Notes: generated by a model not told the origin, from the letters alone. A DNA stretch of 35,149 nucleotides from Bacillota bacterium (GCA_029239575.1 JARBUP010000002.1:1-35149), one strand, 5' to 3'; shown: positions 1 through 35,149, numbered from the stretch's first letter. Numbers and translations: made by a program.

Positions 1-113
1 GCAAAATATTTCATTACTCCACCAACTGTTTCAGCATGCTTTATATGAAAATCTTCCTTATTATATTCTTTTAATAAAACATACGCTTCATCTTTTGTAA
101 TTTGATTGCTCAT
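1..113 (-). CDS. HD-domain protein, 5' end only (cut by window start)
   Basis: A leftward open frame starts at an ATG (113-111) preceded by an AAAGGAT ribosome site and runs off the window. The 37 visible residues begin MSNQITKDEAYVLLKEYN and include the segment IKHAETVGGVMKYFA. This matches the N-terminus of small predicted HD-superfamily phosphohydrolases (HDIG type), in which a Lys-His near this point begins the metal-binding HD core. The catalytic HD pair itself lies outside the window, so the family call rests on N-terminal resemblance. The gene is divergent from the EET locus to its right. Substrate unknown. Confidence 0.6.
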   Translation of the reverse strand, partial: MSNQITKDEAYVLLKEYNKEDFHIKHAETVGGVMKYF

Positions 114-312
114 CTTATCTATATCCTTTCGTTTTTTATATTATAATAATAAATTTGCATATATAATATAACATATTATAATAATTTTAACTTATTTTAT
201 TAAATATGTCCATTAAAAAGAGGTTAACTTATTGGGTTAAATTATACTATAAAAGGGTAAAATCCAAAAACATAAAATATGAATTTATATTATATTTTAA
301 ACCATTTAATGG

Positions 313-365
313 TTTGTTAAAAATAGCAAAAAGATATTGATTTTTTTTAACAAATATGATATCAT
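313..365 (+). promoter_or_regulatory. candidate distal promoter with overlapping inverted repeat, far upstream of ndh2
   Basis: TTGATT (337-342) and TATCAT (360-365) are separated by 17 bases. An 11-base perfect inverted repeat, TTTGTTAAAAA (313-323) and TTTTTAACAAA (344-354), spans the -35 element and part of the spacer, as an operator would. In an AT-rich region the promoter match alone is weak. The inverted repeat is what makes it notable. Confidence 0.35.
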
Positions 366-388
366 CATAAAGTGTTGAGTAATTATAT

Positions 389-486
389 AGAGTAAGTGTA
401 CAAGCGTAAGAAGGTTTAAAAAATTGTATTTAGTTTTTACTCTGTTGGTTTAGAAATCAATGATTTAGTACGTAATAATACTAAAT
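389..486 (+). other. structured leader-like stretch, 389-486
   Basis: Two stem-loops can form in the RNA: AGAGTAA (389-395) with TTACTCT (437-443), and ATTTAGTA (463-470) with TACTAAAT (479-486). A run of seven T follows about ten bases after the second stem. No open frame with a ribosome site covers this stretch. It could be an untranslated leader from the distal promoter or a small RNA. It does not match a riboswitch class I recognise. Confidence 0.3.
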
Positions 487-649
487 GAAGAATAAGTTTT
501 TTTGCAATAATATGTTTTAATTTTAACAACCTTTAAAACTAAACATATATATTTATAAATTTAATTCAAATAACTTATCATATTGCAATAATAATAAAAT
601 AATAATTAGTATAGCGAAACGTTATTCACGGGTCGTTATAGAACAAACA

Positions 650-678
650 TTGATTTCTATAGAAAGCATCAATATTAT
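650..678 (+). promoter_or_regulatory. likely proximal promoter of ndh2, with palindromic operator in its spacer
   Basis: TTGATT (650-655) and TATTAT (673-678) lie 17 bases apart, about 75 bases before the ndh2 start. The spacer begins with a perfect 12-base palindrome, TTTCTATAGAAA (654-665), flanked by ATTGA (649-653) and ATCAAT (668-673), so an imperfect dyad covers the -35 element and most of the spacer. A repressor bound here would block polymerase. The regulator is not identifiable from sequence. Confidence 0.5.
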
Positions 679-753
679 AGAAAAATTTATGGACATAATA
701 TTTGCTAAATTTGTAACACGTTTATTTATTAATCACTAAAAGGAGATATATAT

Positions 754-2781
754 ATGGAATCTAAAATTGTAGTTGTTGGAGCCGGTTATGCAGGTATTCT
801 AACTGCTAAAAAAGTGGCAAAAAAATTCAAAAAACTTAACAAAAAAGATGTTAGCATTACAATAATTGACAGAAACCCATTTCACACTATGTTAACTGAA
901 CTTCATGAGGTTGCAGCATGTCGTGTGGATGAAGATAGTATAAAAATAAGCTTGAAAAGAGTTTTTGCTGGAAGAAATGTTGATGTAAAACTTGATACTG
1001 TTGATTCAATAGATTTTGATAAAAAATGCGTTAACGGTGTTAATGAAAAATATGATTATGACTACTTAGTAATTGCTGCTGGTTCTAAGCCAACTGATTT
1101 TGGTATAAAAGGTGTTAAAGAAAATGCATTTATGCTTTGGTCATTTGAAGATGCTGTTGTATTAAGAGACAGAATTCAAGAAATGTTTAGACGTGCATCT
1201 GTTGAAACAAACTTAGAAGAAAAGAAAAGATTATTAACATTCCACGTTATAGGCGCTGGTTTTACAGGCGTTGAAATGGTTGGAGAACTTGCTGAATTTG
1301 TTCCTATTTTATGTGATAAATATGAGATAGATAGAAGCTTAGTTACTTTAGTAAATGCTGACGGTTTATCAAGAACTGTACCTAACTTAGATGAAAGTAT
1401 ATCAAGAAAAGTTGAAAGACGTTTAAATAAAATGGGTGTTGACCTTCTTCTTAATAACTTTGTTCAAGAAGTTGGACCTGATTTTGTATCTACAAAAAGT
1501 GGTGATAGAATAACTAAACACGCAACTGGTACTGTTATTTGGGCTGCAGGTATTGAAGGATCAGATATTACTACTGCTGTAACAAAACAAATTAAAGGTG
1601 GCGGAAGAGGCAGAGTTCAAGTTGATAAATATTTACGTTCTGTAGATAAAGATAATGTATTTGTTGTTGGCGATAACATGTTCTTTATCTGTGAAGGTGA
1701 AGAAAGACCAGTTCCTCAAGTTGTTGAAAATGCAGAACAAAGTGCGGATGTAGCAGCACATAATATAGTATCAGCTGTTACTGGACAAGGCGAAATGGAA
1801 TCTTATACACATAAAAATCATGGATTCATGGTTTGTATCGGAGGACGTTATGGAGTTGCTTCAGTTGGAACAGTAAATAAAAAGTTTAGCTTACCATCAT
1901 TCTTAGCGATGTTTTCTAAACATTTCATAAATATAGTTTATTTCGTTCAAGTTTTAGGCTGGAATAAAATATTCAGCTATATAAAACATGAATTCTTTAC
2001 AATAAGAAACTGCAGAAGTTTCGTAGGCGGACATTTTTCAAACAGAACACCAAGTTTCTTATTAGTTTTACTGAGGGTATGGCTTGGATGTGTATGGTTA
2101 TTTGAAGGTATAATGAAAGTAGTTGAAGGATGGTTTAATGCACCTAAACTTACTGGATTTTTTGGTGGTGCAAGTGCTTGGTTTAATAGTATAATTAATC
2201 CGGGTGCAGCAGCAGACGGTGTAACAGCAGCAACAGGAGCAGCAGCAGAAGGCGCAGCCGCAGCAGCAGATGCTGTAACAGCAGCAACAGGAGCAGCAGC
2301 AGGTGGAGCTGGTGAAGCAGCACAAGCAGTTGGAACAGCACTTATGAATTTCGACTTCCTTGGTTTAATTCAAGTAATATTAGTAAGTGGTAAAGCATTA
2401 GCTGAATCAACTTTAGCTGACTTAGCTGTTAAATTAAATATACCATTAATGAATTGGTTTGTTGACAATGTAATATTATCAAGTGATTCAATGCAAGTAT
2501 TTATGCAAGGATTCATTGTAATTGCTGAAATTTTAATTGGTCTTGCTTTAATAGGTGGCTTGTTTACATTCCCAGCTTCGTTGTTCTCAATAATTCTTCA
2601 GTTCATGTTTGTATGTACAACTGGATTATATTTAAATTCTATTTGGATGGTATTTGCGGGTATTGCTGTATTAATAGGAGCAGGAAGAACATTTGGATTA
2701 GATTATTATGTAATGCCTTGGTTAAAGAAAAAATGGAAAAAAATAGGTTTTGTAAAGAGGCTTTATATTTACCATGATTAA
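754..2781 (+). CDS. ndh2: EET-type type II NADH dehydrogenase with C-terminal membrane domain
   Basis: This is an FAD-dependent, non-proton-pumping NADH:quinone oxidoreductase of 675 residues. The start follows an AAGGAGA site. A FAD-binding GxGxxG motif sits at residues 9-14 (GAGYAG), an NADH-binding GAGFTG at 167-172, and the second FAD contact VVGDN near 304-308. Classic Ndh-2 enzymes are about 400 residues. This one carries an extra region of about 240 residues with hydrophobic segments near 434-460 and 585-650 that resemble DoxX-type helices, split by an Ala-rich insertion (about 484-527). A C-terminal membrane extension is the hallmark of Listeria Ndh2, which feeds electrons to a dedicated demethylmenaquinone pool for extracellular electron transfer. 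The following genes (dmkB, pplA, fmnB) support that role rather than aerobic respiration. It is probably the first gene of an operon, with dmkB 16 bases downstream. Confidence 0.9.
   Translation: MESKIVVVGAGYAGILTAKKVAKKFKKLNKKDVSITIIDRNPFHTMLTELHEVAACRVDEDSIKISLKRVFAGRNVDVKLDTVDSIDFDKKCVNGVNEKYDYDYLVIAAGSKPTDFGIKGVKENAFMLWSFEDAVVLRDRIQEMFRRASVETNLEEKKRLLTFHVIGAGFTGVEMVGELAEFVPILCDKYEIDRSLVTLVNADGLSRTVPNLDESISRKVERRLNKMGVDLLLNNFVQEVGPDFVSTKSGDRITKHATGTVIWAAGIEGSDITTAVTKQIKGGGRGRVQVDKYLRSVDKDNVFVVGDNMFFICEGEERPVPQVVENAEQSADVAAHNIVSAVTGQGEMESYTHKNHGFMVCIGGRYGVASVGTVNKKFSLPSFLAMFSKHFINIVYFVQVLGWNKIFSYIKHEFFTIRNCRSFVGGHFSNRTPSFLLVLLRVWLGCVWLFEGIMKVVEGWFNAPKLTGFFGGASAWFNSIINPGAAADGVTAATGAAAEGAAAAADAVTAATGAAAGGAGEAAQAVGTALMNFDFLGLIQVILVSGKALAESTLADLAVKLNIPLMNWFVDNVILSSDSMQVFMQGFIVIAEILIGLALIGGLFTFPASLFSIILQFMFVCTTGLYLNSIWMVFAGIAVLIGAGRTFGLDYYVMPWLKKKWKKIGFVKRLYIYHD
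2215..2322 (+). repeat. two 54-base tandem units encoding an Ala-rich linker in ndh2
   Basis: Two adjacent 54-base units (2215-2268 and 2269-2322) encode 18-residue repeats beginning DGVTAATGAAAEG and DAVTAATGAAAGG (residues 488-505 and 506-523). The insertion lies between the two halves of the membrane domain. It is GCA/GCAGCC-rich, unlike the AT-rich surroundings, and looks like a recent slippage or duplication product forming a flexible or helical Ala linker. Confidence 0.85.
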
Positions 2782-2797
2782 TTAAAAAGGAAATACA

Positions 2798-3769
2798 ATG
2801 ACTATAGATAACAATATTACTAAACAAATAATAACATTTGATCAAGCAATTGTATTAGTGAAAGATGAGGTAGATAGAGCTCTATCTTCCTCACCTCTCA
2901 TAATAAGAGGATTTACTAAGCATTTGACTAAATCCCATGGAAAATTTATTCGTGCAGTATCACTAATTGCTTGTGCACAAGATGAGGTTGGTTATATTCA
3001 TCCTAATGCAATTAAATTTGCAGCATCAATAGAACTTTTACATCTTGCGACACTAGTTCATGATGATATTATAGATGATGCTGATTTAAGAAGAGGGGAA
3101 GCAACTCTTCAAAAAAAATTCGGTAAAAAAACAGCAGTAATTTGTGGCGATTATCTTTTGGCTGTAGCACTACAATTAGCTACTTCAGTTTCAAATAGAG
3201 AAGATTATTTGAAAATTAATATGACTGAGTATATAACAAAAGTATGTCTTGGTGAATTAAACCAACATATAAATAATCATAATTTGGATTTATCGGTAAG
3301 CAAATATTTAAAAATAATTTCAGGTAAAACGGCAGCCTTGTTTGAAGCTTCGTTTTTCGCTGGTGCTATATTGTGTGAAAATGATAAAATAATAATTAAC
3401 AAATACAAAAAACTTGGAAGATATATTGGTATGTTATTTCAGCTTACTGATGATTGTATGGACTTTGAGGAGACTAAAGACACGGCTAAAAAACCTGTTC
3501 AATCAGATTATGAACAAGGTGTAATAACATTGCCGTTAATATATGCATTAAAAGAAGACAGTAATTTAAAAGAAAAAGCTAAATTTAATTCTGTTACAAG
3601 AGATGATATAAATTCTTCTGTATTAAAAACAGGTGGATTAAAATTTACTCATTTAATGTCAAAGCAATATTACAACAAAAGTTTAAAATTAATTAATGAG
3701 TTAAATGTTTCAAAAGAAAAAGAAGAAAAGCTTAAATTGATTTTAGATAAATCTTATAGGTTAATATAA
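2798..3769 (+). CDS. dmkB: polyprenyl diphosphate synthase (EET demethylmenaquinone branch)
   Basis: This trans-type polyprenyl diphosphate synthase of 323 residues builds an isoprenoid chain from IPP and an allylic primer. Both Asp-rich motifs are present: DDIID at 89-93 (within LVHDDIIDDADLRRG) and DDCMD at 218-222. KTAALFE and the late KKPVQSDYEQG segment are typical of HepT/IspB-like enzymes. In Listeria the EET locus holds such an enzyme (DmkB), which makes the tail of the demethylmenaquinone used by Ndh2. The position directly after ndh2 supports the same role here. The partner prenyltransferase DmkA is not in the window. The start ATG follows AAAGGAAA. The symbol is by context; by sequence alone it could equally serve general menaquinone synthesis. 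Confidence 0.85.
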   Translation: MTIDNNITKQIITFDQAIVLVKDEVDRALSSSPLIIRGFTKHLTKSHGKFIRAVSLIACAQDEVGYIHPNAIKFAASIELLHLATLVHDDIIDDADLRRGEATLQKKFGKKTAVICGDYLLAVALQLATSVSNREDYLKINMTEYITKVCLGELNQHINNHNLDLSVSKYLKIISGKTAALFEASFFAGAILCENDKIIINKYKKLGRYIGMLFQLTDDCMDFEETKDTAKKPVQSDYEQGVITLPLIYALKEDSNLKEKAKFNSVTRDDINSSVLKTGGLKFTHLMSKQYYNKSLKLINELNVSKEKEEKLKLILDKSYRLI

Positions 3770-3812
3770 GTATTATCTTATTATCATTATTTTTCAATTT
3801 AGTTGTTATATT

Positions 3813-3825
3813 CCGGCTTAGCCGG
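3813..3825 (+). promoter_or_regulatory. GC-rich hairpin between dmkB and pplA
   Basis: CCGGC-TTA-GCCGG forms a perfect 5-bp GC stem with a 3-base loop in an otherwise AT-rich 96-base gap. TTTAT follows, but there is no real U-run, so it is more likely an RNA-processing or stability element (or a weak attenuator) at the 5' end of a separately abundant pplA message. TTGTTA (3803-3808) upstream and TATATA (3828-3833) could form a poor promoter with a 19-base spacer. Confidence 0.4.
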
Positions 3826-3865
3826 TTTATATAAAAAATTAACATTATATTTCGTGGAGGAAATT

Positions 3866-4930
3866 ATGAAAAAGTTAGCATCATTAGCGTTGGTTTTATC
3901 TATGTCTTTATTCGCTTTCGTAGGATGTAGCAAACCAGCAGCAGAAACACCAGCACCAGCGCCAGCACCAGAAGCGCCAGTAGCTGAAGCACCAGCAGCA
4001 GATGCTGTTAAAACAGGATTAGCAGTAATTTCAAATGCAGAAAAATCAAAAGCACCAGAAGCTGATAAAGAAGGTACAGCTGAAGTTAACTCTGTAGTTG
4101 TAGCAGTAACTGTTGATAAAGATGGTAAAATAGTAAAAGCAGCTATAGATACTGCACAAACAAAAATTAACTTTACTAAAGAAGGTAAAATAACTACTGA
4201 TTTAGCAAAAGTATTTGAAGCAAAACAAACACTTGGTGATGAATATGGAATGAAAAAAGCTTCTAAAATAGGTAAAGAATGGTTTGAACAAGCAAATGCA
4301 TTCGAAACATTTGTAGAAGGTAAAACTGTTGAAGAAATAAAAGCATTTGCACTTGACGCAGATACTCATTTAACTGATGCTGATATGGTATCTTCTGTAT
4401 CTATTAAAGTTGGCGGATACATAGAAGCTATTGAAAAAGCTGTAGCTAATGCTCAAGATTTAGGAGCAACTGCTGATGATAAATTAGGTCTTGGCGTTAT
4501 AACTACTATCGACAAATCTAAAGATGCTGCAGCTGATGCAGAAGGAGTAGCTCAAGCTTATACTTATTACACAGTTTCAACATTTGATGCTGATGGAAAA
4601 GTTTCAAGCTCAATAATGGATGCTTCTCAAACAAATGTTAAATTTGATGCAACAGGTAAAATTACTTCTGATTTAGCAGCTGAATTACAAACTAAAAATG
4701 AATTAGGCGATGCTTACGGAATGAAAAAAGCATCTAAAATAGGTAAAGAGTGGAATGAACAAGCTAATGCTTTCTCTTTATATGTAGTTGGAAAAACAGT
4801 TGCTGAAGTTGAAGGTATCGCAGTTGACGCTGAAGGACACACTACTGCAGCTGATATAGTATCATCAGTAACAGTTGGTATAGCTGAATTCCAAGAAACT
4901 TTAGCAAAAGCTGAAGCTTCTGCAAAATAA
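3866..4930 (+). CDS. pplA: extracellular electron transfer flavoprotein lipoprotein with two FMN-binding domains
   Basis: This is a secreted lipoprotein of 354 residues. The start is ATG 3866, five bases after GGAGG (3856-3860); an upstream in-frame start at 3803 would add 21 residues ahead of the signal peptide and has no ribosome site. The signal peptide ends in the lipobox FVGC with lipidated Cys21. An Ala/Pro/Glu-rich linker (about 22-50) follows, then two homologous domains of about 150 residues, both containing the block YGMKKASKIGKEW. Each ends in a flavinylation-like motif: D173-M-V-S-S-V-S179 and D330-I-V-S-S-V-T336, variants of the DxxSGA(S/T) sequence in which FMN is attached to the last Ser/Thr. 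The architecture matches Listeria PplA, which shuttles electrons from the membrane to extracellular acceptors. The flavin transferase fmnB follows. Covalent FMN at S179 and T336 is inferred. Confidence 0.85.
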   Translation: MKKLASLALVLSMSLFAFVGCSKPAAETPAPAPAPEAPVAEAPAADAVKTGLAVISNAEKSKAPEADKEGTAEVNSVVVAVTVDKDGKIVKAAIDTAQTKINFTKEGKITTDLAKVFEAKQTLGDEYGMKKASKIGKEWFEQANAFETFVEGKTVEEIKAFALDADTHLTDADMVSSVSIKVGGYIEAIEKAVANAQDLGATADDKLGLGVITTIDKSKDAAADAEGVAQAYTYYTVSTFDADGKVSSSIMDASQTNVKFDATGKITSDLAAELQTKNELGDAYGMKKASKIGKEWNEQANAFSLYVVGKTVAEVEGIAVDAEGHTTAADIVSSVTVGIAEFQETLAKAEASAK

Positions 4931-4971
4931 TTATATTAATTATTTAAAATATAGTATATAATATTTAATCA

Positions 4972-5001
4972 TAGAGGTAGTTATACTACCTCTAATTTTT
5001 T
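4972..5001 (+). terminator. intrinsic terminator/attenuator between pplA and fmnB
   Basis: A perfect 10-bp stem (TAGAGGTAGT, 4972-4981, with ACTACCTCTA, 4985-4994) and TAT loop are followed by AA and six T. The U-run ends directly at the fmnB ribosome site GAGGTGAT (5002-5009). The ACCTC in the 3' arm could also pair with that site. Partial read-through would give a large excess of pplA mRNA over fmnB mRNA, which suits an abundant substrate protein and its modifying enzyme. Confidence 0.85.
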
Positions 5002-5013
5002 GAGGTGATTATA

Positions 5014-6111
5014 TTGTTTAAGTTAAATAAATTTAAAAAAGTAATTTCAATTGTTACAATAATTATGCTAATGGTAAGCTTAACAGCTTGCACAAGCGCC
5101 GAAAATAACAATACAGATGATAAAAACAATACAAAAAATAAAACACGATATGAATCGGAATTTCTTGAATTGTTTGACACTGTAACCCGTATAGTTGGCT
5201 TTGCAGAAAGTGAAGCAGAATTTAAAGAATATTCACAAATAATTTATGATAATTTAAAAGAATATCATGAGCTTTATGACATATATAATGATTATGAAGG
5301 CATAAATAATATAAAAACAATTAATGATAATGCAGGTATTCAACCTATAAAAGTAGACCAAAAAATAATAGATTTACTTAAATTTTGTAAAGAAGCATAT
5401 AATATTACAAATGGGAAAACAAATATTGCATTTGGCTCTGTTTTAAAAATATGGCATGATTACCGAGACGAAGGCATTAGTGACCCAGAAAATGCAAAAT
5501 TGCCTGATATTAAAGATTTGGAAAAAGCAAGTAAACATACGGATATAAATAATATTATAATAGATGAAACAAACTCTACAGTATTTCTTAAAGACCCTGA
5601 TATGAGACTTGATGTAGGTGCTGTTGCAAAAGGATATGCAACAGAACAAATAAGCAAAATAGCAAAAGAAAGTGGTTTAACATCTGGTTTGATTAGCGTT
5701 GGCGGGAATGTTAGAGCTATAAGTCAAAATTCAGAAACAAAAGCACCATGGAATGTTGGAATCCAAAATCCTGATACTCAAAGTGAGAATCAAGTTTTAA
5801 AAGTAGTAAGAATTAATGATATGTCACTTGTAACAAGTGGTGATTATGAAAGATATTACACTGTAAATGGTAAACAATATAATCATATTATAGATACTGA
5901 AACTCTTTTTCCAGCAGAATATTTTACTTCAGTTTCTATAATAATACAGGATTCTGGACTGGCAGATGCTTTATCTACTGCACTTTTTGATATGCCTTTT
6001 GAAGAAGGTTTAGAATTAATTAACAGTATTCCTGATGCTGAAGCTATGTGGATTTTAAAAGATGGAACATTTAAATATAGCGAAGGTTTTGAAAAATTAA
6101 TAAAAAATTAA
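5014..6111 (+). CDS. fmnB: FAD:protein FMN transferase, lipoprotein (ApbE family)
   Basis: ApbE-family enzymes split FAD and attach FMN covalently to Ser/Thr of extracytoplasmic flavoproteins. The start is TTG 5014, correctly spaced from the near-perfect GAGGTGAT site; a GTG at 5005 lies inside that site. The 365-residue product has a lipobox SLTAC (Cys26), so it is anchored outside the membrane. Family features are DVGAVAKGYATE (from D200), the glycine-rich ISVGGN segment, TSGDYERYY, NHIIDTET, and the metal/catalytic DALST segment (D318, T322). It follows pplA, its presumed substrate, and is the counterpart of Listeria FmnB. The FMN-binding protein at 9881-10279 is a second likely substrate. 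Confidence 0.9.
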   Translation: MFKLNKFKKVISIVTIIMLMVSLTACTSAENNNTDDKNNTKNKTRYESEFLELFDTVTRIVGFAESEAEFKEYSQIIYDNLKEYHELYDIYNDYEGINNIKTINDNAGIQPIKVDQKIIDLLKFCKEAYNITNGKTNIAFGSVLKIWHDYRDEGISDPENAKLPDIKDLEKASKHTDINNIIIDETNSTVFLKDPDMRLDVGAVAKGYATEQISKIAKESGLTSGLISVGGNVRAISQNSETKAPWNVGIQNPDTQSENQVLKVVRINDMSLVTSGDYERYYTVNGKQYNHIIDTETLFPAEYFTSVSIIIQDSGLADALSTALFDMPFEEGLELINSIPDAEAMWILKDGTFKYSEGFEKLIKN

Positions 6112-6124
6112 AGAGTGACTCGAG

Positions 6125-6191
6125 GATTTAGGGACGCACCTTTTTGATTTTAGGGACTGTCCCCAAGATCAAAAACGTGCGTCCCTAAATC
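6125..6191. repeat. nested palindromic element (GGGAC-type repeat) between fmnB and the ABC exporter
   Basis: Arms of 24 bases (6125-6148 and 6168-6191) are inverted copies with one mismatch. The 19-base interior contains a second hairpin, GGGAC-T-GTCCC. Both arms also contain GGGAC/GTCCC. Similar GGGAC...GTCCCC palindromes occur as dispersed repeats in some Firmicutes genomes (REP/MITE-like), so this is probably a member of such a family. It begins 13 bases after the fmnB stop and ends 4 bases before the next gene's AAAGGAG site. There is no U-run, so it is not a classical terminator, but it would form a very stable RNA hairpin. Confidence 0.75.
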
Positions 6192-6207
6192 TTTGAAAGG
6201 AGTTTTT

Positions 6208-7992
6208 ATGGATAATATTAAAATATTGTTGTTACATATGAAAGGATTTAAATATCTATTTTTAATTTCTTTTATTGTTACAACTTTAAGAGTATTTATT
6301 AATTTTATAACACCTCAAGTTATAAGGTTTACAGTGGATTCTATAATTAGTGAAGAAATAATCAAGTCTTCTTTAGTTATTAATTTAACAAATTATTTTG
6401 GTGGCCGTAATTATATTAGAGAAAATATTTGGATTTGTGCTTTAGCAATTATAATTTTAGCTATAATAACATGTATTTGTGATTATATAGGAAGAACATC
6501 TAATGCAAAAGCTTCTGAAAAATTAATGAAAAGTATTAGAAATAGTTTATATGAACATATCCAAAAGCTGCCATACAGCTGGCATATAAAAAATCAAACT
6601 GGGGATACAATACAACGTTCAACTTCTGATGTAGAAATGGTTCGTAATTTTATGAGTTCTCAGCTCATGGAATTGTTTAGAACAATAATGTTAATAGTTA
6701 TATCTTTAATACTTATGTTTTCTATGAATTACTTATTAAGTTTAATAGTACTTATATTTGTTCCTATAATTATAATATATTCTTCTATTTTCTATGGCAT
6801 TTTATCTAAGCAGTTTTTAGTAGCAGATGAGGCTGAAGGTCAGCTTTTTAATGCAGCTCAAGAAAATTTAACTGGTGTTAGAGTAGTAAGGGCTTTTGGA
6901 AGAGAAAAATATGAAATAGAAAAATTCAACAAAAGAAACAAAGAGTTTTCAGATTTATGGGTAAAACTTGGGTATAAGCTTGGTATTTATTGGGGAGTTG
7001 GAGATTTAGTAACAGGGCTTCAAATTATGGCTGTAATTTATGTTGGAGTAATTCAAGCTTCAAAAGGAATCATTACATTAGGAGAGTTTCTTGCATTTGT
7101 ATCTTATAATGCTATGCTTACATGGCCTGTAAGAAGTTTTGGTAGAATATTAGGCGAACTTAGTAAAACGAAAGTTTCTTTAAATAGAATATGTGAAATT
7201 TTAAAAGAACCTGAAGAAAAAGACGAAATAAACAATGAAACACCTGATTTAAGTCAAGATATAGAATTTAAAAATGTAAACTTTAAATATGATAATAATA
7301 CGCCAATATTAAAAGATATAAGTTTTACAATTAAATACAAAACTACATTTGCCATATTAGGTGGAACTGGATCAGGAAAAACAACACTCATGCATTTGTT
7401 AAATCGTTTATATGATTTGTCAGAAGGTGAGGGTACAATAACAATAGGTAATGTTAACATTAAAAATATTAAAAGAAATTATCTAAGAAAAAACATTGGC
7501 ATGGTCCTTCAAGAGCCGTTTTTGTTTTCAAAAACAATTAAGGATAATATTAAAATAGCTAAACCTGAAGCAAGTATAGAAGAAATAAGAAATGTTTCAG
7601 ATGTAGCTCAAGTTACAAAGTCCATAGAAAATTTTGAAAAAGGATATGATACCATTGTAGGTGAAAGGGGTGTTACACTTTCTGGTGGTCAAAAACAACG
7701 TGTTGCTATTGCAAGGATGATACTTCAAAATACTCCTATAATGGTTTTTGATGATTCTTTATCCGCTGTAGATTCTGAAACAGATGCTAAAATTAGAAAT
7801 GAACTTAAAAAGAGAAAAAACAAGTCAACAACTATACTTATTTCTCATCGTATAACAACTCTCATGGAATCAGATATGATTTTAGTATTAGATAAGGGTG
7901 AAATAGCGGACATAGGTACTCATGAAGATCTTATTAAAAAGGATGGGATTTATAAAAATATATATGATGTTCAAATGAATTTATCCATATGA
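6208..7992 (+). CDS. heterodimeric ABC exporter subunit (degenerate catalytic site)
   Basis: A half-transporter of 594 residues: an N-terminal type IV exporter membrane domain (about 1-320) and a C-terminal ATPase. The start is ATG 6208 after AAAGGAG; an in-frame TTG at 6193 precedes that site and is rejected. Walker A is GGTGSGKTT (385-393), the signature is a canonical LSGGQ (491-495), Walker B ends D515-D516 and the switch His is H547. The usual catalytic Glu is replaced by Asp516. This is the pattern of the degenerate partner in heterodimers such as BmrCD, LmrCD and TM287/288. Its partner follows directly. The substrate is unknown. Its place between fmnB and an FMN-binding protein raises flavin or quinone-related export as a possibility, but multidrug or lipid export is equally consistent. 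Confidence 0.9.
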   Translation: MDNIKILLLHMKGFKYLFLISFIVTTLRVFINFITPQVIRFTVDSIISEEIIKSSLVINLTNYFGGRNYIRENIWICALAIIILAIITCICDYIGRTSNAKASEKLMKSIRNSLYEHIQKLPYSWHIKNQTGDTIQRSTSDVEMVRNFMSSQLMELFRTIMLIVISLILMFSMNYLLSLIVLIFVPIIIIYSSIFYGILSKQFLVADEAEGQLFNAAQENLTGVRVVRAFGREKYEIEKFNKRNKEFSDLWVKLGYKLGIYWGVGDLVTGLQIMAVIYVGVIQASKGIITLGEFLAFVSYNAMLTWPVRSFGRILGELSKTKVSLNRICEILKEPEEKDEINNETPDLSQDIEFKNVNFKYDNNTPILKDISFTIKYKTTFAILGGTGSGKTTLMHLLNRLYDLSEGEGTITIGNVNIKNIKRNYLRKNIGMVLQEPFLFSKTIKDNIKIAKPEASIEEIRNVSDVAQVTKSIENFEKGYDTIVGERGVTLSGGQKQRVAIARMILQNTPIMVFDDSLSAVDSETDAKIRNELKKRKNKSTTILISHRITTLMESDMILVLDKGEIADIGTHEDLIKKDGIYKNIYDVQMNLSI

Positions 7993-8010
7993 TAAATGTT
8001 GGAGGCAATT

Positions 8011-9831
8011 TTGGAAGAAGAAATTAAAGAAATTAAATCATTTGATATAAAAGTATGGCTTAAATTAAGAAAATTTTTCAAACAATATCTTAGTCAGTTA
8101 ATAGGAATAGTTGCATTCATGTTGATTTCTGCTTTTATTGATGTAGCCCTTCCTTTATTTCAGAGTTATGCAGTTGATAACTTTATAGTAAATAATTCAA
8201 CAGAAGGATTAAATAAATTTGCAATATTATATTTTTTGGTAATTTCATTGCAGGTTATAACAGTATATATATTTGTTAGGTTAGCAATAACTGTTGAAAT
8301 GCGCTTAGGATATGATTTAAGGCAATCTATTTTTATGCATTTGCAAAGTTTATCTTTGTCTTACTACAATACAACACCTGTTGGTTATATAATGTCAAGA
8401 GTTTTAAGTGATACAAATAAAATTGGTTCCATGATTGCATGGGGATTAGTTGATGTAATATGGTCCATAGCATACGTAATAGGTGTCTTTATAGCTATGA
8501 TGATATTAAATTATAAACTTGCGTTATTAATAATTGTATCCATACCTTTGATGGTTATTATTACGATGTTTTTTCAAAAAAGGATGTTAATAGAAAGTCG
8601 AAATTTAAGAAAAATAAATTCTAAAATGACAGGTGATTTCAATGAAGGAATAACTGGAGCGCGTACATCAAAAACTTTGGTTATAGAACATTTAAATTTA
8701 AAAGAATTTAAAAAGTCAACTAATGATTTAGAATTTACATCGATTAAATTAGCAAGATTAAATGCAGTATTTATTCCAATAATAGTTTTTTTTGGCTCTG
8801 CAACAACAGCCATAGTTTTAGCAAGGGGTGGATATCTTGCTATGAATGATTTGATGAAGCTTGGCACTTTATCAGCATTTATATCATATGCAATTGGAAT
8901 ATTTGAACCCATACAACAATTAGCTCGTATATTTTCAGAAGTAATTTCTTTACAAGCTAATATAGAAAGAGTTACAGAGATTCTCGAAAAAGAGCCTTTA
9001 ATTAAAGATTCTGAACAAGTTTTAGAAAAGTATGGGGATAACATAAATCCTAAAAAAGAAAACTGGGAAGAAATTAAAGGTGATATAGAGTTTAGAAATG
9101 TTACATTTAAATATCCTGATGGTGATGAAGAAATTTTAAACAATTTTAATTTATTTATTCCTGCTGGTACAAATGTGGCTATAGTTGGAGAAACAGGAGC
9201 AGGAAAAAGCACACTTGTAAACCTTGCATGCAGGTTTTATGAACCTACTGAGGGGCAAGTATTTATAGATGGTAAGGATTATAGAGAAAGATCACAGTTA
9301 TGGCTTCATTCAAACATAGGCTATGTATTGCAAAATCCACATTTGTTTTCAGGAACTATAAAAGAAAACATTCGTTATGGGAATCTTAATGCTAGTGATG
9401 CAGAGATTGAAAAAGCTGCAAAAATAGTTTCGGTTGATGAAATTATAAAAAAATTAGAGTTTGGGTACGATTCTCAAGTAGGGGAAGGGGGCGACAAATT
9501 ATCTACTGGAGAAAAACAGCTTATATCAATTGCAAGAGCTATATTAGCTAATCCTAAAATTTTTGTTTTAGATGAAGCGACATCATCTATTGATACACAA
9601 ACTGAAACGCATTTGCAAGAAGGTATTAACTATTTGTTAAAAGGTAGAACTTCATTTATAATAGCTCATAGGCTATCTACAATTAAAAAAGCAGATTTAA
9701 TTTTGGCAGTAAGAAATGGAAAAGTGGTTGAGCAAGGAACGCATTTGCAATTAATTAACAAAAAGGGCTATTATTACAACTTGTACACTAAGCAATATGA
9801 AGAAGAAAAAACATTTGAGGTTTTAAAATGA
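8011..9831 (+). CDS. heterodimeric ABC exporter subunit (catalytic partner)
   Basis: A half-transporter of 606 residues pairing with the upstream gene. The start TTG 8011 is chosen because GGAGG (8001-8005) lies five bases before it; the ATG at 7996 would add five residues but has no ribosome site. Walker A is GETGAGKST (393-401), Walker B carries a proper catalytic Glu (D521-E522, LDEATSSID) and the switch His is H553, but the signature is altered to LSTGEK (497-502). In the heterodimer this gives one functional ATP site (this Walker A/B plus the LSGGQ of the partner) and one degenerate site, as in known asymmetric exporters. A linker around residues 335-350 (NINPKKENWEE) is slightly longer than usual. 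Confidence 0.9.
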   Translation: MEEEIKEIKSFDIKVWLKLRKFFKQYLSQLIGIVAFMLISAFIDVALPLFQSYAVDNFIVNNSTEGLNKFAILYFLVISLQVITVYIFVRLAITVEMRLGYDLRQSIFMHLQSLSLSYYNTTPVGYIMSRVLSDTNKIGSMIAWGLVDVIWSIAYVIGVFIAMMILNYKLALLIIVSIPLMVIITMFFQKRMLIESRNLRKINSKMTGDFNEGITGARTSKTLVIEHLNLKEFKKSTNDLEFTSIKLARLNAVFIPIIVFFGSATTAIVLARGGYLAMNDLMKLGTLSAFISYAIGIFEPIQQLARIFSEVISLQANIERVTEILEKEPLIKDSEQVLEKYGDNINPKKENWEEIKGDIEFRNVTFKYPDGDEEILNNFNLFIPAGTNVAIVGETGAGKSTLVNLACRFYEPTEGQVFIDGKDYRERSQLWLHSNIGYVLQNPHLFSGTIKENIRYGNLNASDAEIEKAAKIVSVDEIIKKLEFGYDSQVGEGGDKLSTGEKQLISIARAILANPKIFVLDEATSSIDTQTETHLQEGINYLLKGRTSFIIAHRLSTIKKADLILAVRNGKVVEQGTHLQLINKKGYYYNLYTKQYEEEKTFEVLK

Positions 9832-9880
9832 TTTTGCTGAAATTTAATACTTATTAAAAAATTTATTAAGGTGGCTGAAT

Positions 9881-10279
9881 ATGAAGAAGAAAAAAGTTTT
9901 TTTATCATTTATATTTATTGTAGTTGTTTTATTTATAATTATTTTGTTTTCAATAAACAATATGCAAAAAAGTTTAAGCAAGTTAGATAAGTTAACAATA
10001 GAAAATATTAATTTATCAAATGCAAAAGATGGAACATATAATGGTAGCTATGGAGTATTTCCTGTATCTGCTGAAGTTAATGTAACTATAAAAAACAATA
10101 AAATAGTGAATATTGAATTGTTGAAACATAATAATGGTAAAGGTGAATCAGCAGAAATATTAACTGAGAAAGTCGTGGAAAATCAAAGTTTAGAAGTCGA
10201 TATTGTTTCAGGAGCTACTTATAGCAGTAAAGTAATATTAAAATCAATTGAAAATGCTTTAAATAAATCAATCAATTAA
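9881..10279 (+). CDS. membrane-anchored FMN-binding-domain protein (ApbE substrate)
   Basis: A small protein of 132 residues. Residues 6-27 form an uncleaved-looking hydrophobic anchor after a KKKK start, followed by a single extracytoplasmic FMN_bind domain (about 45-130). The flavinylation motif is canonical, D107-I-V-S-G-A-T113-Y, so FMN is expected as a phosphoester on T113. This is the class of single-domain flavin carrier seen in NqrC/RnfG and many extracellular electron transfer clusters. The start ATG follows AAGGTGG. It lies 49 bases after the ABC exporter and 19 bases before a flavodoxin. Role inferred: a membrane-surface electron carrier working with or alongside PplA. Confidence 0.85.
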   Translation: MKKKKVFLSFIFIVVVLFIIILFSINNMQKSLSKLDKLTIENINLSNAKDGTYNGSYGVFPVSAEVNVTIKNNKIVNIELLKHNNGKGESAEILTEKVVENQSLEVDIVSGATYSSKVILKSIENALNKSIN

Positions 10280-10298
10280 AATCATGGAGAGGTATAAT

Positions 10299-10841
10299 AT
10301 GAGTAATACAGTTGTAGTTTATAAAACAAAATATGGACATACGCAAAATTATGCAAAATGGATTTCTGAAAAATTAAATTGTGATTTATATGATAGTTCT
10401 GATTTAAAAGTTGAAAATATGCTTAACTATGACAATATAATATATGGTGGCGGACTTTATGCTAGTGGTATATTAGGGGTGGACATAATCACAAAAAATT
10501 TTGAAAAATTAAAAAATAAAAATTTAATTGTTTTTACTGTTGGATTAGCTGATCCAAATATAAAATCTCAATTTTTACCTATAATAAATAAAAATTTTAC
10601 TGATGAAATGCAAAAACAAATAAAAATATTTCATTTGCGTGGAGGCATTGATTATAAAAAATTAGGTATTGTACATAAAGCTATGATGTCAGCACTTAAG
10701 AAAATGGTAAAAAGCAAAAAAGAAGAAGAAATGACGGATGAAGATAAAATGATGCTTGATACTTATGGTGAAGTTGTTGATTTCACAGATAAAACAACCA
10801 TTGAGCCGTTAATATCTTATATGAATTCAATTGTAAGTTAA
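10299..10841 (+). CDS. flavodoxin-domain protein
   Basis: A cytoplasmic protein of 180 residues beginning MSNTVVVYKTKYGHTQNYAKW, the phosphate-binding loop of flavodoxins (here T-K-Y-G-H-T), followed by the IIYGGGLYASGILG and VFTVGLADP segments typical of the HemG-like Flavodoxin_5 group. FMN is bound non-covalently. The start ATG 10299 follows GGAGAGG (10286-10292); an ATG at 10284 overlaps that site. HemG relatives oxidise protoporphyrinogen with menaquinone, but many clostridial homologues are general flavodoxin-like proteins with a Lys/Glu-rich helical tail like the one here (KKMVKSKKEEEMTDEDKMM). It probably belongs to the same transcription unit as the FMN-binding protein. Confidence 0.8.
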   Translation: MSNTVVVYKTKYGHTQNYAKWISEKLNCDLYDSSDLKVENMLNYDNIIYGGGLYASGILGVDIITKNFEKLKNKNLIVFTVGLADPNIKSQFLPIINKNFTDEMQKQIKIFHLRGGIDYKKLGIVHKAMMSALKKMVKSKKEEEMTDEDKMMLDTYGEVVDFTDKTTIEPLISYMNSIVS

Positions 10842-10892
10842 TCATAATTTTAATAAATAAATTTAGAAAAATAAAATTTACACTATTTTACA

Positions 10893-10921
10893 TTGACATC
10901 TTTATTTATTTATGTTATATT
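10893..10921 (+). promoter_or_regulatory. sigma-A promoter of the SRP RNA gene
   Basis: TTGACA (10893-10898), a 17-base spacer and TATATT (10916-10921). Initiation 7-8 bases downstream would fall exactly at the 5' end of the SRP RNA (about 10929). Confidence 0.85.
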
Positions 10922-10928
10922 TTTAATT

Positions 10929-11034
10929 GCTCAAGCTCGGTCTTGCGCAACAGAATCCTGTGAACGTGTCAGGTCCGGAAGGAAGCAGCAATAAGTGGGT
11001 AATTCTGTGTGTCGCAAGGAAACCGGGCTTGAGC
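10929..11034 (+). ncRNA. ffs: small signal recognition particle RNA (4.5S type)
   Basis: The conserved apical domain GTCAGGTCCGGAAGGAAGCA lies at 10968-10987, containing the asymmetric and symmetric loops that bind Ffh. The ends pair: GCTCAAGC (10929-10936) with GCTTGAGC (11027-11034), and the inner arms (CAGAAT with ATTCTG, TTGCG with CGCAA) form the long hairpin. At about 106 nt it is the small SRP RNA without an Alu domain, not the 270-nt type found in Bacillus. It has its own promoter and terminator. Confidence 0.95.
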
Positions 11035-11076
11035 TTTAATATTTTTTATTTATTTAAAAATTAATATTTATAATAC

Positions 11077-11108
11077 AACGTCCTAATAATAAAAAAGGAC
11101 GTTTTTTT
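11077..11108 (+). terminator. intrinsic terminator after the SRP RNA
   Basis: AACGTCCT (11077-11084) pairs with AGGACGTT (11096-11103), followed by a run of T to 11108. It lies 43 bases after the SRP RNA and would end its precursor. Confidence 0.85.
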
Positions 11109-11210
11109 ATTAAATACATATCTGTAGCTCATGTAAAATGAAAAACTGTATCTTTTAAAGGGTACAGAAATGCATATAATTAATATATAAATCAATACAA
11201 GGAGATATAA

Positions 11211-11711
11211 ATGAGTGATAAAAAATTAAATAAAATGGTTTATACTGCATTGCTTGCAGCACTAATATGCGTAGCTACATTTCTTATTAAAGTTCCAATG
11301 CCAATTACAAATGGATATTCACATATAGGTGATGGATTTATATTTATAGCAGTAATTTTACTTGGAGGCAAAAGTGGAGCATTAGCTGCAGCTTTAGGTG
11401 CGGCTTTAGCTGACATACTGGGTGGATATGCAATTTATGCTTTACCAACATTTATTATTAAAGGTGTCATGGCGTTAATAATGGGATATGTTGTAGTAAA
11501 AATGGATAATAAAAATAAGTATTTAATAGGTTCATTTTTAGGAAGTGTATGGCAGGTAATAGCTTATTATTTAGTGGGTGCTGTAATGGTTGGAAGTTTC
11601 ATAACTCCATTAGTTGAAATTATAGGAAACTCACTTCAATCATTAGTTGGAATTATAATAATGGTAGTTTTTTTAGCTGTATTTAAAAATACACCATTAT
11701 CAAGAAAATAA
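11211..11711 (+). CDS. ECF transporter S component (substrate unassigned)
   Basis: An integral membrane protein of 166 residues with about six hydrophobic segments and the features of energy-coupling-factor S components: a Lys-containing start, TALLAALICVATFLIKVPMP in helix 1, an acidic HIGDG turn, and the Ala/Gly-rich packing motif ALAAALGAALADILGGY. S components bind a vitamin or cofactor and borrow a shared EcfAAT module, absent here. The group includes transporters for riboflavin, thiamin, folate and other small molecules, and I cannot assign the ligand. Proximity to a flavin cluster makes a flavin a reasonable guess, but the SRP RNA unit intervenes. AAGGAG precedes the start ATG. A -10-like TATAAT at 11175-11180 may be its promoter. 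The region 11109-11210 shows a small hairpin (CTGTA with TACAG) but no recognised riboswitch. Confidence 0.8.
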   Translation: MSDKKLNKMVYTALLAALICVATFLIKVPMPITNGYSHIGDGFIFIAVILLGGKSGALAAALGAALADILGGYAIYALPTFIIKGVMALIMGYVVVKMDNKNKYLIGSFLGSVWQVIAYYLVGAVMVGSFITPLVEIIGNSLQSLVGIIIMVVFLAVFKNTPLSRK

Positions 11712-11730
11712 CATTAGAAAAAAACTTAAA

Positions 11731-11775
11731 AAACAGAAAAGAGTTAAACATTTGTTTAACTCTTTTCTGTTTTTC
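11731..11775. terminator. bidirectional terminator between convergent genes
   Basis: Two perfect 20-base inverted arms (11731-11750 and 11753-11772) with T-runs to the right and A-runs to the left end transcription of both the ECF gene (+) and the zinc-ribbon gene (-). Confidence 0.9.
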
Positions 11776-11776
11776 T

Positions 11777-12169
11777 CTATGTTGTTATATTAAATTTATT
11801 ACTGCATTTATTGCAAGTGACCATGATACTTCCTTTTTTTCTTGGAGCACGCATTTTTTGTTTGCAATTAGGACATGAAAAATATTTATATGATTTATTT
11901 CCTTTTAAAACATTAATTTGTGATTTAACCCAAGCTGTTGTAGGATTATAATATTTTAAAAATTTAATATTTTCCTGTTGTCTTGCTGAAATATTTTTTG
12001 ATAAAATTCTAAAAAATGATGCTGTGAAAAATATATAACTCGATAATATTAATATTTCCGAATGTACAATATCTCCAATAAATGTTACTATCATGCCTCC
12101 TACTAAAAGAGTCATGGAGAGTTTATCAGTTCCATATCTTCCTATCATAAATTTTTGAAAAAAGTTCAT
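11777..12169 (-). CDS. membrane protein with C-terminal zinc ribbon
   Basis: A 130-residue protein whose start ATG follows GGAGGGA. Two hydrophobic segments (about 18-33 and 38-55) form a membrane hairpin. A basic stretch follows, then a zinc ribbon with CPNC (about 98-101) and CNKC (about 118-121) flanking RAPRKKGSIMVT, so four Cys can hold one Zn2+. Small proteins of this layout are common in Clostridia, and their function is not established. The ribbon resembles those that contact nucleic acid or act as structural knuckles. It is convergent with the ECF gene and codirectional with the GerMN gene upstream. Confidence 0.7.
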   Translation of the reverse strand: MNFFQKFMIGRYGTDKLSMTLLVGGMIVTFIGDIVHSEILILSSYIFFTASFFRILSKNISARQQENIKFLKYYNPTTAWVKSQINVLKGNKSYKYFSCPNCKQKMRAPRKKGSIMVTCNKCSNKFNITT

Positions 12170-12210
12170 TGTCCCTCCTGTAATTTGTAATTATAATATA
12201 TAATTAATGA

Positions 12211-12265
12211 TAATATGATTATTACCAGAAAGTCGTTTCACGACTTTTTGTTGGTAATCATATTA
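12211..12265. repeat. 55-base hairpin between the GerMN and zinc-ribbon genes
   Basis: The outer arms TAATATGATT-ATT-ACCA (12211-12227) and TGGTAATCATATTA (12252-12265) pair with a 3-base bulge. The inner arms AAAGTCGT (12229-12236) and ACGACTTT (12240-12247) pair around TTC. It sits downstream of the leftward GerMN gene, so it may serve as its terminator, but in that direction only TTT follows the inner stem. In the rightward sense a TTTTT run follows. Confidence 0.55.
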
Positions 12266-12318
12266 TAACTTAAAATTTAATTTTATTATATATAATTTTA
12301 TATTAAATTATATATTTG

Positions 12319-13674
12319 TTATTCTACTAATTCAGGATTTATAAATTTAGGAGGATATAAAATACCTGTCAAGTCACGATCTTTTATAAAATTATTTATA
12401 GGGCTATTATTGACTGTTATTTTTATTCCATCTACATTTGGTATTGTTGTAAAAGAATATATCAGCGATTCAATCATCATTAATTTTAAATCATCCTTAT
12501 TAGAATATTCTTTTAAAAGATTATCATTAAAATCGAGTACTAAAATTCTATTTTCTAATGATACATTTTGTAAATTTATATCTTCAGGTATTGGTTTTAA
12601 TCCATAATTAATTTTAATATCCTTATATGCATCAAATAACTTTTGGGCTTTAATTTCAATTGTTTCTTCTTCTCTTATTCCAGAACTAACTAAATCTACT
12701 TTATGTTCAAACAAATAATACCTGCCATTAGAATTATAAGCTAAATAAACTAAATAGTTTTCATTATTATTTAGTATTGGGCTTGAAATATCTATACCGT
12801 GGAAATAAACATCAGCTTTTTTTCTATCAACTGTAAAACTTATACTTTTTATCGGCCAATATTTATCAACAGCAAAAATAGATTTTACAAATGCATTGTA
12901 AGAGAGTAGTCCTCCTGTAGATCCGTTATCATAAGCAGTATAGCTACTTGGTATGTCTATTTTAACATTTCCATTATTATAAGTTATGTTTGTTACATCT
13001 TTTATTACAGTATGCAAATCTTTGTTTATAGGGCCGTTTTGAAGCTGTTGAATTGTCATTCTTGTAAGTGATTTATCCTCTACTTGAAACCTTGTAACAG
13101 GAATTAATGTGTCTGCATTTTCATTTGCAAAATATAATGTTAAACCTTTTGTTTTAGTAGGTGCTTCATTTAAAGCAGGATAATATTTACCTTTTGTATC
13201 ATATGATACGGATACAGAAATAGAGGACTTATTAGAATCACCTATTAAACTTGATTCAAACACTATTTCATAATTTCCATCTTCAAGACCTAATTTTTTT
13301 TGGCTAATATCTAATGTTGTTTGGATTGGATTATCTTTATTAACTGTAAAACTTGTATTTGGTGTTGTAGCCACAGTTTCTAAATTTAAATTGCTTTTTA
13401 TAATATTATTATTTTTGTATACCGTTGCAGTAAAAATGTTTTCTAAGATACTTTTCACTACTTCATTATTTTCAGATACATGTGAAATAACAATTGTGTT
13501 TGGATTAATTAAATTTTTCCCCTCATTGTCAACTTTTAAATTTAATGTGCTTGATTCTTTTGGAGTTTCTATTTCTATGGTTCCTTTATAATCAATTGGA
13601 GCAAGATTAAATAAATATGTAGAAGACAACATTCCAATCATAGCTATAATTACTATATTTTTAAATGCTTTCAT
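12319..13674 (-). CDS. tandem GerMN-domain protein (sporulation/germination related)
   Basis: An exported protein of 451 residues. Residues 1-25 form a signal peptide or anchor (IVIIAMIGMLSSTYLF) without a lipobox Cys. After a beta-rich region come two GerMN domains: one around 180-275 (GLTLYFANENADTLIPVTRF ... MTIQQLQNGP ... NVKIDIPSSY) and one around 305-430 (NYLVYLAYNSNGRYYLFEHK ... ILVLDFND). GerM of Bacillus has the same double domain and bridges mother cell and forespore during engulfment, but it is a lipoprotein, and this protein is longer at the N-terminus. A sigma-E-like promoter upstream fits mother-cell expression. The start ATG follows AAGGGG. Function beyond the family is inference. 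Confidence 0.75.
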   Translation of the reverse strand: MKAFKNIVIIAMIGMLSSTYLFNLAPIDYKGTIEIETPKESSTLNLKVDNEGKNLINPNTIVISHVSENNEVVKSILENIFTATVYKNNNIIKSNLNLETVATTPNTSFTVNKDNPIQTTLDISQKKLGLEDGNYEIVFESSLIGDSNKSSISVSVSYDTKGKYYPALNEAPTKTKGLTLYFANENADTLIPVTRFQVEDKSLTRMTIQQLQNGPINKDLHTVIKDVTNITYNNGNVKIDIPSSYTAYDNGSTGGLLSYNAFVKSIFAVDKYWPIKSISFTVDRKKADVYFHGIDISSPILNNNENYLVYLAYNSNGRYYLFEHKVDLVSSGIREEETIEIKAQKLFDAYKDIKINYGLKPIPEDINLQNVSLENRILVLDFNDNLLKEYSNKDDLKLMMIESLIYSFTTIPNVDGIKITVNNSPINNFIKDRDLTGILYPPKFINPELVE

Positions 13675-13708
13675 AAGTACCCCTTTAAATAGCTTTATTA
13701 TAAAAATT

Positions 13709-13738
13709 ATTATATGTAGTTTAATTTATTATATATAC
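13709..13738 (-). promoter_or_regulatory. possible sigma-E-type promoter of the GerMN gene
   Basis: On the minus strand GTATATA (13738-13732), a 15-base spacer and CATATAAT (13716-13709) resemble the sigma-E consensus (ATA-rich -35, CATAcaaT -10). The -10 lies about 35 bases before the GerMN start. In AT-rich DNA chance matches are common. Confidence 0.35.
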
Positions 13739-13796
13739 ATTATATCTCAAAGCGCTAAAAATTCAATAAGCAAAAAATTTAACTTTGTAAAATCAA

Positions 13797-13823
13797 ACAA
13801 CTTTAAATTAAGCTCATATAATA
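13797..13823 (+). promoter_or_regulatory. possible sigma-K-type promoter
   Basis: AC (13797-13798), 16 bases, then CATATAATA (13815-13823) matches the sigma-K pattern AC-N16/17-CATAnnnTA, about 40 bases before the small gene at 13866. It is a short consensus, so only suggestive. It would place the two following genes in late mother-cell expression. Confidence 0.35.
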
Positions 13824-13865
13824 AAGTAACAATCATCATATTTTTTTAATAAAGAGGTGGTAAAC

Positions 13866-14120
13866 TTGAGGAGAAAAAACAGTATTGATGAAATGATGTT
13901 TATATTACATGAATTAAATAGAAACACTGATTTGATTATGAGCATTTTAAATGACATGAACTCCATAAAATATAAAGCTGATAAAATAAATTGCAATGAA
14001 GATTGTTATGAAAACAAAAATCATTATAAAAGCGCAAGATATACACATAAAAATTTAAATGACACAGAAGATGATATGCTTTATAAAATAAAAAAATTTT
14101 TAATAAAATTAAATAGTTAA
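13866..14120 (+). CDS. small hypothetical protein, possibly spore related
   Basis: An 84-residue hydrophilic protein with no signal peptide. The start TTG 13866 is five bases after AGAGGTGG; a GTG at 13857 lies within that site. The N-terminal half (RRKNSIDEMMFILHELNRNT) looks helical and amphipathic. The middle has a C-x3-C (NCNEDC) and many Asn, Lys and Tyr residues, and the end is basic (KIKKFLIKLNS). I do not recognise the family. A sigma-K-like sequence upstream and the GerMN and duplicated-hydrophobic neighbours suggest a sporulation context. Confidence 0.6.
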   Translation: MRRKNSIDEMMFILHELNRNTDLIMSILNDMNSIKYKADKINCNEDCYENKNHYKSARYTHKNLNDTEDDMLYKIKKFLIKLNS

Positions 14121-14183
14121 TAAGTAACACTTTGGATGCATCATGAATAATATATAGAAAAATAATCTTTAGGAGGTAATTAA

Positions 14184-14393
14184 ATGTTTAATAATATATT
14201 AGGAGATGGAGATAACTTATTATTCTTCTTCTTATTACTTGTAGTTTTGTTCTGCTTCTGCAATGGTGAAGACGGCGGCGTATTAGGAGATTTTGGTGGC
14301 GATGATAATAGCAGCTTATTATTCTTCTTCTTATTATTAGTTATCCTATTTGCAAACTGTGATAGAATCGGTGGCACAAGCGACTGCAGATAA
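14184..14393 (+). CDS. small protein with duplicated hydrophobic module
   Basis: A 69-residue protein with an excellent AGGAGGT site. It is built from two copies of a hydrophobic block, NLLFFFLLLVVLFCFC (about 11-26) and SLLFFFLLLVILFANC (about 44-59), separated by an acidic glycine-rich linker (EDGGVLGDFGGDD). Both blocks end near Cys, and the tail has another Cys. The blocks are long enough to span or insert into a membrane, or to aggregate into an insoluble layer. Short proteins with such FFFLLL runs are frequent in spore-forming Clostridia, but I cannot name the family. A terminator follows, so it is probably monocistronic or cotranscribed with the gene 63 bases upstream. Confidence 0.7.
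   Translation: MFNNILGDGDNLLFFFLLLVVLFCFCNGEDGGVLGDFGGDDNSSLLFFFLLLVILFANCDRIGGTSDCR
14216..14336 (+). repeat. 22-base direct repeat marking the internal duplication
   Basis: An identical 22-base T/C-rich stretch occurs at 14216-14237 and 14315-14336, 99 bases (33 codons) apart. DNA identity beyond the protein level suggests a recent duplication or conversion between the two hydrophobic modules. Confidence 0.8.
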
Positions 14394-14431
14394 TTAAAAA
14401 CTTTATATTTAACATAGTTAAAAAAAAGGGG

Positions 14432-14464
14432 GCTGACTCTCTATGAGAGTCAGCTCTCTGTTTA
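14432..14464 (+). terminator. terminator-like hairpin after the hydrophobic protein gene
   Basis: GCTGACTCTC (14432-14441), TAT loop, GAGAGTCAGC (14445-14454): a perfect 10-bp stem, preceded by an A-run and GGGG. The tail TCTCTGTTTA is a poor U-run, so termination may be partial. Confidence 0.65.
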
Positions 14465-14638
14465 TACAATAATGGATAGATCTAAGATATTTATTTCTTA
14501 ATATAGTTCATTTATCTCATAAATTATATACACATAAATTCTATAAATGAATAGTATGCAATATAAAACAACTTGTCAATCAAAATACGAGGTGAGTGCT
14601 AACTATTGTTTTATGAAGCAAGAAAATTATAAATTTCT

Positions 14639-14672
14639 AAAAGTTGCTCGAATAGTTTCAAGCAACTTTTTT
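14639..14672 (+). terminator. terminator without an obvious gene (possible small RNA)
   Basis: AAAGTTGCT pairs with AGCAACTTT around a 12-base loop, followed by a T-run to 14672. The 180 bases before it contain no credible open frame; a GAGGTGA at 14589-14595 has no correctly spaced start other than an 8-codon TTG frame. Either a small RNA or the remnant of a lost gene ends here. Confidence 0.6.
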
Positions 14673-14723
14673 AATTAACAAATATTTTCGAGAAAAAACT
14701 ATCTTATAGTCTGAAAAAGCACC

Positions 14724-15008
14724 CTAATTTTCAACTTTATTATACATTGGAGCAGTTGATAGAAAATAAACAATAAAGAGTACGCCTACGTACGCTAATA
14801 TTTTAGAAATCTTATTTCCTATTTTGGAGACAGTCTTTTTGTTTTTAATTGTATAAATATTAATGTAGTTAAAAAATGCTGAAATTTCAATATATATAAT
14901 ATATTTCATAGGAATAGTATATAATAAATTAAGTACATCGATTATAAGTTGTATTAGTTTTAACGACGGTTGTATAAAAATTTTGAATATAAAATTGCAT
15001 AAATACAT
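14724..15008 (-). CDS. doubtful small membrane protein (94 codons)
   Basis: This leftward frame encodes a hydrophobic protein with predicted membrane segments near residues 8-30, 34-52 and 70-86 and a basic KNKKTVSK loop. No ribosome site precedes the ATG at 15008 or the internal ATG (residue 34), and base composition is that of the surrounding intergenic DNA. It is the only sizeable frame in the 760-base gap between 14394 and livJ. It may be a decayed gene or chance. Confidence 0.2.
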   Translation of the reverse strand: MYLCNFIFKIFIQPSLKLIQLIIDVLNLLYTIPMKYIIYIEISAFFNYINIYTIKNKKTVSKIGNKISKILAYVGVLFIVYFLSTAPMYNKVEN

Positions 15009-15087
15009 ACTTTATTAATAAAATATATATTTAACATATAAATAAATTTTAGTTAATACATAAACAAAATCTTAAAGTAAATTTTTA

Positions 15088-15116
15088 TTGACAAAAAGTA
15101 AAAAATGTATTAATAT
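15088..15116 (+). promoter_or_regulatory. sigma-A promoter of the liv operon
   Basis: TTGACA (15088-15093), exactly 17 bases, TAATAT (15111-15116), 40 bases before the livJ start. The only consensus -35 in this intergenic region. Confidence 0.8.
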
Positions 15117-15155
15117 AAGTTTTAAAATTAAAGAAAACAAGGGGTGCACAAAAGT

Positions 15156-16340
15156 ATGAAAAAATTACTATCATTATTAATCGCTAGCACATTAATAATT
15201 GGTTCATTGACTGCATGCAGCGGTGGACAAGATAAACCTAGCACTGGCAACGGTGATGCAAAAGAAGTTAAAATAGGTATTAACTATGAATTAACTGGAG
15301 ATGTTGCATCATATGGAAATGCTTCTGTTGACGGAATTTTGATGGCATTTGATGAAATAAATGCTGCCGGTGGTATAAACGGAATGCAAATAGTTCCTGT
15401 AAAAATAGACAATAAGTCAGATTCAGCTGAAGCTACTTCAGTAGCAACAAGACTTATGACTCAAGAAGGTGTTGTTGCTTCTTTAGGACCTGCAACATCA
15501 GGTAATTTCATGGCAACTATTCCTGTAGCTATGGGAAGTAAAATACCAGTAATATCAGCTTCTGCAACTGCAGATAAAGGTGTTACAACAGATGATAAAG
15601 GAAATGTAAATGATTTTGTTTTCCGTCTTTGCTTTAATGATTCATTCCAAGGCGTTACAATGGCTAACTTTGCTTCTGGAAATTTAAGTGCTAAAAAAGC
15701 TGTTATTATAAAAGATAACTCAAGCGATTACGGTAAAGGACTTGCTGAAAACTTTAGAGCTACATTTGAAGCTGCTGGTGGAACAATAGTTGCTGAAGAA
15801 GGCTATGTAGGAAAAGATAAAGACTTCAATGCAATATTGACTAAAATAAAAGGCCAAGAGTTTGACGTAATATTTATTCCAGGATATTATCAAGAAGCCG
15901 GTTTAATAATTAAACAAGCACGTGATTTAGGAATCAAAGCTCCAGTACTTGGTGCAGATGGATTCGATTCTCCAGTTCTTTTAGAACTTGCTGGACCTGA
16001 AGCTTTAAATGATGTTTATTTCTCAAATCATTATTCTTCTTTAGACCAAGATCCAAAAGTTCAAGATTTTATTGCTGCATATAAAGCAAAAAACAATGTT
16101 GATCCAAATGCATTTAACGCACTTGGTTATGACCTTGGACAATACATAGCAGATGCTATTAAACGTGCTAATTCAACTGATCCTGTAGCAATTAAAGATG
16201 CTCTTGCAGATACAAAAGGATTTGCTGGAGTAACTGGTACATTTGATATGGGCGAAGATCATAACCCAATTAAATCTGCAGTTGTTATTGGTTTAGAAAA
16301 TGGCGTTCAAAAAACAAGCGTTAAAGTAGATCCAAAATAA
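15156..16340 (+). CDS. livJ: branched-chain amino acid ABC transporter, substrate-binding lipoprotein
   Basis: A periplasmic-binding-protein-like lipoprotein of 394 residues. The signal peptide ends in SLTAC (lipidated Cys21). The mature protein starts VKIGINYELTGDVASYGNAS, the classic opening of the LivJ/Leu-Ile-Val-binding family, and has two alternating alpha/beta lobes (ISASATADKG, FNDSFQG, KKAVIIKDNSSDYGKG, FIPGYYQEAG). The start ATG 15156 is preferred over GTG 15144, which overlaps the ribosome site AAGGGGTG. It captures Leu/Ile/Val-type amino acids and delivers them to LivHM. It is first in livJHMGF and separated from livH by a strong hairpin, so it is likely made in excess. Confidence 0.9.
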   Translation: MKKLLSLLIASTLIIGSLTACSGGQDKPSTGNGDAKEVKIGINYELTGDVASYGNASVDGILMAFDEINAAGGINGMQIVPVKIDNKSDSAEATSVATRLMTQEGVVASLGPATSGNFMATIPVAMGSKIPVISASATADKGVTTDDKGNVNDFVFRLCFNDSFQGVTMANFASGNLSAKKAVIIKDNSSDYGKGLAENFRATFEAAGGTIVAEEGYVGKDKDFNAILTKIKGQEFDVIFIPGYYQEAGLIIKQARDLGIKAPVLGADGFDSPVLLELAGPEALNDVYFSNHYSSLDQDPKVQDFIAAYKAKNNVDPNAFNALGYDLGQYIADAIKRANSTDPVAIKDALADTKGFAGVTGTFDMGEDHNPIKSAVVIGLENGVQKTSVKVDPK

Positions 16341-16369
16341 ATAAATTTTAAATAAATATATGACATAAT

Positions 16370-16403
16370 AATTAAGTTAGTGTGATTTCATACTAACTTA
16401 ATT
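16370..16403 (+). promoter_or_regulatory. intercistronic hairpin between livJ and livH
   Basis: AATTAAGTTAGT (16370-16381) pairs with ACTAACTTAATT (16392-16403), and the stem continues inward through a G-T wobble and TGA/TCA to a two-base loop. No T-run follows, so it is better seen as an mRNA 3'-end stabiliser or processing site that boosts the binding protein over the membrane subunits. Confidence 0.75.
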
Positions 16404-16433
16404 GTCATTATATCAAGAAATGGAGGTGCACTC

Positions 16434-17312
16434 TTGGAACAGTTTTTACAACAAATGGTAAATGGTATTTCTTTAGGAAGCATTTATGCGTTAATTGCTT
16501 TAGGTTATACTATGGTATATGGAATAATTAAATTAATAAATTTTGCTCACGGCGATGTTTACATGATTGGAGCATACATTGGTTTCGCTGCTACAACTTT
16601 TGCGAAATTAGGGTTTTTTCCTGCACTTATAATTGCAATGTTAGCAAGTGCTGCATTGGGTATATTAATAGAAAAGGTTGCTTACAAACCTCTTAGAAAT
16701 TCTACTAAAATAGCAGTACTTATTACTGCAATAGGTATGTCTTTTCTTTTGGAATATGTTATGATGTTTTTTGTTGGAGCAGAGGTTAGATCTTATCCTA
16801 AAGTTCTTTCTGATGCATCATTTAATTTAGGAAATGTAGTAATTAACATGCAGCAAATTTATATAGTAGTAACTGCTATAGTGCTTATGATAATTCTTCA
16901 GTATATAATAAATAAAACAAAGATTGGAAAAGCAATGCGTGCAGTATCTGCGGATAAAGATGCAGCACAATTAATGGGAATTCAAGTTGACACAACTATA
17001 TCATTTACATTTGCTATAGGTTCTGCTTTAGCAGGAGCTGGTGGTGTATTAGTTGGTATATATTATAATTCAATAGATCCATTAATGGGTATGATGCCAG
17101 GTTTAAAAGCATTCGTTGCTGCAGTATTTGGTGGAATAGGAAGTATTCCAGGAGCAATGATAGGAGGACTTTCCATAGGAATAATGGAAACTTTAGTTTC
17201 AGGTTATGGAAATTCTATGTATAGAGATGCTTTTGTATTTGCTATTTTGATTGTAATCTTAATCATTAAGCCAGCAGGTATTCTTGGCAAAAATACGAAA
17301 GAGAAGGTGTAA
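16434..17312 (+). CDS. livH: branched-chain amino acid ABC transporter permease LivH
   Basis: A membrane permease of 292 residues with about eight hydrophobic segments. Family hallmarks are GSIYALIALGYTMVYGIIKL near the start, INFAHGDVYMIGAYIG, and the cytoplasmic coupling region MRAVSADKDAAQLMGI (about 165-180) that contacts the ATPases. The start is TTG 16434 after GGAGGTG. It pairs with LivM to form the pore. One base separates its stop from the livM start. Confidence 0.92.
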   Translation: MEQFLQQMVNGISLGSIYALIALGYTMVYGIIKLINFAHGDVYMIGAYIGFAATTFAKLGFFPALIIAMLASAALGILIEKVAYKPLRNSTKIAVLITAIGMSFLLEYVMMFFVGAEVRSYPKVLSDASFNLGNVVINMQQIYIVVTAIVLMIILQYIINKTKIGKAMRAVSADKDAAQLMGIQVDTTISFTFAIGSALAGAGGVLVGIYYNSIDPLMGMMPGLKAFVAAVFGGIGSIPGAMIGGLSIGIMETLVSGYGNSMYRDAFVFAILIVILIIKPAGILGKNTKEKV

Positions 17313-17313
17313 T

Positions 17314-18264
17314 ATGAGAGTGTTATCAAAAAAGAATATAATAACTTTATTATTAATAGTAGCAGTCTTTGCTGTTGTGCAAGTTCTCATTTCAGTTAAA
17401 ATAATAAATTCATTTTATGAAATTACATTAGCAACAATTTGTATTAATATAATTCTTGCGGTTAGTTTGAATTTAGTTACAGGATTTACAGGGCAGTTTT
17501 CACTTGGTCATGCAGGTTTTATGTCAATAGGCGCTTATGTATGTGCTTTAATCAGTATGAATACAGATTCAACTTTAGGATTTATATTTGGTATATTAGC
17601 AGGAGCTGTGGCTGCAGCAATAGTAGGTGTAATAATAGGAATACCTACTTTAAGACTTAAAGGTGATTACCTTGCAATAGCAACTCTTGGTATGGCAGAA
17701 ATAATTCGTGTTTTATTTTTAAATATGGAAATTACAAATGGTGCTGCTGGTCTTAGTGGAATTCCAAGAAATACAAATTGGACTTGGCTATTTATATTTT
17801 TAATGGCAACAATAATTTTAATAAATAATTTCATTAGATCATCCCATGGTCGTGCTTGTATTTCAATTCGTGAAGACGAAATTGCTGCTGAGTCCATGGG
17901 TGTAAATACAACAAAGTATAAAGTAATGGCATTTGCTCTTGGAGCTTTTTTTGCAGGTATTGCAGGTGGATTATACGCATCTTATTTCTATTTCATAAAA
18001 CCAAATGTATTTGGATTTATGAAAAGTGTGGATGTATTAGTAATTGTTGTATTAGGTGGGTTAGGATCTATTTCTGGTTCTGTTATAGCTGCAATTTTAC
18101 TTGCAGTGTTGACTACATTCTTGCAACAATTTACTGAAATACGTATGATAATATATGCATTATTGTTAGTAGCTATTATGTTGTTTAGACCACAGGGTCT
18201 TTTAGGAACAAAAGAAATAACTGATATGTTCAAATCAAATAAAAATACTGAGAAAATTGAGTAA
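17314..18264 (+). CDS. livM: branched-chain amino acid ABC transporter permease LivM
   Basis: The second pore subunit, 316 residues. It has the typical LNLVTGFTGQFSLGHAGFMS segment (about 50-70), PTLRLKGDYLAIATLG, and the coupling helix SIREDEIAAESMGVN with the EAA-like signature. The end, LFRPQGLLGTKE, is also family-typical. The start ATG 17314 follows GAAGGTG; an upstream in-frame start at 17284 lies within livH and is rejected. Confidence 0.92.
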   Translation: MRVLSKKNIITLLLIVAVFAVVQVLISVKIINSFYEITLATICINIILAVSLNLVTGFTGQFSLGHAGFMSIGAYVCALISMNTDSTLGFIFGILAGAVAAAIVGVIIGIPTLRLKGDYLAIATLGMAEIIRVLFLNMEITNGAAGLSGIPRNTNWTWLFIFLMATIILINNFIRSSHGRACISIREDEIAAESMGVNTTKYKVMAFALGAFFAGIAGGLYASYFYFIKPNVFGFMKSVDVLVIVVLGGLGSISGSVIAAILLAVLTTFLQQFTEIRMIIYALLLVAIMLFRPQGLLGTKEITDMFKSNKNTEKIE

Positions 18265-18277
18265 AGGAGGGCTTATT

Positions 18278-19078
18278 ATGCCATTGCTTTCAGTTGAAAG
18301 ATTAACAAAGTCCTTCGGTGGACTTACAGCAGTTTCAAATGTAAATATGTATATAGACAAAGGAGAATTAATAGGCCTTATTGGACCAAATGGAGCTGGA
18401 AAAACAACTCTATTTAATTTACTTACAGGCGTATATACTCCTACAACAGGAAGTATAAAATTAGACTTAAATGGAAATATAAAAGAGCTTGGTGGAATAA
18501 AGCCATATGATGTAACTGCGTCAGGTTTAGCTCGTACATTTCAAAATATAAGACTTTTTAAGGATTTAACTGTTTTAGATAATATTCGTATTGCTATGCA
18601 TAAAAATATAGGATACAAAATGCCATCAGCACTTTTTCGTTCTAATAAATTTTATGAGGAAGAAGATAGATTAAAGATTGAAGCTGAAAAACTAATGGAT
18701 ATTTTTAGCTTAACTCATAAAAAAAATGAATTAGCTAAAAATCTACCTTATGGAGAACAAAGGCATCTTGAAATTGTAAGAGCTATGGCTACTAAGCCAG
18801 TACTATTATTGTTAGATGAACCTGCAGCAGGTATGAATCCAAATGAAACAGCTGAGCTTACAAAAACAATAGCAAAAATTAGAAAAGAATTTGATCTTAC
18901 GGTATTGTTAATTGAACATGATATGTCTTTAGTTATGAAAATATGCGAAAGAATTTATGTTTTAAATTATGGTATGATGATAGCTTCAGGTCTTCCACAA
19001 GAAGTTAGATCTAACAAAAAAGTTATTGAATCATATTTAGGGGAGGATTTAAGCGATGCTTCAAATAAAAAATCTTAA
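18278..19078 (+). CDS. livG: branched-chain amino acid ABC transporter ATPase LivG
   Basis: An ATPase of 266 residues. Walker A is GPNGAGKTT, followed by the LivG-specific long insertion before the signature (RLFKDLTVLDNIRIAMH ... YEEEDRLKIEAEKLM), a divergent signature LPYGEQRHLE, Walker B LLLLDEPAAGMN and the switch His in LLIEHDMSLV. The start ATG 18278 lies seven bases after AAAGGAGG, the last part of which follows the livM stop. It overlaps livF by 23 bases, indicating translational coupling. Confidence 0.93.
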   Translation: MPLLSVERLTKSFGGLTAVSNVNMYIDKGELIGLIGPNGAGKTTLFNLLTGVYTPTTGSIKLDLNGNIKELGGIKPYDVTASGLARTFQNIRLFKDLTVLDNIRIAMHKNIGYKMPSALFRSNKFYEEEDRLKIEAEKLMDIFSLTHKKNELAKNLPYGEQRHLEIVRAMATKPVLLLLDEPAAGMNPNETAELTKTIAKIRKEFDLTVLLIEHDMSLVMKICERIYVLNYGMMIASGLPQEVRSNKKVIESYLGEDLSDASNKKS

Positions 19079-19766
19079 TGTGCATTATGGAGTTATTCAA
19101 GCCCTAAAAGATGTTTCTTTGACTATAAATGAAGGTGAAATAGTAACACTTATTGGAGCTAATGGAGCTGGAAAAACAACAACTTTAAGAACTATTTCAG
19201 GTTTAAACAAAGCAACAAGCGGTCAAATTTTTTTTGAAGGAGCTGATATAACAAATATGCCTGCAACTCAAAGAGTTAAAATGCATATTTCACAAGTTCC
19301 TGAAGGAAGAAGAATTTTTCCTGAAATGAGTGTTTTAGAAAATTTAGAACTTGGTGCTTACCTAAGAAATGATAAAGCAGAAATAAAAAAAGATATTCAA
19401 AATGTATATGGGCTATTTCCTATATTAGGTAATAGAAAAAAACAATTGGCTGGAACTTTATCAGGTGGAGAGCAACAAATGCTTGCTATGGGTAGAGCTT
19501 TAATGAGCCGCCCAAAAATTCTTTTGCTTGATGAACCTTCAATGGGTCTTGCTCCATTGCTAGTTCGCGAAATATTTGATATAATTAAAAATATAAATTC
19601 TACTGGAACCACAGTACTTCTTGTTGAACAAAATGCCCGCATGGCATTATCCATAGCGCATCGTGCATATGTTATAGAAACAGGTTCAATAGTAATGAGT
19701 GGTACTGGAGAAGAACTTTCAAAATCAGATGATATTCAAAAAGCTTATCTTGGAGGAGGAGAATAA
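19056..19766 (+). CDS. livF: branched-chain amino acid ABC transporter ATPase LivF
   Basis: An ATPase of 236 residues, shorter than LivG as usual. Walker A is GANGAGKTT, the segment QVPEGRRIFPEMSVLENLELG is characteristic of LivF, the signature is LSGGEQQML and Walker B is LLLDEPSMGLAP. The start lies inside livG with a GGGGAGG site (19040-19046). It forms the ATPase heterodimer with LivG. Confidence 0.94.
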   Translation: MLQIKNLNVHYGVIQALKDVSLTINEGEIVTLIGANGAGKTTTLRTISGLNKATSGQIFFEGADITNMPATQRVKMHISQVPEGRRIFPEMSVLENLELGAYLRNDKAEIKKDIQNVYGLFPILGNRKKQLAGTLSGGEQQMLAMGRALMSRPKILLLDEPSMGLAPLLVREIFDIIKNINSTGTTVLLVEQNARMALSIAHRAYVIETGSIVMSGTGEELSKSDDIQKAYLGGGE

Positions 19767-19769
19767 TAT

Positions 19770-20411
19770 ATGTATGTAAAAAGCAGGATGACGTCTAACC
19801 CGTACACAATAGCTTTTGATGCACCTATCAGTGAAGCATTAACTTTAATGAGTGAAAAAAACCTTAAAAGGTTGCCAGTTGTTGACAAAGAAAAAGTTGT
19901 TGGAATTCTTACGCAAGGAGATATTCAAAAAGTTTCCCCTACGAAAGCAACATCATTAAGTATTTTTGAAATTAATTATTTATTGTCTAAAACTAAAGTT
20001 AAAGATGCTATGACTAAAAATGCTATTACAGTATCACAGGACTGTCTTTTAGAAGAAGCAGCGGTCATGATGAGGGACAACAGAATAGGAACTTTGCCAG
20101 TTGTTGATAATGGAAAGTTAGTTGGAATTATTACTGAAAGTGATATTTTTGATGCATTTATTGAATTATTAGGATTTAAGGATAAAGGAAGCAGAATAAC
20201 TATTGAATCATTAGATATACCTGGTTCTCTTGCTGACATAGCTGAGGCTTTTGAAACATACAATGCAAATATAACTCATGCAGCTGTTTACAGAGGAACA
20301 GGAAAAAGTGATGTAGTTGTAAGAACAAATGCGTTGAATACAGAAGATATTGAAAAAAAATTAACCGAACAAGGTTATAAAATAGTTCATAAGATAGTTA
20401 ATGATAAATAA
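19770..20411 (+). CDS. CBS-CBS-ACT sensor protein (AcuB-like)
   Basis: A cytoplasmic protein of 213 residues with two CBS domains (about 5-60, VKSRMTSNPYTI ... GILTQGDI; and 78-135, VKDAMTKNAITV ... GIITESDI) and a C-terminal ACT domain (about 143-213, starting ITIESLDIPGSLADIAEAF). CBS pairs bind adenosyl ligands and ACT domains bind amino acids. Three bases after livF and sharing its SD region, it is almost certainly cotranslated with the transporter, so it may sense branched-chain amino acid or energy status and modulate uptake or catabolism. B. subtilis AcuB has this architecture. The symbol is withheld because the context differs. Confidence 0.85.
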   Translation: MYVKSRMTSNPYTIAFDAPISEALTLMSEKNLKRLPVVDKEKVVGILTQGDIQKVSPTKATSLSIFEINYLLSKTKVKDAMTKNAITVSQDCLLEEAAVMMRDNRIGTLPVVDNGKLVGIITESDIFDAFIELLGFKDKGSRITIESLDIPGSLADIAEAFETYNANITHAAVYRGTGKSDVVVRTNALNTEDIEKKLTEQGYKIVHKIVNDK

Positions 20412-20418
20412 AAATTAT

Positions 20419-20450
20419 AAAGCATCTCAAAATTGAGATGCTTTTAATTT
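20419..20450. terminator. bidirectional terminator ending the liv operon
   Basis: AAAGCATCTCAA (20419-20430) and TTGAGATGCTTT (20433-20444) form a 12-bp stem, with T-rich sequence to the right and A-rich to the left. It serves both the liv operon (+) and the peptidase gene (-). Confidence 0.9.
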
Positions 20451-22429
20451 TATTTCAAGTATTTTTCAAACCAGTTTGTTAATTCTTCAAGCCTTCTAAC
20501 TCGATGTTTTGGTTTTCCGCTACGGCTTAGTTCGTGATTTTCGCCTCTAAACATACAAAGCCTTGCATCAACTCCATGATATTTTAATGCAGTAAACATT
20601 TGTAATCCTTCTGGTAACCAACAGCGATAATCTTCTTCAGAATGAATGAATAATGTAGGTGTAACAGCTAAATTAGCATATTTTAAAGGTGAATGATACC
20701 AAAGTTTTTCTACATTATCCCATGGTGTTGATTGTATTTGGTCAGCATTGAAAAAATATCCTATATCAGTAGTTCCAAATTTTGAAATCCAGTTTGAAAT
20801 ACTTCTTTGAGAAGCTGCACATTTAAATCTATCCGTGTGCCCTATTATCCAATTTGTCATGAATCCACCGTATGAACCGCCTGTAACACCAATACGGGAT
20901 GGATCTATTTGATGATATTTATCCAAAACTTTATCTGTAAATTTCATTAAGTCATCATAGTCAATTGTTCCGTATTTTCCTCTTATATCAGCAAATGCAT
21001 TTCCTCTTCCATCACTGCCACGAGGATTACAGAAAAACACAAAGTAGCCTTCGTTAGCCCAATATTGCATTTCGTGATAAAAAACTTCACCATAAACTGT
21101 TTTAGGGCCTCCATGGATATCTAATATACCAGGATATGTTTTGCTCTGGTCAAAATTAACAGGTTTTAAAACATAACCTTCTATTTTTACATCATCGCTT
21201 ATGAAATCTAATCTTTCAGGAACTGAAATATATTTATTTTGATAAATTGCTTCATTAAATTTAGTTTTCTGTATTTCAAAACCTGGCTTAAAACTATAAA
21301 CTTCTTGAAGTTTTTGACCTCTTAAACCTATAAATAATATTTCATCCGTACCTATATCAAAACAATCAATTGTACCATTATTTCTTGTTAGAGTTGTTAT
21401 AGTTCCGTCTAAAGATAATTTTTTTATAAAAGAGCTTTTATTTTCAGTTCCAACAAAATATAATTCATTATTATTTACACGAACATCTATGCCACCACCA
21501 TATTTACAGTCCGTTCCAACAGAGCTATGCATTCCAAAATCATGTTCTGCTAAAAGTTTAATATCTCCATCATCTATTTTATAAAAATTATAATTTTGGT
21601 TTAATCCGTATGTATCCATTAGCGAGCCGCAAAAAATAATATTATTTCCTATTATTTCAGCATAATCAATACTATATTCACCATCTTCTACTATGCAAAA
21701 AATATCATTTAAATTTAAATCATATAAATATAGCCCTGTAGTCATTTCTTTTTTATTAGTGAATTTTTCTGTTATGTAAAGAGCTTTATTATCTTTAATA
21801 CCTGATAATGAAACATTTTCAAATTTATCTGATATAGGAAGTATATCATGAGTTAATTTGTCAAATACATAAAGTCTGTTTCTTTTTTTATTAGTGAATC
21901 CTTCTCCATTTGCCCAGAAAGGAATTTCATCCAATATTTCATAATCTTTATTTTCTTTTATTAAATCTATGGCTTTAGTTTTTTCATCCCCTGACAAAGA
22001 GTGAAGATTTATTCCATAATGGTCATATTCAGCAGTAATTATAAATTTATTTTCGGAAAGTAATTTTATATCTGAAACATTCATAGGTATTCTCATATAT
22101 TCATAAGCTTCACCACCATGGATATTTATAGCATAAAAAGCAGTCCACTGCTCGCCTTTATCTATCTTTTCTTTTAATTTATTATCTCTTATAGATGGAA
22201 ATAACAAAATATCGTCATTTATCCATATAAAACTTTTTTCTTTATTGCATGTTGTAAGTTTCTTGTATTCAGATGTAAGGCAATTATAAATATAAATGTT
22301 TGATAAGTACTTATTTTCATCAAAATCAGAAGTGTGAACTGTAAATGCAGCATATTTTTTATCAGGTGATATTTGTAGATCAGATAAAAACTTATAGTCT
22401 AAAAAATCTTTTAATTTTAAATTTTCCAT
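20450..22429 (-). CDS. S9 family serine peptidase (acylaminoacyl/dipeptidyl peptidase type)
   Basis: A cytoplasmic prolyl-oligopeptidase-family enzyme of 659 residues. An N-terminal beta-propeller (about 1-390) gates a C-terminal alpha/beta hydrolase. The triad is visible: Ser519 in GGSYGGF, Asp600 in SEEDYRC and His632 in GENHELS. GILDIHGGPKTVYG carries the oxyanion-side HGGP motif. The start chosen is the ATG at 22429, correctly placed after GGAGG; the ATG at 22441 overlaps that site. It cleaves short peptides, probably dipeptides or acyl-amino acids from N-termini. The neighbouring M42 aminopeptidase and Liv transporter fit peptide and amino acid fermentation. No signal peptide. Confidence 0.9.
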   Translation of the reverse strand: MENLKLKDFLDYKFLSDLQISPDKKYAAFTVHTSDFDENKYLSNIYIYNCLTSEYKKLTTCNKEKSFIWINDDILLFPSIRDNKLKEKIDKGEQWTAFYAINIHGGEAYEYMRIPMNVSDIKLLSENKFIITAEYDHYGINLHSLSGDEKTKAIDLIKENKDYEILDEIPFWANGEGFTNKKRNRLYVFDKLTHDILPISDKFENVSLSGIKDNKALYITEKFTNKKEMTTGLYLYDLNLNDIFCIVEDGEYSIDYAEIIGNNIIFCGSLMDTYGLNQNYNFYKIDDGDIKLLAEHDFGMHSSVGTDCKYGGGIDVRVNNNELYFVGTENKSSFIKKLSLDGTITTLTRNNGTIDCFDIGTDEILFIGLRGQKLQEVYSFKPGFEIQKTKFNEAIYQNKYISVPERLDFISDDVKIEGYVLKPVNFDQSKTYPGILDIHGGPKTVYGEVFYHEMQYWANEGYFVFFCNPRGSDGRGNAFADIRGKYGTIDYDDLMKFTDKVLDKYHQIDPSRIGVTGGSYGGFMTNWIIGHTDRFKCAASQRSISNWISKFGTTDIGYFFNADQIQSTPWDNVEKLWYHSPLKYANLAVTPTLFIHSEEDYRCWLPEGLQMFTALKYHGVDARLCMFRGENHELSRSGKPKHRVRRLEELTNWFEKYLK

Positions 22430-22467
22430 ATTTTCCTCCATCTTATAGTATGCCTTTAATTTACTTT

Positions 22468-22496
22468 ATTATATATCTATAAAATTAAATTTGCAA
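22468..22496 (-). promoter_or_regulatory. promoter of the S9 peptidase gene
   Basis: Minus strand TTGCAA (22496-22491), 17 bases, TATAAT (22473-22468), about 40 bases before the start codon. Confidence 0.7.
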
Positions 22497-22512
22497 TTAA
22501 AACTAAAACATG

Positions 22513-22542
22513 TTGTAAAATTCATATGAAGGGTAGTATAAT
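22513..22542 (+). promoter_or_regulatory. promoter of the M42 peptidase gene
   Basis: TTGTAA (22513-22518), 18 bases, TATAAT (22537-22542). It is divergent from and 16 bases apart from the S9 peptidase promoter, so the two peptidases may be coregulated. Confidence 0.6.
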
Positions 22543-22625
22543 TTAAATTGTATTTGTATTTTTTAATAGTAATATTAATGTAAAAAAATTGTTTATTTAA
22601 AATATTAAGTTTTATAGGAGGTAAT

Positions 22626-23666
22626 TTGGAATTAATATTAAATAGAGAATTTACTCTTAAAACATTAGAAGAAATAATTAATATACCAAGTCCAACTGGA
22701 TATTGTAAAAATGTTATAAATCACATTGAATTAATTGCTAATAAATATGGATTTAAATTTACTAAAAATAACAAGGGAAATGGAATAATAGAAATTGAAG
22801 GGAAAGATAATAGCCGCTGTATTGGCATACCGGTTCATGTTGATACATTAGGTGCTATGGTTAGATCAATAAATAGAGATTCAACTATTAAAATATCATC
22901 TATTGGTGGAAATATATTTTCTACTCTTGATGGTGAATATTGCAAAATTCATACAAGAAAAGGTGAAATATTTACAGGGACAATTTTATCAACATCTCCA
23001 GCAGTTCATGTTTATCCGGATGCAAAAAATAAGGAAAGAACTGAAGATAATATGATGGTAAGATTGGATGAAGTTGTTTATTCCAATACAGATGTTTTGG
23101 AACTTGGAATTATGACAGGGGATTTTATTTCAGTTGAACCTAAATTTCAAATAACAAATTCAGGTTTTATTAAGTCAAGATATTTGGACAATAAAGCTGG
23201 AACAGCTTGTGCTTTAAGCATTATGGAAATATTTCACAGACTTAACACAAAGCCAAATCATAAAATAAAGATATTAATTTCAACATATGAAGAAGTTGGA
23301 CATGGGTGTTCATCAATCCCGGATGATATAAATGAATTAGTTGGAATAGATATGGGATGTATAGGTCTTGATTTAGGTTGTACTGAACAGGATGTTTCCA
23401 TATGTGTGAAAGATAGCTCAGGTCCATATGATTATGATATTACTACAAATTTAATTGAACTTTGTAAAAAACATAAAATAAAGCATGCGGTTGATATATA
23501 TCCTATGTATGGCTCTGATGTTTCAGCTTCTTTAAGAGGAGGAAATGACATTAGAGGTGGACTGGTTGGACCTGGTGTTAATGCATCCCATGGTATGGAA
23601 AGAACTCATATAGATGGTATGGAGAACACAATAAAATTAATATATGCATATTTAACTGATTTATAA
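22626..23666 (+). CDS. M42 family metallo-aminopeptidase
   Basis: A 346-residue enzyme starting at TTG 22626 after TAGGAGGT. M42 peptidases are cobalt- or zinc-dependent aminopeptidases that form dodecameric tetrahedral shells and trim short peptides. Visible ligands and catalytic residues are His71 and Asp73 (HVDTLG), Asp188 (RYLDNKAG, bridging), Glu222-Glu223 (YEEVGHG, base plus ligand) and His322 (NASHGMERTH). IPSPTGY near residue 20 and YGSDVSA are also family-typical. Glutamyl, leucyl or acidic specificity cannot be told. The downstream AEC permease gene starts 16 bases later and is probably cotranscribed. Confidence 0.9.
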   Translation: MELILNREFTLKTLEEIINIPSPTGYCKNVINHIELIANKYGFKFTKNNKGNGIIEIEGKDNSRCIGIPVHVDTLGAMVRSINRDSTIKISSIGGNIFSTLDGEYCKIHTRKGEIFTGTILSTSPAVHVYPDAKNKERTEDNMMVRLDEVVYSNTDVLELGIMTGDFISVEPKFQITNSGFIKSRYLDNKAGTACALSIMEIFHRLNTKPNHKIKILISTYEEVGHGCSSIPDDINELVGIDMGCIGLDLGCTEQDVSICVKDSSGPYDYDITTNLIELCKKHKIKHAVDIYPMYGSDVSASLRGGNDIRGGLVGPGVNASHGMERTHIDGMENTIKLIYAYLTDL

Positions 23667-23682
23667 ATGAAAGGAAAGAAAA

Positions 23683-24621
23683 TTGGACAATTTAATATTT
23701 TCAATAAATGTCGTATTACCAATGTTTTTAATAATGTGTTTAGGAACATTTTTTAAAAAAATAAATATTTTTGATGAAATATTTCTAAAAAAGGCTAACA
23801 CTTTTACATTTAAAGCATTATTACCAGTGCTTTTGTTTAATAATATTTACAAAAGCAAAATTACTGATATATTTAATGGAAAATTAGTCATATTTGCAGT
23901 AAGTATTGTTTTGATACTCATAGCATTTCTAATGATTACAGTACCTAAATTTGAAAAAGATAATAAAAATAGAGGTGTATTAATTCAAGGAATGTTTAGA
24001 AGCAATTTTGTATTGTTTGGCATACCATTAGTAACTAATATTTCAGGTAGTGAAGGCGGGGCCTTATCTGCCATGCTTATTGCAATAATAATCCCGCTTT
24101 ATAATTTTACTTCAGTAATAATTTTAGATATTTACTCAAAAGAGAATCTACAAATAAAAGAAACTTTAATCGGTATAGCTAAAAATCCACTTATTATAGG
24201 TTCATTTTTAGGAATTTTAACATCTATATTTAAATTAAATCTACCTAATTCTATTGAAAAAACTATATCCGATGTAGCAAGTTTAGCTACTCCTCTTGCT
24301 TTAATGACACTTGGAGGAGAATTTGAAATTGGAAATGTTTTAAAAAACAAAAAATATATAACTATTGTATGTGCATTTAAATTATTAATATCTCCAGCTA
24401 TAATTCTACCAATTGCTATTTTTATAGGGTTTAGAGGACCAGAACTTGCATCTTTATTTGCTATGGCTGCTGCACCCATAGCTGTTACGAGTTTTACTAT
24501 GGCTCAAAATTGTGGTTCTAATTACGAATTAGCTGGACAAATAGTTTTTATCTCAACAATTTTAAGTTCTTTTACTATATTTATGTTCACATATATATTT
24601 AAAACTATGGGAGTGTTTTAA
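23683..24621 (+). CDS. AEC-family (auxin efflux carrier-like) permease
   Basis: A 312-residue membrane protein with about ten hydrophobic helices in two halves. It shows the AEC features PMFLIMCLGTFFKKINIFDE in helix 1, a FRSNFVLFGIPL mid-segment and TPLALMTLGGEFE before helix 7. Bacterial AEC members carry malate, malonate or other organic anions. No substrate can be assigned here. The start TTG 23683 follows AAAGGAAAG. Its position behind the M42 peptidase suggests export or exchange of a fermentation product or amino-acid derivative. Confidence 0.8.
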   Translation: MDNLIFSINVVLPMFLIMCLGTFFKKINIFDEIFLKKANTFTFKALLPVLLFNNIYKSKITDIFNGKLVIFAVSIVLILIAFLMITVPKFEKDNKNRGVLIQGMFRSNFVLFGIPLVTNISGSEGGALSAMLIAIIIPLYNFTSVIILDIYSKENLQIKETLIGIAKNPLIIGSFLGILTSIFKLNLPNSIEKTISDVASLATPLALMTLGGEFEIGNVLKNKKYITIVCAFKLLISPAIILPIAIFIGFRGPELASLFAMAAAPIAVTSFTMAQNCGSNYELAGQIVFISTILSSFTIFMFTYIFKTMGVF

Positions 24622-24632
24622 TAAATAAAAAA

Positions 24633-24669
24633 TAAGGAGGTCACTTAAATTAAGTGGCCTCCTTAAAAT
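24633..24669. terminator. bidirectional terminator between the AEC permease and cotF genes
   Basis: Arms 24633-24648 (TAAGGAGGTCACTTAA) and 24650-24665 form a 16-bp stem with one G-T pair, followed by AAAATTTT. The genes converge here. Confidence 0.85.
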
Positions 24670-24670
24670 T

Positions 24671-25954
24671 TTAATGCCAAGGACCCATTGATGAGTCAAA
24701 ATATTGGTTGTTTTTGTTATCATTTTCTTGTTGTCTTCTGTTTGTAAATTGTTGGTTTCTTTGTGTTGAATAATGAGGTTGTAAATGATATTGGTTTTTT
24801 GTTTGTTGTGATTCAAATTGTTGGTTTAATATTTGATCATTATTTAGTTGAGATTCATATTCATTCATATATTGTTCATACAAATATTGTTGTTGTTGTT
24901 GTTGTTGTTGAGGCATATATTGTTGATATGTTTGTTGTCCTTGTTGTTGCTGTTGTTTAGAATATTTTTGTTTTGCTTGAGTTATTTTTTGTTGTTCTGC
25001 TTGTGCTAATTGATAAATTCCTCTGTTTTGAGCTTCATTAAATAATTGTGCTTGAACTGAGTGAGTAGTATTTAAAATTTGTAACAAGTCATTCCTTAAT
25101 TTTTGATTGCTACATTCATTAACAAATGTATTATATACACTTGTTGTTGATTTTTCAGTTGTTAATGCTTCATTTAACACTTCTTTATCACCAAATTGGT
25201 TTTTGCCTTGTGACGACATATTGCTCATATTAGAACTAAAAATGTTATTTGAATTTGAATTATTCATATTATTTCCGCCCATTATATTCATTTTAGAATT
25301 CATACTGTTGCCCATATTCATGCTTGAATTTTGAAAGTTAGAACTGTTTCCAAAGTTGTTAGAACTATTCTCTAAATTACTGATGCCTCTATCAGAGATA
25401 CCGTTATTTCTGTTAGAACTATTATTTTCTAAATTGCTAATACCATTGTCTGAAACGCCATTGTTACCAGAATTTGAGTTGAAATTTCCAAAACTATTAG
25501 AATTAAAGTTTGAACTGTTTCCAAAGCTGTTAGAACCATTCTCTAAATTGCTGATGCCTCTATCAGAGATACCATTATTTCTGTTAGAACTACTATTTTC
25601 TAAATTACTAATACCATTGTCTGAAACGCCATTGTTACCAGAATTTGAGTTGAAATTTCCAAAACTATTAGAATTAAAGTTTGAACTGTTTCCAAAGTTG
25701 TTAGAACTATTCTCTAAATTGTTGATACCTCTATTAGAAACACCGTTATTTCTTGAATTAGAAGATTGTACTCCACTTCCTAAAATTCCGTTTGTGCCAT
25801 TTCCAAATTTTGAAATGTTATTTGAATTTTCATTTTCTAAATTTCTTATACCATTGTCAGATACTCCGTTGTTACTATAATTTGAATTATTTTGCGAGTT
25901 GTTTCCTATGTTATTTCCTAAATTACTTTTATTTCTCATATTGCTATTGTTCAT
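24671..25954 (-). CDS. CotF-family spore coat protein with Asn-rich repeat region and Gln-rich tail
   Basis: A 427-residue protein of three parts. Residues 1 to about 255 are an Asn/Ser/Gly low-complexity region with 57-residue repeats containing NNGVSDNGISNLEN and NNGISDRGISNLEN subunits. Residues about 258-340 are a CotF/ferritin-like helical domain (FGDKEVLNEALTTEKSTTSV ... DLLQILNTTHSVQAQLFNEA ... YQLAQAEQQKI). The rest is Gln/Tyr-rich, with a run of eight Gln, ending SSMGPWH. The start ATG follows GGAGG. Ordinary CotF proteins are about 60-160 residues, so the disordered arms are unusual and suggest a cross-linking or matrix-forming coat component. It is paired with a small CotF-like gene 10 bases upstream. 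Confidence 0.85.
   Translation of the reverse strand: MNNSNMRNKSNLGNNIGNNSQNNSNYSNNGVSDNGIRNLENENSNNISKFGNGTNGILGSGVQSSNSRNNGVSNRGINNLENSSNNFGNSSNFNSNSFGNFNSNSGNNGVSDNGISNLENSSSNRNNGISDRGISNLENGSNSFGNSSNFNSNSFGNFNSNSGNNGVSDNGISNLENNSSNRNNGISDRGISNLENSSNNFGNSSNFQNSSMNMGNSMNSKMNIMGGNNMNNSNSNNIFSSNMSNMSSQGKNQFGDKEVLNEALTTEKSTTSVYNTFVNECSNQKLRNDLLQILNTTHSVQAQLFNEAQNRGIYQLAQAEQQKITQAKQKYSKQQQQQGQQTYQQYMPQQQQQQQQYLYEQYMNEYESQLNNDQILNQQFESQQTKNQYHLQPHYSTQRNQQFTNRRQQENDNKNNQYFDSSMGPWH
24887..24910 (-). repeat. trinucleotide run (TTG x8) encoding poly-Gln in cotF
   Basis: Eight perfect TTG units on the plus strand read as CAA on the coding strand and give eight Gln. Such runs are prone to slippage, and length changes stay in frame. 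Confidence 0.9.
25335..25752 (-). repeat. 171-base tandem repeats in cotF (about 2.4 copies)
   Basis: Matching positions recur every 171 bases (for example 25341, 25512 and 25683, and 25381, 25552 and 25723), i.e. 57 codons. The first two copies differ by only a few bases. The third diverges after about 25730. Each unit holds two shorter NNG(V/I)SD(N/R)GISNLEN subrepeats. Confidence 0.9.
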
Positions 25955-25964
25955 TTGAATCCTC

Positions 25965-26150
25965 CTATCTTAAGTTATTGAATAATTTGTTAAAATGTTG
26001 TTGATGTACATTAGCAATATTTTGTAAATTAGATTTTAATTGTTGATCTTGAGTATGTTGAATTAACATGTTATATTTTTTTACATTTAATTCTTCAAGA
26101 CTTAATAAATCTTCTAATGCAGTTAATTCTTTTTCAGTTAAATTTCCCAT
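25965..26150 (-). CDS. small CotF-like spore coat protein
   Basis: A 61-residue, nearly all-helical protein (LTEKELTALEDLLSLEELNV ... NLQNIANVHQQHFNKLFNNL). Its pattern of spaced Glu and His residues resembles half of a ferritin-like CotF bundle. Small helical partners like this usually precede CotF genes in Clostridia. An excellent AAAGGAGGT site lies before the ATG. It is probably cotranscribed with the large CotF gene and interacts with its helical domain. Confidence 0.8.
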   Translation of the reverse strand: MGNLTEKELTALEDLLSLEELNVKKYNMLIQHTQDQQLKSNLQNIANVHQQHFNKLFNNLR

Positions 26151-26257
26151 AATAAAATAACCTCCTTTAAAAGTATGACATTATTATGTGGAAAAATAAT
26201 AATATAATCCATTTAAAATTAAAAATTAGTTAGATTTTAAATAATTAAAAAATAAAA

Positions 26258-26285
26258 TTGTATACTTAATTTCATATGATATAAT
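26258..26285 (+). promoter_or_regulatory. promoter of the SpoU methyltransferase gene
   Basis: TTGTAT (26258-26263), 16 bases, TATAAT (26280-26285). A 15-base direct repeat of the -10 region (TATGATATAATAATT at 26275-26289 and 26301-26315) provides a second possible -10. Confidence 0.45.
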
Positions 26286-26343
26286 AATTTCGTCTTGCTT
26301 TATGATATAATAATTACATTATAAATTAATAGGAGAAAATAAA

Positions 26344-27072
26344 ATGGAAATAGCTTTTAAGCCTTATAAAAAAACTTTTGATTATTCATATACATATGGT
26401 ATGTTTCCTACTGTTGAACTAATAAATTCGAGACCTGAAACTGTAATTAAAGTTTTAATAAGTTCACAGTTTAAATCAGATTCAAGTTCTTTAAATATTT
26501 TTGAATTATGCAAAGATAAAAATATAAAAACAGAAATAAATGATAAACTATTTAATCGTATAAGTGAAAAAGATAATTGCTATGTAATAGGTGTTTTCGA
26601 AAAATATGAATGTAAATTAATAAATGATGAGCCCCATATATGTCTTGTAAATCCAAGCAATATGGGCAATTTAGGTACAATGATTAGAACTTTAGCAGGA
26701 TTTGGCTTAAATGATTTAGCTATTATAAGTCCTGGAGTTGATATTTTTGATCCTAAAGTAATTAGAGCGTCAATGGGTTCTTTATTTAAAATTAATTTTA
26801 GATATTATAATGATTTTTCTGATTATCAAATGGAATTCAAGAATCATAAAATTTATACATTTATGCTTGACGGCGCAATATCATTAAAAGAAGTAAATCA
26901 TAGCAAAGATGAATTATTTACTCTTGTTTTTGGAAATGAGGCAACCGGCCTTGATTCAAGTTTTTCAAAAATTGGAACAAGCGTGATTATAAAACATACG
27001 GATCGTATTGATTCCTTAAATTTAACTATAGCCGCTGGAATTGCTATGTATGAGTTTTGTAATATAATCTAA
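26344..27072 (+). CDS. SpoU/TrmH-family RNA 2'-O-ribose methyltransferase
   Basis: A 242-residue SAM-dependent knotted (SPOUT) methyltransferase. The three SpoU motifs are clear: NPSNMGNLGTMIRT (motif 1), VFGNEATGLD (motif 2) and IDSLNLTIAAGIAMYE (motif 3, the knot). The N-terminal 90 residues are a small substrate-binding domain. The RNA target (rRNA or tRNA) cannot be told. The start ATG follows AGGAG. It is a single gene with its own promoter, between spore coat and Asn-rich genes. Confidence 0.88.
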   Translation: MEIAFKPYKKTFDYSYTYGMFPTVELINSRPETVIKVLISSQFKSDSSSLNIFELCKDKNIKTEINDKLFNRISEKDNCYVIGVFEKYECKLINDEPHICLVNPSNMGNLGTMIRTLAGFGLNDLAIISPGVDIFDPKVIRASMGSLFKINFRYYNDFSDYQMEFKNHKIYTFMLDGAISLKEVNHSKDELFTLVFGNEATGLDSSFSKIGTSVIIKHTDRIDSLNLTIAAGIAMYEFCNII

Positions 27073-27320
27073 AAAATATAGTTATCCTCGACAGTTATTT
27101 TTAAAATAAAATGGAAATATGAAATCAGTTTTACAAATATAGGAATAATAATTATTTTATAAAAGCTCATAATATATTTGTAGCAGAAATATGCTATAAA
27201 GAAATTGTAAGCAAAGGGATGAATATTATTTTTAACAACGACAATGATTTCATGAATAACCTTAGAAACAAAAAAATCAACGACGCAAAGTCAAGAATGA
27301 ATAACTGGGAGGAAACAAAA

Positions 27321-27584
27321 ATGGATAATAACAACAGAAATGAATTTAATAACAGAAGAAATGAAGAAGATTGTAACAAAAATGAAAACAAAAGAAATGA
27401 TGAATTAAACAACAGAAGAAATGATGAATTTAACAACAGAAATAATGATGAAAACAGACGTAATGATGAATTAAACAACAGAAGAAATGATAATAACAAT
27501 AACAACAATAACAACAATAATAGAAACAACAACAACAACAATAATAGAAACAACAATAATAAAAATAACAATAACTTTAGATAA
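27321..27584 (+). CDS. Asn/Arg-rich low-complexity protein
   Basis: An 87-residue protein made almost wholly of Asn, Arg, Asp, Glu and Phe, with repeated units RNDELNNRRND and RNDEFNNR and a poly-Asn tail containing a ten-Asn run. Start ATG 27321 is preferred because GGGAGGAA lies six bases upstream. An in-frame ATG at 27219, preceded directly by AAAGGG, would extend the N-terminus by 34 residues in similar Asn-rich style. It has no hydrophobic core, so it is disordered. The composition resembles the Asn-rich arm of the nearby CotF protein, so a coat or exosporium role is possible. Otherwise unknown. Confidence 0.65.
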   Translation: MDNNNRNEFNNRRNEEDCNKNENKRNDELNNRRNDEFNNRNNDENRRNDELNNRRNDNNNNNNNNNNRNNNNNNNRNNNNKNNNNFR

Positions 27585-27593
27585 TTATAAGAC

Positions 27594-27633
27594 CATAATA
27601 AAAGAATACCTAAAAGGGTATTCTTTTATTATG
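27594..27633 (+). terminator. strong terminator after the Asn-rich gene
   Basis: CATAATAAAAGAATACC (27594-27610) pairs over 17 bases with GGTATTCTTTTATTATG (27617-27633). The stem has T-rich and A-rich flanks, so it could act in both directions. Confidence 0.85.
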
Positions 27634-27769
27634 AGTTTTAAGAAAGTGAAATTGTAAATTTAAATATTGCAAAATAATGAATTAACTTAATTAAAATATT
27701 TAGTTTATAGTAATTAAATAATAAAATATTGAAAGATAATATAATTTCATTGCAATTTGTTGTAAAGTA

Positions 27770-27798
27770 TTGACTGTGGAAATTTTATGTAGTATTTT
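27770..27798 (+). promoter_or_regulatory. promoter of oadG-oadB
   Basis: TTGACT (27770-27775), 17 bases, TATTTT (27793-27798), about 34 bases before oadG. Confidence 0.6.
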
Positions 27799-27831
27799 AA
27801 TATAAATAATAATACTATTTGGAGGTGGAAT

Positions 27832-27972
27832 ATGTATAGTGGCATTGAAATTGGATTTGTGGAAGGTTTAGTGGTAACGTTTTTTAGTATGGCAGTCGTT
27901 TTCTTAGCATTATTAGTCATTTCTTATATTATTGATGTAATGCATTTTTTTGTTAAGAAAAGAAATAATTAA
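27832..27972 (+). CDS. oadG: OadG-like gamma subunit of a Na+-pumping decarboxylase (46 codons)
   Basis: A very short protein starting after GGAGGTGG: an N-terminal hydrophilic turn (MYSGIEIGFVEGL), one transmembrane helix (about 11-39, VVTFFSMAVVFLALLVISYI) and a basic tail KKRNN. The GFVEGLVVTFFSMAVVFLAL segment matches the conserved helix of OadG/MmdD-type subunits, which tether the biotin-dependent carboxyltransferase to the membrane. The soluble C-terminal tail usual in OadG is missing. oadB follows 16 bases later. It is too short for ordinary gene finders. Confidence 0.8.
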   Translation: MYSGIEIGFVEGLVVTFFSMAVVFLALLVISYIIDVMHFFVKKRNN

Positions 27973-27988
27973 TTAAAAGGGGTATAAT

Positions 27989-29188
27989 ATGAATGATTTA
28001 TTAAAACTTATTATTGATTTTTGGTATAGTACAGGTTTTTCACAATTATTTAAAACAGTGGAACTTGAGTTGTTTGGATTTAATTTAATGTTGCCAGGAA
28101 ATTTAATAATGCTTTGCCTTGCATGCTTTTTCTTATATTTAGGAATTGCTAAAGGATATGAACCATACTTGATGATACCAATAGCATTTGGTATGCTTCT
28201 TGTTAACTTTCCATTAGCTGGTCTTATGGATGGACCGATTGGAGATCAAAAGGGAGGACTCTTGTATTATTTATTTCAAGGGGTTGAACTTGGAATTTAT
28301 CCACCTCTAATATTCCTTTGCATTGGTGCAAGTACAGATTTTGGACCATTGATAGCTAACCCAAGAAGTTTGCTTTTAGGTGCTGCAGCTCAATTTGGTA
28401 TATTTACAACATTTTTAGGCGCAATCCTTTTAACTAAATATGGAATCGTTAATTTTTCAGGAGCAGAAGCAGCTTCAATAGGAATCATTGGTGGAGCTGA
28501 TGGACCAACAGCACTGTACTTGACAAGCAAGCTTGCACCTAATTTATTAGGACCAATAGCCATTGCTGCATATTCATATATGGCGTTAGTACCGATTATT
28601 CAGCCGCCTATAATGATGGCTTTGACAACAAAAGAAGAAAGAGAAGTAAAAATGGAACAACTCAGACCTGTAAGCAAAACTGAAAAAATAGTATTTCCTA
28701 TTGTTGTTACATTGTTTACAATATTGTTGTTACCATCTGCAGCAGCATTAATAGGTATGCTGATGATTGGAAACTTATTTAAAGAATCGGGAGTTGTACC
28801 AAACATTACAAATACTGCATCAAATTCTCTTATGTATATTGTAACAATATTTTTAGGTATAACTGTTGGTGCCAAGGCAAGCGCAGAAGCATTCTTGAAT
28901 ACTAAAACATTGATGATATTATTTCTTGGTTTACTTGCATTCAGCGTTGGTACAGCAGCTGGAGTTTTATTTGGAAAAGTTATGTATAGGACAAGCGGTG
29001 GGAAAATTAATCCACTTATTGGTGCAGCCGGAGTATCTGCAGTGCCAATGGCAGCGAGAGTTGCTCAAAAGGTAGGACAAAAAGCCAACCCTTCTAATTT
29101 CCTTTTAATGCATGCAATGGGTCCAAATGTTGCAGGTGTAATAGGTTCAGCAGTTGCTGCAGGTCTTTTATTAATGTTCTTTGGTTAA
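27989..29188 (+). CDS. oadB: Na+-translocating decarboxylase beta subunit
   Basis: A 399-residue membrane protein with about ten helices. The diagnostic region IGIIGGADGPTALYLTSKLA contains the conserved Asp171 equivalent to the Na+-site Asp of OadB. GPNVAGVIGSAVAAG near the end is also characteristic. The beta subunit couples decarboxylation of carboxybiotin to Na+ export. Oxaloacetate, methylmalonyl-CoA and glutaconyl-CoA decarboxylases share it, so the substrate depends on an alpha subunit that is not encoded in the window, and no biotin carrier is seen either. The start ATG follows AAAAGGGG. Confidence 0.9.
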   Translation: MNDLLKLIIDFWYSTGFSQLFKTVELELFGFNLMLPGNLIMLCLACFFLYLGIAKGYEPYLMIPIAFGMLLVNFPLAGLMDGPIGDQKGGLLYYLFQGVELGIYPPLIFLCIGASTDFGPLIANPRSLLLGAAAQFGIFTTFLGAILLTKYGIVNFSGAEAASIGIIGGADGPTALYLTSKLAPNLLGPIAIAAYSYMALVPIIQPPIMMALTTKEEREVKMEQLRPVSKTEKIVFPIVVTLFTILLLPSAAALIGMLMIGNLFKESGVVPNITNTASNSLMYIVTIFLGITVGAKASAEAFLNTKTLMILFLGLLAFSVGTAAGVLFGKVMYRTSGGKINPLIGAAGVSAVPMAARVAQKVGQKANPSNFLLMHAMGPNVAGVIGSAVAAGLLLMFFG

Positions 29189-29244
29189 AATTATTTGAAT
29201 ATTATTTAATAAATATAAAAAATGAATAATGATTAATGAATGCT

Positions 29245-29285
29245 AAAAACCACTGCAATAAATTTTTATTGTGGTGGTTTTTGTT
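29245..29285 (+). terminator. terminator after oadB
   Basis: AAAAACCACTGCAATAAA pairs with TTTATTGTGGTGGTTTTT (two G-T wobbles), ending in a T-run. Confidence 0.85.
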
Positions 29286-29403
29286 GTAAATGAAATAAAA
29301 GTATGAAATGTGATAATCGTAAGATTGTAATATTTTGAATTATGCAACAATGATACTGGAATAATCCATATTAGATTGGATAATTTTAAGTTATGATAAA
29401 TTG

Positions 29404-29473
29404 TTAACGCAATTAACTATTTTTAACGAACGTGTATTTATAAATACACTAAAACAAACATTAACAATGTTAA
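29404..29473 (+). promoter_or_regulatory. cluster of palindromes upstream of the gcv promoter
   Basis: TTAAC occurs at 29404, 29413 and 29423 (about one helical turn apart) and at 29461, where TTAACAATGTTAA (29461-29473) is a near-perfect palindrome. Between them lies a perfect 18-base palindrome, GTGTATTTATAAATACAC (29432-29449). All sit 35-105 bases before the -35 element, the position of an activator or repressor site. No known regulator is assigned. Confidence 0.45.
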
Positions 29474-29507
29474 ACTAATAACTATTGAAATTTCAACAAA
29501 AAAACTA

Positions 29508-29537
29508 TTGACATTTTTTATAAAAAGGTTTTATAAT
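29508..29537 (+). promoter_or_regulatory. sigma-A promoter of the glycine cleavage operon
   Basis: TTGACA (29508-29513), 18 bases, TATAAT (29532-29537): both hexamers perfect. Transcription would start about 20 bases before the riboswitch. Confidence 0.85.
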
Positions 29538-29562
29538 GAATTATAATTAAATATTTTGGATG

Positions 29563-29665
29563 ATGAGTTCGGGAGATACCGTAAGGAGCCGAAGGAGCAA
29601 ATTGTATACGTCAAATGCAATGAAACTTTCAGGCAAAAAGACCGAGCTAGGACAAAGCTCTGAAT
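29563..29665 (+). promoter_or_regulatory. glycine riboswitch, single aptamer
   Basis: The conserved core is present: GGGAGATACCG (29571-29581), GAGCCGAAGGAGCAA (29586-29600), a P3-type stem (ATTG with CAAT), GAAACTTTCAGGCAAAAAGACCG with the invariant CAGGCAAAA, and a GAGC/GCTC closing hairpin to TCTGAA. Only one aptamer is seen; many gcv leaders have two in tandem. The roughly 25 bases after it (to the terminator) are too short for a second, though they may form the small ghost aptamer stem of single-aptamer types. It should switch on gcv when glycine is high. Confidence 0.92.
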
Positions 29666-29691
29666 TAACTATAGTTTATAGAGACAGGGAT

Positions 29692-29720
29692 AAAGACAGT
29701 GTTATTACATCTGTCTTTTT
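29692..29720 (+). terminator. riboswitch-controlled terminator before gcvT
   Basis: AAAGACAG (29692-29699) pairs with CTGTCTTT (29711-29718) around an 11-base loop, with a T-run beyond. A second GAGACAG (29680-29686) just upstream could compete for the same CTGTCT arm, giving alternative structures. Confidence 0.85.
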
Positions 29721-29805
29721 TTTACATCATTTTACAAACTATTTATAAAAACGTAAATAAATTCAAGGGAAAACATATACAAAATAAATTTTTGGGAGGT
29801 ATAAA

Positions 29806-30900
29806 TTGAAAAGGACACCATTATATGAAAAACATGTTGAACAAAATGGAAAATTAATTGATTTTGGGGGCTGGGAACTACCGGTTGAATATTCTAAAAT
29901 TACCGAAGAACACGAAGCTGTTAGAAATGCGGCTGGCTTATTTGATGTTTCTCACATGGGAGAAGTAACAGTAGAAGGTGAAGATGCAGAAAAATTTATA
30001 CAATATGTTGTTACAAATGATATCTCATATTTAAATGACTACCAAATAGCTTATACAACTATGTGCTATCCTGATGGTGGTGTTGTAGATGATTTGCTTG
30101 TTTATAGAGTAAACAAAAAAAAATATCTTCTTGTAATTAATGCTTCTAATACGGATAAAGATTATGAATGGTTCAAGAGCAATGTTTTTGGCGATGTGAA
30201 AATAGAAAATGTTTCAGATTCTTATGCTCAGCTTGCAATTCAAGGACCAAATGCTGAAAAAATACTTCAAAAAATTACAACGACAAATTTAAACGAAATT
30301 GAGTTTTATAATTTTGCGGAGAATGTAACTTTAGGTGATTTAAATGCAATAGTTTCAAGAACTGGATATACAGGAGAAGATGGATTTGAAATTTACCTTC
30401 CTTCACAGGATGGACCGAAATTATGGGATTTACTGCTAAGTGAGGGAAAAGATTTAGGAATTTTACCTGCAGCGTTAGGCGCAAGGGATACATTAAGATT
30501 TGAAACATGTTTACCATTGTATGGCCATGAAATTGATAAGGATATTACACCTCTTGAAGCAGGACTTGGATTTTTTGTTAAACTTGCAAAAGAAGATTTC
30601 ATAGGTAAAGAAGTTTTAGCTAAACAAAAAGAAGAAGGCGTAAAAAGAAGAGTTGTTGGTTTTGAAATGGTTGATAGAGGAATTCCAAGAAGCCATTATG
30701 AAGTATCAGCTGATGGTAAAATAATCGGCCATGTTACAACTGGAAGTTATGCTCCGACCTTAAATAAAAACTTAGGTTTAGCGTTAGTTGATGTTGAGTA
30801 TGCAAAAGAGGGATCAGAATTCGATATAATTATAAGAAATAAAAATGTTAAAGCAAAAGTTATTAAAAAACCTTTTTATTCTAAAAAATATAAAAAATAA
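29806..30900 (+). CDS. gcvT: glycine cleavage system aminomethyltransferase (T protein)
   Basis: A 364-residue enzyme starting at TTG 29806 after GGGAGGT. T protein transfers the methylene group from aminomethyl-lipoyl-H protein to tetrahydrofolate, releasing NH3. Hallmarks are LFDVSHMGEVTVEG near residue 47, QGPNAEKIL, RTGYTGEDGFEIYLP (about 185-200), ALGARDTLRFET and LPLYGHEID. It is first of five cotranscribed genes under the glycine riboswitch. Confidence 0.96.
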   Translation: MKRTPLYEKHVEQNGKLIDFGGWELPVEYSKITEEHEAVRNAAGLFDVSHMGEVTVEGEDAEKFIQYVVTNDISYLNDYQIAYTTMCYPDGGVVDDLLVYRVNKKKYLLVINASNTDKDYEWFKSNVFGDVKIENVSDSYAQLAIQGPNAEKILQKITTTNLNEIEFYNFAENVTLGDLNAIVSRTGYTGEDGFEIYLPSQDGPKLWDLLLSEGKDLGILPAALGARDTLRFETCLPLYGHEIDKDITPLEAGLGFFVKLAKEDFIGKEVLAKQKEEGVKRRVVGFEMVDRGIPRSHYEVSADGKIIGHVTTGSYAPTLNKNLGLALVDVEYAKEGSEFDIIIRNKNVKAKVIKKPFYSKKYKK

Positions 30901-30968
30901 TTTAATTAATAATGTTAAAAATAAAAAAGTTATATTAAAAAATAAATTTAAAAAATGGAGGAGTTAAA

Positions 30969-31343
30969 ATGAAATTATTAGATGAATTAAAATATGTTGA
31001 ATCCCATGAGTGGGTAAAAGTTGAAGAAAATAAAGCACGTATGGGAATAAGTGATTATGCTCAAGAACATTTAGGGGAAGTTGTTTTCGTTGAATTGCCT
31101 GAAGTAGGTGCAACTGTAGCAGCAGGGGATCAAATTATAGTTTTAGAATCAGTTAAAGCAGCTTCAGACGTATATGCTCCTGTATCAGGAACAGTTGTTG
31201 AAATTAATGAAGAGTTGCTTGATAATCCAGGACTTATAAATGAGTCTGCATATGATGCTTGGATAGCAGTTATTGAAATGTCTGATGCATCAGAAGTTGA
31301 TAAACTACTTTCTGCTTCAGATTACGAAAAAGTTTGCGAATAA
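30969..31343 (+). CDS. gcvH: glycine cleavage system H protein (lipoyl carrier)
   Basis: A 124-residue lipoyl-domain protein. The lipoylated lysine is Lys63 in VLESVKAASDVYAPVSG. The ESHEWVKVE start and HLGEVVFVELPEVG strand are canonical. It shuttles the aminomethyl and dihydrolipoyl arm between P, T and L proteins. ATG follows TGGAGGAG. A 13-bp hairpin lies just after the stop. Confidence 0.96.
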   Translation: MKLLDELKYVESHEWVKVEENKARMGISDYAQEHLGEVVFVELPEVGATVAAGDQIIVLESVKAASDVYAPVSGTVVEINEELLDNPGLINESAYDAWIAVIEMSDASEVDKLLSASDYEKVCE

Positions 31344-31355
31344 ATTTTAGGTTGG

Positions 31356-31387
31356 CGTTAATACGATAATTTAGTATCGTATTAACG
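31356..31387 (+). promoter_or_regulatory. intercistronic hairpin between gcvH and gcvPA
   Basis: CGTTAATACGATA (31356-31368), loop ATTTAG, TATCGTATTAACG (31375-31387): a perfect 13-bp stem without a T-run. It probably protects the upstream gcvT-gcvH message or is a processing site, raising H protein over P protein. Confidence 0.75.
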
Positions 31388-31427
31388 TGAAATTCGGTGT
31401 GTATTAATAATGATAAAAGGAGATGCT

Positions 31428-32765
31428 ATGCATAGATATATTGGAAATACAGATCAAGATAGAGTAGAGATGCTTAAAGAAATTGGTGTAAGTGATATAA
31501 AAGCTTTATTTTCTTCCGTTCCTGATTCAGTACATTTAGATAGGAAATTGAATTTGCCAGTCGCTTTATCGGAAATGGAACTTATAAAAAACTTAAAATC
31601 ATTATCAAAAACTAATTATAATACAGATGATTACACTTGTTTTTTAGGGGCTGGTGCTTATGATCATTTCATTCCATCAGCAGTAGGGGAACTTCTTTCA
31701 AGACAAGAATTTTATACAGCATATACTCCATATCAGCCAGAAATAAGTCAGGGAACTTTGCAGGTTATATTTGAATATCAGTCCATGATCTGTGAATTAA
31801 CAGGCATGCATGTAGCAAATGCATCAATGTATGACGGTGCAACTGCTATGACAGAAGCAGCTATAATGGCTGTGGAATCTACAAAAAGAAAAGAAATTTT
31901 AGTTGCAAAAGCTGTTAACCCTGAAGACAGAAAAGTTTTAAACACATATGCAAAATTTAGAGATATAGTAATAACTGAAGTTGACTACAAAAATGGACAA
32001 ATAGATGTTGATGATTTACAAAGCAAATTAAATAGCAATGTTGCTGCTTTAATAGTTCAAAGCCCTAACTTTTTTGGAATAGTTGAAAATATTGAAGCAT
32101 TCAATGATTTAATACACAATAACAAGAGTTTATTAATAGTAAGTGCAGACCCTATTTCTCTTGCTCTTTTAAAAAGCCCTGGTGAATTAGGTGCTGATAT
32201 AGCAGTAGGAGATGGACAGTCTTTAGGAAATCCTTTAAATTATGGTGGTCCATATTTAGGATACTTAGCAGTAACAGAAAAATTAATGCGTAAAATGCCT
32301 GGAAGAATTGTAGGTCAAACAACTGACAAAGACGGAAACAGAGGATTTGTTTTAACTCTTCAAACAAGGGAACAACATATAAGAAGAGAAAAAGCTACTT
32401 CTAATATTTGTTCTAATCAAGCTTTAAATGCTTTGACTGCTACAATTTATTTAACTTTACTTGGCAAAGAAGGCTTAAATGAAGTTGCAGAACAATGTTT
32501 ACAAAAATCACATTATGCTTACAATGAACTCATTAAAACAGGAAAATTCAGTGAGGTTTTCTCCGCTCCATTTTTCAAAGAGTTTGTTTTAATTAGCGAA
32601 CAGCCTGTAAGTGAATTAAACAATAAACTTCTACAAAATAATGTTATTGGCGGATATGATGTTCAAAAGAAATATACTGAATTAAAAAATGGATATTTAG
32701 TAGCAGTAACTGAAAAAAGAAGTAAAGAAGAAATTGATTACTTATGTGAAAGGGTGGTGAAATAA
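31428..32765 (+). CDS. gcvPA: glycine dehydrogenase (decarboxylating) subunit 1
   Basis: A 445-residue half of the split P protein. Family blocks are RYIGNTDQDRVEML at the start, FLGAGAYDHFIPSAVGELLS, YTPYQPEISQGTLQ, NASMYDGATAMTEAA and QTREQHIRREKATSNICSNQ. The start ATG 31428 lies five bases after AAGGAG; the ATG at 31410 lies before that site. It pairs with GcvPB to decarboxylate glycine. The stop abuts the gcvPB start. Confidence 0.95.
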   Translation: MHRYIGNTDQDRVEMLKEIGVSDIKALFSSVPDSVHLDRKLNLPVALSEMELIKNLKSLSKTNYNTDDYTCFLGAGAYDHFIPSAVGELLSRQEFYTAYTPYQPEISQGTLQVIFEYQSMICELTGMHVANASMYDGATAMTEAAIMAVESTKRKEILVAKAVNPEDRKVLNTYAKFRDIVITEVDYKNGQIDVDDLQSKLNSNVAALIVQSPNFFGIVENIEAFNDLIHNNKSLLIVSADPISLALLKSPGELGADIAVGDGQSLGNPLNYGGPYLGYLAVTEKLMRKMPGRIVGQTTDKDGNRGFVLTLQTREQHIRREKATSNICSNQALNALTATIYLTLLGKEGLNEVAEQCLQKSHYAYNELIKTGKFSEVFSAPFFKEFVLISEQPVSELNNKLLQNNVIGGYDVQKKYTELKNGYLVAVTEKRSKEEIDYLCERVVK

Positions 32766-34226
32766 ATGCTAAAAAAACAACCATTAATATTTGAAATAAG
32801 TAAAGAAGGAAGAAAAGCATATTCACTTCCTAAATGTGATGTTCCTAAATCTGTTAATGATGAGATAATAGATAAAAAATATCAAAGAGAAACAGCCCTA
32901 GGACTTCCAGAAGTAAGCGAACTTGATGCAGTTAGACATTTCACTCAGCTTTCTCAAAGAAATCATGGTGTTGATTCAGGATTCTATCCACTTGGTTCAT
33001 GTACAATGAAATACAATCCAAAAATAAATGAAATAGTATCACGTTTTGATGGATTTACAAAAATACATCCATTGCAATCTGAAGAAACTGTTCAAGGAGC
33101 ATTAAAAGTACTTTATGATATGGATGAAATGCTGTCTGAAATTGTAGGCATGGATCAATTTTCACTTCAACCTGCTGCTGGTGCCCATGGTGAATTAACT
33201 GGACTTATGATAATAAAAGCATACCATGAAAACAGAGGGGATGCAAAAAGAAATAAAATAGTTGTTCCAGATTCAGCTCACGGTACAAATCCTGCTTCAG
33301 CTGCTGTTGCTGGTTTTGACATAGTTGAAGTAAAATCAAATGAAAAAGGTTTAGTTGATTTGCAGTCATTAAAAGATGCAATGAGTGATGAAGTTGCAGG
33401 ATTCATGCTAACAAATCCTAATACACTTGGTTTATTTGATGAAAACATTCTTGAGATATCTTCAATAGTACATGAAGCTGGCGGTTTAATGTATTATGAT
33501 GGAGCTAATACAAATGCAATAATGGGTATTACAAGACCTGGGGATATGGGATTTGATGTTGTTCATGTTAACTTGCATAAAACATTCTCAACACCACATG
33601 GTGGTGGTGGACCTGGCTCAGGACCTGTTGGAGTTAAGAAACATTTAGCAGATTTTCTTCCTGTACCTGTTATAGTAAAAAATGAAAATGGTTATAAATT
33701 GGATAATGATAGACCTCTTTCAATTGGTAAAGTTAAATCTTTCTACGGAAACTTTGGAGTAATTGTAAGAGCTTATACTTATATTTTAAGCATGGGTCCT
33801 GATGGATTAAAAGAAGTTTCTGAAACAGCAGTATTAAATGCAAATTACATTGCTGCAAAATTAAAAGATGTTTATCATTTACCGTTAGACCATTCTCCTT
33901 GCATGCATGAATGTGTATTCTCAGGAGATTGGCAAAAAGCTGAAAATGGTGTATCGACTCTTGATATAGCTAAGAGATTATTAGATTTTGGTTATCATCC
34001 ACCAACTATTTATTTCCCTCTTATAGTTTCAGAAGCTTTAATGATTGAGCCAACTGAATGTGAAAGCAAAGAAACACTTGATGAATTTATTAGTGTATTA
34101 AGACAAATAGCAGAAGAAGCTAAAAATGATCCAGAATTAGTTAAAACTGCTCCTCATACTACGATTGTATCAAGACTTGATGAAGCAACAGCTGCAAGAA
34201 AACCAATTGTTAAATACATGCGTTAG
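32766..34226 (+). CDS. gcvPB: glycine dehydrogenase (decarboxylating) subunit 2
   Basis: The PLP-bearing half of split P protein, 486 residues. The cofactor lysine is Lys272 in [17 protein letters not shown]. Other blocks are [14 protein letters not shown] and [11 protein letters not shown]. The ATG directly follows the gcvPA stop, and the ribosome site (AAAGGGTGG) lies within gcvPA, so translation is coupled. The PLP enzyme decarboxylates glycine and loads aminomethyl onto GcvH Lys63. Confidence 0.96.
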
Positions 34227-34235
34227 GAAAATATT

Positions 34236-35149
34236 ATGGAAAATAAATTAGTAATAATAGGGGGAGGACCTGGCGGTTATGAAGCTGCTATAAGGGCTTC
34301 CCAATTAGGGGCAAATGTAACATTAATTGAAGAAAACAAATTAGGAGGAACATGCCTTAACAAAGGCTGCATTCCTACAAAAGCATTATATAAAAATGCT
34401 GAAGTAATAAATACGTTGCAAAACATATCTGAATTTGGAATTGAATTATCAAATTATTCAGTTGACATGATAAAAGTTCAAGAAAGAAAAAATGAAGTTG
34501 TAAATAAACTTCGTTCTGGTATTGAGCAGTTATTAAAAGGAAATAAAATTGAAGTTATAAACGGAAAGGCAACATTTATAGGTGATAAAACTCTTGAAGT
34601 TAAAACTGAAAATTCAGTTGAAAAATTAACAGCAGAAAATATTATAATTGCTACTGGATCTAATTCTTCTGTAATAAATGTGCCAGGCATTGATTTAAAC
34701 GGAGTAATCACCAGTGATGAAGCTTTAAATTTTAACTATATTCCTAAAAGCATGGTAATAGTAGGCGGTGGAGTAATAGGAATTGAATTTGCAAGCATAT
34801 TTGCAACAATGGGAACAGATGTAACTATAATAGAATTTTTACCACGCCTCATGTACCGCATGGATGAAGAATTATCTAAAAGAATTACAATGTATTTAAA
34901 GAAGAAAAAAATAAAAATTGTAACAGGTATTGGTGTTAAAGAAATAATTTCATCTGAAAGCGGTTTAAAGGTTGTTGCAGGAAATGATAAAGGCGACACT
35001 GAATATGAATGCGAAAATGTATTGGTTGCAGCCGGAAGAGTTCCAAATGTTACAGGATTAAACCTTGAAGCAGAAAATATAGAGTATGACAGAAAAGGAA
35101 TACGTGTAAATGAAAACTATGAAACATCTCAAAAGGGCATTTATGCCAT
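34236..35149 (+). CDS. lpdA: dihydrolipoyl dehydrogenase, 3' end cut by window
   Basis: The open frame continues to the last base (304 codons visible). It starts MENKLVIIGGGPGGYEAAIR (FAD GxGxxG), followed by the redox-active disulfide GGTCLNKGCIPTK, the NAD-binding MVIVGGGVIGIEFASIF and the AAGRVPN segment near the end of what is visible. This is the L protein of the glycine cleavage system, which reoxidises the lipoyl arm of GcvH and produces NADH. It starts nine bases after gcvPB with a weak AGGAAAA site. Confidence 0.95.
   Translation, partial: MENKLVIIGGGPGGYEAAIRASQLGANVTLIEENKLGGTCLNKGCIPTKALYKNAEVINTLQNISEFGIELSNYSVDMIKVQERKNEVVNKLRSGIEQLLKGNKIEVINGKATFIGDKTLEVKTENSVEKLTAENIIIATGSNSSVINVPGIDLNGVITSDEALNFNYIPKSMVIVGGGVIGIEFASIFATMGTDVTIIEFLPRLMYRMDEELSKRITMYLKKKKIKIVTGIGVKEIISSESGLKVVAGNDKGDTEYECENVLVAAGRVPNVTGLNLEAENIEYDRKGIRVNENYETSQKGIYA

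Follow-up and report, generated by a model that had tools for sequence, protein, structure and literature searches.

The window, a stretch of 35,149 nucleotides that represents contig C40 of a Sedimentibacter metagenome-assembled genome (MAG), very probably carries part of a clostridial flavin-based extracellular electron transfer (FLEET) module, the genes of which are dispersed over the genome and in which scavenged naphthoate would be converted to a quinone that delivers electrons to the surface lipoprotein PplA. The source genome (G000; 3.07 Mb, 87% complete) is fragmented as well as incomplete, so that absences in this assembly alone weigh little; it was read along with its relatives, which include the isolate S. 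acidaminivorans DSM 24004 (G036), S. saalensis (G018) and S. hydroxybenzoicus (G008).

On the plus strand, positions 754 to 6111 encode first Ndh2, then a polyprenyl synthase, next the PplA-like lipoprotein and finally an ApbE that is likewise a lipoprotein. Downstream, in the same orientation, follow a pair of ABC exporter halves, a small protein of the FMN_bind type, a flavodoxin and an S component resembling RibU. The features referred to below are as follows.

754–2781, plus strand: Ndh2, a type-II NADH dehydrogenase with a fused C-terminal membrane domain (Pyr_redox_2, E 1e-36)
2798–3769, plus strand: DmkB, long-chain polyprenyl diphosphate synthase (polyprenyl_synt, 1e-57; two Asp-rich DDxxD-type motifs)
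3866–4930, plus strand: PplA-like lipoprotein with two tandem domains of about 150 residues (lipobox AFVGC)
4391–4402, plus strand: first putative flavinylation motif, SSVS, with Ser as the proposed FMN acceptor (from the PplA domain alignment)
4862–4873, plus strand: second putative flavinylation motif, SSVT, with Thr as the proposed FMN acceptor (from the PplA domain alignment)
5005–6111, plus strand: FmnB, lipoprotein ApbE, FAD:protein FMN transferase (ApbE, 1.1e-68; lipobox LTAC)
6193–9831, plus strand: pair of ABC exporter half-transporters (domain search; synteny with pplA in the majority of Sedimentibacter loci)
9881–10279, plus strand: small membrane-anchored FMN_bind protein (canonical VSGAT motif)
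11211–11711, plus strand: RibU-like riboflavin ECF transporter S component (domain search; synteny with pplA in most loci of the genus)

The four genes that an earlier note on this DNA had recognized as Ndh2, DmkB, PplA and FmnB are real, as their coordinates and domains hold in profile and structure-database sequence searches, and the RibU homologue that it had recommended searching for in the genome is located inside the window itself. The best solved relatives of Ndh2 are bacterial NDH-2 enzymes (4nwz, 2e-58); the protein displays GxGxxG at residues 9 and 167, while its membrane domain, with about five hydrophobic segments between residues 432 and 649 and an Ala-rich loop, matches DoxX with 13 bits only. 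The catalytic triad of L. monocytogenes FmnB (Ser, His, Asp; PMC8906456) has counterparts in an alignment of the ApbE protein. For pplA, the ATG at 3866, with GGAGG just upstream, is a likelier start than the TTG at 3803. The small FMN_bind protein is likely another FmnB substrate. A second Ndh2 of the source genome (L102, contig C285), 43% identical and interrupted by the contig end, is oriented divergently from another ApbE gene, an arrangement that resembles G027 and G028. The window also contains a small bacterial SRP RNA (10934–11032) between the flavodoxin gene and ribU and a glycine riboswitch (29560–29654) 5′ of gcvT-gcvPA-gcvPB. A plasmid search matched one Acetoanaerobium record, with the match overlapping none of the annotated features.

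The combination of genes recurs beyond this genome. Among 80 clostridial PplA loci, ApbE is found in 72, DmkB in 46, and Ndh2 and DmkA in 44 each, while roughly 33 contain EetA and roughly 30 EetB. With ApbE and Ndh2 accompanying PplA at these frequencies, the gene set of the window is not a chance assembly. The common clostridial operon order is Ndh2-DmkB-DmkA-EetA-EetB-PplA-FmnB and, as these seven genes are often united in one locus, the window represents a dispersed version. Indeed, the guess of the earlier note that the components missing from the window reside elsewhere proved right for the same assembly, with DmkA on contig C131 and EetB homologues on C92 and C185 (L045, L046), each adjoining a NusG_II protein that represents EetA. 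The C131 DmkA (L063) matches the DHNA polyprenyltransferase models best, at 250 bits and thus below the cut-off of 316, and is 55–66% identical to the DmkA proteins inside complete clostridial operons. As a second UbiA-family protein, an MqnP-like enzyme, is encoded on C218 (L062), the genome possesses two of the quinone prenyltransferases whose complete absence had been named as an argument against the system. The proposal that EetA/EetB, or a substitute, pass electrons from quinone to PplA fared less well: in Listeria EetB exports FAD and EetA is dispensable (PMC9973259), and a role of the two proteins as electron carriers was discarded on this ground.

Sequence comparison shows the PplA of the window to be of a divergent clostridial type with no detectable direct similarity to the canonical FMN_bind PplA of G026, the only one compared, as a direct profile comparison matched only the signal peptide. 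Of the lipoprotein with two flavinylation motifs previously described, the lipobox and the two domains stand, while the sites read D-L-x-[SA]-S-V-[TS] and not the canonical [ST]GA[ST], the repeats ending in DMVSSVSIKV and DIVSSVTVGI. The acceptor position of this motif is nearly invariant. Most of 203 domain copies carry D/E-L-x-[S/A/T]-S-V-T, with the motif ending in T in 196 copies and in S in 6 (T/S in 202 of 203), and exactly two domains are present in 99 of 101 proteins. In profile comparison, the SSV[ST] motif aligns with two motifs, DAITGVS and DAVAGAS, of a G040 protein that resembles PplA and is encoded near Ndh2; it also aligns with DAISGAS of a G028 protein above the Pfam FMN_bind cut-off. 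Unrelated control proteins score 0.1–0.2% and the canonical FMN_bind protein of the window equally low, so that PplA is linked to FMN_bind via intermediates only.

It is improbable, in our assessment, that the SSV[ST] lipoprotein is an unrelated, non-flavinylated surface protein, with FmnB serving only nearby canonical FMN_bind proteins. Such a reading would accommodate the non-canonical motif, the protein with a canonical VSGAT motif encoded 4 kb further downstream and the lack of matches, as the window PplA gave none to Pfam or NCBIfam in the profile search and none to PDB sequences. Models of the full-length protein and of a single domain (pLDDT 97) equally had no significant PDB fold match in a comparison run without a folded FMN_bind positive control, so that no fold evidence speaks for a flavin domain. 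But ApbE would hardly be such a constant companion of PplA, nor the acceptor position nearly invariant, and the two-domain architecture is that of Listeria PplA, which bears FMN on Thr143 and Thr265 (PMC8906456). Profile links connect PplA to the FMN_bind-positive protein P0004 and to P0001, and G006 (L041/L077) encodes a PplA paralogue of 481 aa that joins a Pfam FMN_bind domain to two SSVT domains. The SSV[ST] PplA thus likely carries covalent flavin. Two further proteins resemble this family: an open frame of 788 aa in S. hydroxybenzoicus (G008:C3:63298-65304) is a PplA paralogue with several PplA-type matches, and a LysM protein of the source genome (contig C81; L108 631–1701), with a weak PplA-like stretch and DITTSATM near its end, is possibly a wall-bound PplA relative.

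The connection of Ndh2 to a quinone is supported by co-occurrence. Over 43 relatives, Ndh2 and a UbiA-family prenyltransferase are both present in 8 genomes and both missing in 34, with the prenyltransferase alone in 1 and Ndh2 alone in none (Fisher test, 6e-8; 7e-4 outside Sedimentibacter). Within Sedimentibacter, a quinone prenyltransferase occurs only in the three Ndh2-bearing genomes G000, G009 and G036, in all of which the Ndh2-DmkB genes are located directly upstream of pplA. In G036 and G009 the two genes lie between an IclR-type regulator and pplA, while in G013 and G016 such a regulator is followed by pplA directly (regulators identified by eye). Most other Sedimentibacter possess PplA, with Ndh2 and quinone prenyltransferase not found, including in G033, assembled in one contig, and G013, in two. 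The PplA tree of the genus splits into Ndh2-bearing and Ndh2-less clades that match the prenyltransferase pattern. This pattern may have arisen by a single evolutionary event, with one loss the simplest reading of the Ndh2-less clade because other Clostridia mostly have Ndh2. The PplA of Proteocatella sphenisci and of one MAG (L113, L114) nests within the Ndh2-bearing clade, which suggests horizontal transfer of the locus. As the isolate S. acidaminivorans harbours the same locus, DmkA and MqnL-MqnP-importer cluster as the source genome, the genes of the latter are not MAG contamination. A literature search on Sedimentibacter returned community-level papers only. The locus brings in an amino-acid-fermenting lineage, with a named isolate, as a candidate for flavin-based electron transfer.

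The same distribution raises the possibility, tentative at best, that PplA and FmnB constitute a quinone-independent flavoprotein relay, fed for example by RNF, to which the Ndh2-quinone branch is an optional addition. Besides nearly all other Sedimentibacter, the sister genus G037 has, on its single contig, EetA-EetB-PplA-FmnB together (L072 7911–11043), with Ndh2 and UbiA-family prenyltransferase not found. Two RNF gene sets in the source genome (L050, L051; contigs C242, C203) make RNF a candidate reductant of PplA in Ndh2-less Sedimentibacter, and in Clostridia EetB often colocalises with Rnf genes (PMC9973259). Against this stand the position of Ndh2-DmkB immediately 5′ of pplA in G000, G009 and G036 and the confinement of prenyltransferases in the genus to precisely these genomes. 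The occurrence of PplA with and without the quinone branch in one genus offers a natural comparison for the PplA reductant.

With respect to the reading that we favour, in which quinone reduces PplA, the origin of the quinone head group requires consideration, as no head-group synthesis was found in the sampled clostridial quinone-EET genomes. MenD does not exceed the cut-off in any of the 43 relatives or of the 16 genomes behind named PplA loci, while 7 of 14 control genomes pass. MenD matches of 40–80 bits fit acetolactate-synthase-type paralogues, and a MenD-like protein of G009 (162 bits, below the cut-off) has neighbouring genes unlike a men cluster. For the futalosine pathway, MqnC (TIGR03699) is above the cut-off in none of 23 genomes and MqnA/D (PF02621) has no match in G000; weak PF02621 matches in 12 relatives and 2 of the 16 genomes, above the Pfam cut-off at 42 bits at most, were read as NMT1-type binding proteins and not as MqnA/D.

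The late futalosine enzymes are present next to a transporter. A cluster of MqnL, MqnP, NMT1 binding protein, ATPase and permease is located on C218 of the source genome (L062 5586–10765, with the binding protein at 8246–9214) and in S. acidaminivorans (L064 5656–10783), with the upstream futalosine genes absent. MqnL (UbiD) exceeds the NCBIfam equivalog cut-off of the menaquinone-decarboxylase model TIGR03701 in both genomes and four others, while the adjoining MqnP-like UbiA protein on C218 is above the TIGR01475 cut-off and below MqnP-specific cut-offs. The cluster is conserved across Clostridia, usually with UbiX, and is found in or beside the EET loci of Caproiciproducens faecalis, Amazonia massiliensis and Acetivibrio ethanolgignens, as well as in G023 and G040. 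A search with the NMT1 binding protein over 245 Clostridia gave matches in 30 genomes. Of the 15 best matches besides G000, 14 lie in loci that also encode UbiD and a prenyltransferase, and the locus of the 15th is cut off by the contig end after UbiX, whereas none of the 16 weaker loci that served as contrast group has UbiD. An Ndh2 homologue is present in 13 of the 15 best-match genomes and in all three named species. Furthermore, in G038 (L107) NQR-like genes (identified by eye), a polyprenyl synthase, NMT1 binding protein, ATPase, permease, MenA and MenG stand in a row, with neither Ndh2 nor PplA found in this genome, so that the partner shared by the related transporters is quinone prenylation and not flavin.

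The simplest reading of these neighbourhoods is that the NMT1-type importer takes up a naphthoate precursor, with riboflavin, sulfonates or another aromatic acid as possible alternative substrates. We consider the chances about even that MqnL-MqnP(-UbiX)-NMT1 binding protein-ATPase-permease constitutes a salvage cassette, which would import the futalosine-pathway naphthoate of other microbes and make demethylmenaquinone for electron export. Transporters of menaquinone precursors have been called undescribed (PMC5738691) and in need of computational prediction (PMC4746308), and the precursor transporter of L. plantarum is yet to be identified (PMC10746273); the conserved cluster provides a concrete candidate. 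A literature search that fell short of most subscription journals found no published description of the cluster. If the proposal is correct, this would be the first menaquinone-precursor importer identified, and fermenters with the cassette would be obligate cross-feeders for quinone, with access to both natural types of precursor.

Cumulatively, the following route is proposed. Ndh2 would oxidise NADH and reduce membrane demethylmenaquinone, with the quinone tail provided by DmkB and the head group derived not from de novo synthesis but from external naphthoate precursors. Imported 1,4-dihydroxy-2-naphthoate would be prenylated by DmkA, while 1,4-dihydroxy-6-naphthoate, entering probably via the adjacent NMT1-type ABC importer, would be processed by MqnP and then MqnL. 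FmnB would attach FMN to PplA from FAD exported by the EetB-type ECF transporter, and quinol would reduce the FMN bound covalently to both domains of PplA, from where electrons might reach Fe(III), humics, free flavins or a surface reductase as external acceptor. Alternatively, the quinone reduced by Ndh2 might feed flavinylated organic-acid reductases instead of minerals or humics, with PplA as a secondary outlet or a relay to these reductases. Fumarate-reductase-like proteins that contain FMN_bind domains and are about 590 and 583 residues long are encoded in the source genome, and L. monocytogenes has been shown to possess an extracytosolic fumarate reductase that is flavinylated, as discussed in PMC8238504. 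We regard this route as rather doubtful, as the fumarate-reductase-like genes are unlinked to ndh2 and pplA, while PplA and FmnB follow directly downstream of ndh2-dmkB in the window and more than half of the 80 PplA loci contain Ndh2.

Among known systems, the FLEET of Lactiplantibacillus plantarum, which depends on exogenous DHNA (PMC8837199, PMC10746273), resembles the Sedimentibacter system in having ndh2 and pplA alongside an incomplete head-group pathway, and dependence on external naphthoate is accordingly expected for the latter. Unlike L. plantarum, the Sedimentibacter genome encodes a candidate importer, and MqnP-MqnL would also allow a futalosine-type precursor. With the late futalosine-pathway enzymes MqnP, MqnL and MqnM (PMC4746308) it shares an equivalog-level MqnL, the adjacent MqnP-like UbiA protein and, in most relatives, an adjacent UbiX; it differs in that the early MqnA/D and MqnC were not found, an ABC importer is placed inside the cluster and UbiX is not adjacent in G000 and G036. 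Compared to the EET locus of Listeria monocytogenes (FmnA, DmkA, FmnB, PplA, Ndh2, DmkB, EetA, EetB), Ndh2, DmkB, DmkA, a lipoprotein bearing two putative flavin sites, a lipoprotein ApbE, EetA/EetB and RibU homologues are all present, but the genes are spread over at least three contigs, PplA is of the divergent SSV[ST] type without Pfam FMN_bind and an MqnL-MqnP-ABC importer branch is added. Of the Listeria-type locus originally suggested, the membership in FLEET is therefore retained, the electron transfer step by EetA/EetB is given up and PplA is reassigned to a divergent clostridial type; the locus in the window belongs to an already known flavin-based extracellular electron transfer system.
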